A stretch of DNA of 49,427 nt from an uncultured Rubrobacteraceae bacterium. Lineage in GTDB: Bacteria > Actinomycetota > Rubrobacteria > Rubrobacterales > Rubrobacteraceae. How positions within the stretch are numbered: the first letter of the stretch is position 1; each line of letters starts with the position of its first letter. A program made the position numbers and the translations under genes. This document shows positions 1 to 49,427 of the stretch, one piece after another. The stretch lies in NCBI GenBank assembly GCA_902806055.1, contig CADCVD010000028.1, positions 1 to 49,427 of the forward strand, given 5' to 3'. A model generated the notes under the pieces. That model was not told where the DNA came from. It ran no database searches and saw only the letters and a program-made list of their open reading frames with translations.

Positions 1-129
1 GGAGAGAACCTTCCGCGCGCAAAGGAAGTTCTAGAGGAGAAGATACGGGAGGCAGAGCAGAAGATGGAGGAGATCTACGCCTTCCGGGATAGCCTCCTCT
101 ACTACCGTAGGCGGTTCGAGGAGGATTAG
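1..129 (+). CDS. MerR-family regulator, C-terminal end (partial)
   Basis: The frame is open from the left edge to a TAG at 127-129 and gives 42 residues, starting GENLPRAKEV and ending YYRRRFEED. The pattern is an amphipathic helix rich in Glu, Lys and Arg followed by a short aromatic/basic tail. That is what the C-terminal dimerisation helix of heavy-metal-type MerR regulators looks like. The DNA-binding half lies outside the window, so the effector cannot be deduced. It is convergent with the cadmium/zinc efflux genes that follow, which fits a metal or stress role. The family assignment rests on the helix alone and is moderate. Confidence 0.55.
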   Translation, partial: GENLPRAKEVLEEKIREAEQKMEEIYAFRDSLLYYRRRFEED

Positions 130-140
130 GGCCAGCGTTA

Positions 141-235
141 GGGGACTGCCCCCTTGCCTCTGTTCACCAAGTTGCCGCTAAGACGTTTTCTAGGAAACCT
201 AGCTTCCGCTGCTAGAAGTTCTCGGAAACTCAGAG
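141..235 (+). repeat. Dispersed repeat, left copy flanking the cad cassette
   Basis: Bases 141-185 match the reverse complement of 3787-3831 at 39 of 45 positions by eye. The shared core includes GTTGCCGCTAAGACG. The sequence continues with a TTCTCGGAAACT motif (about 219-230) that also recurs at 3728, 3759 and 6380. Together with 3787-3831 it brackets the isoprenylcysteine-methyltransferase, cadA and cadC genes in terminal-inverted-repeat geometry. Confidence 0.7.
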
Positions 236-871
236 GATGTTTCTTGGTGTTCTCTGCAGCTTCAGCCGCCCTAAGCCCGGCACGAACCTCCCGACCCGCG
301 AGGCGTACTTAGCGTAGATCTCGCCATGGGCTCCGAGCAGGTAGGGCTCCTCCACAAACCTAACCTGCAACTCCAAAGCGCCAATGAGCGTCACGAAGCC
401 TATTAGAGCGGCAACATTTGGCACCATGAGCGCGAGCCCGAGTAAGCCTGGGATCATCGCGGCGAAGATGGGGTTGCGCACTAGGGCGAAAGGCCCCGTG
501 GTTACCAGTTCCGTCTTCTCGGACTCATCTACCCCTATGCGCCACGATCGGCTCATCGCCCCCTGAGCGACGAGTGTCCCCACCAGGCCCAGCCCGTAGA
601 GGACGAAACCGAGCGCGTGGCCGACCTGAGTGTCGAAAGGGCCGAAGGGCTCGAGTGCTCCAACGAGGTCGAGCACCGGCGCGGCGAGGCTGAGCACCAG
701 GGCCACGATAAACAAGACGCCCCCCAACCACTCAGCAGAACCCGGTCGGCCGCTCACGCCCTTAAAGCCCGTCGAGCCTGTACGGCGCAACTGCAACACC
801 GTCCGCACGCCGAAGGCGAGCGCAAGGTAGAGGATGAAGAGCGCCAACATGAGAGATGCCATCGAGATCAT
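230..871 (-). CDS. Isoprenylcysteine carboxyl methyltransferase-like membrane protein
   Basis: This 213-residue protein has about five hydrophobic segments. Its C-terminal half is characteristic of the ICMT/PEMT methyltransferase fold: TTGPFALVRNPIF around residues 125-137, and VEEPYLLGAHGEIYAKYASR around 173-192. The His/Arg-Asn-Pro and Glu-Glu-x-x-Leu elements bind S-adenosylmethionine in that superfamily. The substrate is unknown; bacterial members are not known to methylate prenylated proteins. The ATG at 871 lies 2 bases beyond the stop of the P-type ATPase gene, so the two are almost certainly co-transcribed after cadC. Such genes often accompany metal-efflux ATPases, but what it does for metal tolerance is unclear. 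Confidence 0.85.
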   Translation of the reverse strand: MISMASLMLALFILYLALAFGVRTVLQLRRTGSTGFKGVSGRPGSAEWLGGVLFIVALVLSLAAPVLDLVGALEPFGPFDTQVGHALGFVLYGLGLVGTLVAQGAMSRSWRIGVDESEKTELVTTGPFALVRNPIFAAMIPGLLGLALMVPNVAALIGFVTLIGALELQVRFVEEPYLLGAHGEIYAKYASRVGRFVPGLGRLKLQRTPRNIL

Positions 872-873
872 CT

Positions 874-3264
874 CTACATCGCCTCTTTGTCGCGTCGCTG
901 GCTACTACTACCGCCTCTGCGGGCGCCTTTGCGTTCGCCTCTGCGGAAGAGCCGAAGGCCATTGAGGGTAACGGCGATAGAGGTGCCCATGTCCGCTACA
1001 ACGGCGAGCCAGAGCGCGACCAAGCCGAAGGGGGCGAGGAGGACGAAGAGGCCCTTGATGAGAATAGAGACGAAGACGTTCTGCCTTATGATCTCCTCCG
1101 CGCTGCGCGAGAGCTTCACCGCTTCGGCGAGTTTAGATAAGTCGTCTTGCATGAGCGCAACATCGGCGGTCTCCAGCGCAACGTCTGTGCCCGCCGCTCC
1201 CATCGCGAAGCCAACCGAGGCCGCGCTCATCGCTGGCGCGTCGTTAACGCCGTCTCCGACCATGCCAACGAGGCCCCTCTTCTCGACGAGCTCGCGCACC
1301 GCCTCGACCTTGTCCTCGGGGAGAAGCCCCGCGCGATAGGAGATGCCCAAGCTTTCGGCGACCCTACGGGCGGGGGCATCTGCGTCGCCGGTGAGCATGA
1401 CGAGCTCTTCTACGCCGGCCTCGCGCAGGGCGTCGAGCGTGGCTCGGGCTTCGGGTCGCACCGCGTCGGTGAGTCCGAGGATGGCGATCGGGCCCTGCTC
1501 GTTCCCCAGTATCACCGGGGTTTCGCCTGAGGCTCCCATCCTAGCTAGCTCCGCATCCGCGGCCCCGCCGAGCGGCACGCCCCGCTCCTCGAAGAGTCTC
1601 GGGCTGCCCACGAGGTATCGTTCGCCTTCGACCATCCCTTCGGCGCCCCTGCCGGGGATGGCCCTAAAGCCCTCGACCTCGGGCGGCTCTATACCAGCTT
1701 CACCGGCGGCCGAGAGGATGGCGTACGCCAACGGGTGCTCCGAGCGGCGCTCGAGCGCCGCCGTAAGCCCCAAAACCTCCCTCTCATCCCGTTCTCGGAG
1801 CGCCCGAACGCTCCCGAGCACGGAGCGGCCCTCGGTAAGGGTGCCGGTCTTGTCGAACGCCAGCGCTTTAAGGCGACCTGCGGCCTCGAGTGCCGCCCCG
1901 CCTTTCACCAGGATGCCCCGTCTCGAGGCCGCCCCGATCCCCGAGACGACCGTGACCGGCGTGGAGATGACCAGGGCGCACGGGCAGGCGATGATGAGGA
2001 GCGCCAAAGCCCTATAGAACCACTCCCCGAAGGACGCGCTCAAGAAGAGCGGCCCCGCGACCACGAGGACGGCCGCGGAGGCCACCACGATCGGCGTGTA
2101 GATACGCGAGAAGCGGTCCACGAACTGCTCGGCGGGGGCCTTCTTTGTCTGCGCCTCCTCGACCAAACGCACGATCCTCTGCAAGGTCGAGTCGGAAGCA
2201 GCTTTCGTGGTCCTCACGAGGATCGCCCCCTGGCCGTTTAGTGTTCCAGAGAAGACCCCGTCGCCCGTCGCCTTCTCCACGGGCACGCTCTCGCCGGTCA
2301 CAGGGGACTCGTCCACCGTGGAGGCGCCCTCGACCACCATGCCGTCCAGAGCCACGCGCTCCCCGGGACGGACGACGACGACCTCGCCGACCGAAACCGC
2401 CTCAACCGGAACGGTACGCTCTGAGGAGCCTTCCTTGACGAGAACCTCACCGGGCGCGAGCCGTGAGAGCGCCCGCACGGCGCCGCGCGTCCTGTCTATA
2501 GCGTAGACTTGAAGCGCGTTGCCGGCTGCGAAGAGGACGACCACGGAGGCCGCTTCGGCCCACTCACCGATGGCAGCACCCCCGATCGTGGCTGCGGCCA
2601 TCAAGACGTTCATGTCGAGGTGTCGGGCGCGCAGCCCAGCGATCGCCGCCCGGAAGATCGGTAGCCCGCCAATCACGATCGCCGCCACAAACACCCCGAC
2701 CCGGGCCTCCTCCGGCGCCCCAAAGAGGCCAAGGGCGAGACCGATGAGGAACAGGAGAGCCGAGGCGAAGACTGACAGCGCCCTACGCGTGCGCCAGAAG
2801 GGGGTCCTGTCGGCCTCTTCGGTACGGCCGACCCCGAAGCCGGCGGCCTCCACGGCCTTCTCGATCACTTCCAGGGAAACGCCTTCGTCGTGCTCGGCGT
2901 CGAGGCGGCCTGCGGCGAAGTTGACGGTCGCCCTTCGGACACCGGCCACCCGCGAGACGGTCTTCTCGACGATTAGGGCGCAGCTGGCGCAGTCCATCCC
3001 CTCGACCCTGACCACCGTCCGCTCGGCGCCGGCAACGATCTCTCCTGCTGAGCTCCCCTCGGAGGTTTCAGGGCTCGCTTCCTCAGGGTTCGTCTCGCGA
3101 GTCGTCGGGGTAGCGAAGCTTGCGACGATACTTGGGTCAGCGCCGGAGGAAGGTGTACAGCAGCCGTCGGAGCAGTCCGCGCTCTCCTCGGTCGTCTCCC
3201 GCCGAGGCTCCTCCTTCGGAGGCTCCTGCCCCAATACCGGCAGCATCTTCTTCGGGCGGCTCAC
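874..3264 (-). CDS. cadA: Cd2+/Zn2+/Pb2+-type P1B ATPase
   Basis: This is a heavy-metal-exporting ATPase that drives metal ions out across the cytoplasmic membrane. From the GTG at 3264 it is 796 residues. It has a Cys-rich N-terminus (ADCSDGCC), one HMA domain with GMDCASC at about 89-95, the membrane metal site CPC at about 427-429, the phosphorylation motif DKTGTLT at about 471-477 and a C-terminal GDGVNDAPAM hinge. CPC with a single HMA domain and an additional Cys cluster fits the Cd/Zn/Pb subgroup (P1B-2) rather than copper. The GTG overlaps the stop of the upstream repressor (GTGA), with GGAG 11 bases before it. An in-frame ATG at 3315 would add 17 residues inside that gene and is less likely. 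The metal preference is inferred. Confidence 0.93.
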   Translation of the reverse strand: MSRPKKMLPVLGQEPPKEEPRRETTEESADCSDGCCTPSSGADPSIVASFATPTTRETNPEEASPETSEGSSAGEIVAGAERTVVRVEGMDCASCALIVEKTVSRVAGVRRATVNFAAGRLDAEHDEGVSLEVIEKAVEAAGFGVGRTEEADRTPFWRTRRALSVFASALLFLIGLALGLFGAPEEARVGVFVAAIVIGGLPIFRAAIAGLRARHLDMNVLMAAATIGGAAIGEWAEAASVVVLFAAGNALQVYAIDRTRGAVRALSRLAPGEVLVKEGSSERTVPVEAVSVGEVVVVRPGERVALDGMVVEGASTVDESPVTGESVPVEKATGDGVFSGTLNGQGAILVRTTKAASDSTLQRIVRLVEEAQTKKAPAEQFVDRFSRIYTPIVVASAAVLVVAGPLFLSASFGEWFYRALALLIIACPCALVISTPVTVVSGIGAASRRGILVKGGAALEAAGRLKALAFDKTGTLTEGRSVLGSVRALRERDEREVLGLTAALERRSEHPLAYAILSAAGEAGIEPPEVEGFRAIPGRGAEGMVEGERYLVGSPRLFEERGVPLGGAADAELARMGASGETPVILGNEQGPIAILGLTDAVRPEARATLDALREAGVEELVMLTGDADAPARRVAESLGISYRAGLLPEDKVEAVRELVEKRGLVGMVGDGVNDAPAMSAASVGFAMGAAGTDVALETADVALMQDDLSKLAEAVKLSRSAEEIIRQNVFVSILIKGLFVLLAPFGLVALWLAVVADMGTSIAVTLNGLRLFRRGERKGARRGGSSSQRRDKEAM

Positions 3265-3623
3265 GAGGAGCGTATCTCCGACTTCTCGCCTAGCACCGTA
3301 GAGAGCAACGAGCATCCCTCAGCAGTGAGGGAATACATAACGAGCTTGCCGTCCCGGCGGGAGCGCACGAGCTTGTGAGAGCGTAGGAGGCGCAGGTGGT
3401 GAGAGACAAGGTTCTGGGCTCGCTCAGAGATCCAGGCGAGATCGCACACGCAAAGCTCCTCACCCTCCCGCAACGCCGCCGCCAACATAAGCCGGGTCGG
3501 ATCAGAGAGCGCTCGGGCCCGGTCGGCCGCCTCTTGAGCTCTCTCCCCGTTGAGGAGCTTGTGGCGGATAGCCTCCGCGCGGGGTGCGTCGAGACACAGC
3601 AGGTCGCAGCGGTCGCCACTCAT
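3261..3623 (-). CDS. cadC: ArsR/SmtB-family metal sensor, CadC-like
   Basis: This 120-residue winged-helix repressor contains ELCVCDL at about residues 55-61. That is the alpha-3 Cys pair used by ArsR and CadC proteins to bind soft metals. It also has an N-terminal CDLLC, which supplies the extra thiols typical of CadC. The DNA-recognition helix region reads QNLVSHHLRLLRSHKLV. It opens an operon with the P-type ATPase (GTGA overlap) and the methyltransferase-like gene, so it should repress the cassette until Cd, Pb or Zn binds. An imperfect palindrome just upstream (3628-3651) is the likely operator. The family call is secure; the exact metal is inferred. Confidence 0.9.
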   Translation of the reverse strand: MSGDRCDLLCLDAPRAEAIRHKLLNGERAQEAADRARALSDPTRLMLAAALREGEELCVCDLAWISERAQNLVSHHLRLLRSHKLVRSRRDGKLVMYSLTAEGCSLLSTVLGEKSEIRSS

Positions 3624-3627
3624 ATCT

Positions 3628-3651
3628 ACATCCTAACACTGGTTGATATGT
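3628..3651. promoter_or_regulatory. Candidate CadC operator
   Basis: A 24-base imperfect palindrome of the form ACAT-N4-AAC-N2-GTT-N4-ATGT (arms only partly complementary) lies 5 bases upstream of the repressor start. ArsR/SmtB operators are usually 12-2-12 inverted repeats at this location. The site is inferred from position and symmetry only. Confidence 0.4.
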
Positions 3652-3699
3652 TGTTGGAAGGATAGCAGATCGAATACACCGCGGCCAGGACTGTTCACC

Positions 3700-3832
3700 C
3701 TATTCACCGAGTTGCCGACAAGACGTTTTCTCGGATACTCAGTTGCCTATCCGGGGTTTTCTCGGATACTAGAGCTTCCGATGTAACGTCTTAGCGGCAA
3801 CCCGGCGAATAGAGGCAATGGGGCAGCCCCCC
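3700..3832. repeat. Inverted-repeat element, right copy flanking the cad cassette
   Basis: Bases 3700-3725 and 3787-3812 form 26-base inverted arms that match at 22 of 26 positions, separated by 61 bases. The right arm extends to 3831 and is the inverted partner of 141-185. Two TTCTCGGATACT motifs sit inside the loop. There is no ORF of substance. It looks like a MITE or palindromic intergenic element. The rest of the gap between 3624 and the sigma-factor gene at 4079 shows nothing else I recognise. Confidence 0.65.
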
Positions 3833-4078
3833 AACTACTCTGTGTAGCCGCGAACCTCTTGCGCTTTTCTTCTTTAAAGAAACCTTTACTGAATTCACAT
3901 ACCCTCTGCATACAGGTTCCCTATCCTGCTCATAGCTCTTCTGCGGGAGAGGTTCATGATAGAAGATGAAGATAGGAATGTTGAGTGTCGGCTCTAGAGG
4001 GCGGTAGTACTTGCTTCTGGTCGCTAAGGATCTGATATCCCTTGTTAGCAACGGGGAGTGGGGAGTTTGGAGAGATCT

Positions 4079-4693
4079 ATGATCGTTATAGTTGGGCGGC
4101 GCACTCGTTGTATCTCTATGAAGCTCGACGAGACTGTACTATTGGAGCTTGCTCAGAATGGCGACCATCGAGCTTTCTCAGAACTCGTCCGGCGCCACCA
4201 AGCCACTGTCGACCGTTCCTGCTACCGTATCCTCGGTAACGTGGAGGCCGCTAAGGATGCTAGCCAAGAGACTTTCCTCCGGGCTTACAGGAACTTAAGT
4301 ACTTTCCAAGGACGCAGCACGTTCAAGACCTGGCTGCTGCATGTGGCCAAGAACGTTAGCCTGAGCGGTTACACCCGCAGGAAGCGGGAGCGCTCACACA
4401 TTAACAACGACTCGTTAGTGGAGTTGGTAGCCAGTACTGACGATCCCGAAGCCGAGTTGATAAGAGCCGAAGCGGCGGCCCGAATGCATAATGCTCTACA
4501 GCTTGTGCGGCCCGATCACCGCGACGCGATCGTTGTACACGACCTTAATGGGCTAAGCTACAAAGAGATTTCTGGGACTCTTGAGATCTCCGAGAGTGCG
4601 GCTAAAGTCTGGGTTCATAGAGGCCGGAAGCGGCTAAAGAGGATACTAATAGCAGGTGAAGATTCCGAGAAGACTACTCTTATCGGCAATTAG
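4079..4693 (+). CDS. ECF-type RNA polymerase sigma factor
   Basis: This sigma-70 family protein of the extracytoplasmic-function class directs RNA polymerase to a small regulon. Region 2 is seen as AFSELVRRHQATVDRSCYRILGN followed by DASQETFLRAYRNL (2.2/2.4), and region 4 as LSYKEISGTLEISESAAKVWVHRGRKRL. From the ATG at 4079 it is 204 residues; GGAG lies 6-7 bases upstream. A GTG at 4058 would add 7 residues, and ATG 4118 would match the usual family start but has no ribosome site. No anti-sigma gene is adjacent; the neighbouring gene is a convergent lipoprotein. What activates it cannot be told from here. Confidence 0.9.
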   Translation: MIVIVGRRTRCISMKLDETVLLELAQNGDHRAFSELVRRHQATVDRSCYRILGNVEAAKDASQETFLRAYRNLSTFQGRSTFKTWLLHVAKNVSLSGYTRRKRERSHINNDSLVELVASTDDPEAELIRAEAAARMHNALQLVRPDHRDAIVVHDLNGLSYKEISGTLEISESAAKVWVHRGRKRLKRILIAGEDSEKTTLIGN

Positions 4694-4749
4694 CTGAATA
4701 GCGGCGAACGGCATGTCTCCTATGACCTTCTCTGTAGCAGACGCAGCTC

Positions 4750-5199
4750 CTAATCACTAAAGGGGACTTTCGGGGATCGTATGAGATCTTGCTCCTTCTC
4801 CCAACTACTCGCTTGTAGTTCCTTCCATCCGCAGTCGTAGCCTCGCTCGGCGAAGATGTCTTGTGCTGCAGCATCCTCGCTATTGTGGGCTTCATCAAAA
4901 ACCTCAGCAAGGTAGGTATCAGCTTCCTGCTTACTCATGTCTTTGGTGGCTTCGCCGAGCTGACATTCAAGCACCTGCGTTACCAGAGCCACATACTCGC
5001 TCTGTGCCGCCTCGCTTGTTTTCTCCTGCTCGTTGTTCTCGGGTTGTGGCTGTAGCTGCTCGGCCTCCCCAAGACCTGCTGCTTCCTCAGCTTGCTCAAG
5101 AGGTTTCTCTTGCTCGCTGGCACAACTGACAAGGAAGATCGGAGCCGCAAGCGAAAGCACCAGCAACACTAGTAATCTTGTTGTGGCGGCTGTAATCAC
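4750..5199 (-). CDS. Predicted secreted lipoprotein of unknown function
   Basis: The protein starts with a hydrophobic signal segment (LLVLLVLSLAAPIFLVSC) ending in a lipobox LVSC, so it should be lipidated and anchored outside the membrane. After a Glu/Gln-rich linker, the C-terminal part (ECQLG...ADTYLAEVFDEAHNS...YDCGW) is acidic and holds two Cys that could form a disulfide. I do not recognise the family. GTG 5199 follows an AAGGAGG site closely (3-base gap); a TTG at 5238 is the alternative. It is convergent with the ECF sigma gene, with only 56 bases between their stops. Confidence 0.7.
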   Translation of the reverse strand: MITAATTRLLVLLVLSLAAPIFLVSCASEQEKPLEQAEEAAGLGEAEQLQPQPENNEQEKTSEAAQSEYVALVTQVLECQLGEATKDMSKQEADTYLAEVFDEAHNSEDAAAQDIFAERGYDCGWKELQASSWEKEQDLIRSPKVPFSD

Positions 5200-5359
5200 T
5201 ATCCTCCTTCTCAAGAAGCTAGCACATACGACATTCAAGCAGATGTTGTCACTACTCTACGTCTCTTACTTATACCTTCGTCGGCGATGAAGAATTGGTC
5301 ATTATGTAATAAATTCGAAACATATTCGTAACTTCAGACACTTTATACTGTTAAGTAGA

Positions 5360-5410
5360 CCGGGCTGGCGAAGATTACCCCCTCCTAAAAGTCCAGCCCG
5401 GCTCTTTTAA
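5360..5410 (+). terminator. Hairpin with T-rich tail
   Basis: CCGGGCTGG (5360-5368) pairs with CCAGCCCGG (5393-5401) across a 24-base loop and is followed by CTCTTTTAA. It has the form of a plus-strand rho-independent terminator, but no plus-strand gene ends here. It is the first of four similar hairpins between 5.36 and 6.29 kb. The rest of 5200-5704 has no convincing gene. Confidence 0.5.
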
Positions 5411-5568
5411 TGCCTTCTTCGGTTTCGAGAATGCTTATTCCTGGACGCTCACTGAAAGTACAGCGGTTTGAGAATGATTGGAATCGCCCACGGCTTCTTA
5501 ACGCAAACTCAACCGACTGTTTATAGGTTCTTTGTAGTGGGCCTATAGCATAGAAGAACATTTACGTA

Positions 5569-5605
5569 GGGCCGGACGCTACCAGTCTCCAAACTCATCC
5601 GGCCC
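5569..5605. repeat. GGCCGG-type hairpin
   Basis: GGGCCGGA (5569-5576) pairs with TCCGGCCC (5598-5605) over a 21-base loop. It is the second in the local series and lies 8 bases before the next one. Confidence 0.5.
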
Positions 5606-5612
5606 ATTATCA

Positions 5613-5660
5613 AGGCCGGGCTTCCTCTCTTCCTCTTCCCTAACACTCCCGGCCTCTTTG
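5613..5660 (+). terminator. GGCCGG-type hairpin with T-rich tail
   Basis: AGGCCGGG (5613-5620) pairs with CCCGGCCT (5648-5655) over a pyrimidine-rich 27-base loop, followed by CTTTG. The sequence around the 3' arm closely resembles that of the hairpin at 6245-6285. Confidence 0.45.
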
Positions 5661-5704
5661 CTTGCCCTCAGTGTGTCAAGGGTAGGCTCTCTGGACCCCG
5701 AGGC

Positions 5705-6061
5705 CTACCTGTTTTTCGGACTAGGATCTATGCGGCGTTTTTCCAAGAGGCCTAGGTGTTGTATGAAGTACGGATATTGATTCGCCAGCGTTTCCTCATC
5801 GTACGGTTCTGTGTAATCTCGGCTAGGAGGATGACTAGGCTGTTCTGCAGTGTAAGGGTGCAGTTCGTAGACAGGAGCTAGAGGGTCGGTTTCATCCGAA
5901 GTGTGGACTCGGTATGCATCAAACCTATACGCCGTACACTTGTATAACGTATAGACGACGTCCTGGCGTTCGAAGGAGCTAATCTTCTCTCCTTCGAATT
6001 CAGCCCAATACCCAGAGAACTTCCCCGTCTCTACATACTGCCCTACTAACACCAAGACCAT
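5705..6061 (-). CDS. Conserved-looking hypothetical protein
   Basis: This 118-residue soluble protein is rich in Tyr, Glu and Asp and I do not recognise it. Its N-terminal part (QYVETGKFSGYWAEFEGEKISS) has the alternating pattern of beta strands, and the C-terminal part (DEETLANQYPYFIQHLGLLEKR) looks helical. The ATG at 6061 was chosen because AGGAG sits 6 bases upstream; the in-frame ATG at 6067 abuts the ribosome site. It stands alone on the minus strand between hairpin-rich spacers. Codon use looks less GC-biased than the metal genes, suggesting accessory DNA. Confidence 0.6.
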   Translation of the reverse strand: MVLVLVGQYVETGKFSGYWAEFEGEKISSFERQDVVYTLYKCTAYRFDAYRVHTSDETDPLAPVYELHPYTAEQPSHPPSRDYTEPYDEETLANQYPYFIQHLGLLEKRRIDPSPKNR

Positions 6062-6244
6062 GTACATCTCCTTTCCTTTAGTAAGTGTTAGGTTACGTGA
6101 GGGGAGACTGACGCACAGTAGCTACTCTCAACATCCTAACCCTCCTCGACCGGGGCACAGCAGCTTCCCATTGTGCAGGCGTGGCAGTTATGGTACATAC
6201 GTTGCGGAACCGGATATCCTACTTCTCTACCCCGGTCCCGATTA

Positions 6245-6290
6245 AGGCCGGGGCCCGAAACAGTGCAACTCTACTCCCCCGGCCTCTTAT
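6245..6290 (+). terminator. GGCCGG-type hairpin with T-rich tail
   Basis: AGGCCGGGG (6245-6253) pairs with CCCCGGCCT (6277-6285), then CTTATTCTTG. It sits in the 6062-6625 spacer, which has no supported gene and also holds one copy of the TTCTCGGAAAC repeat motif near 6380. Confidence 0.45.
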
Positions 6291-6625
6291 TCTTGCTCTC
6301 AGACCCGCGAGGATGGCCTAGGACGGCGCGGAGCCGGTCCTCTAGGGATGTAGTGATCGGAGGCTTCCGATAAGGCGATTTCTCGGAAACCCGCTGCTAC
6401 AAAGCCCGTGGTGTCAAGGACGGTTCCGCTGTGATGATCCCGCTTGGAGGCTGCACAAGCCCTCTGATCGGTCGATATAGGCACTCCCGCTACAGCGATG
6501 TGTGGCAAGCGGTAGTGACTTGCTACGCCAGGGCTTTTCGAGAACTTTGGCTCGGCCCCGGTAGCAGCACTCCGACTGCTCTATGATGAGCATAGGGCGA
6601 AAGCGGAATGTGGAGGTCAGGCATC

Positions 6626-7279
6626 ATGGATTTTATGGATGTCTACTGCGAACGGGTTGGGCCGGGGTTGCTTGCGGAGCCGCTGAACGCGGTGTCCAAC
6701 ATATCCTTCCTATTGGCTGCATAGGCAGCTTGGGTATTGGCTAGGCGCACTGGCGCTCTTTCGGCGGGAGTCCAAGTGCTAATTGGGCTAGCGGCCGCCA
6801 CAGGTATCGGGAGTATTCTGTGGCACACGTACCCAACGATGTTGATGCTGATTCTCGATATTGTCCCAATCCTGTTGTTCATCATGTGGTTCATCTGGCT
6901 CTATACACGAAATGTTATAAGGATGCGGCCACTATTCGCGGTTGCCTCAGTTGGAGCGTTCCTGTTGTTGACCTTTCTTGCCTTTCCATTTGCTGACGTT
7001 CTGCATGGAGCCCTCCTCTATGCGCCCGGTTTAGTGGTCACACTGGTGTTGGGATTATTTCACGCAATAGAACGGACGGTAGCCCGCTTCACCTTGCTTG
7101 CAGCAGCAGGTGTTTATCTGGCAGCTTTGTTATTCCGTACGATTGATAATGAGGTCTGTAGTGTCCTACCGATCGGTACCCATTTTCTCTGGCACCTTTT
7201 GATCGGGTTTGTTACCTACCTGGCAATGCGCTCCTTGATACTTAGCATCACAACGAGAGTTGGTGCAAGAGTGCGGTAA
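6626..7279 (+). pseudogene. Ceramidase-like (CREST family) membrane hydrolase, interrupted by TAG
   Basis: The reading frame starts at ATG 6626 with GGAGG 9 bases upstream and encodes MDFMDVYCERVGPGLLAEPL, a signature of bacterial ceramidase-like membrane proteins. After 32 residues it meets an in-frame TAG (6722-6724), then continues in the same frame for 185 more codons to TAA 7277-7279. The downstream part keeps the CREST hydrolase metal-site pattern: Ser...Trp-His (SILWHTYPT), Asp (LDIVPI) and a C-terminal HFLWHLL. It has about seven membrane segments. Relatives usually have Trp near the interrupted position, so a TGG-to-TAG change is likely. Translation could restart at ATG 6737, but without the first segment. 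It may be a recent pseudogene or a sequencing error. Confidence 0.8.
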
Positions 7280-7583
7280 ACTCCTGCCCATCGCCAGGCT
7301 TGACACCAATTTTGCGAAGGATGTAGGGTCTTTGTGCTCTCTCATAGACTGTGGGTAACGTACTCTAGTTGCTCCCTTTCGGTTTGGGTTCATGCACGGG
7401 GCTGCAGACGGCTTTCCAAAAAGACCTCTTGTCAGAAAGCTCGGTGAACGTAGGCAACCCGCCCCATATCTTAGGGTGCAGTACATCTCCTGAAGTGCCA
7501 CTTCCCCGCCCGCGGAGGGCAGGTTGTCAATATCTCAGTGGAGCATTGAGAGGGCTTCAGCGGCATCGGAACGAGTCGGGTGA
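7280..7583. other. Spacer without supported gene
   Basis: Short frames exist on both strands, but none has a good ribosome site, a recognisable motif or consistent codon use. I see no strong hairpin or repeat here. Confidence 0.6.
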
Positions 7584-8156
7584 TCAGGCGAGGGGGCGCA
7601 GCCCAGCCAAAGTGACCGTAACGAGTCGGCCGACCGCGGCTTCAGACGGCAGCCTGCTAGCTGCTGCGAGGGCGCAGAGGCAGTAGCTAGCAAGCTCATC
7701 AGGCACGATATCACCCCGGACGTCGCCAGCCTCTGTGGCCATTTTCACCAGGTCTCGGATGATGCCCGTGAGGTGCTGCTGCGCCTGGGCTACGTGCTCA
7801 TCTCGATGCAGGAGTGCGGCGAGTTCAGTAGCGTGGCGCTGCTTGTGCTGAATAAGCGCGTAGGCGCTGAGCACGGCTTCGAGCCGTTCACGAGCGTCGC
7901 CAGGTTGGTCTCGCAGTTCGGCGAGATGTTTGAGGTGGCCGGCGACGTGACGTTGGTGCCAGGCTAGCAAGATCGCTTCGACGTCCGGGAAGTACTTGTA
8001 CAGCGTCGCACGACCGATGCCGGTCTTCTTGGCGATCTGGGACATCGTCACTGAGCGCAGCCCGTGCTCGGCCACCAGCGCCCAAGTGGTCTCCAGGATC
8101 GCGTCGCGCACCGCCGCGCGGTGCGCCTCGATCGTCTGGTTCCACAGCTTCGGCAC
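7584..8156 (-). CDS. TetR-family transcriptional repressor
   Basis: This 190-residue protein has the N-terminal TetR helix-turn-helix (VTMSQIAKKTGIGRATLYKYFPDVEAILLAW, about residues 36-66). The C-terminal ligand domain is variable and gives no hint of the inducer. The GTG at 8156 begins VPKLWNQTIEAHR, the usual start of this subgroup; the frame continues upstream to 8261, but that would run across the operator. It is divergent from a small membrane protein and a DUF2269 membrane protein. A palindromic operator between them (8203-8217) implies control of that pair and probably autoregulation. Confidence 0.9.
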   Translation of the reverse strand: MPKLWNQTIEAHRAAVRDAILETTWALVAEHGLRSVTMSQIAKKTGIGRATLYKYFPDVEAILLAWHQRHVAGHLKHLAELRDQPGDARERLEAVLSAYALIQHKQRHATELAALLHRDEHVAQAQQHLTGIIRDLVKMATEAGDVRGDIVPDELASYCLCALAAASRLPSEAAVGRLVTVTLAGLRPLA

Positions 8157-8196
8157 TACCCAAGTATACAAGACGACGCTATCGAGACATATTGAT

Positions 8197-8225
8197 TTGA
8201 CAGAGACGCAGTGTCTCAATAAACT
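8197..8225 (+). promoter_or_regulatory. Promoter with TetR operator in its spacer
   Basis: TTGACA (8197-8202) and TAAACT (8220-8225) are separated by exactly 17 bases. The spacer is filled by the palindrome GAGAC-GCAGT-GTCTC (8203-8217). It reads toward the small membrane protein at 8279. A repressor bound here would block RNA polymerase directly, and the adjacent TetR gene is the natural candidate. Confidence 0.75.
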
Positions 8226-8278
8226 GTTGACATCATGAATGAAGCCTCGGCAACCTCGCACGAGGAGAGGAGACGCAC

Positions 8279-8452
8279 ATGGCTAACCGACCTCGCTATC
8301 CCGGGACACCACGCTGGGTGAAGGTATTTGGGATCGTTGCGATCGTCCTGGTCCTGCTGTTCGGGGGTCTCATGCTTCTCAGCGGTAGTAACCACGGCCC
8401 TGGTCGCCACACACCGTCCGGTGACGCTAATGACCAAGTAACCGCCCTCTAG
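8279..8452 (+). CDS. Small single-span membrane protein
   Basis: This 57-residue protein starts MANRPRYPGTPRWVKVFG, has one hydrophobic helix (about residues 18-35) and ends with a Gly/His/Pro-rich tail (NHGPGRHTPSGDAN). Similar small proteins with a GPGRHTPSGD tail occur in actinobacteria beside regulators; no function is known to me. It has a GAGGAGAGGAG ribosome site. It is the first gene under the TetR-type promoter and precedes the DUF2269 gene by 39 bases, so the two probably form one unit. Confidence 0.75.
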   Translation: MANRPRYPGTPRWVKVFGIVAIVLVLLFGGLMLLSGSNHGPGRHTPSGDANDQVTAL

Positions 8453-8491
8453 CGTGATAGAAGACCACGCACCGCCGGAGGGCGGCCGCGG

Positions 8492-9016
8492 ATGATCATG
8501 CCACCCCGCCTCCGCAAGTTCGCGCTCGCCACGCATATCACTCTCGCGGTCGGCTGGATTGGCGCGGTCGCTGGCTATATAGCTCTCGACGTTGCCGCCG
8601 CTACCAGCCAGGATGCTCAGACGTTGCGTGCCGCCTATCTCGCGATGGAGCTGATCGCCCGGTATGTCATCGTCCCGTTAGCCATCGCCTCACTGCTGAC
8701 CGGGCTTGTCATGTCACTGGGGACCAGGTGGGGCTTGTTTCGGCACTATTGGGTCCTGATCTCACTCCTGTTGACCATAACCGCCACTGTCGTCTTACTG
8801 GTGGAAATGGAGACAATCAGCTACTTCGCAGACATAGCAGCAGATCCGAAAACGTCCAGTGACGATCTCCGCGCGCTGGGGAGCACATTGGTCCACTCCG
8901 TGGGCGGTACGGTGGTGTTGCTCGTGATCCTCGTGCTGAATGTATATAAGCCGCGGGGCATGACCTGGTACGGGTGGCATAAGCAGAACGAGCAGCGTAA
9001 GGTGTCGCAGCCATAG
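8492..9016 (+). CDS. DUF2269-like integral membrane protein
   Basis: This 174-residue protein has four predicted membrane helices (about 11-33, 50-72, 80-104, 131-149). Conserved-looking features are an early His in HITLAVGWIGAVAGY, the segment GLVMSLGTRWGLFRHYWVLI, and a C-terminal YKPRGMTWYGWHKQ. This matches the DUF2269 type, whose function is unknown. GGAGGG precedes the ATG. The pair with the upstream small protein and the divergent TetR regulator suggests a membrane stress or efflux role, which is inference. From 9017 to 9295 there is no supported gene. Confidence 0.8.
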   Translation: MIMPPRLRKFALATHITLAVGWIGAVAGYIALDVAAATSQDAQTLRAAYLAMELIARYVIVPLAIASLLTGLVMSLGTRWGLFRHYWVLISLLLTITATVVLLVEMETISYFADIAADPKTSSDDLRALGSTLVHSVGGTVVLLVILVLNVYKPRGMTWYGWHKQNEQRKVSQP

Positions 9017-9295
9017 ACCAGTGACTCGCCCTCTGCTCCCGGCGCGCTTGACGGTTCAGATGGTCGTCGTGACCATCACTAGCCACTATATGGTAGGTCT
9101 CGCGGGAGGCCTCATTCTCCAGGCCTTCCATGTGTGGCTGATGTCGGTAGCGCAGGTGAAGCTCCCGAGGACTAAGCCACTGGCTTCGCAACGCCCGGTC
9201 TGCGGGTCGGCGCCCGAGATGCTGTTAGCTAGGGCGTGCTGGCGTCAGGCATCTCCGCATATATCCCCCGGTCCGCCCTGGCGAGTCGCTTGGGC

Positions 9296-9960
9296 TTAGC
9301 CGCGACCACGGGTGCCACAAGGCTGATCCCGCACCGCACTGGGCAGAAGGCCCACATGCGCCCAGTCGATACGCTCGAGCGGCGGCTGCGGGTCGTAGTC
9401 GATCGCCAGCTGCACCCGCTGGGCTGTGGCCTCGTCGGTCAGCCTCGATGCCAGGTACAGTCCCATGTCGATCCCGGCAGACCCGCCCGCCGAGGTGAGA
9501 AACTTGCCATCCTCTACCCACCGTTCCTGGGCGTACTTCGCGCCCAGGCTCTCCAGGAGCTCGCCGTAAGCCCAGTGGGTCGCCGCCCGTCGCTCTTTTA
9601 GCAGGCCAGCCGCGGCGAGGACGAGCGCCCCGTTCCCTGTCGATCCAATCAGCTCGGCCGTCTCCGCCGCGGAGCGCACATAGGCTAACACCGATGCGTC
9701 CTTCATCGCGTGAATCGTGGCCGCCCCCCACCCGGGATGATGACGGCGAAGGGATCCGACACCTCTCCGAAGGGCTTGGCCGGGATCATTTGGAGCGGCG
9801 TGTCGGTGTCCATCGGCTCGATGCGCTCGCCCACCACGACGGTCCGGAACGGCCATCCGATCCCCAGGTCCCGGAGGACCGTCAGCGGCCCGACCAGGTC
9901 CAGCGGTGTCACCCCCGGATACAACGTGAAGACGATGGGTTTCTTTTTCTTCGAGGGCAT
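9296..9960 (-). pseudogene. DJ-1/PfpI family protein, frameshifted
   Basis: The first 79 or so residues (from ATG 9960, with GGAGG upstream) end at VIIPGGG in one frame. The rest, from AATIHAMKD to YDPQPPLERIDWAH, is in another frame. The switch falls at a run of six G on the coding strand (9724-9729); a seventh G would restore one protein of about 220 residues. The joined product resembles DJ-1/PfpI-type amidotransferase-fold proteins. At the nucleophile elbow, where relatives read roughly SVCTGAL, it reads STGNGAL, so the catalytic Cys seems to be Gly. It follows the multicopper oxidase gene by 51 bases on the same strand. Confidence 0.8.
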
Positions 9961-10011
9961 GGCTCCGTGCCTCCTTCCACCTCCGCTCGGATTCGAGCGC
10001 GCTCTCCGTCG

Positions 10012-11508
10012 CTACTGGTGTACCTGGAAGCTCAGCATCATCCCGCCCTCCAGGTGCTCGGCAATGTGGCAGTGCGCCATCCAGCTCCCGGGGTTGCTCA
10101 TCTCCATCAGCAGGTTCACAGTCTCGCCCGTCCGGATGAGCACGGTGTCTTTCCACACCAGGTTCTCATTCGGCACCCCGTCCCGGCTCAGGACGAGAAA
10201 GCGCTCGCCGTGGATGTGGAAGGGATGCTGCATGGGGTGGTCCGAGTGCGGATCGTTCACTATGCGGACTTTCACACGGTCCCCGACCCTGAACGACCAG
10301 TGGATCCCGTGGTTCTCTGCCCCTGTCTCGCGGTCCACCAGCTTCCAGGACATATTCCTGGGAGTCGTCATCTGGTTGTGCATCTCCATCGTGTCTTCCC
10401 ACTCTATCTCGACATGAGAGTACCCTCCACCATGGTGCTGCATGCCTGTCATCTCGGCCACCAGCGCCAGCGTCTTGTCAGGAGGGCGCTGCAGGTCGGC
10501 CTCAAGCCTCGCCCGCTCCGCCACGAGCTCGGGACTGGTGCGTAGCGTGGAGAACTCCCGCGCGTAGGAGCGCTCGATCGGCGTCTCGTGCACGGTGACA
10601 GTTCCGAGGGTGTAGGCTTGCTCCGGCGTGCGGTGCTCCAGCCGCAACGGGCCCGCTTGCTGAAAGAGCACGTCGATAATGACGCGCTCGGAGGGTGCAA
10701 TCAGCACCTCGGCGACGAGCTGCTCGCGCTCGATCCGCCCGCTGTCGCCCCCTACCAGCTTCATACGGGCGCCGGGGATGCGGAAGTTGAACGGGCGAGC
10801 GTTGGCGGTATTGGTCAGGTACAAGCGCACCACCTCGCCCCGCCCTGCCTCTATTGAGTACTCGGTCTCCCCGTTCACCAGCATCACGTTGCCGTAGCGC
10901 CCCATCGCCGTCCGGTCGGACTCGGTCTGGCTAAACGGGGCTATGTTGCCGCCCTCCAGGAGGATGTCGTCGAGCACCAGAGCCAGTTCACGATGCACAG
11001 GCGCCCAATAGGCGGGATCGATCGGGGCGACGATGATGTTGCCGTAGAGCCCCAGCTCTTGGGTGTAGTCCTCCCGGACATGTGGGTGGTACCAGTAGAT
11101 ACCGGAGTCGGGGAAGCGGAGCTTGTACGTGAAGCCGCCGCCGACTGGAATGGGGGTTTGCATACCCTGGTGGTGAGCGCGGGGCACGCCGTCGTAGCGG
11201 TTGTCTAACCTGAGGCCGTGCCAGTGCACCGTGGTCTCGATGTCCGCCTCGTTCGTGAAGTTGATTGTCACCTCCGAGCCCTGCGATACCCTCAGGGTGG
11301 GTCCCGGGATCGAGCCGTTGTAGGCGAGCATTCTCACAACCGCCTCGCCCAGGCGCTTGCGCACAGGGGTCGCCTTGAGATCGAAACTATCGCCATCCCT
11401 CAGCTCGACTATCTCGGTGCTGGTCGCATCGCGTAGGCCGGTGGTATCCGCCGAGAACAGGTTCCTCATGGTGCCTGTTGCTGCCCTATAAATTTCGCCC
11501 TGTCTCAT
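10012..11508 (-). CDS. Multicopper oxidase
   Basis: This 498-residue three-domain multicopper oxidase keeps all four copper-ligand motifs: HWHG at 95-98, WYHPH at 139-143, HPFHIHG near residue 430, and HCHIAEHLEGGM near the C-terminus, with Met as the axial ligand of the blue copper. Such enzymes oxidise Cu(I), metals or phenols with O2. No export signal is visible at the N-terminus, so it is either cytoplasmic or the start is mis-set. It has its own 250-base leader after the nuoN-like gene and lies at the end of the copper gene run, which makes cuprous oxidase a reasonable inference. A GGAG lies 12 bases upstream of the chosen ATG. Confidence 0.9.
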   Translation of the reverse strand: MRQGEIYRAATGTMRNLFSADTTGLRDATSTEIVELRDGDSFDLKATPVRKRLGEAVVRMLAYNGSIPGPTLRVSQGSEVTINFTNEADIETTVHWHGLRLDNRYDGVPRAHHQGMQTPIPVGGGFTYKLRFPDSGIYWYHPHVREDYTQELGLYGNIIVAPIDPAYWAPVHRELALVLDDILLEGGNIAPFSQTESDRTAMGRYGNVMLVNGETEYSIEAGRGEVVRLYLTNTANARPFNFRIPGARMKLVGGDSGRIEREQLVAEVLIAPSERVIIDVLFQQAGPLRLEHRTPEQAYTLGTVTVHETPIERSYAREFSTLRTSPELVAERARLEADLQRPPDKTLALVAEMTGMQHHGGGYSHVEIEWEDTMEMHNQMTTPRNMSWKLVDRETGAENHGIHWSFRVGDRVKVRIVNDPHSDHPMQHPFHIHGERFLVLSRDGVPNENLVWKDTVLIRTGETVNLLMEMSNPGSWMAHCHIAEHLEGGMMLSFQVHQ

Positions 11509-11759
11509 TATCAGTCGTCACTCCTTTAGCTCGATACCTCAGACCCTGGCCCGTCAGCTAGAACCGAGCAACAACGCAAGCTATAGCGGACTCCGTGGTA
11601 CAGGAGCTGTGCAACCACTAGGAAGATGGCCAAGAGCTCGCCCCTGGTCGTCAAGAATGCGCTTAGTTGCCTAAGCTTCACGCTTGGCACTAACGTAATT
11701 ATATCTTCATAGCGAACTCATGGCTGCGCCCTAGACGGCGCGCTAAGTTACGTAGCGCC

Positions 11760-13187
11760 CTACATAACCCCGCCCAGGAGTGCCTGCGCCGCGAGCCCCA
11801 CGGCCACCGTGGCGACCAGGGCAACCATACAGACCGCCGTGACCGATCGCGCAAAAGTGGGCTCCTCCTTGGGCACCTGATACATCGGGACGACAATACG
11901 TAAGTAGACGGCCAAAGAGAGGACGCTGTTGAGTATGGCGACCACGGCCAGCCAGACAAAGCCGGCCTCTATCGCGGCGCCGAAGAGGAGAAACTTGCCG
12001 ACGAAGCCAGCTAGGGGCGGTACACCTACGAGCGAGATCAAAAATACTACCATTGCCGCCCCCGCCGCCGGCCTCGACCGCCCGAGCCCCGCAAAGTCCC
12101 GCAACTCCCTCCCGGCGAGCGCGACTACAGCGAACGTCCCAAGGTTCATCGCGGCGTAGGCTGCAGCGAAGACCACCAGCGCCGGCAGCGCGAGGTCGCC
12201 CCGCTCTACGGCGACGACGCCTAGCAAGAAATAGCCCGATTGCGCGATCGAGGAGTAGGCGAGCAGCCGAACTACGTTCTGTTGCACGAGCGCCGCGAGG
12301 TTGCCGTAGGTCATCGAAAGTACGGCGAGAGCCGCGACGACGGACGGCCAGCCGGTGCTGATAGGAAGGTCGCGCACAACCTGGGCAAGGCCGAAGATCG
12401 CGCCGATCTTCGGTACGACCGAGAGGTAAGCCGCAATGGAGACGGGCGCCCCGTCGTAGGCGTCGGGTGCCCAGAAGTGGAAGGGCGCTACCGCGGCCTT
12501 GTACCCGAGGCCGACGAGAGCCGCGACGAGCCCCGCAGCGGCCGCGAGCGGCGCGCCTTCGAGCGCGCCGAGGTCCGAGAGCAGCGTCGAGCCCGCAGCG
12601 CCGTACCAGTATGTCAATCCGAAGATCATGACGGCCCCAGTGACGGAACCGAAGACGAGGAACTTCATCGCGCCTTCGGTGGCGCGGTCGTCGCGCGAGT
12701 AGGCTGCAAGCGCAAAGGAGCCGAGGCTAGAGAGTAGAACGCCGAGTACGACGAACATGATGTCTCCGGCACCCGCGAGCGCGATGGCTCCCAAGGTTGT
12801 AAAGGAGAGGAGGGCGTAGACGGTACCCTCGCGGTCGGTGTCCTTGACCTCGTGGTAGGCGAGTATCGTGGAGAGCGCGGTCGCGGGTGCAAGCGTCAGG
12901 ACGGACCAGAGGCTCAAGGCGTCTACGCGGTAGGTGTCCATAAATACGGTTGTCTCGGTACCGAGGAGCGGGACCGCGAGTGCGGTTGCGGCGAGGAGCC
13001 CGATCACGGTAAACGGGAGAGCAACCTTCGGCAGACGCAGCATCTCGAAGATGAGGGCGCCGACGGCCGTAAGGAGTACGGCGAGCTGCGGGGCGAGGAG
13101 TGCTAAGTCGCGGGCCATCTGCATCTGCGTGCCGCCGCCGTCCATATCCTCCATGCCGCCCATACTCTGTAGCACGAGCGCCATCAT
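11760..13187 (-). CDS. nuoN: Complex-I-like membrane subunit N
   Basis: This 475-residue antiporter-like subunit has about 13-14 helices. It keeps the TM7/TM8 lysine region GYKAAVAPFHFWAPDAYDGAP. In ordinary NuoN, the TM5 motif LGLELLSL carries a key Glu; here the aligned stretch is LGVLLSSL (about 148-155), with no acid. The N-terminal 24 residues include seven Met (SMGGMEDMDGGGTQMQM), which is unusual and suggests metal contact. The start overlaps the nuoM stop by 4 bases (ATGA). It is the last gene of the complex-I-like operon. The family is secure; altered ion coupling is inferred. Confidence 0.9.
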   Translation of the reverse strand: MMALVLQSMGGMEDMDGGGTQMQMARDLALLAPQLAVLLTAVGALIFEMLRLPKVALPFTVIGLLAATALAVPLLGTETTVFMDTYRVDALSLWSVLTLAPATALSTILAYHEVKDTDREGTVYALLSFTTLGAIALAGAGDIMFVVLGVLLSSLGSFALAAYSRDDRATEGAMKFLVFGSVTGAVMIFGLTYWYGAAGSTLLSDLGALEGAPLAAAAGLVAALVGLGYKAAVAPFHFWAPDAYDGAPVSIAAYLSVVPKIGAIFGLAQVVRDLPISTGWPSVVAALAVLSMTYGNLAALVQQNVVRLLAYSSIAQSGYFLLGVVAVERGDLALPALVVFAAAYAAMNLGTFAVVALAGRELRDFAGLGRSRPAAGAAMVVFLISLVGVPPLAGFVGKFLLFGAAIEAGFVWLAVVAILNSVLSLAVYLRIVVPMYQVPKEEPTFARSVTAVCMVALVATVAVGLAAQALLGGVM

Positions 13188-14653
13188 GGCAGCAGCGCCT
13201 CTGTCGTCGCGTGGATTACGTCGAGTAGCAGAAACGGCACCACCCCGATCAGGACAGTCAAGATGAGGAGCGGCACGATCGCCGAGGCCTCCCGGCCGCC
13301 CATGTCCTTCATCCCCTCACGCTCCTCTTGAGCCTCACCAAGAAAGGCGACCTGTATCGCGCGCAGGTACAGTCCGGCGGTGACTACAATCCCGAGGGTG
13401 ACGATCACGGCTGCGGGGTAGACATATAACGTACCGAGGAAGATCTGGAACTCCGCCGGGAAGTGCGCCAACCCCGGCAACCCCAACGAGGCGAAGGCCG
13501 CCAGAACGAAGGCCCATCCAAGCCCGGGCACGACCCGGAGCAGGCCGCCGAACTTGCCCATCTCGCGGGTGTGCGCCCGCTCCTGAAGCATCCCGACCAG
13601 GAGGAACAGGGAGCCCGTGACGACCCCGTGGCTCACCATCTGCAAGACCGCCCCGTCAAGCGCTAGCGACCGTGCTGACAGGTCGGTAGCCGCAGCGGCC
13701 ACTGCCACCCCGAGGACGACGTAGCCCATATGGTTGACGCTGGTGTAGGCGACGAGGCGCTTGAGATCTGTCTGTCCCAGGGCTACAAAGGCCCCGTAGA
13801 GGGCGCTGAACGCCCCGAGGGCGACCACCACCGGGGCCAAGGCGCGAAAGGCGTCGGGGGTCATCTGGAGCGCGAAGCGCACCAGACCGTAGGTGCCAAG
13901 CTTCAGGAGGACGCCGGCCAGGATCACGCTGCCCGCCGTAGGCGCCTCGACATGCGCCGCCGGGAGCCAGGTGTGCACCGGGAAGACCGGGATCTTGACG
14001 AAGAAGGTCACGAGCATGGCGATCAAGGCGAGGGTCGCCGCGAGGCCCGTGAGGGGCGGGTTGGCGATCAGCTCGCGCATGTCGAAGGTGTTCGGATCGC
14101 TACCGAGGTATAAGGCCAGGATCGCCAGCAGCAGCGGCAGGCTGCCGAGAAGGGTGTAGAGAAAGAAGGTGAGGGCGGCCCGTTGACGCCCCTCGTAGCC
14201 CCAACCTGCGATGACGAAGTACATACCGACGAGCGTCACCTCGAAGAAGACGTAGAAGAGGACCGCGTCGAGAGCGACGAAGACGCCGATAGAGGCGGTC
14301 TCCAGGAGGAGGAAGAGTGCCACGTAGGAGCGTGCCCGCTCGGTAATGTGTGAAGAGAACAGGAGCGAGACGAAGAAGAGCACCGCTGTCATGAGGACGA
14401 GCGGAAGGCTTATGCCATCCACGCCGACCCGGTAGGCCGCATTCAAGGAGGGAATCCATGCTATCTCCTCGACCTGTGAGAATCCCTCCCCCGTCACACC
14501 GCGCGCCCACACGAGGAGAGACCCAAGCAGGGTGAGCCCGGAGGCGACGATGCCGACCGCGTGCGCGAGGCGGGGCGGGGAGCCGCGCATGAGCACGAGG
14601 AGCGTCGCGCCGACTAGCGGGAGGAAGAGCGTAATGGAGACGAGCGGGAGCAT
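13184..14653 (-). CDS. nuoM: Complex-I-like membrane subunit M
   Basis: This 489-residue MrpD/NuoM-type ion-translocating subunit keeps the TM5 glutamate (YVFFEVTLVGMYF) and the KIPVFPVHTWLPAAHVEAPT loop with its Lys and His, so its half-channels look intact. It is encoded 15 bases after nuoL and overlaps nuoN by 4 bases. Length and motifs are normal for the family. It should sit in the membrane arm between L and N. Confidence 0.93.
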   Translation of the reverse strand: MLPLVSITLFLPLVGATLLVLMRGSPPRLAHAVGIVASGLTLLGSLLVWARGVTGEGFSQVEEIAWIPSLNAAYRVGVDGISLPLVLMTAVLFFVSLLFSSHITERARSYVALFLLLETASIGVFVALDAVLFYVFFEVTLVGMYFVIAGWGYEGRQRAALTFFLYTLLGSLPLLLAILALYLGSDPNTFDMRELIANPPLTGLAATLALIAMLVTFFVKIPVFPVHTWLPAAHVEAPTAGSVILAGVLLKLGTYGLVRFALQMTPDAFRALAPVVVALGAFSALYGAFVALGQTDLKRLVAYTSVNHMGYVVLGVAVAAAATDLSARSLALDGAVLQMVSHGVVTGSLFLLVGMLQERAHTREMGKFGGLLRVVPGLGWAFVLAAFASLGLPGLAHFPAEFQIFLGTLYVYPAAVIVTLGIVVTAGLYLRAIQVAFLGEAQEEREGMKDMGGREASAIVPLLILTVLIGVVPFLLLDVIHATTEALLP

Positions 14654-14668
14654 CTTGGAGACCTCTTT

Positions 14669-16492
14669 CTACAAACCTAGGGAACTGACGATCAGGAGCG
14701 CAAAGACCAGGGCGCCCCCAACGGTAGCGAGCAGGAGCTCCCTGTGGACGAGGCCCGTTTGCAGCTCGCGGGCCCTGCTCCCGAGCTGCTGGGTACCTCG
14801 CACGAGCGCGGCGACGAGGCGGTCTATACCCTTATCGTCGGTCGCACGGGAGGCGGCGGCCACCGCAAGCGCTGCCGAGCCGACCGCGAGCACGCCGGCG
14901 TGGATGCCCCGGTCGAGGGAGTCGAGGGTGCGCGCGAAGGCTAGCATCGGCTGGGCTACGAGCCCGTCGAATCCACCGCCGACACGAAACCCCTGACCCG
15001 CGACCCTGGAGAGGGGTCCGAGCAGGCGGGAGGCGGGCAGCGTCCAGCCCAAGGCCAGCCCGGTCAACGCCGCGACGAGGCCCAAGGCGGCGCTGATCAC
15101 CTCCTCCTCCGGCGCCTCGGCCCCAACCAGCTCAGCGATGGGCGGCAGGGCGAAGCCTAGGAGGGCCGCCATAACCACGAGAACAGCGAAGCCCGCGCCC
15201 ATCCACCTGGTTCCTACAACCGCCGGTTCGCTCTGTGTTTCGCCACGCCACAGAAGCCGCAGAGCGCGGGCGACGTAGAGGCCGGTGAGCAGGGTTCCGG
15301 CGAGGGCTAGCGGAGCGAGAAGCGAGGCGTAGGGCGAGGAGAAGGAGGCCGCCAGGATCGCGTCTTTCGACCAGAAGCCGCTCAACGGCGGGATGCCGGC
15401 TAGAGCGAGGCCCGCCACAACAAAGCCAAAGAAGGTGAGACGGCGCGCGCGACCTACCCCTTCAAGATCGGCAAACTGCGTGGATCCTCGGGCCTGCTGA
15501 AAGACGCCGGCACCGAGGAAGAGCGCGCTCTTCATGGCGGCGTGCGCGAGGAGATGGAAGAGGGCGGCGACGGGGAACCCCGCGCCGACGGCGAGCAGCA
15601 TGAGGCCGTACTGGCTAGATGTCGAGGCCGCGAGCAACCTCTTCAGGTCGCGCTGGACGAGGGCCGTGGCCCCGGTCACGAGCGCCGTCAGGCCGCCCAA
15701 GAGGCCCACGGCGACGAGTACGATCGGCGGGAGCAGCGGGAAGGCGCGTATCAAGAGGATCGCTCCGGCGGCGACGAGCGCCGCGGAGTGCAGGAGGGCG
15801 GAGACCGGGGTGGGACCGCTCATAGCGTCCATAAGCCAGCCGTGCAGCGGCACCTGGGCTGACTTACCCGCGGCGGCGAGGAGCAGGAAGAGGCCGGCGG
15901 TGACGGCACCAGCGCCGTTCACCTCCATGGTACGCGAGATCTCGCTCGTGCCGGTCTGCGCGATCAGGACGAAGATCGCGACGTAGAGCCCGAGGTCAGC
16001 GGTGCGAGTGTAGAGAAAGGCGCGCGTGGCGGATCGCCCCACTCCGGGGCGTTCGAACCAGAACCCGATCAGGAGGTATGACGAGAACCCTATAAGCTCC
16101 CACGCCGCGAGCAGGAGGACCCAGTCGCCCGCCAAGACGAGCGCTTGCATCGCCGCGACGAAGAACGACATCCCGGCAAAGAATCGGGACGCCCCCTCCT
16201 CGCCCCGCATGTATCCAACCGCGTAGACCATTACCGAGAAGCCCACGACCGCTACGGCCGTCGCGAGAAGGGCCGTCAAGGGCTCCGTGGTCAGGAGCAG
16301 CGGCAGCCCCGGCAAGCCCGGCAGCTCGGCGAAAGGACGTGCTTCACCGGCGACGCGCGAAAGCACGGTGAAAGCGGAGGCTAGCGAGACGCCGACCCCA
16401 GTCAGGGCAAGCATCGGGGCGCCCCGCATGAGCGAGAGGATCAGGGTGGCGGCAAGGAGGGGGCCGAGGATGATGAGGGCGAGGGTGATCAT
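14669..16492 (-). CDS. nuoL: Complex-I-like membrane subunit L
   Basis: This 607-residue subunit keeps the TM5 Glu (LLAAWELIGFSSYLLIGFW) and the Lys region GKSAQVPLHGWLMDAMSGPTPV. A C-terminal extension with a final membrane helix (about 580-605) is present, as in NuoL, where it carries the long lateral helix. It starts in an ATGA overlap with nuoK. The proton-transfer residues expected for a pump are visible, unlike those in the N subunit. Confidence 0.93.
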   Translation of the reverse strand: MITLALIILGPLLAATLILSLMRGAPMLALTGVGVSLASAFTVLSRVAGEARPFAELPGLPGLPLLLTTEPLTALLATAVAVVGFSVMVYAVGYMRGEEGASRFFAGMSFFVAAMQALVLAGDWVLLLAAWELIGFSSYLLIGFWFERPGVGRSATRAFLYTRTADLGLYVAIFVLIAQTGTSEISRTMEVNGAGAVTAGLFLLLAAAGKSAQVPLHGWLMDAMSGPTPVSALLHSAALVAAGAILLIRAFPLLPPIVLVAVGLLGGLTALVTGATALVQRDLKRLLAASTSSQYGLMLLAVGAGFPVAALFHLLAHAAMKSALFLGAGVFQQARGSTQFADLEGVGRARRLTFFGFVVAGLALAGIPPLSGFWSKDAILAASFSSPYASLLAPLALAGTLLTGLYVARALRLLWRGETQSEPAVVGTRWMGAGFAVLVVMAALLGFALPPIAELVGAEAPEEEVISAALGLVAALTGLALGWTLPASRLLGPLSRVAGQGFRVGGGFDGLVAQPMLAFARTLDSLDRGIHAGVLAVGSAALAVAAASRATDDKGIDRLVAALVRGTQQLGSRARELQTGLVHRELLLATVGGALVFALLIVSSLGL

Positions 16493-16797
16493 CCCTTGAG
16501 GTCCTGAGCCTCTTCCATCTCGACCGAACCCTTGGCGCGAAAGCGGCCGGTCCCGATACCGAAACCTACCGCCATCTCTAAGGCCATGACGGTCATGACG
16601 ATCAGGACGAACATCTGACCCGAGTAAGCCTCGGGGTGCAAAAAGCGCCAGAAGGCGACGAGGTTTACCATCGCGCCCCCGAGAATGACCTCGACGCCCA
16701 TCATGATCATGACCAGGTTCGTCTGCGAGAGCGCGCCGTAGAGCCCGACGCCAAAGAGTATCGCCCCGACGACGAGCGCGACAATCAGCGTGATCAC
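16489..16797 (-). CDS. nuoK: Complex-I-like membrane subunit K
   Basis: This is a 102-residue three-helix subunit. Both buried glutamates of the family can be seen, in MMGVEVILGGAMVNL and MTVMALEMAVGFGIG. The start is GTG in a GTGA overlap with nuoJ. Its length is normal for NuoK. Confidence 0.92.
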   Translation of the reverse strand: MITLIVALVVGAILFGVGLYGALSQTNLVMIMMGVEVILGGAMVNLVAFWRFLHPEAYSGQMFVLIVMTVMALEMAVGFGIGTGRFRAKGSVEMEEAQDLKG

Positions 16798-17297
16798 TTG
16801 CTACCCCTCCTCTTTATAGCGATCGCGGTCGCCGCGATCATGGCGGTGAGTATCGTCACGCCCGCAGTCTCGAAGATCAGCATCGACCGTTCCATGATCT
16901 CGATCCCGAGCTCGTAGACCTGCTCAGCCGGGCGCACGTCCGGGGCTATCGGTCCCCAATCGGCGAGGAAGGCGATGGCCAACGCAGCGAGAGCTCCCAG
17001 AGCTCCGGCGACCTGTGAGGCGCGCTTCTGATGGGTCATGTCCATCCCGCCGAGGCCGCCCGGGTCCATCATGTACATCACCATAAAGATCGCCATGATC
17101 GCCATCTCCGTGGCCATCATCATGATCTGCAACACCCCGAGAAACTCGGTCTGCATGGCGAGGAACATCCCCCCGATGGCCGCCTGCGAGAACAGGAGCG
17201 CCAGAGCCGAGCGTACCATCGAGGAGGTGCGAAAGACGACGACGGCGAACCAGATCGCCGCGAGCCCGAAGCACCCCGTAAAGATCGCCTGGATCAT
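16794..17297 (-). CDS. nuoJ: Complex-I-like membrane subunit J
   Basis: This 167-residue, five-helix subunit starts [11 protein letters not shown]. The TM3 region is strikingly Met-rich (IMMMATEMAIMAIFMVMYMM), followed by DPGGLGGMDMTHQ. Met-rich helices and loops are common in copper-handling proteins, so metal contact is possible. The ATG overlaps the nuoH stop (TGATG). The frame extends upstream into nuoH, but that part is not coding. Confidence 0.9.
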   Translation of the reverse strand: MIQAIFTGCFGLAAIWFAVVVFRTSSMVRSALALLFSQAAIGGMFLAMQTEFLGVLQIMMMATEMAIMAIFMVMYMMDPGGLGGMDMTHQKRASQVAGALGALAALAIAFLADWGPIAPDVRPAEQVYELGIEIMERSMLIFETAGVTILTAMIAATAIAIKRRGSK

Positions 17298-18193
17298 CAC
17301 CCCACCACCAGCAAGAGGACGCCTACATAGAAGATGTTGAAGAGCGCGAGCGGGATGCCTACCTTCCAGCCCCACTCCAGCACGTGCGTCTCGCGCAACC
17401 TTGGCAAGTACCTCCCGGCGAGCATCATCGCCGCCGCCACGAGAAGCGTCTTGAGCGCGCTCCAAGCCCACGGCGCCAAGACCGGCCCGAGCCACCCGCC
17501 CAGGTAGAAGACCGAGACCGCCGCGGCCAGGGTCACGACGAGCACGGCGCGCGCGAGACGCATCACCGCGAGCCGCCAGCCCGTGTACTCGGCCTCGACG
17601 CCGCCCGCGAGCTCACCCGGCGCGGTGGGCAGGTCGAGCGGCGGCAGGAAGGCGACGGCCACCGCGGCTAGTAAGAAGGTCAAGAAGCCTATCGGTTGGT
17701 AGATAGCATTCGGTAACGTCGCCTGAGACGCGACGATCTCCGTGGTGAAGAGCGACTCGGCGCGCATCGCTACGGCCGTTATAGGCATGACGATGAGCAT
17801 CGAGTAGGCGATGAGTTGGCCTAAAAAGCGGAAGCCGCCGACCATGGCGTAGGCCCCGTCGGGCCCCCACCCGGCCATGAGGAGGGCGACCATGACATAG
17901 GCCAGGGCGGCGTTGACGAAGAGGGCCCCCGTGGCGAGGTCGACGACGACAATGCCCGGAGAGAGGGGTAGCACGGCGGCGGCGAGCAGGGCCGCGACGA
18001 GCAACAACGGTGGGGCGACCTCAAAGAAGATGCGGTCGGGCTGCCTCGGGACGATCGACTCCCGCCCTAAGAGCGCGAGGCCGGACGTGATCGGCCCCGT
18101 GGGCCGCAGCCTGCCTGTAGAGACCCATACCTCCAAGACGACGACGAGGTAAGCCCCCGCGAGCAGCATCAGAACCGCCAACAGCGCGCTCAT
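17297..18193 (-). CDS. nuoH: Complex-I-like membrane subunit H
   Basis: This 298-residue subunit has about eight helices and is shorter than usual (about 330). The conserved quinone-chamber loop, normally near PFDLPEAE-ELVAG-HTEYSG, is [22 protein letters not shown] here. One acidic residue is retained, but the Arg and Phe preceding it are lost. In ordinary complex I this subunit floors the quinone tunnel next to NuoB and NuoD, both of which are degenerate here. It begins in an ATGA overlap with the fused B/D gene. Confidence 0.9.
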
Positions 18194-20208
18194 CGTGCCA
18201 TCCTCCAGGGACTCAGATCGAGCGAGGCCACCCCGGCGAGAGCGTCGGCAAGCTCCTGTCGCTCGGCAACGTCTTTGGCAAGACCAAGATGCCGCACCGA
18301 GGGCTCATCCAGCTCGACAGTGCTTATCGTGCCCTCCCCCGACGTTATGCGCAGCTTCGCCGCCCCGCGCGGCGTCTCGATCGTTGCCGAACCCTCTCCC
18401 GACGGCTCGCTGCTTGTGGCCGGCTCCGGTAGCGCCATCTCCCCCGCCTTCCCTACAAGGCCCAGGCTCTGCTCGATCTCGGCAAGCCGGACCATAAGTC
18501 GGGAGAGGGCGTCATCCCCTTCACGGACGACCGGCTCGAAGCCCAAACTTCTGTAGACTTCCTCGTCCGCGCGGGAGTCCTCCGCGACGCCCCCGGCTCG
18601 CGCCACCGGGCCCCAGGACTGAGCCCCTTCAGGCAGTAGCCCGACACCCCTCAGCTTGCGCCTGAGCAGCGGCGTTATCTCCACCCTTCGGGAGACCCTA
18701 CCAGCCTCCACCCGGAGCCGCGCGACCTCGTCGGTAGTCGCCGCCCGAACGAGGGAGATCTGGAGCTTGCTCGCTCGACCTTCAAGCCAGGGGTACCCGA
18801 CCAAGCGTCCAAAAACCGAGAGCCAGCCCAGATGGCTGACCGCCCGCTCCCGCTCGAGAGCTCCTATCCGCGTGAGCGCGGTACGCTCATCGATTTGGAT
18901 ACGTCCCATGTTTTCGAGGGCCCGCCACGCGAGCACGCGGTACGCGACCGGCGAGAGCGGGTCGAGCCGCGAGAGCCGGTCGGCGAGCGCCTCCGCCGGA
19001 TCAGCTGACTCCTCCGTTGGCTGACTGCCCTGGATGCCTTTCGTCTCTGCCCGCGCCACCGTGTCGCCGTCGAGCGTGAGCGTCAGGGTGAGGCCGCCGG
19101 GCAGCCCCGGGAAAAGGGGGCCGAACGGCACACTCTCCACCCACTCCATCTGCAACCCGTCGCTGCTACGCGGCAGATCCTTGGTCATCTCGACCATGGA
19201 CATGAAGCCCATATCGCCGTGGTCCATGTGCCCGTGCCCGCCGTGGTCCATGTGTTCTTGGTCTTCGTGCTCGCCATGCTCCGTGCTGGCATGTTGATCG
19301 TGCCCCTCGTGCTCGCCGTCGCCGCCGTGCCCCGAGCCGCCGATAGAGCCAGGGATAGCGCCTGCTTCTACCTCGTGGGCGCCCGCATGATCCGTGCTTT
19401 CGTGAAACTCGTGATCGTGCTCGACGCGGGGCGCGCCTTCTTGGCCGTGTCCGCCCTGGTCCATCTCGCCCTGGTCTGTGTCGCCATGATTCATGGCCTC
19501 GTACCGTTCGACCCTGCCTTCCTCTCGCTCCCCATGGGCTGCGGTGTGAGGCTCCGCCTCACCATGATCCATGTCGCCGTGAGATACGTGGTCTCCGTGA
19601 TGGTGCACGTGGGCATCGTGGTTCATGCCCTCGTACTGCGTACCGTGGCCGTCGTCTGTAGCGCCATCATGACCGTCTCTCCCAGCGGACTCGCGTGGTA
19701 CCAGGTCCATGCCGCAGATGGGGCAGGAGCCCGGCTCGCTTCGAACAACCTCCGGGTGCATGGGGCAGACGTATTCGGTCTGGGTACGGACCGCGTCCAC
19801 GTCGAAGTCGGCCGCCTCCGGCGAGAAGGCATCTTGCGCGAAGAGCCGTTGTAGTTCGGCGACGCCAGCGGCGACGTCCTCCTGCCTAGGCTCGGCAGAC
19901 GCGGTCGGCTCGGGGAGCGGCGAGATGTCTCCAGCTCCGATCGCGAGGATAGCCCGGGGCCGGGGCATCTGAGCGTAGGCGACTGCCGCAGCCTTTTTCA
20001 GCTCCGGCGGTAGCTCGCCGACCAGCACGAGCACGCTCGCGTGGCGCAGGGTGTCAGCGGTTTGCAAGCCGGCCGCTTCGAGATCAACGCCCACGGCGTG
20101 AACAGCTTCAGGGTCGGGGACAACGAAGGCCGCAAGCTCTCGCGCCTGAGCCCAGGCGACAAGGCGCCTGAAGAAGGAGGGCCGCGCCTGTCGGGCGCCG
20201 GAGATCAC
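18190..20208 (-). CDS. Fused NuoB-like / heavy-metal-binding / His-rich / NuoD-like protein
   Basis: This 672-residue protein takes the place of the complex-I peripheral arm. Residues 1-135 resemble NuoB ([18 protein letters not shown]...[15 protein letters not shown]), but none of the four cluster-N2 Cys is present. Residues 147-172 form a heavy-metal-binding domain, with Cys-Pro-Met-His-Pro then Pro-Gly-x-Cys-Pro-x-Cys-Gly-Met, as in CusB and CopA. Residues 180-335 carry about 30 His and many MDHG units. Residues 336-672 resemble NuoD ([18 protein letters not shown]; final GVASLDLSP). The usual HPxxHG quinone motif is FPGLPG, and the expected RLDYVSP is RLDPLSP. No NuoC part is seen. The GTG at 20208 overlaps the nuoA stop (GTGA); a longer frame to 20406 lies over nuoA. 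It probably docks on NuoA/H and binds metal. Confidence 0.85.
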
Positions 20209-20597
20209 TGTCGTCTCAGAGCCCCCTGGCTCCAACCGTAGAGGAGACCTAGAAAGAGAACCATCAAGAAGACGCCCATGTCCAAGAGCGCGACGAGCCC
20301 GAGCTCTTTGAAGACGACTGCCCACGGGTACATAAAGGCCATCTCCATGTCGAAGGCTAGAAAGAGGAGCGCATACCCGTAGTAGCGCACGTGGTAGCGG
20401 ACCCACACCGGTTCGGGTGAAAGCTCACCGGAGGTCGCCGGCACGTCTTTGGCCTTCTCCTGGCGCACCCGTCCTAACGAGCGGGAGATCACGCCCAGGG
20501 TCAACGCCAGCCCGACCGTCGCCACGACCATGCCGAAGAGGAGCGCGTACTGCTCCAAGGCGCTCACGCCGCACCGTTCCCCGACCCATTCATGCAA
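20205..20597 (-). CDS. nuoA: Complex-I-like membrane subunit A
   Basis: This 130-residue, three-helix subunit has the diagnostic [16 protein letters not shown] (family: FxxFDxExxFLYPWAV) at about residues 79-94. The TTG at 20597 has AAGGAG a few bases upstream; a GTG at 20567 would be 10 residues shorter. It opens the complex-I-like operon, 140 bases after copZ on the same strand. The spacer holds a GGAGGCGAA hairpin but no obvious strong promoter, so read-through from the CsoR promoter is possible. Confidence 0.9.
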
Positions 20598-20736
20598 TCG
20601 TCTCCTTCTCTCCGACTACTATCGTCAACGTTGCTGTGTCCTTTGGCTAGACTCGAGAGCCGCGTCAGCGCCGGAGGGCGAAGGCGTTCGCCTCCCCCGC
20701 CCCGGACGTTACCCTAAGCGGGAAGACTGATACTCT

Positions 20737-20949
20737 CTAATACCGAAGGGTATAGCCGACCTCCTCGATAGCCTCCCCCATCTGCTCAACGTCCACCTTG
20801 CTCTCGTCGTAAGCGACCTCGACGTCGCCGGTAGCGTGGTCGGCCTTTGCGCGCTCCACCCCGTCGAGCTCGTCGAGCGCCTCCTGAACGCTGAGCTCAC
20901 AGTGACCGCAGGTCATGTCCGCCACCTTCAGCACGGTTGTCTTCACCAT
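20737..20949 (-). CDS. copZ: Copper chaperone, HMA domain
   Basis: This 70-residue single-domain Atx1-like chaperone has the Cu(I) site MTCGHC and the usual beta-alpha-beta-beta-alpha-beta pattern ending VGYTLRY. It hands copper to CopA. The ATG at 20949 lies 9 bases after AAGGAG, while a TTG at 20958 abuts it. It follows csoR by 51 bases in the same unit. Its 3' end contains ATACC-GAA-GGGTAT (20740-20753), a CsoR-like palindrome within coding sequence. Confidence 0.93.
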   Translation of the reverse strand: MVKTTVLKVADMTCGHCELSVQEALDELDGVERAKADHATGDVEVAYDESKVDVEQMGEAIEEVGYTLRY

Positions 20950-21000
20950 CTTCAGCAACTCCTTTCTATTAGGGGCAGCCCTGCCAGCGGCCCCTTCTTC

Positions 21001-21312
21001 CTAATCCAGCTTGATGAAACGCTCCACCGCTTCCTGCAGCTCGGCCACCTTCTCCTCCGCCTTCGTGCCGTCTTCTAGGGCCGCCCTCACGCAGTGGTCC
21101 ATGTGATCCTTGAGAACCAACGAGGCCACCTTCTCCGAGGCCGCGATGTAGCTGCTTATCTGGGTGAGGATGTCGACGCAGTAGGCTTCCTCCTCGATCA
21201 TGCGTTGCACCCCGCGCACCTGGCCCTCTATGCGCCTGAGGCGGTTGAGCATCTTCTGCTTGTCCTTTGCCTTTATGTAGCCGTGCTCCTGCCCCACCTG
21301 CTGCTCAGCCAT
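21001..21312 (-). CDS. csoR: Copper-sensing repressor CsoR
   Basis: This 103-residue four-helix repressor (DUF156/RcnR-CsoR family) has the Cu(I) ligand set Cys-His-Cys: AYCVDIL, then LKDHMDHCV. Copper binding releases it from DNA. The ATG at 21312 has AAGGAGG 9 bases upstream; an upstream extension in the same frame crosses the promoter and is rejected. The palindrome at 21377-21393 lies inside its own promoter, so it is probably autoregulated together with copZ. Confidence 0.95.
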   Translation of the reverse strand: MAEQQVGQEHGYIKAKDKQKMLNRLRRIEGQVRGVQRMIEEEAYCVDILTQISSYIAASEKVASLVLKDHMDHCVRAALEDGTKAEEKVAELQEAVERFIKLD

Positions 21313-21367
21313 CTGGTATATACCTCCTTGGTAGGGGGAACCGGCTTTCGGTTCGCCGTTTACTGAG

Positions 21368-21396
21368 ATTGTACTTATACCCGCTAGGGGTATCAA
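21368..21396 (-). promoter_or_regulatory. csoR-copZ promoter with CsoR operator
   Basis: Read on the minus strand, TTGATA (21396-21391) and TACAAT (21373-21368) are 17 bases apart. The palindrome ATACCC-GCTAG-GGGTAT (21377-21393) overlaps the -35 and the spacer. This matches known CsoR boxes, in which AT-rich ends flank G/C tracts. It also spans the stop codon of copA. Confidence 0.85.
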
Positions 21397-23894
21397 GAGA
21401 CCCTTACCCGCCGCAGTCTTAGGGCATTGGTGAGTACTGTAACCGAGGAGAGGGCCATCGCCGCCGCCGCGAGGATCGGGTTCAGGAAACCGTACTCTCC
21501 CAGGACCGGCCGCAGGACCTCGGGCACCGTCCCGGCGGAGCCAGCGAAGAGCGGGTAGAGGATGCCAGCGGCTACAGGGATGAGCGCCACGTTGTAGGCG
21601 AAAGCCCAGAACAGGTTCTGCTTTATGTTCCTCACCGTGGCCTTTGAGAGTTCGACAGCTTTCGCCACCCCGCGCACGTCTCCGGAGATGAGGGTTAGAT
21701 CGGCGGCCTCCATAGCAACGTCAGTGCCGGTGCCGATAGCTATGCCGACGTCGGCTTGCGCAAGCGCGGGGGCGTCGTTTATGCCGTCGCCGACCATACC
21801 GACCTTCTTCCCTTCTGCCTGTAGCCTCTTGACTTCGTTTGCCTTGTCTTCGGGCCTGACCTCGGCGAGTACTCGGTCTATGCCGAGCTGGCGGGCTATG
21901 GCCTCTGCGGTGCGGCGATTGTCGCCGGTTAGCATCGCCACCTCTAACCCGAGGGCATGCAACCTCTCGACGGCCTCTTTCGACTCCTCGCGCAGCACGT
22001 CGGCGACGGCAACGAGGCCGGCGAGCTCGCCGTCGAGGGCGACGAACATCGGGGTCTTGCCCTCTCTGGCGAGCGAATCACTACGGGACAGGATCCCGTC
22101 CTCACTTATGCCCGCCGCGTCGAGGAAGCGACGGTTGCCGATAAGGACGCGCCGGCCCTCTACGATCGCCCGGATGCCGCAACCGCTTACGCCTTCGAAT
22201 CCGTCGGCGTCGGCGAGGGTTATGCCCCGCTCTTTTGCACCCTTGACTATCGCCTCGCCCAATGGGTGCTCGCTGCCGCGCTCCGCAGAGGCGACGAGGC
22301 GCAGGAGCTCCGCGCCCGGGACACCGTTGGTGACCACCACGTCGGTTAGGGTGGGCTCGCCGCGGGTGAGCGTGCCGGTCTTGTCAAGGACGACAGTGGT
22401 AAGCTTGTGGGCGCCTTCGAGGGCTTCGCCGCCCTTGATGAGGATGCCCGACTCGGCACCCTTACCGGTGCCGACCATGATCGAGGTAGGTGTAGCGAGG
22501 CCCATCGCGCACGGGCAGGCGATAATGAGGACGGCGACCGTGTTTAAGAGGGCGAGGGTGAAGGCCGGCTCGGGGCCGAACGCCCACCACACGCCAAACG
22601 TAGCGAAGGCGGCGATGATCACCGCGGGCACAAAGACGCCGCTAATCTTATCGGCGAGCCTCTGGATGGGGGCCTTCGAACCCTGAGCCTCCTCGACCAT
22701 GCGGATGATCTGCGAGAGGGCCGTATCCTTGCCAACCTTCGTCGCCTCGAAGCGAAACGAGCCCATCTTGTTGACGGTCGCGCCTATGACCTCGTCGCCA
22801 CCGCGCTTGGTAACGGGGATGGACTCGCCGGTGACCATGGCCTCGTCGACGGCCGACTCGCCGAAGACCACGCGCCCATCCACCGGAATCTTCTCACCAG
22901 GACGGACTACGACGACGTCGCCGATCTCGACCTCCTCGACGGGGATGTCGACCTCCTCGCCGCCGCGCAGGACGCGAGCGATCTTAGCCTGGAGGCCAGC
23001 GAGCTTCTTTATGGCCTCGTTGGTGCGGCCCTTGGCCCGCATCTCCAGGAGGCGCCCGAGCAGGATGAGCGTGATGATTAGCGCCGAGGTGTCAAAGTAG
23101 ACGTCTGCCCGGCCTCCGGTCCCGGCGAAGAGTCCTGGCGCGAGCGTGGCGACGGCGCTGTAGGCGTAGGCGGCGCTGGTACCCATGACCACAAGCGTGT
23201 GCATGTTGGCCTGACCGTGCTTGAGGGCACCGTAGGCGCCCCTGTAGAAGCGCCATCCGGCCCAGAACTGGACCGGGGTCGCCAGGGCCAAGAGCCCCAG
23301 GTTCAACCAGCCCATCGGGATCGGGGACATGAAGCCGAGCATGTGAGGCAGGCTTCCGACCAAAATCAGGGCCGTCAGAAACGCGGCGACGAGAAAGTCG
23401 CCCCTGAGCTTACGGTACTCCTTCTCGTGCGCGTCCTCGTCGGAAGCTTCCGCCTCGCCCTCCCGGACTACGCCGTAGCCGGCGTCCTCGACAGCCTTCT
23501 CAAAGTCGCGTGGCTCCGCCTCGCCAGCGAGGTAGCGGACCGTCGCCTTCTCGTTGGCGAGGTTGACGGTGGCCTCCAGCACGCCGGGGACCTTCTTAAG
23601 CGCCCGCTCTACGCGGCCGACGCAGCTCGCACAGGTCATCCCCATAACGCCGAAAGTAGTCTCACGCACGTCCGTGCCGTAGCCCGCCCCTTCTATTACC
23701 TCGATCAGCTCATCGGGATCAGTGGCCTTCGGATCGTACTCAACGGTCGCCTTCTCCGCGGCGAAGTTGACACTCGCCCCTGAGACACCCTCCTTCTTAG
23801 AGAGCGCCTGCTCAACCCGGCGTACGCAGGAGGCGCACGTCATACCGGTGACCGGGATGGCTAGCGTCTTATCTTCCTGCTTGTCCACGGGCAC
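21393..23894 (-). CDS. copA: Cu(I)-exporting P-type ATPase
   Basis: This 833-residue P1B-1 ATPase has two N-terminal HMA domains (CxxC at 20-23 and 88-91), the membrane CPC motif in [20 protein letters not shown], and [20 protein letters not shown]. The last membrane segments carry the Cu(I) signature Tyr-Asn (AYNVALIP) and a Ser-Ser pair ([15 protein letters not shown]). It exports cytoplasmic Cu(I). It is followed by csoR-copZ and preceded by a ferredoxin gene on the same strand. Confidence 0.96.
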
Positions 23895-23923
23895 ACCCCT
23901 TTCTGTACGTCAGTGTTTCTATT

Positions 23924-23940
23924 ATACCCCCGTACCCTAT
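23924..23940 (-). promoter_or_regulatory. CsoR-like site upstream of copA
   Basis: On the coding strand this reads ATAGGG-TACGG-GGGTAT. It has the same 6-5-6 length as the other two boxes, but one half has the G/C tract on the opposite strand. A TTGACA lies 17-18 bases further upstream. It is probably a weaker CsoR target. Confidence 0.5.
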
Positions 23941-23975
23941 ATTAGGCACACAGTTGTGTCAAGCTCCGGCTGGGT

Positions 23976-24356
23976 TCAGGGGCCCGTTTCAGGCTGACTT
24001 TTCGATCCACTCAGGCTCAGATACATAATCTCTGGCTCCGGCTTGCGCCCCGGTCTCTCTGCGCCTGTGGAGCTGACCGTCGCCAGAGGGCGCACCTTTG
24101 CGTCGTGATCTGCCACCGCCTGGCATGAGAGCCGCACCCGGCCAAGCAGGTCCTTCCTCTCCAAAACCTCAAACTCTGCCTTCGTCATCTTGTCGGGTTC
24201 ACCCTCCAGGTACTCGATGCGGCAGGTGGTGCACTTGGCGTAGCCCCCGCAGCGGTGCAGGATGTCCACCCCCGCGTCCTCCTCTATCGCCAAGACCAGC
24301 CTCTTGCCCTCCTGGACCTCGACCGCCTCGATACCCTCCACGTCAACATAAGGCAT
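23976..24356 (-). CDS. [2Fe-2S] ferredoxin
   Basis: This 126-residue plant/adrenodoxin-like ferredoxin has the cluster pattern HRCGGYAKCTTC (Cys-x5-Cys-x2-Cys) and a distal Cys in RLSCQ. The ATG at 24356 has GGAG 6 bases upstream. The C-terminal tail, about 30 residues after the fold, is unstructured in appearance. Lying between a metal-binding protein and copA suggests copper-stress expression. It could supply electrons to, or be a copper-tolerant substitute for, another ferredoxin; the partner is unknown. Confidence 0.88.
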   Translation of the reverse strand: MPYVDVEGIEAVEVQEGKRLVLAIEEDAGVDILHRCGGYAKCTTCRIEYLEGEPDKMTKAEFEVLERKDLLGRVRLSCQAVADHDAKVRPLATVSSTGAERPGRKPEPEIMYLSLSGSKSQPETGP

Positions 24357-24414
24357 CCCGTCTCCTTCCTTCTCGCCGATCACTCGCTCCTCCGTTGGAC
24401 GCGTCCCGCGAAGG

Positions 24415-24450
24415 ACGGCCGGGACATGTAGCCCCGGCCGTTCTTAGTGG
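24415..24450 (+). terminator. Strong GC hairpin
   Basis: ACGGCCGGG (24415-24423) pairs with CCCGGCCGT (24433-24441) over a 9-base loop, then TTCTTAG and a later CTTTTATC. It separates the YtkA-like gene from the ferredoxin gene. The T-rich side is on the plus strand, so its effect on minus-strand transcription is uncertain. Confidence 0.5.
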
Positions 24451-24602
24451 GCCTTTTATCGTCGTGCCCGGGACCGGGCATGGCAGCCCTCGCTACAGTG
24501 GGCCACGCGCGGGATCGCAAACCGCTTCATCCTCTCACCTCCTCTCCGCATCGATGCCGCAACTACCGCACGAGGATGGTGTTCTGGTTCAGTCACCTTC
24601 GC

Positions 24603-25577
24603 TCAGGTGACCTCGACCACGAAGGGCACGGTGGATACGGCGCCGTGGTGGTTGAACTGGGCCCACACCTTGTAGAGGCCTGGCTTCTCGAAGGTATGGT
24701 GGAAACCGATCTCCGGCCCGAACGTCTGCCCCCCGCTGTGGTCCGCGTGCTCCCCCTCCTTGGCCGCTTCGACCTCGCCGCGCCCGCCGGAGCCCTCCTC
24801 CGAGGCCTCGCCGTGGGTGTGCGCGAACTCCTGGGTATCCTCGGAGACGATGGCGACGTGGGCAGGAGCGCCGAGGTAGGGCTCCAGGTCGTAGGCCGGG
24901 GTACCGTCCTCCTTCTTGAGGGTGTAGGTAAATGCGGCCTCTTCACCGACCCGAATCTCCTCCGGCACCTCGAGCGAGACCGTAAGGCCGTCTACCGTCT
25001 TGGGCTCGAGATCGGGCCTCAAGGAGGCCACGCCGCCGTCTGTACCAGCCTCGATCTCACGACGATCGAGCACCTTCCGCCCGTCCCAGACGAACTCGTT
25101 GAAGAGCGTGTAGGTGCCCTCCTGAGGAAACTCTGTCTTGACGGTGAAGTCGCCACTCGCGCCGGGCTCGGGGTGGACGTGCTGGAACTGCTCGAGGTCG
25201 CGGCTGACAGCAATCAGGTGCATCTGCCGCTCGTGATCGAGCGGCAACTCGGAGATAGCCTCGCCGCTCCTGGCTTCGCTCACCCGGTAAGTCAGCTCCG
25301 TCGGCTCCCCGGGCATGGGGGACGTGGCCTCCACGCGCGTCTCGACTTCGACACCCGCCTCGCCCGACGAAACCGTCCCCGAGGATCCCTCAGCGCCGCC
25401 GTTCATCAAGCTGTGGTCCATGGAACTGTGGTTGGCACCCTCCTCGGCCCCGGTCTCCCCGGAGCCGTGATCCATGCCCTGCATGCTCCCGCCGGCGACG
25501 GTGACGTATAAGGCCAACGCCAGGGCCGCCGCCACGAAGAGTCCTGACAACCCGACCCTCTTCGCGTAAGTATTCAA
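24603..25577 (-). CDS. Membrane-anchored metal-binding protein with YtkA-like repeats
   Basis: This 324-residue protein has an N-terminal signal/anchor helix (about 9-27) and a Met/His-rich stretch (SMQGMDHGSG, SSMDHSLM). Two beta-sandwich repeats follow, each with a His-rich turn: DLEQFQHVHPEPGASGDFT, and APAHVAIVSEDTQEFAHTH, the latter ending in GLYKVWAQFNHHG. This matches YtkA-like/FixH-like extracytoplasmic domains often found with copper genes. The start is TTG at 25577, 7 bases after AAGGAG. It probably binds copper outside the membrane and lies downstream of mycoredoxin in the same direction. Confidence 0.8.
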   Translation of the reverse strand: MNTYAKRVGLSGLFVAAALALALYVTVAGGSMQGMDHGSGETGAEEGANHSSMDHSLMNGGAEGSSGTVSSGEAGVEVETRVEATSPMPGEPTELTYRVSEARSGEAISELPLDHERQMHLIAVSRDLEQFQHVHPEPGASGDFTVKTEFPQEGTYTLFNEFVWDGRKVLDRREIEAGTDGGVASLRPDLEPKTVDGLTVSLEVPEEIRVGEEAAFTYTLKKEDGTPAYDLEPYLGAPAHVAIVSEDTQEFAHTHGEASEEGSGGRGEVEAAKEGEHADHSGGQTFGPEIGFHHTFEKPGLYKVWAQFNHHGAVSTVPFVVEVT

Positions 25578-25678
25578 AGTAAACTCCTTTCGTAGAGTAG
25601 GTGACCGCGTCCAGTCTTCTAGATCCTCAGATACCTCGTCCTTTGGAGGCGCCTGCTACTACTGGCGCCCCGGTCTGA

Positions 25679-25933
25679 TTACGCCGCCCGCCCATCCAGC
25701 TTTGCGTCCAGCTCCGCATTGCTCGGCTCGACTAGCACAGAGCTGTCCGGGAACAGCAGGGTCGGCACCCTCCTGTCGCCCCCGTTGAGCCGCAGCATCT
25801 CGTCCCCGGCAGCCTTACGCTCTTCGACGTTGACCCAGGCATACTCTATCCCGCGCCTCTCCAGCACTTTCTTCGCCCGCCGGCAGTCGCCGCACCAAGC
25901 CGTCCCGTACACCACGATCCCGTTCTCGCTCAC
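25679..25933 (-). CDS. Mycoredoxin/glutaredoxin-like protein
   Basis: This 84-residue thioredoxin-fold protein has active site WCGDC near the N-terminus and the cis-Pro motif RVPTLLFPD. Actinobacterial mycoredoxin-1 reduces mycothiol-mixed disulfides with a similar CxxC. It is the first minus-strand gene of the copper run, and a CsoR-type box lies about 60-75 bases upstream. That would make thiol repair part of the copper response. Confidence 0.88.
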   Translation of the reverse strand: MSENGIVVYGTAWCGDCRRAKKVLERRGIEYAWVNVEERKAAGDEMLRLNGGDRRVPTLLFPDSSVLVEPSNAELDAKLDGRAA

Positions 25934-25988
25934 CGCTATCCCTCCTTGCTCTCGGACAGCGCTTCCTCGCCGCCTCTGCCATTTTACT

Positions 25989-26017
25989 TTACTATACCCC
26001 GGTAGGGTATTTATAAA
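25989..26017. promoter_or_regulatory. CsoR operator in divergent promoter region
   Basis: A perfect palindrome ATACCC-CGGTA-GGGTAT (25994-26010) has the same 6-5-6 form as the csoR box. On the plus strand it fills the 17-base gap between TTACTA (25989-25994) and TATAAA (26012-26017). It should control mycoredoxin on the minus strand and/or the membrane protein and DUF305 genes on the plus strand. Confidence 0.8.
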
Positions 26018-26127
26018 AGGTCAAGCTGTCAAGGGTTGGCAGCACAACTCTTTGTCCCTTACCGCCAGCCAGCGAAGTACGGAGCGGTCGGTCTGTGCAG
26101 TCTTGGCCTATAATCGGAACCGTGATT

Positions 26128-26577
26128 ATGGTCGTTAAACCTAAGAGGCTTGTCTCGACCCTCAGAGAATGTCCGAGTCCGTTGTCGGGGGCGAGCATCG
26201 GTGGTTTCCTCCCAGTGCTCCTCATCGTGGCGGTGTTGCTCTGTGACGGTATCCTGGGGTTCGCGCACCAGGTTTCGTGCGACGCGTGCGGACCGACGGA
26301 GGTCTCTGGGGCGCACCACGGGTCCGCCACCGAGACGGGTGAGGCAACTAGCAAACACACCGGGGACGATGAAGCGTCGGGTGGGTTGGAGAATCACAGC
26401 TACTTCGCCATCGTGTTCGCGGCAATCGGGGTGGCGCTCCTGGTACTGCTGCTCGTAGTGCGCAGGTGGCGCGAGGCCTCGGCCCCTCGATCGCGCTTCC
26501 GACTGCACTACCCGCCCTTCATCACCCACCGACCGCGGGGACCGACGCTTCCTTCCTTGCAGGTGTTACGGCTCTAG
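26128..26577 (+). CDS. Two-helix membrane protein with Cys/His loop
   Basis: From ATG 26128 the protein is 149 residues with two membrane helices (about 26-44 and 90-110). Between them lies an external loop with SCDACGPTE, AHHGSATE and several His, a plausible metal site. The C-terminal tail is basic and Pro-rich. An upstream GTG at 26095 is possible; neither start has a strong ribosome site. I do not recognise the family. Its place behind a CsoR box and in front of a DUF305 lipoprotein gene suggests a copper-related role. Confidence 0.6.
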   Translation: MVVKPKRLVSTLRECPSPLSGASIGGFLPVLLIVAVLLCDGILGFAHQVSCDACGPTEVSGAHHGSATETGEATSKHTGDDEASGGLENHSYFAIVFAAIGVALLVLLLVVRRWREASAPRSRFRLHYPPFITHRPRGPTLPSLQVLRL

Positions 26578-26650
26578 ACCGCTCCTTCTCGCGACGACGC
26601 GGGGATGCTTTCGGGCAGTCGACAACACCAAAGAACGGGAAGGAAAATTC

Positions 26651-27355
26651 GTGAAGAAACTGAACAAGCTCGGGCTAGCCGGGCTCTCGTTGGCGATCGC
26701 GCTGGTGCTCGTTTCCTGCGCGGGCTCGGGCGGCTCCGGGTCGGGTCAGCAGGAAGAGGATAGCGCCTCCGAGATTGCCCAAGAGGAAACGTCCGACAAC
26801 ATGCAGGGCATGGATCACGGCGAGATGTCCGGCATGGAAGACACGGACCAGGGCTCGATGGACCCCGAGGAGGCGGCCCGGCAGATGGTCGCGCCCAACG
26901 GCGAGTACTCTGACGCTGCCTTCGTAGACAGCATGGTGCCGCACCACGAGGGGGCCGTAGAGATGGCCCAAGCTGCCCTCGAGAACGCCGAGCACGAGGA
27001 GATAAGGGCGCTGGCACAAGACATCATAAGCGCCCAACGCGCCGAGATAGACCTCTTCGGCGAGATCCGGGAGGAACTTGGAGGCGAGCCCGCGATGGAG
27101 ATGTCCCAGGAGGAGATGGAGGGGATGATGGGCAACATGGACGCCGGGGAGCTGGCGAGCCAGAGGCCCTTCGACAAGGCGTTCATCGACGCCATGATCC
27201 CGCACCACGAGTCGGCTATCGCGATGGCGAACGTGGCCCTCCAAGAAAGCGAGGACCCGGAAATCCTGCGGATCGCCGAAGATATCGTGAGCGCTCAAGA
27301 GCGCGAGATCTCCCAGATGCAAGCCTGGCGGGAGGACTGGTACCCGGAGGGGTAG
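26651..27355 (+). CDS. DUF305 lipoprotein
   Basis: This 234-residue lipoprotein (lipobox LVSC at about 20-23) has a Met/His-rich linker (MQGMDHGEMSGMEDTDQGSM). A DUF305 domain follows with two ferritin-like helix motifs, MVPHHEGAVEMAQAAL and MIPHHESAIAMANVAL. DUF305 proteins are often found in copper-resistance loci and may bind copper through the HH motifs. The start is GTG with GGAAGGA upstream. It lies 73 bases after the preceding gene on the same strand. Confidence 0.88.
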   Translation: MKKLNKLGLAGLSLAIALVLVSCAGSGGSGSGQQEEDSASEIAQEETSDNMQGMDHGEMSGMEDTDQGSMDPEEAARQMVAPNGEYSDAAFVDSMVPHHEGAVEMAQAALENAEHEEIRALAQDIISAQRAEIDLFGEIREELGGEPAMEMSQEEMEGMMGNMDAGELASQRPFDKAFIDAMIPHHESAIAMANVALQESEDPEILRIAEDIVSAQEREISQMQAWREDWYPEG

Positions 27356-27734
27356 GCGCAAGCATCAATATGCGAGAGGCCAAAATTCTCATTCGTCCCG
27401 CCGGTCCGCCCGGCGGGGCAGGGCATCAGGATAGCCCTACAACCCCACGATTGTAGGAGACGAACACGGTTGTGACTTGTAATCATTATCGTTGAGACCC
27501 ATTGTGCACACGATTAAGGTTGAGTACGAGACTTCAGTGCTGCGAGCTAGCGTTTCAGCTCCTTGTGGCTGTCCCGAATGGTTAGCATGCCCTGGCCTGG
27601 AGCGCCCATCACAGGGGTCCGCAGGAGTTCCTGAATGCGGCTATAGGAAGTTTTATGAGGCGAACCAGATGGGTGCCCCTGTACCTTCATAGAGAGGTTT
27701 TACCGCAGTCGGGGCTCAGAGCCGGTAAGGGGCT
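27356..27734. other. Spacer with hairpin and Fur/Zur-like sequence
   Basis: CCCGCCGG (27397-27404) pairs with CCGGCGGG (27410-27417), a terminator-like hairpin without a T-run placed after the DUF305 gene. Around 27479-27493 the minus strand reads AACGATAATGATTAC, close to a Fur/Zur box core. A short frame follows (27492-27692), but it has no recognisable features and I do not call it a gene. Confidence 0.4.
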
Positions 27735-28256
27735 TCACGCGAGGGCGAGCACGACGACAGAGGTGGCGGCCCCGATCAGGATACCTGCCAACACATCGAA
27801 GGGGTAGTGAACGCCGAGGTAGACGCGCGAGAGGGTAACGAGGAGGCCGCAGACCAGGAAAGCGGGAGCGAAGACCGGGTAGATGACGGAGAGAGTAATG
27901 GCGCCGGCGGCGGCGGTCGCCGAGTGGCCTGAGGGGAACGAGCTTGAGGAGGGTGTCTTCGTCAGCGGGGCTATCCCGGTGTCGTAGATAAAAGGACGGG
28001 CGCGGTTGAAGAGATGCTTGGCGCCCTCGGCGATAAACCAGGAACAGGCGATAGAAACCCAGGGAACGAGCAGGTTATAGAGATCCAGACCGGTGAGCAG
28101 GAAGGCGAGCGCGGCGATCACGCCCCACAACGCGCCCATCTTCCCGGCAATGGTAAACACACGCATCACGCGCGTAAACGGCTTCCACTTAACGCGAAAT
28201 ATCGCCCAGAACAAAGTCCGGTCGAGGTCTACCAGGCTGGATGTGAGATTCTTCAA
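27735..28256 (-). CDS. PAP2-family membrane phosphatase
   Basis: This 173-residue, six-helix protein shows all three parts of the phosphatidic-acid-phosphatase signature: KHLFNRARP, SSSSFPSGHSA and SRVYLGVHYPFDVLAG. It should dephosphorylate a lipid phosphate, such as undecaprenyl pyrophosphate or phosphatidic acid, at the outer membrane face. The formate/nitrite-channel gene lies 88 bases upstream; that gap holds the palindrome CTCTCTAGAGAG (28262-28273). Confidence 0.92.
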   Translation of the reverse strand: MKNLTSSLVDLDRTLFWAIFRVKWKPFTRVMRVFTIAGKMGALWGVIAALAFLLTGLDLYNLLVPWVSIACSWFIAEGAKHLFNRARPFIYDTGIAPLTKTPSSSSFPSGHSATAAAGAITLSVIYPVFAPAFLVCGLLVTLSRVYLGVHYPFDVLAGILIGAATSVVVLALA

Positions 28257-28343
28257 AACGCCTCTCTAGAGAGCACCACAGAGCGAAACCGAGCTATTCT
28301 AGATCAAGGTTCTCCCGCCGACAAACTACAGAGGCCCGGAGAA

Positions 28344-29147
28344 TCAGGAGCCCTCTTGCTGGTCTTCGGTATACCCTGACAGAGAGGTCTTCTTGTCCGA
28401 CCCGGCGACCTGACCGTAGTTTAGTAGCGCCACCAAAAAGACTCCCCCGACCGCGTTCCCGAGCGTGGCGGGAACCAGGAAACCTACCAGGTACTCCGTG
28501 AAGGGGACCTCGCTCGCGAAGACGCTCATAAGCACCTCCGAGGAGCCGGCTATGCAATGGACGAGGCCGCTAGCCGGGATAAGGAAGGCCAGCACGTAGA
28601 TAAAGAACGCCTGGGAGATGGTGTCTCTGGAGGCGGCGACCATCCAGGCCATGAGGGCGACCAGCCAGCCCCCGAAGACGGCCTTGAGGGTAGTCTTCCA
28701 AAACCCGTGGTCGAGCTTCTGCGCTACCTCATCGAAGAGCACGGTGAAGGTAGAGGCCGGCAGCACCTCCCCGTAGACCGCAGCAGCCGCGAAGAGCACC
28801 GCGCCGATTAGGTTGGAGACGAAGATCACCACCCACAGCCTGAGCATGTTGCTCAGGCTGCCGAAGTTCGTGAGCACCACGGCTACCGGGGTGACGGTGT
28901 TCTCGGTAAAGAGCTGGAAGCGGCCGAGCACGACGATAAGGAACCCTATCGGGTAGAGCAGCGCCGCAGCCAGCCCGATTCCGCCGGTAAACGCTCCGAC
29001 GGCACCCAGAGCCACCGCCGAGAACGAGATGTTCAGCCCGGCCGCGAGGCCGCTGAGCGCCAGCCCTGCGCTGGCCCGTCCGAGCTCCTCCTGCCCGTCT
29101 TCGACTACGGCCTCAAGTATCTCGCCCGCTGATTTAGTAGGAGCCAC
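28344..29147 (-). CDS. Formate/nitrite transporter family channel
   Basis: This FNT-type pentameric channel for small monovalent anions has about six helices, with family features such as NISFSAVALGAVGAF, FLIVVLGRFQLFTENTVTP and SGLVHCIAGSSEVLMSVF. The selectivity (formate, nitrite or hydrosulfide) cannot be fixed by eye. The frame is open to a TTG at 29222, but family members usually begin near TKSAGEILEAVVEDG, so I chose GTG 29147; its ribosome site is weak. It is divergent from the small gene at 29288. Confidence 0.85.
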   Translation of the reverse strand: MAPTKSAGEILEAVVEDGQEELGRASAGLALSGLAAGLNISFSAVALGAVGAFTGGIGLAAALLYPIGFLIVVLGRFQLFTENTVTPVAVVLTNFGSLSNMLRLWVVIFVSNLIGAVLFAAAAVYGEVLPASTFTVLFDEVAQKLDHGFWKTTLKAVFGGWLVALMAWMVAASRDTISQAFFIYVLAFLIPASGLVHCIAGSSEVLMSVFASEVPFTEYLVGFLVPATLGNAVGGVFLVALLNYGQVAGSDKKTSLSGYTEDQQEGS

Positions 29148-29287
29148 AGAGCGGCATTCTACCCCAGAAGCGGGCCGGGCGAGCCGATCATCTGCAAAGG
29201 GATGCCGCGGAGACTTCCGCAACCGCCCGTCCTCTGCCGCGTGTAGAATGAGATCTAGTCGATCGCATAGATAAGGAGCTTAGTAAC

Positions 29288-29548
29288 ATGGATCGAGAGA
29301 CCGTAAAGAGGATAGTGGACGAGGCCCAAAACGAGGAGGCGAACCTCGTGATCTGGGATGAGAGGGATACCTTCACCGTGGAGCCGAAAGCGGAGATCTC
29401 CGTCGAAGACGACTACCTCAAGGTGAAGATGGAGGACGGCAAGGCAACGGTCTACGTTGACTACGACTCCATCTACAAGCTCGTGGTCGAGAAGGACCGG
29501 ACCACGCGCTCCGGGACCCGCGCCGGCTTCGGAGCAACGATCCAATAG
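29288..29548 (+). CDS. Small conserved-looking hypothetical protein
   Basis: This 86-residue soluble protein has alternating charged/hydrophobic strands (FTVEPKAEISVEDDYLKVKMEDGKATVYVDYDS) and a short N-terminal helix. AGGAG is well placed (9 bases) before the ATG. There are no catalytic motifs and I do not recognise it. It is alone between the FNT-channel gene and rpiA. Confidence 0.7.
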   Translation: MDRETVKRIVDEAQNEEANLVIWDERDTFTVEPKAEISVEDDYLKVKMEDGKATVYVDYDSIYKLVVEKDRTTRSGTRAGFGATIQ

Positions 29549-29679
29549 TCGTGTGGCGCCTCGGCTGGTCAGCCTTCCCCTGCTGGCCGCTCGCCCTGAA
29601 AGACGCGCCGTCCCGAGAAGCTCGGGTGCGTGAGAGAGTGAGACAGGTCTCTAGACGCTATCCGACAGGTTAGCCCGCC

Positions 29680-30387
29680 TCAACGAGGCGACGCTTCGAT
29701 GACCTCTGTCCTGTCCCCGTGAGCGACTATAGCGGCCTTTGCGAGGCCGATGAAGAGGCCGGTCTCAAGGGCTCCGGGGATGCGTTTTATCTCTTCTTCG
29801 AGGCCAGCCGGGTCGGGGATCGAGGGGAAGAGACACTCGGCCGTGTAGTGACCGCCGTCGGTGACGTAGGGGCGATCAGGGTCGCCGGTCTGGGAGCCAG
29901 GACCTTCGAGCCTGAGGCTCGGTTCGCAGCCCAAAGACGCGAGGGCGTCGAGGGTGATCTCCCAGCCGAACGGTTCGATCTCGACGGGTAGAGGGCCCAG
30001 CCCCAGAGTATCGACCAGCTTCGTGTCGTCGGCGACCACCACCAGGAACTCTCCGGCGCCCGCCACGATCTTCTCGCGCAGAAGCGCCCCGCCGCGACCC
30101 TTTATGAGGTTTAGACCCGGTCCGATCTCATCGGCCCCATCGATAGTGAAGACGGGCCGTTCCTCCGAGAGCGTGACCAGCGGGATGCCCGCTTCGCGCG
30201 CCATAGCGGCGGTCCTCGCCGAGGTCGGCACCCCTCGTATGCCGCTCAACTCTCCGGCTATTATAAGCTCCCCGATCTTCCAGACCGCGTGCGAGGCCGT
30301 AGAGCCCGTGCCGAGCCCTACGACCATTCCGCTCTCGACGTACTCCTCAACCGCCCTCTCGGCGGCGGCACGTTTTAGATCTTCCAA
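29680..30387 (-). CDS. rpiA: Ribose-5-phosphate isomerase A
   Basis: This 235-residue enzyme of the pentose phosphate pathway interconverts ribose-5-P and ribulose-5-P. Motifs: GLGTGSTASHAV (phosphate loop, about 25-36), DGADEIGPGLNLIKGRGGALLREKIV, and a late VTDGGHYTAECLF. It lies 24 bases after the htrA-like gene at the end of the aromatic-synthesis/kinase/protease run. Confidence 0.95.
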   Translation of the reverse strand: MEDLKRAAAERAVEEYVESGMVVGLGTGSTASHAVWKIGELIIAGELSGIRGVPTSARTAAMAREAGIPLVTLSEERPVFTIDGADEIGPGLNLIKGRGGALLREKIVAGAGEFLVVVADDTKLVDTLGLGPLPVEIEPFGWEITLDALASLGCEPSLRLEGPGSQTGDPDRPYVTDGGHYTAECLFPSIPDPAGLEEEIKRIPGALETGLFIGLAKAAIVAHGDRTEVIEASPR

Positions 30388-30411
30388 CCTGAGATGCCTC
30401 TCGATCCGCCT

Positions 30412-31626
30412 CTACTGCTGCGGCTGTTGCCGCGGTTGTTGTTGTTGCTGACCCGGAGGCTGAACCCCGAGCCTCACCTGGACCTCGCGCGGCTCCTCGC
30501 CGGGGGTGGCTACGGTGAGCGTCACGGCATCGTCGGGTTTCAGGGTGTTGACGACCTCGATCACGTCCTCCGAAGTCGCCACGCTCTCGCCCTCGACCTC
30601 GGTGATCACGTCCCCGAGGGGCACCTCTACGCCCGCTATCTCCTCCTGGTCGTCGTCACCGCCCTTTAAGCCCGCCTCTTCGGCCGGACCGCCTTCGACG
30701 GTCTTGCTAATGATGGCCCCGTTCTGCGGCAGACCGTACTGCGCGGAGAAATCCTCCAGGGATTGGCCCGAGTACACAGCGAGGTCCTCGATCCCCAGAG
30801 GGAACATGCTCACGCCTATGTAGCCGTGCTCGACCTCACCGGTCTCGATGAGCTGCTCGATCACGCTCTTGACCGTATTTATCGGGACCGCGAAGTTCAC
30901 TCCCTGGGCCACCCCCCCGAGCCCGCCGGAGGCCGCCTGGGAGTTCACTCCGATGACGTTCCCGCCCGCGTCGAGCAGGGGACCGCCCGAGTTGCCCGAG
31001 CTAAGCGCAGCGTCGGTCTGGACGGCCCCGTTTATCGTGTAACCGTTGGGCGCCTTGATACCGCGCCCGAGCCCGCTAACGATACCGGTGGTGACGCTAA
31101 TGCCGACGTCGAGCGGGTTGCCGATGGCGATCACCGGATCCCCAACTCCAACAGAGTCTGAATCCCCAAGCGTGAGAGGGGTCAGGGACTCCTCTATATC
31201 GTTGACCTTTAAGAGGGCGATGTCGGTAGAGGGGTCCTCTCCTACCACCTCGGCCCTCTCTTTGGCGCCGCCGCCGAAGCTAACCGAGACGCTCTCGGCC
31301 CCCTCGACGACGTGCTGGTTGGTGACCACGTAGCCGTTCTCGTCGACTACGAACCCCGAGCCTCCGCCCGGCCCCGCTTGCTGTGAACTCACGTAGATGG
31401 TGACCACCCCGGGACCATCGCGCATATAGACGTCGCGTACTGAAGGTCCCTCCTCGCCACCGGGGTTCACTCCCTCCTCAGGCGTGGACGAGGACTGTAC
31501 CTCCTCGAAAGACACGTTCTTGGAGTCCCCCTCGTCCTCCAACCCGGAGAGCCCCAGGTAAACCACCACCGTAGCGATTAAAGCGCCTATAACCGCCGAA
31601 ACAAACGCCGTAAATACAGTCTTCAG
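30412..31626 (-). CDS. HtrA/DegP-like membrane-anchored serine protease
   Basis: This is a trypsin-like protease with C-terminal PDZ domain: His in NQHVVEG, Asp in STDIALLKV, and Ser in SSGNSGGPLL, then PDZ and a Gln-rich tail (PPGQQQQQPRQQPQQ). No ATG/GTG/TTG covers the N-terminal membrane helix. The frame is open from the kinase stop (31663) and the helix FVSAVIGALIATVVVYLGL begins just after a CTG at 31626 that follows GAGAGGGG. The GTG at 31569 would cut the helix away, so I favour CTG, with caution. It lies in the same frame as the kinase gene and directly after its stop. Confidence 0.85.
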   Translation of the reverse strand: MKTVFTAFVSAVIGALIATVVVYLGLSGLEDEGDSKNVSFEEVQSSSTPEEGVNPGGEEGPSVRDVYMRDGPGVVTIYVSSQQAGPGGGSGFVVDENGYVVTNQHVVEGAESVSVSFGGGAKERAEVVGEDPSTDIALLKVNDIEESLTPLTLGDSDSVGVGDPVIAIGNPLDVGISVTTGIVSGLGRGIKAPNGYTINGAVQTDAALSSGNSGGPLLDAGGNVIGVNSQAASGGLGGVAQGVNFAVPINTVKSVIEQLIETGEVEHGYIGVSMFPLGIEDLAVYSGQSLEDFSAQYGLPQNGAIISKTVEGGPAEEAGLKGGDDDQEEIAGVEVPLGDVITEVEGESVATSEDVIEVVNTLKPDDAVTLTVATPGEEPREVQVRLGVQPPGQQQQQPRQQPQQ

Positions 31627-31662
31627 ATCCCGCCCCTCTCGGTAATTCTTTTCTCCAGCAAT

Positions 31663-33216
31663 TTATAATAACTGCTGGTCGTTGATAGTAACGTTATCTA
31701 GCTTCCATTCGCCGTCCTCTGCTAGCAGCGTCCACGTGGCGTCGTTGCGTTCGGTCCGGTCGGTGTGGTCGGCTATCGTAACTCCGGTGACGGTGGCGGT
31801 GTCACCCGACACCTGCGCGGTTGGCCCTTCTTCCCAGTCCAGACTTTGCAACGTCTCGAACTGGCCGCTCCATTGTCCCTGCGTTGGAGCTGTGTTTTGC
31901 TTGAACCTCTGAGAGAGCAGGCCGTAAGAAGTCGTATAATCCTCATCCTCAGCAGAGGAGTAAACCTCCTCGATCGTCTGCTCCGCAGCCTCCGCCGATA
32001 AACCATCCTCTTCCTGAGAACTGCCGGCCGGGGTTGTCTGCACGGGCTGATCCCGCTCGGTCTGACCGTTGGTGGAAGCCTCGTCTCCGCCGCCTCCCGA
32101 AGGCTGAGTAGTCTCCTCCCCCGTACTCCCGGGGGCCACCGCCTGCTGCTGGGCGGTATCCTCCGCCGGGGTCTGCGCCTGATCGGAGTCGTCTTCAGCG
32201 AGCATCGCGTATGCCACGCCCGCACCGAGCAGCACGAGCAGCAGCGCGACTGCCGCGATGATGGCCGGACGGCGCCTGCCCCTCTCACGCCGGGGACCGG
32301 GCGGCGGTCTGGCGGGAGGACCCTCCGGCGGCGGCGCGCTGTCGTCTTCGGCCTGCATGGGCTCGGACACCGGGGGGGCCGCATAGGCGCGGTCTCCGGG
32401 GGCGGGCTGGATCGCTTCGCGGAGCCGTTCGTGGACCTGTTGGGCGCTCGGGCGGCGGTCAGGGTCCTTCTCGATGCACTCGACTATAAGGGCCTCTACC
32501 TCACGGTCGAGGTTCGCGCCGAGTACGCTCGGGGTGGTCGGCGGACGGGAGACGTGCTGGCTGGCGACCTCGATCGGCGTTCCGGCGAACGGCGCATGGC
32601 CGGTGGCTGCCTGATAGAGGGCTATCCCCAGGGAGTAGACGTCGCTCTTCGGAGTAACCCTCTCCCCTCGGAGCTGTTCGGGCGAGGAGTAAAGAGCCGT
32701 CCCGAGGTAGGAACCGGTCTGGGTAGCCTGGGTGGCGTCCAGGGCGCGGGCGATGCCGAAGTCGGTCAGCTTGGGCTGGCCGCGTTCGTCGAGGAGGATA
32801 TTGTGAGGTTTTATATCGCGGTGGATCACGCCTCGCTCATGGGCGTGCGCCAGGCCTGCCGAGACGTCGGCCCCGAGCCTCACGAGCTCGTCGTTGGGGA
32901 GAGAGCCCTTCTTATCTATGAGAGCCTTCAGGTCGCCGCCAGGAACAAACTCCATGACTATATAGGAGACCTCGCGTCCCTCGAACTCGGCCTGGCCCGC
33001 GTCGTAGACCTGGACGATGTTCGGGTGCGCGAGCTTGGCGGCCGTGCGCCCCTCTCGTTCGAAGCGCACGCCGATATCGGTCTCCCCGTAGCCAGGTTTG
33101 AGGATCTTGACGGCCACCGCCCTGTCGAGCGACACGTCCTTGCCCTTGAAGACTCGGGCCATGCCTCCGGCCCCGACCTGGCGTTCGAGGACGAACCTCT
33201 CGCCCAGCCGGCTCAA
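31663..33216 (-). CDS. PknB-like serine/threonine protein kinase
   Basis: This 517-residue Hanks-type kinase has the Gly loop GAGGMARVF, catalytic Lys in AVKIL, HRDIKPHNILLDE (catalytic loop) and DFG in KLTDFGIA. After about residue 275 there is a Pro-rich linker, a membrane helix (about 330-350) and an external Gln/Glu/Ser-rich region with a folded C-terminal domain (AEQTIEEVYSSAEDEDY...VTINDQQLL). It lacks PASTA repeats. The start is TTG. It lies 30 bases from the DAHP-synthase stop and directly before the protease gene. Confidence 0.93.
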   Translation of the reverse strand: MSRLGERFVLERQVGAGGMARVFKGKDVSLDRAVAVKILKPGYGETDIGVRFEREGRTAAKLAHPNIVQVYDAGQAEFEGREVSYIVMEFVPGGDLKALIDKKGSLPNDELVRLGADVSAGLAHAHERGVIHRDIKPHNILLDERGQPKLTDFGIARALDATQATQTGSYLGTALYSSPEQLRGERVTPKSDVYSLGIALYQAATGHAPFAGTPIEVASQHVSRPPTTPSVLGANLDREVEALIVECIEKDPDRRPSAQQVHERLREAIQPAPGDRAYAAPPVSEPMQAEDDSAPPPEGPPARPPPGPRRERGRRRPAIIAAVALLLVLLGAGVAYAMLAEDDSDQAQTPAEDTAQQQAVAPGSTGEETTQPSGGGGDEASTNGQTERDQPVQTTPAGSSQEEDGLSAEAAEQTIEEVYSSAEDEDYTTSYGLLSQRFKQNTAPTQGQWSGQFETLQSLDWEEGPTAQVSGDTATVTGVTIADHTDRTERNDATWTLLAEDGEWKLDNVTINDQQLL

Positions 33217-33246
33217 GATCCTACCCCCAGGCCCCCCTGAGGGACC

Positions 33247-34071
33247 CTAGAGGACCTCCCGGCCCATGGCGCTCGCGAACGGCCGCAGCGTCTCGCGCAG
33301 CCCCATCAGCGCCTCTACCGGCAAGGCCTGCTCGGCGTCACACAAAGCCTCCTGCGGCTCGTGGTGCGACTCGACGATCAACCCGTCAGCCTCAGCCGCC
33401 ACGCTCGCCTTGCTCAGGGGAATAACGAGGTCGCGCCGGCCGGCGGCGTGAGAAGGATCGACGATAACCGGCAGGTCCGTGAGCCTCTTCGCCACGATCA
33501 CCGCCGAGAGATCGAGCGTGAAGCGCGTAGACGTCTCGAACGTCCTTATCCCTCGCTCGCACAGAACCACGTTCTCGCTGCCCTCTTTGGTTATGTACTC
33601 CGCCGCCAGCAGCCACTCCTCGACCGTCGACGCGAAGCCTCGCTTGAGGACAACACCGTGGTCGGTCCCCGCGATCGCCGCTCCGATTCGCCTCAACAGC
33701 GAGAAGTTCGCCATGTTGCGCGCGCCTATCTGGATTATCTCCGCGTGCTCCATGACGAGCTCTATATCCTCGGCGTCCATGACCTCGGTGACCGCCTTCA
33801 GGCCAAGCTCGCCGGAGACCTCGGAGAGTATCTTCAGGCCCTCCTCGCCCAGGCCTTGGAATGAGTACGGGGAGGTGCGGGGCTTGAAGGCGCCGCCGCG
33901 GACGTACTCGTAGCCGGCCTGTTTCACGGCCCTGGCGGATGCCTCGAACTGCTCGTAGCTCTCGACGGTGCAGGGACCGGCAACCACCCGGAACGAGCCC
34001 GGTTGTATCATGCCGTTCTTGGTCGAAACGTTCGTCTTTACGCAAGCGGCGCTCTTCTCGGAAATACTCAT
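33247..34071 (-). CDS. aroF: 3-deoxy-7-phosphoheptulonate synthase
   Basis: This 274-residue enzyme is the first step of the shikimate pathway (PEP + erythrose-4-P). It is the short AroF/AroAI-beta type that resembles KDO8P synthase: VVAGPCTVES, RGGAFKPRTSPYSFQG, VLCERGIRTFET, and VIVDPSHAAGRRD. The chorismate mutase gene lies 8 bases upstream on the same strand, and members of this type can be feedback-controlled through a mutase partner. That fits this arrangement. Confidence 0.95.
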   Translation of the reverse strand: MSISEKSAACVKTNVSTKNGMIQPGSFRVVAGPCTVESYEQFEASARAVKQAGYEYVRGGAFKPRTSPYSFQGLGEEGLKILSEVSGELGLKAVTEVMDAEDIELVMEHAEIIQIGARNMANFSLLRRIGAAIAGTDHGVVLKRGFASTVEEWLLAAEYITKEGSENVVLCERGIRTFETSTRFTLDLSAVIVAKRLTDLPVIVDPSHAAGRRDLVIPLSKASVAAEADGLIVESHHEPQEALCDAEQALPVEALMGLRETLRPFASAMGREVL

Positions 34072-34079
34072 AAAATCAA

Positions 34080-34373
34080 CTACCTAAACTCTTCGCGTTG
34101 GACTTCCAGATCCCGGATACGATGCAAGATGAGCTCGAAGATCTCACGCATCGAGGTATCGTAGATCGGCCCCTCGTTCTGCTCGGCGACCCGGCGCAGG
34201 ATCTCCTCCTCGCGTCTGGGGTCGAAGAGAGGCTTCCCAGCATCGCCCTTTATCGCCACGATCTCCTGCACGATGCGCGCCCGCTCGTTGAGGATGCGTA
34301 TTAGCTCCAGGTCGACCTCGTCGACCCGCCGCCGAAGCTCCTCTATCCTGTCGTCAGTACCCGTATTCTCCAT
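34080..34373 (-). CDS. Chorismate mutase (AroQ type)
   Basis: This 97-residue all-helical AroQ mutase converts chorismate to prephenate. Visible family residues: RRRVDEVDLELIRILNERARIV (first helix with catalytic Arg), KGDAGKPLFDPRREEEIL, and a C-terminal helix IFELILHRIRDLE. It is the first gene of the minus-strand unit, directly before aroF. It is divergent from the aminotransferase at 34545. Confidence 0.92.
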   Translation of the reverse strand: MENTGTDDRIEELRRRVDEVDLELIRILNERARIVQEIVAIKGDAGKPLFDPRREEEILRRVAEQNEGPIYDTSMREIFELILHRIRDLEVQREEFR

Positions 34374-34544
34374 GGTTCAGGATTCTATATGCGCTCGGAA
34401 GATAAGGCAAACACTGTATCGTCGGTAAAGCCATGAGCGACGACCGTTCGCATACCACGCCCTACGTTGCAAGCCTGAATAAACCGGAATATTCTCTAGA
34501 ATGGCAGTTTCGCGGATTAAAGCGTGTAAGACGAAGGGAACGTA

Positions 34545-35657
34545 ATGAGATTTAGAAGCGAGCTCGATCCGCTGCGGCCGTACATACCGCCGAAGTCCTG
34601 GAGGATGGCGGCAGAGGGAACGGACGAGCACCGGTACGCGAAGCTGACCTCGAACGAACTGGCTTTCGGGCCGCTCCCGGAGGCGGAGGCGGCCCTCGCC
34701 GAGGTGCTGCCCCGCGCCAACCGCTACCCCGACAGCCACGTCACGCGCCTCCGCCAGGCAGTGGCCGAGGCCAACGCCGGCACGGAGACCCGCAACGTGC
34801 TGGTCGGCAACGGGTCGAGCGAGGTCTTGATGAACGTACTCCAGTTGCTCCCCGTCGGCGAGGTCGTCTACCCCTGGCCGTCGTTCAGCCTCTATCCCAT
34901 GATCTGCGCGGTCCTCGGTATGGCGGCCCGCCCGGTCTCCCTCACGGAGAAACACGAGATTCCCGCAGAGGCGCTGCTCTCGGCGGTGACCGGCGAGACG
35001 AGGGCCGTGATCCTCTGCAACCCTAACAACCCTTCAGGCACGTACCTGACCCTGGATGAGGTCGCGAGCCTGGCCTCTGAACTGCCCTCGGAAGTACTCC
35101 TGATCCTGGACGAAGCCTACGTCGAGTTCGTCGACGATCCGGCCTACCGCGACTCTCACGTCCTCGCCCTCGAAAGGGAGAACGTCATCACCGCCCGCAC
35201 CTTCTCCAAAGCGCACGGGCTGGCCGGTCTCCGGGTGGGCTACGGCATCGGGTCCGAGAAGATCACCGAATACGCCGAGAGGGTCCGGTTCCCCGTCTCC
35301 GTCAACCTCGCCGCCCAGGTCGCGGCGACAGCTTCGATGCTGGCGTGGGACAAGGTCCGGGAGCGAGCCGAGTTCGTCGTTCGGGAGCGCAACCGCCTGC
35401 AGGAAGCGTTCGCCGGCGCGAGGCTGGACTTTATCCCCTCACAGGGCAACTTCATCATGGTCCGGTTCGGGGCGGATGACTTCGAGAAGGCCGGTGTCCT
35501 CGTAAGGGAGGGCACAGCGCTGGAGTATCCCGGGTGGAGCCGCGTCACGGTAGGCGACTCGTGGGAGAACGACCGCGTCATCGCGGCCCTCGAAGACGCG
35601 ACCAGCGAAGCCCCGCGGAAGGCTAAGCCCGAGGCGAGACCGCAGCGGACCTCTTGA
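34545..35657 (+). CDS. HisC-like PLP aminotransferase
   Basis: This 370-residue fold-type I aminotransferase has NPNNPSGTYL, LDEAYVEF (PLP Asp/Tyr), and the PLP Lys in ARTFSKAHGLAGLRVGYG. It resembles histidinol-phosphate aminotransferase. Lying next to tyrA (TTGA overlap) and opposite chorismate mutase/aroF suggests it works on aromatic keto acids, such as (hydroxy)phenylpyruvate, instead of or in addition to histidinol phosphate. Which substrate is preferred cannot be read from sequence. Confidence 0.9.
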   Translation: MRFRSELDPLRPYIPPKSWRMAAEGTDEHRYAKLTSNELAFGPLPEAEAALAEVLPRANRYPDSHVTRLRQAVAEANAGTETRNVLVGNGSSEVLMNVLQLLPVGEVVYPWPSFSLYPMICAVLGMAARPVSLTEKHEIPAEALLSAVTGETRAVILCNPNNPSGTYLTLDEVASLASELPSEVLLILDEAYVEFVDDPAYRDSHVLALERENVITARTFSKAHGLAGLRVGYGIGSEKITEYAERVRFPVSVNLAAQVAATASMLAWDKVRERAEFVVRERNRLQEAFAGARLDFIPSQGNFIMVRFGADDFEKAGVLVREGTALEYPGWSRVTVGDSWENDRVIAALEDATSEAPRKAKPEARPQRTS

Positions 35658-36703
35658 GCCGAACACTTGCCATTATCGGGGTCGGCCTCGTAGGGGGCTC
35701 GGTCGGGCTCGCGGCGAGGACGGCGAGCTGGGAGGTAGTCGGCGTGGACGATCCGGCGGTGCTGGAGAAGGCAGCCGAGATCGGAGCGGTAGACCGGGCC
35801 TCTACGATAAAGGAGGCGCGCGGGGCGGACCTCGTGGTGCTCGCAGCGCCCATCTCCCGCATCGCGGCCCTGATCGGGAAACTCGCCCCGACGGACGCCC
35901 TCGTCACCGACGTTGCCAGCACAAAAATGAAGATAGTAGGCGAGGCCGAATCGCGCGGCTTGAGGCACTTCGTTGGCGGGCACCCGATGGCCGGCAGCCA
36001 ACTCGCGGGCGTGGCGAACGCGAAGACCGATCTCTTCAAGGGCGCCCGCTACTTTCTCACGCCGACCGCGAAGACGACACCCGAAGACTACCGCGAGGTA
36101 GCGCAGTTCGTGCGGGAGCTCGGCGCGATCCCTACGGCGGTCGACCCGGAGAAGCACGACCTCCTGATGGCCGCCCTCTCCCACCTGCCTCACCTCATGG
36201 CCGCGGCCCTGCTAAAGGTAGCCTCGGATATCTCCCCCGAAGCTCTCTCCTTCGCCGGCCCCTCCTTCAGGGACCTCACCAGGGTCGGGGCGTCGAACCC
36301 GGGGCTGTGGTCGGATATCCTGGCCGAGAACGCGCCGGCACTGGGCGAGGCCCTGGGGGCCTTCGCAGGAGCAATGGCGCAGCTAGGCAGCGAGATCAAG
36401 GACCGCCAGGCCATAGAAGAGCGCTTCCGGGACGCCCGCGCGGCCTACGACGCCCTCGGCGGTATCCTCGTCGATAAGAGCGGCGAGAACGTGGAGATAG
36501 CCATCTCCGTCGAGAACCGCCCCGGCGTCTTCGCGCGGGTTACGACCCTCATGGGCTCCAACAGCATCAACATCCTCGACCTCTACGTCCGCCACTCCAA
36601 CACCGAGCGCGCCGCCCTAGTCCTCACCCTGGACGCCGGCGCCGCCGAAAAGGCGCAGGACTTGCTCCGGGAGGCGGGCTTCAACGCGGAGTTGCTGAGT
36701 TAA
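35654..36703 (+). CDS. tyrA: Prephenate dehydrogenase with ACT domain
   Basis: This 349-residue enzyme oxidises prephenate to 4-hydroxyphenylpyruvate. It has an N-terminal NAD site (IIGVGLVGGSVGLA), VTDVASTK, and the catalytic His region GGHPMAGS. A C-terminal ACT domain (VEIAISVENRPGVFARVT, from about residue 278) probably binds tyrosine for feedback control. The start is TTG overlapping the aminotransferase stop. Together the pair completes a tyrosine branch. Confidence 0.95.
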   Translation: MSRTLAIIGVGLVGGSVGLAARTASWEVVGVDDPAVLEKAAEIGAVDRASTIKEARGADLVVLAAPISRIAALIGKLAPTDALVTDVASTKMKIVGEAESRGLRHFVGGHPMAGSQLAGVANAKTDLFKGARYFLTPTAKTTPEDYREVAQFVRELGAIPTAVDPEKHDLLMAALSHLPHLMAAALLKVASDISPEALSFAGPSFRDLTRVGASNPGLWSDILAENAPALGEALGAFAGAMAQLGSEIKDRQAIEERFRDARAAYDALGGILVDKSGENVEIAISVENRPGVFARVTTLMGSNSINILDLYVRHSNTERAALVLTLDAGAAEKAQDLLREAGFNAELLS

Positions 36704-36705
36704 CT

Positions 36706-37409
36706 CTAGTGTTGGGAGACCCGTATCTGCCCTTCCCAAACCCTTGAGGCGTGTTCCGCCCGCCGGTAGAAATACTCCGCATGTCCGGGTTGTGAAGCGA
36801 GAAAAAAGACGACGTGCGAGGTACGAAACGAGAATACTTTAGAAGCGTCCATCCGAGCAACGATCCCTTCGACGATTCGTTCGACGAAGCTCTCCCGATT
36901 CGCACGGACGAAGTGCTGGTAGACAAGCACCGAGTGGCCTGCGGCGTACGTACTGGCCATCTCCTCCCAGAAGAGATACTTGCTCGAATCCCTGCGTCCA
37001 AGCGGCTTGGAGGCAACCTCAAAGTCGTTGTCAGGGTCGAAGAAGACGAGGTCAACCCCTCGGAAACTTCGAGCATTTCGGTGAAATAGCGGCATCATTC
37101 TCTCGCAGAATCGCTTAGCATGTGCGTAAAGAAGATAGTCTCCGGCAGGATATCTACGTTCTCTACGAGACGAACATCGCGCCTGCCTTCTACTTTTACA
37201 TGCCGGTAAAGGTGATCGAATAGATAAGGGTCAAAGCTTCGGTACTTGCCGCGTTAGTCAAGGTACTCTAGTTTTCTGCCGTCGGTGCGTCCGTCAGAAG
37301 GCGTCAACATCCAGCATACCCCGGTACTGATCTCACCCTCTGAGGAGAGTACTCGGAGCAATCCATACTTGCGATAATCGCTGACGTCGCCGAAATATTG
37401 GTTCTTCAT
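36706..37409 (-). pseudogene. Hypothetical protein gene with stop and frameshift
   Basis: From ATG 37409 the frame reads MKNQYFGDVSDYRKYGLLRV..., reaches TAA at 37254-37256, continues in the same frame as RGKYRSFDPYLFDHLY...LPETIF, then shifts at TTCTTT (37128-37133). It resumes as YAHAKRFCERMMPLFHRN...VFFDPDNDFEV...SSKYLFWEE to 36706. The parts clearly belong to one protein of about 235 residues. I recall similar proteins from other genomes, without known function. The 131-codon 3' part could still be translated from ATG 37098. It is convergent with tyrA. Confidence 0.75.
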
Positions 37410-37427
37410 TCTCTCTCTAACAAGGGG

Positions 37428-37883
37428 TTAGCTACCCATCCGCCGAGCCATCTCCTCGAAGAGGGCGTCGCACTCCGGTTTGAGCACCCCGCCGGTGAGT
37501 TCGAAGCGGCTGAAGCTGGAGCGGTTCGAGACTTCACCGGCGGGCAGGTCTATCTGCGGGAGGCCGAGGTGCTTGAGCGTTTGTATCGAGGTGCCGAAGA
37601 CGACGCGCGGGATGCCGCACCACAGGATCGCCCCGGAGCACATCGGGCAGGGCTCGGCGGTGGTGTAGAGGACGAGCCTGGTCCAGTCTACCGCCGGACG
37701 GTCCGCGGAGAGATGAACGATCGCGTCGATCTCTCCGTGCGAGATAGGGTTTCTCTCGGCCTTGTTGAGACCCTCGGCCAGTACCTCCCCGGTCTCCCGG
37801 TCAGCAATGACGCACCCGAAGGGGGCATCGAGGTTTCCGTGTGCGACCTCGACGGCCCGGCGCATGTACCGCTCGTGATCCAC
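37428..37883 (-). CDS. Nucleoside/guanine deaminase-like protein
   Basis: This 151-residue zinc deaminase of the CDA superfamily has the zinc motif PCPMCSGAILWCG and, in place of the usual HAE, HGE (SHGEIDAIVHL), which still supplies His and the catalytic Glu. Such proteins act on guanine, cytosine or tRNA adenosine; the C-terminal part (GTSIQTLKHLGLPQI) resembles stand-alone nucleoside deaminases more than TadA. It lies directly after the epimerase gene (1-base gap). Confidence 0.88.
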   Translation of the reverse strand: MDHERYMRRAVEVAHGNLDAPFGCVIADRETGEVLAEGLNKAERNPISHGEIDAIVHLSADRPAVDWTRLVLYTTAEPCPMCSGAILWCGIPRVVFGTSIQTLKHLGLPQIDLPAGEVSNRSSFSRFELTGGVLKPECDALFEEMARRMGS

Positions 37884-37884
37884 G

Positions 37885-38781
37885 TTATCTCCCGAGCAGG
37901 TGCCGCAGCGCGCCCTCTAGCTCCGGATACCGGAACTCGTAGCCCGACTCTTTCAGCTTCGCGGGCTCCATCCGCTGGCTCGCCAGGAGCAGCGCGTCTG
38001 CGACCTCGCCCAGCATCAACCGCGCCGCAGGAGCCGGGAGCGGGAAGACGGTCGGGCGGTTCAGGACGCGGCCCAGGGTCTTCGTATACTCCGCGTTGGT
38101 GACGGGGTTTGGAGAACCGACGTTGACCGGTCCTTTGAGCGTCTCGGTAGAGAGGGCATGTAGGATGGCGCCGGCGACGTCGTCCAGGGCTACCCAGGGC
38201 CAGTACTGCCTCCCTGACCCGATCTTGCCCCCGGCGCCGAGCTTGAAGATCGGCAACGTCCTACCTAAAGCGCCGCCCTCGGGAGAGAGCACTATCCCGA
38301 TGCGTGGATGCACGACTCTGATCCCCGCTGCTCGCGCCGGGTCGGCCGCAGCCTCCCACTCCCGACAGACTCTGGCCAGGAAGTCCGATCCGGGCCCGCT
38401 CTCCTCCCTTAAAAGCTCGTTGCCCCGGTCACCGTAGTAACCGACCGCAGAGGTCGAGACCATCACCCGAGGCTGCCAGGGAAGACCGGCCACCGTCTGG
38501 GAGAGCAGGCGTGTCCCCTGCACGCGGCTCTCCAGAATGCGGGCCTTCTTCGCAGGCGTCCAGCGCCCCTCGGCGATGCTCTCCCCCGCGAGATGTACCA
38601 CGGCGTCAACTCCTTCGAGCCTGGCGGCGTCTATCGTGCCCGCCGACGGGTCCCACCGGACCTCGTCTCCCGAAGATCCCCCGGAACGAACGAGACGCCG
38701 TACCCTATGCCCCTCTTCCTCAAGGGCAGGTACGAGCGCCGAGCCTATGAGCCCCCTCGACCCACTAACCAGCACGTCCAC
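37885..38781 (-). CDS. TIGR01777-type NAD-dependent epimerase
   Basis: This 298-residue short-chain-dehydrogenase-like protein starts MDVLVSGSRGLIGSALVPAL (Rossmann loop) and has VDAVVHLAGESIAEGRW, STSAVGYYGDRG with the YxxxG variant of the active-site Tyr, and a C-terminal DUF1731-like part (ARLMLGEVADALLLASQRM). It is similar to YfcH. The substrate is unknown. It is first in a two-gene unit with the deaminase. Confidence 0.9.
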   Translation of the reverse strand: MDVLVSGSRGLIGSALVPALEEEGHRVRRLVRSGGSSGDEVRWDPSAGTIDAARLEGVDAVVHLAGESIAEGRWTPAKKARILESRVQGTRLLSQTVAGLPWQPRVMVSTSAVGYYGDRGNELLREESGPGSDFLARVCREWEAAADPARAAGIRVVHPRIGIVLSPEGGALGRTLPIFKLGAGGKIGSGRQYWPWVALDDVAGAILHALSTETLKGPVNVGSPNPVTNAEYTKTLGRVLNRPTVFPLPAPAARLMLGEVADALLLASQRMEPAKLKESGYEFRYPELEGALRHLLGR

Positions 38782-38933
38782 GCTTTCCTCCTCCCGCGCC
38801 GTTACCGAACCCGACGCACCACCGGCAGACGATCGACATAGTAACGGCTCCAGAAACCCCGGACAGTAAAGCGAACACCAAGACAGGAAGATTAGCGCGC
38901 CGGAGCCTTACACTACTTTGTGGGAAATGCGCT

Positions 38934-39095
38934 CCCGTCAACTGTACGAACTGACAACGCCTTAAAGTTCGCTTCTCCGCTAAGCTAGGCCAGGAGCCGG
39001 AGATCGAACTGGGGTTAGTCTAGAGGCTACGCGCTCAACGGTTTCTCACCGAGCTGCCTAGCGAGTGAGTTTCAGAATATTGCGTGTGAAGCGTT
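38934..39095. repeat. Dispersed intergenic repeat, copy A
   Basis: Bases 38934-39002 match 44868-44937 (first 34 bases identical) and, less closely, 48608-48678. The weaker similarity to copy C continues to about 39095. The upstream part found in the other two copies is mostly missing here. It sits in the 38782-39262 spacer, which has no supported gene. Confidence 0.65.
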
Positions 39096-39168
39096 CTTGG
39101 AGACCAAGCTTCTGGTGTGTTCTCGGAACTTTGCCACTTCCACGGATCCGGTTGAATAGTGTCATATA

Positions 39169-39190
39169 ACCAAGTCTCTAGAGACTTGGT
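39169..39190. repeat. Perfect 22-bp palindrome
   Basis: The sequence is self-complementary with no spacer; its half is ACCAAGTCTCT. It lies 73 bases beyond the stop of the FHA-GGDEF gene. It could form a cruciform or terminator stem, or be a dimeric-protein site. No T-run follows on either strand. Confidence 0.6.
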
Positions 39191-39262
39191 CCTGTCTTCC
39201 AGCCCAGCTCTATTTCATGGCAGAAGCGTACGGCCAGACTCGTTATAAGGCACCAGGTTCGC

Positions 39263-40027
39263 CTACGCCCGAACCGCGTTGCCGCCTGTATGCTTGGCCC
39301 TGTATAGTGCCTCGTCGGCGGCGTGAGTGAGGTCGTTACGCATCGTGCCGTCCTCAGGGTAGGTTGCGACACCAACAGAGAGGGTCGGGTTAGCGAGCTT
39401 GCCCTCGTGCTCGAAGGCGTACTCCTCGACCCGGCACCGGATCTCCTCGGCTACCTTAAGGGCCTCTTCCTTAGTGAGGTTTGGGAGGATGGTCTGGTAC
39501 TCGTCGCCGCCGAACCGGGTCGCCTGGCGGCCTCCCTCCGAGTGCAGCTCCCCGATAATGCGGCCGACCATGCCGACCACGAATTCGCCTAGGAGGTGTC
39601 CGTGTTTGTCGTTGATCTCCTTGAGATTGTCTATGTCGGCCATGAGAATGCTTAAGGGCCGGTGCGCCGTTGCCATTGTCTGTAGCCAGTGCTCGAACTC
39701 CTCGTCGAAGCGATTCTTGGCGAGGAGCCCCGTGAGGTAATCACGGTTAATCAGATGGTCCAGAGCCCTGTGGAATTGCGCTTTTATGGGGTCGTCCTGC
39801 GAGAACTCCAGCACAGAATCGCCTATTACGATACGGTCGCCGTTGTATAGTCGGCGCCGTTCGCAAGCTCTTAGGATCTCGCCGTTCACCGCGGTACCCT
39901 CACCGGTGCCCAGATCCTGAATCCTATAGACGCCTGAGGCCGACTCCCAGTGTACGTTGGCATGCTTCGGTTCGACCTCTATGTCTCGTATCACTAGGAT
40001 CGCGTGGTGCGGATCGTTCCCCAGCAC
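39263..40027 (-). CDS. FHA-GGDEF protein, probable diguanylate cyclase (N-terminus damaged)
   Basis: The C-terminal GGDEF domain has ILMADIDNLKEINDKHGH and RFGGDEYQTIL (GGDEY, active-site form), so c-di-GMP synthesis is expected. The N-terminal part is an FHA domain (EVEPKHANVHWE, DLGTGEGTAVNGE), which binds phosphothreonine and may link to Ser/Thr kinases. From GTG 40027 the first FHA strands are missing. The same frame continues upstream as FLKGPGLGDLYFLHEKEV until TAG at 40082-40084, before which lies MRIS. So either the gene is truncated, starts at CTG, or has been broken by the amber codon. Confidence 0.85.
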   Translation of the reverse strand: MLGNDPHHAILVIRDIEVEPKHANVHWESASGVYRIQDLGTGEGTAVNGEILRACERRRLYNGDRIVIGDSVLEFSQDDPIKAQFHRALDHLINRDYLTGLLAKNRFDEEFEHWLQTMATAHRPLSILMADIDNLKEINDKHGHLLGEFVVGMVGRIIGELHSEGGRQATRFGGDEYQTILPNLTKEEALKVAEEIRCRVEEYAFEHEGKLANPTLSVGVATYPEDGTMRNDLTHAADEALYRAKHTGGNAVRA

Positions 40028-40668
40028 AACCTCCTTCTCGTGCAGAAAGTAAAGATCCCCTAGTCCCGGCCCCTTTAGAACTACGAGATGCGCATGTCTT
40101 GTCGATTCACTATCCGTGGAGATAGCATCCTCCTGCGCCCTGCCTATAGGGTTAGATCTGACCTGCTACTCAGCCCTGATGCTGGATAGCTTATATGGTA
40201 TTCGCTTAAACGCTTCCGTGGCAAGGAGCCGGGATTCACTAGATCGGGGCTCAGGATCTTCCTTATTCAAGAACTGCCGCTAAGAGGTCTTCTCAGAAAC
40301 CAACCAAACAACTCACTGATCTTCTTCATCTCGTATTAAGAACTACTCTAGCTAACCCGGTGTACAGGTTTTTCAGGTGAGTAGTTTCGAGAGCTGAAGG
40401 GGTGGATTACCCACTTGGTGGTTGAGCAAGAAAGCCACGGTGTGAGAGAGGACTTTTCGCAACAGCCTGCTGGTAAGGTGCCACAAATCACGCGCCCGCA
40501 CCCGCTCTGCGGAGAGGTCTTCTCTTCAGTTCAAGCCCCTAAGGAAACTTGCACACGGGGTTAATTAGTAAGAAAAAGTAGTAAATCTCACCCATTTGTA
40601 GGAGGCGCAAGTCTCTCTGCAGATACTATTCTCTTCTTGTAGTAAATACGTCGTTAGAAAGGACGAAG
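40028..40668. other. Long spacer with repeat fragment
   Basis: There is no supported gene on either strand. The first 55 bases encode the lost FHA start described for the GGDEF gene. Around 40267-40302 a fragment ACTGCCGCTAAGAGGTCTTC resembles the repeat at 141-185. The end should hold the promoter of the LPKTG protein gene; no confident -35/-10 pair was picked out. Confidence 0.5.
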
Positions 40669-41307
40669 ATGAAGAAGATCACCGCACTGATGGCAATGCT
40701 GGCGCTGGTTGTGGTTGCCGTGTCCCCGGCCTATGCTCAGGGCAGTGGCAGCAGCATAGAGGTCGGGGAAGGCGACGTCGAGATCTCCGACACCACAGCG
40801 GTTGAGGGCAGCATAGTTCAGAACTGTCCGGCGAGCGTCACGTTCGGCGACGGTAACGAGAACGTCCAGGTCGTCTCCGGCTCGCAGAACGCCGTGATCG
40901 ACATCGACGGCGACGAGAACGAGGCTGAGATCGAGCAGGAGCTCGTGCAGAGCGGCTTCAGCCCTGAGGTTTCGACCGAGTGCACCCAGGAAATCGCGCA
41001 GGCGGCGGCAGCCGGCGAGGCCCCGAAGGCCGAGGCTAAGGCTGGCGCTGCGGAGGCCAAGGCTGCTCCGGCTCCGAAGGCTGAGGCTAAGGCGGGTGGC
41101 GCGGAAGCCAAAGCTGCTCCGGCTCCGACCCCGAAGGCCGAGGCCAAGGCTGGCGGCGCGGAGGCTAAGGCTGCTCCGGCCCCGGCTCCGAAGGCTGAGG
41201 CCAAGGCTGAGCTGCCGAAGACCGGTGGCGGCGCTTCGCTGTTCGCGCTCGGTGCTGGCGCCCTGCTGATAGGTGCCGGCCTCGTGGCTCGCAGGATCAT
41301 CAAGTAA
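40669..41307 (+). CDS. LPKTG surface protein with Ala/Lys/Pro repeats
   Basis: This 212-residue protein has a signal peptide (cleavage likely after AYA, residue 23) and a small N-terminal domain with two Cys (NCPAS, TECTQ). A repeat region with units like PKAEAKAGGAEAKAAPAP occupies about residues 118-180, followed by LPKTG (182-186), a membrane helix and the basic tail RRIIK. This is the classical sortase substrate layout. The repeat tail resembles Ala/Lys/Pro-rich wall-spanning or DNA/heparin-binding tails. No sortase gene is in the window. A strong terminator follows. Confidence 0.88.
   Translation: MKKITALMAMLALVVVAVSPAYAQGSGSSIEVGEGDVEISDTTAVEGSIVQNCPASVTFGDGNENVQVVSGSQNAVIDIDGDENEAEIEQELVQSGFSPEVSTECTQEIAQAAAAGEAPKAEAKAGAAEAKAAPAPKAEAKAGGAEAKAAPAPTPKAEAKAGGAEAKAAPAPAPKAEAKAELPKTGGGASLFALGAGALLIGAGLVARRIIK
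41020..41208 (+). repeat. In-gene tandem repeats
   Basis: About three and a half units of 54-60 bases encode PKAEAKAG(G/A)AEAKAAPAP. Units differ mainly at third codon positions and by short Pro/Thr insertions, as expected for repeats that expand and contract by slippage. Confidence 0.8.
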
Positions 41308-41360
41308 ATACTGCCTCATCGGCGGTAGCTAGCTAAGGCCACGCGGCCGGGACTAGTCTA

Positions 41361-41395
41361 GAGGAAGGTCCCCTTCTGGGGGTCTTCCTCTTTTT
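41361..41395 (+). terminator. Rho-independent terminator
   Basis: GAGGAAG...CCCC pairs with GGGG...CTTCCTC around a TTCT loop, followed by TTTTT (41391-41395). It ends the LPKTG gene transcript and is the clearest terminator in the window. Confidence 0.9.
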
Positions 41396-41462
41396 CGCGG
41401 CATCTGCCTCTCCTTATACCCCACTGATCTAAACTCCGGAAGTATGATGATCAGGGCGACGA

Positions 41463-41966
41463 TCATTCTTCCTGGTGCGAATCGGCCCTTCTGCTCCTGA
41501 GGTAGGCGATGGCGGCGGAAACCAGAACCACTCTGAGAAGAATTCTTCGGACGAGACTTGTCCTGTTGTGCTTCCATTCCGCATTCCAGCCTCGTTCTGC
41601 GAAGACGTTGGGGAGGTGGCCGTGCTTGAGGTCGTCCACGACGCCTTCCACTACGCTCACCCGGTCGGCCAGCATCAAGGGTAGCCAATGACCATAGCTG
41701 GATTCGCTGTACCTGAAAGCGATGCGACGGAACTCGCCGCTCACCCCCGAGGGGGGCGTCGATGTTCCGAACACAGAGGTCAGGTCTGATCGCTCGTTGG
41801 AGTGCAGGACCTCAACGGTGAGCGGCTGCTGCGGCGGGCGCTCCCAGCTGTAGCCTGCGTGTTCGCCATCGTTGCGATACTTCATCGGGTAGGTCGGGTC
41901 ATTTTTCGGGTCGATGTCCACGCCCCACCCCTCTACCTGCGAAGGGTCTTTGGGTGTATGTTCCAT
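41463..41966 (-). CDS. Conserved hypothetical protein
   Basis: This 167-residue protein starts MEHTPKDPSQVEGWGVDIDP, followed by NDPTYPMKYR and GYSWERPPQQP. It has a central segment GHWLPLMLADRVSVVEGVVDDL and a C-terminal hydrophobic/basic segment that may be a membrane anchor (about 139-157). I recall similar proteins in unrelated bacteria, but no function. It lies 12 bases after the alcohol-dehydrogenase gene on the same strand, so the two are probably co-transcribed. Confidence 0.8.
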   Translation of the reverse strand: MEHTPKDPSQVEGWGVDIDPKNDPTYPMKYRNDGEHAGYSWERPPQQPLTVEVLHSNERSDLTSVFGTSTPPSGVSGEFRRIAFRYSESSYGHWLPLMLADRVSVVEGVVDDLKHGHLPNVFAERGWNAEWKHNRTSLVRRILLRVVLVSAAIAYLRSRRADSHQEE

Positions 41967-41978
41967 AGCTGTTCCTCC

Positions 41979-43133
41979 CTACGTTCTAGCCGACGGCGGC
42001 ATCAGCACCGGCTTGATGCAGTCGTCGAGCTTCGCCGAAAAGATCCGGTAGGCGTCCGACACGTCCTCCAGAGGGATACGGTGGGTAATCAGTGCTTTCG
42101 GATCTAGGACGCCGCTCTGCACATGCTCGATCAGCCGTGGCAGCAGCCGCTTCACCGACGCCTGATTCGCCCGGATAGTGATACCTTTGTTGACCACGTT
42201 TCCGATGGGGATGTGGGTGCCTATCGGGCCGTACACGCCGACTATAGAGACGATCCCACCCTTTTTTACGGAGTTGATGGCCCAATGAAGCGCCGTAGCC
42301 GACCCTCCCTGCATCAGCAATTTCCTGCCGAGGACCGTCTGCAGCGCGCTGCCGGCGGCCTCGGCTCCCACGGCGTCGATACACACGTCGGCCCCCAGGG
42401 ATTCGGTGGTCCCTTTGATAAACACCACAGGGTCCTCCAGCGACCTGAAGTCATAGGCCTCGCAGGGGGCATACTCTCTCGCAAACTCGAGCCGGTAATC
42501 GACACAGTCGATTACGATGACCCGCCCCGCCCCGAAGAGCCAGGCGCACCTGGCCGCCATGATGCCAACCGGACCGGCCCCGAAAACCACGACGGTATCA
42601 CCGGGTTGAATACCGCCCATTTCAGCCGCTTGATATCCCGTAGGCACTACGTCGGTGAGCAGCACTGCGTCGTCCGGGTCCATGCCTTCCGGAATGACCG
42701 TAGGACTAACATCAGCATAAGGGACGCGGACGTATTCTGCCTGTCCACCGTTGTAGCCACCCGCGGTATGCGAATAGCCGAAGATGCCACCTACCGCTGT
42801 AGCTTGAGAGTTGGATTCATGACAATTTCCATACAGTCCCTGCTGGCAGAAGACACACGTACCGCAGGCGATATTGAACGGCACCAGAACGTGGTCGCCG
42901 ATTTTCAGCTTCTCCACCTCCTCGCCGAGCTGCTCGACCACGCCTGTGAACTCATGGCCAAACGTCATCCCTACCCGGGTATCCGGCACAGATCCGTTGT
43001 ACAGATGCAGGTCGGATCCGCAGATACACGATCTCGTGACCCGGACGATAGCGTCCTGAGGATGCAGGATCTCTGGCATCGGTTTATGGTCGATGCGGAC
43101 CCGCAGTGGCCCCCGGTAATTCATGGCGAGCAT
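41979..43133 (-). CDS. Zinc-dependent alcohol/formaldehyde dehydrogenase
   Basis: This medium-chain dehydrogenase has the catalytic-zinc motifs CICGSDLHLY and GHEFTGVVE, four structural-zinc Cys (ACGTCVFCQQGLYGNC) and an NAD site VVFGAGPVGIMAA. The overall pattern fits the glutathione-independent formaldehyde dehydrogenase/threonine dehydrogenase-like group. The ATG at 43133 (MLAMNYRGPLRV) follows AGGGA by 8 bases and matches the family start; the frame runs further upstream to 43220. A conserved hypothetical gene follows. From 43134 to 43502 I see no other gene. Confidence 0.92.
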   Translation of the reverse strand: MLAMNYRGPLRVRIDHKPMPEILHPQDAIVRVTRSCICGSDLHLYNGSVPDTRVGMTFGHEFTGVVEQLGEEVEKLKIGDHVLVPFNIACGTCVFCQQGLYGNCHESNSQATAVGGIFGYSHTAGGYNGGQAEYVRVPYADVSPTVIPEGMDPDDAVLLTDVVPTGYQAAEMGGIQPGDTVVVFGAGPVGIMAARCAWLFGAGRVIVIDCVDYRLEFAREYAPCEAYDFRSLEDPVVFIKGTTESLGADVCIDAVGAEAAGSALQTVLGRKLLMQGGSATALHWAINSVKKGGIVSIVGVYGPIGTHIPIGNVVNKGITIRANQASVKRLLPRLIEHVQSGVLDPKALITHRIPLEDVSDAYRIFSAKLDDCIKPVLMPPSART

Positions 43134-43502
43134 GGAAGCGGTCCCTTCTTTTTCGGCTTCTATTACCTTCGTCGTCATTCCAATATAGATTATGCCCCCG
43201 CTCCTCAGAGTAGTACGCATGTGCTCGCTGTTAGCGGACAGCCCGTCGCGCTATTGACGGCCATGATCTGTTCTCTGACATACCCAACTCTCAGCCAACA
43301 CGCCCCAGACAATGAACGAAGCTGTGGGCAGGGGTAGAGGTCAAGACCAGTTGAGGTAAGAAGGCCGATAAGCACAAGGTTAGCAGCGCCAGATAGCCAA
43401 CGCTTGAAGGCTGGAGCCCAGTAAGTTTGACGTTCCTCCTACTGTACTGTTTATGCTCCTCAGTGGTGCTTTTCTAGCGAAGGGAAGGACGGAAGACCGC
43501 CC

Positions 43503-43706
43503 ATGGCGTTCTACGCTATCTGCGAGTGTTGCGGTCAGCTAGTGTTAGAGGAGTCTCGAAGATGCCCACACTGCGGTGCTCGAATAAAAGGCCTGAGGTT
43601 CGGCGAGAGCTCTAGCAGAGGCTGCTATCTCATTACCATGGCATTCGTAGTCTTGATGTCGCTTATCGTTGTAGTCGTCTTCCTACTTGCTACAGCCTTG
43701 CACTAA
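43503..43706 (+). CDS. Small zinc-ribbon membrane protein
   Basis: This 67-residue protein has a double CxxC zinc ribbon (CECCGQLV...CPHCGARI, residues 8-28) followed by a single membrane helix (about 43-64). Such proteins are common and mostly uncharacterised. A purine-rich ribosome site (AAGGACGGAAG) lies upstream. Confidence 0.7.
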   Translation: MAFYAICECCGQLVLEESRRCPHCGARIKGLRFGESSSRGCYLITMAFVVLMSLIVVVVFLLATALH

Positions 43707-43804
43707 AACCTAACTTGTATGCTTAATGTTGTGTCTGGGGCGGCACCTGTGGGTAACATACCTCCGATATACCTTGATCAAGTTGGTGAAGGAGGAGGAT
43801 TGCT

Positions 43805-44008
43805 GTGCAAGGACCTCAGAGCGATGAAGCCCTAGCAGGGCTGGATACCTACGAGCAGATGCTGAACACCTTCGCCGAACAAGCAAAGACTTATTGGAGG
43901 ATGTGGGGCCCGATCGGCGAACCGATGATCAGCGGGATAGATGCCTGGGTGGAGATGCAACGTGCTCAGCTGCAGTGGATGAGACAATTCAGAGCAAATC
44001 GACCTTAA
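43805..44008 (+). CDS. Small helical hypothetical protein
   Basis: This 67-residue amphipathic protein (YEQMLNTFAEQAKTYWRMWG...WVEMQRAQLQWMRQF) starts with GTG after GAAGGAGGAGG. The heptad-like pattern of aromatic and Met residues suggests surface or oligomer binding, somewhat like short phasins, but the family is not recognised. A terminator follows at 44057. Confidence 0.65.
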   Translation: MQGPQSDEALAGLDTYEQMLNTFAEQAKTYWRMWGPIGEPMISGIDAWVEMQRAQLQWMRQFRANRP

Positions 44009-44056
44009 CCTGCCGTAGGACCGGAGCCGAGCTACCACTATTCACCCGGCTCTTGC

Positions 44057-44086
44057 GGGGACGGCGAATGCCGCCCCTTCTTATTT
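44057..44086 (+). terminator. Rho-independent terminator
   Basis: GGGGACGGC pairs with GCCGCCCC around GAAT (one mismatch or bulge), followed by TTCTTATTT. It lies between the small helical protein gene and the convergent PGPGW gene. Confidence 0.75.
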
Positions 44087-44116
44087 CCTGCTGCCGGGTG
44101 CTGCCAGATTGGCGAG

Positions 44117-44524
44117 TTATAAGATAGACAACAAGGCCCACAGTCCCAATACGGCACCACAAACCGGAACTACTGTGCCGATCGAGAGTCTTACAGCGGC
44201 GGGCAAGTTCATCCAGGCGATCTTGGCCCGCTGCGCCGGTCCTCTGAGTTTCATCTCTGCTCGGTCCAAGAGGCGGGCAAAAATCAGAATCTCGCCCGCG
44301 ATTATTACCAGCCCCACTAAGACGGTGCCCCAGCCAGGACCAGGCAAAGGCGCCAACAAGAGGCTAGTGATTACGATCACGATCCCGCCGACTATTACGA
44401 GAGCCTTCCGAAGAGCGGAGCTCCCCTGGTCGCTTCGTTGGTTGCGACGGTATCGGGCTCGGAACCGCTGACCCGGCTTGCTCGCCGTAAACTGCCTCCA
44501 ACCGTCTCTCATCCTTCCGATCAT
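44117..44524 (-). CDS. PGPGW-family membrane protein
   Basis: The sequence APLPGPGWGTVLVGLVIIAGEI is the hallmark of the PGPGW (TIGR02611-type) transmembrane family, of unknown function. From ATG 44524 it is 135 residues with two hydrophobic segments before and after the motif, plus a C-terminal helix. AAAGGA lies 9 bases upstream; a longer frame reaches 44599. The N-terminus is very basic (FRARYRRNQR). Confidence 0.85.
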   Translation of the reverse strand: MIGRMRDGWRQFTASKPGQRFRARYRRNQRSDQGSSALRKALVIVGGIVIVITSLLLAPLPGPGWGTVLVGLVIIAGEILIFARLLDRAEMKLRGPAQRAKIAWMNLPAAVRLSIGTVVPVCGAVLGLWALLSIL

Positions 44525-44680
44525 GGCGCTCGATCCTTTCCCTGAGGCGGCGCAGGCCCTCCGGAGCCTCGGTGAGATCATACCCGAGCGCGGGAACAAG
44601 CTACTCGAAGACGGGCCGAGGAAGGATCAATTACTAAGATTCTATACGTGATTTTGAGGCTACCCTAGTTGTGATTAGTC

Positions 44681-44937
44681 TCTTATTCACCGGATTGCCG
44701 CTAAGATGCGGTCTCGGAAGTCTATATCCAAGATGCCGTCTAGTACCAGGACATAGCCGCCCTTCGAGGCCGATCGGTGACCATGAGCCCACGCCCTCGA
44801 CCACACAGTGTAGGAGCGCTGCATAATGTTGCGTGATCTGGGATGGGACTAGGCAGCACGCACTTCCCCCGTCAACTGTACGAACTGACAACGCCTTAAA
44901 GATTCTCTTCTCCGCTACGCTGGGTGAGGAGCCGGAG
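44681..44937. repeat. Dispersed intergenic repeat, copy B
   Basis: It aligns with copy C (48424-48678) over about 255 bases. Bases 44751-44937 and 48492-48678 are both exactly 187 bases, and both begin ACATAGCCGCCCTTCGAG. The left end (TTATTCACCGGATTGCCGCTAAG) also resembles the repeat at 141-185. No conserved protein frame was found. Confidence 0.75.
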
Positions 44938-44952
44938 CTCAAGGTGGCGTTG

Positions 44953-45084
44953 AGCTATAGCGGTTTGCACTGTTATTGACCCGCCTGCACGGTCAATGCA
45001 TGATTTTTACCGAGAGAACCTCTTGCGTGAGCGCTAGTATGCCCAGGTCGTTGAGGTTCAACTGCATTGCAAACCGCTATAGCT
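44953..45084. mobile_element. MITE-like element with perfect 17-bp terminal inverted repeats
   Basis: AGCTATAGCGGTTTGCA (44953-44969) is perfectly inverted at 45068-45084, giving a 132-base element with 98 bases inside. TATA at the arms fits insertion into TA with duplication, as in IS630/Tc1-mariner elements. There is no ORF inside, so any movement would need a transposase from elsewhere. It lies 15 bases after repeat copy B. The region to 45363 has no gene. Confidence 0.75.
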
Positions 45085-45363
45085 ACTACGTACTTGTATC
45101 CTGCCCACGGAACTGTGCCAAAGAAGCGCTCTGTGACCCTGGCATTTACCTATTCTCCGAAGTTCGCTCTTAACGCTCCTACAACACCTTTCTGCTTCCA
45201 GTCCGCGACCGGAGAAATGCGGGAGTCCGGGTAGTATCAGTACAGGACCGTCAGTCAGTCAGTCGGTTCGCCAGCGTAAGAACTCATGCTCGTCACTCTT
45301 GAGGAGTAGCCGACGGGCGTGTATGCCGACCCCTCCTTTCTCGCATAGCCATTACCCTTGTCC

Positions 45364-46962
45364 TTAGACAACTTCGAAGTTAGCCATCATCATCATGTCC
45401 TCGTGCTCTAGGTTGTGGCAGTGGAAGACGTACTTGCCCCGGTAGCCGTCGAACTTGATCAGGAGCTCGGCCTCGCCGCCGCTGGCGAGGCTCACGGTGT
45501 CCTTCCAACCCTGGTTGTAGGGGCCGGCGTCACCGTTGCCGCCGCCGCTGGTGAGGACCTGGAACGAAGCGAGGTGGATGTGGATCGGGTGCTCGAGGTT
45601 GAGGCCGCGTATCTTCCACAGCTCGACCGCGCCCAGCTGTGGGTTGGCGTCGATGCGGTCGGGGTCAAACGGCTCGCCGTTGACCGTCCAGAGCGTCATC
45701 CCATCCATCTTCGCTCCGCCGCGAACGAACCGAAACTCGCGCTCCACGGTTGCCTCAGACCTTGACAGCGGTCGGAGGTCGGCCAGTTTCGGCGAGATTC
45801 GGCTTTCCTCGGTGCCTTCGCGCGCCACGACGAAGCGCATCACCTTGGCGGTGCTGCCCACGCCGAGCTCGTTGATAAGGGTCACCTCTGTGCCGACCGG
45901 GTAGATGGAGAAATCGATGATCACGTCAAAGCGCTCCGCCTGAGCTATCTCGATCTTGTTGTGGTTCACCGGTTTCGCTAACAGGCCACCATCACTGCCG
46001 ATCTGGACGAACGACGCCCCCTCCCGGGGCGGTGGGTCGAGCGCAAGCCGGTAACGGCGGGCGTTAGAGGCGTTGAGGAGCCGGAAGCGGTAGAGAGTAT
46101 TCGTGACCTCTAAGACCGGCCATGGAGCGCCGTTGACGAGTATGCAGTCCCCTAGCACCCCGCTCATGTACTCCCCCTCGACCCCCGGCTCACCCTTCAG
46201 CGACGGATCAAGGGAAGGGTAGTCGAACGAGCCGTCCTCGGTGAAGGCGCGGTCGCAGATCATCAGCGGGACGTCCCGCTCGCCCGCTGGCAACCCAAGC
46301 GCCTCCTCCTCGTCGTCCCGGATGAGATGGAACCCGGCGAGTCCCTTGTAGACTTGAGGGCCGGTGAAGTCCATTCGGTGGTCGTGGTACCAGAGGCTCG
46401 CGGCGGCTTGGTCCAAGGGATACTTATAATCGAAGGTTCCCTCCCCGATTACGTTTAACTCCGCGTGCTCGCCGTGGTTACCGTGCCCGGCCTCCCGACT
46501 GCCAACCGGCATCACCACGTCAGTAGGGTAGCCGTCGTGCTCGGGCGGGGTCTTGCCACCGTGCAGGTGGACCACAGTCGGCACCGGCAACTCATTGCGG
46601 TGCCGGATAACGCTCTGTCGCCCGCGCCGCGACTCGATCGTGGGTCCCGGAAAGATGCCGTCGTAGCCCCACACTTCGGTCTTGAGCCCGGGCAGGATCT
46701 CCGTTCGGCCGACCTTCTGGGTGATCTCGTAGTATTCGGCCGAGGCGTCCGTATGCACAGGCTCCAGCACCGGGGGGATGGGAAGCGGGATAGTGAACGG
46801 CTCCGGCAACCTGGCCGCGCTCTTGAGCAACGCGCCCGCACTGCCTTGGGCGCTGTTGTTGCCGGCGGTCAGCCCACCGCATCCTGAGACGCCGAACGGC
46901 AGGAATAGTCCGGCTCCTCCGGCGAAGCTAAGCTTTAAGAATTCTTTGCGCGAGAGCTTCAC
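45364..46962 (-). CDS. Multicopper oxidase, exported (CotA/bilirubin-oxidase-like)
   Basis: This 532-residue enzyme has copper ligands in VVHLHGG, WYHDHRMD, EHPIHIHL and FHCHNLEHEDMMMM. The N-terminus SRKEFLKLSFAGG resembles a Tat signal, and VSGC at about 25-28 fits a lipobox, so it may be a folded, Tat-exported lipoprotein. The overall layout is nearer to CotA/bilirubin oxidase than to the 10-kb oxidase. GTG 46962 follows GAGGAG by 5 bases. A small membrane-protein gene lies 28 bases upstream on the same strand. The substrate is unknown. Confidence 0.9.
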   Translation of the reverse strand: MKLSRKEFLKLSFAGGAGLFLPFGVSGCGGLTAGNNSAQGSAGALLKSAARLPEPFTIPLPIPPVLEPVHTDASAEYYEITQKVGRTEILPGLKTEVWGYDGIFPGPTIESRRGRQSVIRHRNELPVPTVVHLHGGKTPPEHDGYPTDVVMPVGSREAGHGNHGEHAELNVIGEGTFDYKYPLDQAAASLWYHDHRMDFTGPQVYKGLAGFHLIRDDEEEALGLPAGERDVPLMICDRAFTEDGSFDYPSLDPSLKGEPGVEGEYMSGVLGDCILVNGAPWPVLEVTNTLYRFRLLNASNARRYRLALDPPPREGASFVQIGSDGGLLAKPVNHNKIEIAQAERFDVIIDFSIYPVGTEVTLINELGVGSTAKVMRFVVAREGTEESRISPKLADLRPLSRSEATVEREFRFVRGGAKMDGMTLWTVNGEPFDPDRIDANPQLGAVELWKIRGLNLEHPIHIHLASFQVLTSGGGNGDAGPYNQGWKDTVSLASGGEAELLIKFDGYRGKYVFHCHNLEHEDMMMMANFEVV

Positions 46963-46990
46963 GTCATCTCCTCTCGGAATGGCACTGACG

Positions 46991-47203
46991 CTAGCCCGCC
47001 CTGTGGCGGAGGTACACGGCGGCAGTTACGATGGCGCATACGAGCGCAGAGACGACTGGCAAGCTTCTAAGCATCCAGAGCATCAGCCCGGAGGGGGTGC
47101 TGCTGAACACAGCGAAGCTGATCATTCCGGCTATCGTGGCCAGCGCCTCGCCAAAGAAGAATCCTAGGACCAGGCCAAGCAGGGCAATGAATAGTGTCCT
47201 CAT
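46991..47203 (-). CDS. Small two-helix membrane protein
   Basis: This 70-residue protein has two hydrophobic helices (about 3-32 and 40-64) and a basic end RHRAG. GGAGGG is well placed before the ATG. It precedes the exported multicopper oxidase in the same direction and may help its export or anchoring; that is inference from order only. Confidence 0.65.
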   Translation of the reverse strand: MRTLFIALLGLVLGFFFGEALATIAGMISFAVFSSTPSGLMLWMLRSLPVVSALVCAIVTAAVYLRHRAG

Positions 47204-47455
47204 TTGAACCCTCCCCTTTGCGGCGCGAATCTCATCCTTCGATACCTCCTCTTCTCTATTGATCTTGCAAGGATGAATCTACGGCCGAACCGGTTGCAGA
47301 GTCATCGGCCGAAGGATAGATTTAGGTGGTTCATCGGCGGTTTATTCGCGTCCCGGAAACGGGGAATGAAGCCACTGCAAGAAGGGTGGCGGCGTTATTC
47401 GGGGCTACCGCGATCCAGGCCCGCGTCGGGTGCCTAGCAGATGGTTAGCAGGCGC

Positions 47456-48274
47456 TTAACGCAGCAGGTTCATCTCACGAGCCTTAGTGACGGCCTCGGC
47501 GCGATTCCCGGCATCGAGCTTACGGTAAATATTGTTGATGTGAGACTTGACCGTACCCACGGCGACGAAGAGGTCTTTGGCGATCTCGGCGTTAGTCCTG
47601 CCGGAGGCCAGGAGGGTAAGGACCTCTAGTTCCCGCTCGCTCAATGGGCCTTCGAGTCGGTTTGGACCTGCGCCGTCCTGTGACGCTAGATCGGGAGAGG
47701 TGGAGGCCTCCCCCGGCTCGGGGATTCGGTCCCACCCCCTGAGGGCATAGGCCATGACTCCGTCCTCCGCTTGAAGCGTAAGGTGACCCTTGCTGGCCAG
47801 CTCGTCGAGCATCTTCGAGGCCTCGTCGACAGTTAGCGAGGTTCGCATGGCGGCCGTGGTGGGCGTGATCTCGCCTCGTTCGGCCAGCGCTTCGAGAAGC
47901 TCCCGCTCTTTGCCCTTCTTGCCGTCGGGCCTCCCGAGTTTGAGGTTGGACCCCTCCAACACGGCGAGCGCGAGCGGTATGATTGCACCCAAGACCGGTA
48001 CGATCCACCATAGGCTCGTAAGAGGAGCCAGGACTAGGCAAGTAATGCCCAAGACGAACACGTATAGGGCGGACTGCCAGTTGACCAATGGCGAGGTCGC
48101 TTCCCGTTTCGGTAGTGAGCCCTGCACGTCCGAAGCCTGCTCGATCGCATTTGGATATCTATCCTCTTCGCCGCTTCGCGGGTTGTGAGTGCCGATCTTG
48201 AGATGGTCTTTCGGACCCTGGTCCCGGTCACCATCCATGATTCCTTCTCGATCGTCGTTCCTCTGATGCTCCAT
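47456..48274 (-). CDS. Membrane-anchored LuxR-family regulator
   Basis: From ATG 48274 the protein is 272 residues. It has a hydrophilic N-terminus, two adjacent membrane helices (about 65-82 and 85-104), a winged-helix-like segment (ELLEALAERGEITPTTAAMRTSLTVDEASKMLDEL) and a C-terminal LuxR HTH (LSERELEVLTLLASGRTNAEIAKDLFVAVGTVKSHINNIYRKL). A DNA-binding domain fixed to the membrane suggests direct sensing of the envelope state. GAGG lies before the ATG; a TTG at 48316 is the alternative. No kinase gene is adjacent. Confidence 0.88.
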   Translation of the reverse strand: MEHQRNDDREGIMDGDRDQGPKDHLKIGTHNPRSGEEDRYPNAIEQASDVQGSLPKREATSPLVNWQSALYVFVLGITCLVLAPLTSLWWIVPVLGAIIPLALAVLEGSNLKLGRPDGKKGKERELLEALAERGEITPTTAAMRTSLTVDEASKMLDELASKGHLTLQAEDGVMAYALRGWDRIPEPGEASTSPDLASQDGAGPNRLEGPLSERELEVLTLLASGRTNAEIAKDLFVAVGTVKSHINNIYRKLDAGNRAEAVTKAREMNLLR

Positions 48275-48423
48275 CCGCGTCACCTCATAGTTGCTCACCG
48301 GACCACCACCGCTCAAGGTTGAGATGCGGTATTCGCCATTACGCTCAGTAATACGCCTCCACGGTTTCCCTTACGTGTGCAGCCAGCCTATTGTTTCACC
48401 ATTGAATGTGCTCCTCTTAGGCT

Positions 48424-48678
48424 CTATTCATCAAGTTGTGCAGAAGAGGTGTTGTCCGAAGGCTACCTTCGAGATCGCACATACGATCAGAACATAGCCG
48501 CCCTTCGAGCCAATCGATGCCCACGAGACCACAACCTGCGACCATAAGATGTGGGAAGGCTGGATAGAGTTGCGGTATCTCGCATAGGCCGCAGGCAGCA
48601 CGTACTTCCCCATCACCTGTACGGACTTACAACGCACTGAAGGTCCGCTTTTCCGCCACGTTCGGCCAGGAGCCGGAG
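48424..48678. repeat. Dispersed intergenic repeat, copy C
   Basis: See copy B for the alignment. The core ends GGAGCCGGAG in all three copies. It fills much of the 48275-48894 spacer between the LuxR-type and LtrA genes, in which I find no gene. Weak similarity to copy A continues to about 48760 (GAAGCGTTCT). Confidence 0.7.
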
Positions 48679-48894
48679 GCTGAGATGTTGCCAGGTTAGC
48701 AGTTGCGCGTTCGTGCGTTGCTCAGAGAGAAACAGTGAAGGTAGAAGCGTTCTGCGAGGAGCGCTGTGGTCTGCTCGCCAGAACGCCGAACTGGTCCTGT
48801 AAAAACTAGACGTTCGGGCGGTATACGGGTCTCGCCGCTGATGCCAAAATGTGCGCATCGACACGGAAGCAGGAAGACGACAGGAGGGTATCGG

Positions 48895-49427
48895 ATGAGC
48901 ACCCTAGGCACGGTGAGTGCGGCGACTGAGAGCGGCGATCTCGTCGAGCGGCGCGTCACTCCACTCGAACTGTTCTTTGACCTGGTCTTTGTCTTCGCCC
49001 TCACGCAGGTAACCGCCTTCCTCGCCGACCACCTCACGTGGACAGGAATGCTGCAGGGTGCTGCTCTGCTAGTAGTGTTGTGGTGGGCGTGGGGAGGCTA
49101 CTCGTGGCTGACCAACGCCGTGCCAGCCGAGGAGGTGATACCCGCGCGGTTGGTGATCCTAATCGCGATGGCGGCCATGCTCTTGGCATCGCTCGCCGTC
49201 CCCGACGCCTTCGGCGAGTACGGGGTGCTCTTCGGCCTAGCCTACTTCGTCGTGCGGCTCTTGCACGTGGTCCTATTCGTGTTTGCCACCGGCAACACAC
49301 CAGAGACTCACCAGGCCATCCTTCGCCTCACGCCAGGCTTTCTGATTGCCCCGGTGCTGCTCGTCGTGGCCGGGTTCCTGGACGGCTTCGCCCAGGGCGC
49401 CCTCTGGGCCACGGCGATCGCGATCGA
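48895..49427 (+). CDS. LtrA-family membrane protein (partial, 5' part)
   Basis: The first 177 codons are present and run off the window. ERRVTPLELFFDLVFVFALTQVT is the hallmark start of the bacterial low-temperature-requirement A family, followed by helices such as LVVLWWAWGGYSWLTN. The function is not firmly known. AGGAGGG lies 5-6 bases before the ATG. Confidence 0.9.
   Translation, partial: MSTLGTVSAATESGDLVERRVTPLELFFDLVFVFALTQVTAFLADHLTWTGMLQGAALLVVLWWAWGGYSWLTNAVPAEEVIPARLVILIAMAAMLLASLAVPDAFGEYGVLFGLAYFVVRLLHVVLFVFATGNTPETHQAILRLTPGFLIAPVLLVVAGFLDGFAQGALWATAIAI

Follow-up and report, generated by a model that had tools for sequence, protein, structure and literature searches.

The Correia or NEMIS elements of Neisseria, whose ends begin with TATAGTGG, are one group of small repeats to which the element described here can be likened by description, their inverted repeats being longer than its own. 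In the available parts of the published accounts they appear as MITEs with inverted repeats of 24–26 bp, 107- and 155-bp forms and TA termini (PMC2229807, PMC3049150), and promoter, IHF and RNase III roles are attributed to them (PMC10969869). The repeat unit of pneumococcus (RUP) is given, in the available parts of its accounts, a length of ~107 bp, and IS630-Spn1 is proposed as its mover (PMC2229807, PMC3049150). According to the accessible portion of a further source, TA is duplicated on insertion in the IS630/ISY100 family, and the footprint of the ISY100 transposase covers 24 bp of the ends (PMC2170065).

The element analysed here lies in a 49 kb stretch of DNA from an uncultured Rubrobacteraceae bacterium (49,427 nucleotides, hereafter the window), and is almost certainly a MITE that inserts at TA and is mobilised in trans by the IS630 transposase of an autonomous insertion sequence. 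In common with RUP, as the available text describes it, it has terminal inverted repeats that resemble IS630 ends, those of RUP being like the repeats of an IS630 element in the same species, and it shares with RUP both insertion at TA and insertion into or near other mobile elements (PMC2229807, PMC3049150). It differs from RUP in its host, and the inverted repeats of RUP are shorter, at 9 bp in the portion of the source available (PMC2229807); RUP, likened here by description, is credited in the accessible text with ~108–110 copies per genome, against five close copies, the window copy counted, in the present draft genome (PMC2229807, PMC3049150). By analogy, the element may work as RUP does, its ends behaving like IS630 ends. 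The 24-bp ends of ISY100, as given in the available part of the source, are comparable with the 27 bp common to the MITE ends here, and TA is duplicated in both (PMC2170065); unlike the insertion sequences of the ISY100, IS630 and Tc1-mariner kinds, the present element has no transposase gene. Among the matches listed in literature searches on MITEs, IS630, Nezha and the end sequence, none describes the element, judged by title and the start of the abstract, and none of the publications containing its 11-mer concerns mobile DNA by title. The element represents a new family of a known kind, one that is well supported here but ordinary.

The original prediction was of a 132-bp MITE-like element with perfect 17-bp inverted ends. 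Such arms are present exactly, AGCTATAGCGGTTTGCA at 44953–44969 having its reverse complement at 45068–45084; they extend inward to 30 nt as an 83% inverted repeat, and with 14-nt seeds they form one of two inverted pairs of at least 30 nt in the whole window. The 14-mer TATAGCGGTTTGCA occurs in the window without mismatch at the two element ends only. The likeness to a MITE stands and the length does not, because other copies are alike only from the TA inward, which, with a paralogous empty site, sets the limits of the element at 122 bp (Table 1). The outermost AGC/GCT belongs to the target and lies outside the element; the empty target AGCTAGCT is itself palindromic. As ends of the element the 17 bp do not hold, each arm combining 12 bp of terminal inverted repeat with the duplicated TA and a 3-bp stretch of target whose palindromy is due to chance. 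The terminal inverted repeats of the window copy are perfect in this outer 12-bp part and imperfect to 27–30 bp. Folded as a single strand, the element gives z = -5.17, with none of 200 shuffles equally good. The proposal of TA-directed insertion is borne out by copies elsewhere in the genome that have other flanks and a TA on either side, by paralogues of the target with one TA, and by similar ends at IS630-type transposase loci of the genus.

Table 1. Coordinates of the element, its target site and the repeat that received it (window positions), and of small elements with similar ends in other genomes
Feature	Position	Strand	Basis or host
MITE proper, 122 bp, without transposase gene	44958..45079		limits from differently flanked copies and empty site
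TA target duplication, left	44956..44957		paralogues without the insertion have one TA; 23/28 elements examined have TA on both sides
TA target duplication, right	45080..45081		same basis: paralogues with one TA; 23/28 elements
Outer terminal inverted repeat TAGCGGTTTGCA, left	44958..44969	+	exact repeat; like the ends of IS630 loci in the genus
Outer terminal inverted repeat TAGCGGTTTGCA, right	45068..45079	-	exact repeat; resembles IS630 ends of the genus
Subterminal motif TTGACCC, left	44976..44982	+	spacing from the end is the same in many IS630 copies within the genus
Subterminal motif TTGAACC, right (GGTTCAA on + strand)	45055..45061	-	comparison with IS630 ends of the genus
Older interspersed repeat hit by the insertion, left part	44850..44955	+	short common reading frame ends at CTAG target
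Same receiving repeat, right part	45082..45132	+	ungapped alignment with L100 across junction
Small elements with TATAGCGGTTTGCA ends and long inner palindrome	L082 5092-5215; L084 3650-3773; L085 6355-6489; L086 5014-5149		Acidobacteria, Pyrinomonadaceae MAGs

The window copy is inserted in a CTAG of the receiving repeat, in which TAG is an in-frame stop codon. When the window flanks are joined at one TA and aligned with locus L100, there is no gap at the junction and 118/159 positions are identical; the right flank alone matched L100 only. Of 22 paralogues of this repeat, twelve can be aligned for 12 bp or more beyond the junction, uninterrupted paralogues showing a single TA, and the other ten fall short, three ending before the junction and seven within 9 bp after it. 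These empty sites are paralogous, each lying at a different locus and none representing the present locus before insertion; an orthologous one was not seen. The 761-bp region, used as query, matched 9 of the 10 genomes of the genus, a count that includes matches to the MITE and to a second short repeat. In most of the 22 other copies the frame of the receiving repeat ends like FSATLGEEPEVELALV-stop; L108 and L114 lack this ending, and L103 has it shifted. The encoded peptide is present in 8 of the 10 genus genomes and has no Pfam match. Because the MITE entered the TAG stop codon, the interrupted frame now runs seven codons (YSGLHCY) into the MITE and stops at a TGA there. The adjoining 'decayed repeat', which had been set against the element as a contrast to its perfect ends, is, as far as can be told, this receiving repeat and not a sister element.

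The receiving repeat has two more copies in the window, at 38934–39016 and 48488–48678, and many throughout the genus, and its short reading frame, which is conserved, resembles TVRTDNALKVRFSATLGEEPEVELALV-stop. Another short repeat, similar to GCCGCTAAGACGTTTTCTCGGAAACC, lies at 44682–44719 and, by eye, also at 170–199, 3710–3770, 6362–6391 and 40272–40301; it has many copies genus-wide and resembles, again by eye, the 25-bp inverted repeat that flanks the DDE_3 locus L043. An ORF at 40669–41307 contains three copies of a 73-nt repeat, with spacings of 51 and 57 bp, is rich in Lys-Ala-Glu, and carries an LPKTG-like C-terminal sorting signal.

The genome to which the window belongs is a draft of 192 contigs and 3.15 Mb, 91.8% complete with 5.1% contamination. 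A search of its contigs found, on C107, a copy 99% identical to the window element, so that the sequence is not the single copy without full-length relative that had been named as telling against a MITE. Matches to the ends of the element proved to be a second subfamily, with copies on C13, C14 and C148, the last being cut by a contig end. The window (C28) and C107 copies show one difference in 126 bases, and the C13 and C14 copies one in 128, the flanks being unrelated in both pairs, and within either subfamily no more than one base differs over the length compared. The length between the TAs is 122 bp in the former and 124 bp in the latter. The search for other copies with TA duplications, proposed at the outset, is thus answered by C107, C13 and C14. 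Recent activity, earlier read from the perfect ends, is better shown by the near-identical copy (125/126) at another locus. A sister genome, G008, holds two identical MITE copies, likewise with unrelated flanks. By DNA search the element's family occurs in 4 of 60 genomes, its own included, all four of the same genus; blastn against plasmid records gave no match to the element. Three half-matches to the arms in the own genome proved to be of different kinds: C129 is not an element by eye, C52 has one end of the TAGTCA type, and C82 is an element.

More distant relatives were brought out by a covariance model built from seven copies, all of them TTTGCA/TTTGCA elements. At E up to 0.01 it detected related units in at least 14 of 39 genomes of the bacterial family, at least seven of them in the genus, and at no fewer than 56 distinct places, 45 of them new, with up to 89 candidates scored per genome and the weaker matches standing as candidates; C82, C4 and C41 were added in this way in the own genome. 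The further units read came from 20 of the 45 new places, namely the 19 best-scoring and C41. They are 116–186 bp long, most with YAGCGG-type ends and, by eye, a TTGAMCC or TTGGACC-like motif further inward, the right ends of C82 and C4 having been placed by hand at CCGCTATA. C82 and G006:C3 (L178 31–168, L184 31–168) come from two species of the genus and form another MITE subfamily, with 133 of 138 positions in agreement. Its members have one TATGCA end and one TAGTCA end.

The exact-end pattern was also found in genomes of named species, in six stretches from Acidobacteria, Pyrinomonadaceae and Propionibacteriales MAGs. Four of these represent two elements, each present twice within a single MAG and with TATAGCGGTTTGCA at both ends (Table 1); they are not counted as copies of the family, because their inner palindromes are long and, by eye, they have no interior in common with it. 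The other two stretches have no TA at the expected place. A search for DDE_3 genes in three of these MAG genomes found none in one, and L204 and L205 in the others: at L204 TAGAGCAGTTTTCA stands at both sides of the gene with three mismatches each, and L205 has no convincing ends.

TA is present at both ends in 23 of the 28 elements examined, among them every full copy in the own genome, and is missing at one or both ends in the other five; left out of this count were C148 and G003:C126, which are cut by contig ends, and G003:C273:7060–7184, whose right end is decayed. The TA falls in CTAG at 12 of the 23 TA-flanked elements, as against 6.8% of the TAs in the window (binomial P 6e-9), and the base just outside the TA is C in 32 of 46 cases, as against 28% (447/1573) for window TAs. 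IS630 itself reportedly prefers TA in CTAG, to go by the title of Tenzen and Ohtsubo's work of 1991.

Transposase genes with PF13358 are found in 8 of the 10 genus genomes, and at many of these loci the upstream end is TACAGCGNNTTGCA...TTGAACC-like and the downstream end TACAGCGNNNTTCATAA...TTGAACC-like. A profile of 27 columns, made from MITE ends only, was used at a threshold of 10 bits to scan 31 DDE_3 loci, and reached that threshold in 12/29 upstream and 10/30 downstream zones. The zones were set after matches had been seen ~470 bp upstream of the DDE domain, and the permuted control used the same zones; 300 column permutations gave means of 0.05 upstream and 0.06 downstream, with maxima of 2 and 1. 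Both ends reached 10 bits at 5 of the 31 loci. The best upstream end (29.6 bits) belongs to L056, whose protein scores 198 bits with NCBIfam NF033545 (cut-off 100), which makes it an IS630 transposase, and also exceeds the cut-offs set by Pfam for DDE_3 and HTH_Tnp_IS630; no recognisable downstream end was found there by the profile scan or by a wider masked scan. The suggested search for the ends around an IS630-type transposase gene thus gives ends of the same kind at loci of the genus. The own genome has five DDE_3 matches: at C170 both ends score (24.3 and 12.1 bits) but the gene, as read, contains in-frame stops; C86 scores 7.0 and 15.5 bits, a partial match; and the other three have no such ends by the MITE-end profile. 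G008 carries both MITE copies and a transposase locus, L068, with the closest outer end of all upstream (a perfect 12-mer, 12/12), an interrupted transposase frame and AA as flanking dinucleotide at that end. Among the loci examined, none was an intact IS630 copy whose outer repeats equal those of the MITE at both ends. Multi-copy elements are often lost from draft assemblies.

The duplication of TA, the preference for CTAG and the IS630-type ends together argue that the MITE is mobilised in trans by an IS630 transposase. The ends, the other copies, the TA flanks, the paralogous empty sites, the CTAG bias and the IS630-like ends at loci of the genus are matters of observation; action in trans by one of the genus IS630 transposases, by cut and paste, is very probable. 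The transposase would be supplied by an autonomous IS630 insertion sequence to a MITE that has no such gene, and would recognise both ends through the outer YAGCGGTTTGCA and the subterminal TTGAMCC at a fixed distance. It would then excise the MITE and join it into a TA, with CTAG preferred, the target TA being duplicated on insertion; the window copy would have landed in this way in the CTAG of another interspersed repeat.

It is improbable that the element is instead a hairpin domesticated as an RNA stem-loop, a terminator or a regulatory element, which mobility has spread but which is kept for its function. The strong single-strand fold would suit such a role, as would a weak promoter-like match inside the element (TTGACC-17-CATGAT, 9/12), one of two such matches in an 801-bp region for which the shuffle mean was 0.5. 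However, the window has no Rfam match at gathering thresholds, the region scanned has no terminator-like site, and a conserved RNA structure is not supported, given the little covariation in the consensus fold (term -0.54; two-sided change in 4 of 33 pairs). An origin as a deletion relic, in which IS630 ends lost their middle in place and had no independent mobility, is very improbable: the same short units recur near-identical at unrelated sites, the full copies of the own genome are flanked by TA at both ends, paralogous empty sites exist, and multi-copy, TA-flanked insertions of the same length already contradict it. Such a relic would account for ends that match IS630 ends, and for the left inner half of the G008 copies, which resembles the 5' ends of the insertion sequences (z = 5.3, 0/100 shuffles). 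This resemblance of interiors is seen with G008a (z = 5.3), and the other four of five representatives showed none (20 comparisons in all). An inverted repeat arisen by chance is refuted by the copies, the fold statistics and the empty site, and its likelihood is vanishingly small.

With trans-mobilisation by an IS630 transposase as the preferred explanation, the nature of the ends deserves comment. Both termini of the element's family carry TTTGCA; IS630 transposases of the genus have ends of this type upstream and rarely downstream. All eight complete copies of the family are GC/GC; the 28 MITEs read comprise 15 GC/GC, 6 GC/TCA, 1 TCA/TCA and 6 other, a GC/GC share that is biased upward because the covariance model was built from TTTGCA/TTTGCA elements. 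A hand-picked list of insertion sequences has TTTGCA at both ends in 0/14, the list having left out L145 and L149, where TTTGCA lies at the 3' side of the transposase and, at L149, at both sides. Given these exceptions, a GC/GC parent is possible. The wider scan covered 71 transposase loci, the columns that tell the end types apart being masked, and L145 and L149 scored below its threshold; the 3' ends found (n=27) were 23 TCA, 0 GC and 4 other, and the 5' ends (n=18) 10 GC, 1 TCA and 7 other. Both ends were found at 8 of the 71 loci (4 other/TCA, 3 GC/TCA, 1 TCA/TCA), and several of the 'other' ends are probably due to chance. It is tempting, if rather doubtful, to see the MITE family as 'homo-ended', with two IS630 ends of the transposase-upstream type (TTTGCA), where the IS630 loci of the genus mostly have TCA downstream, with one or two exceptions; such a symmetric pair could let the small element outcompete its parent for transposase. 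If true, a homo-ended pair would argue for an origin by end duplication or conversion and not by simple internal deletion.

Both subfamilies include near-identical copies, divergent relatives are found in other genomes of the bacterial family, and the copy at C148 is an example of a draft assembly breaking at such a repeat. For this lineage the element offers a clean natural example of a MITE driven by IS630, complete with paralogous empty sites, in which end recognition and trans-mobilisation are open to testing.
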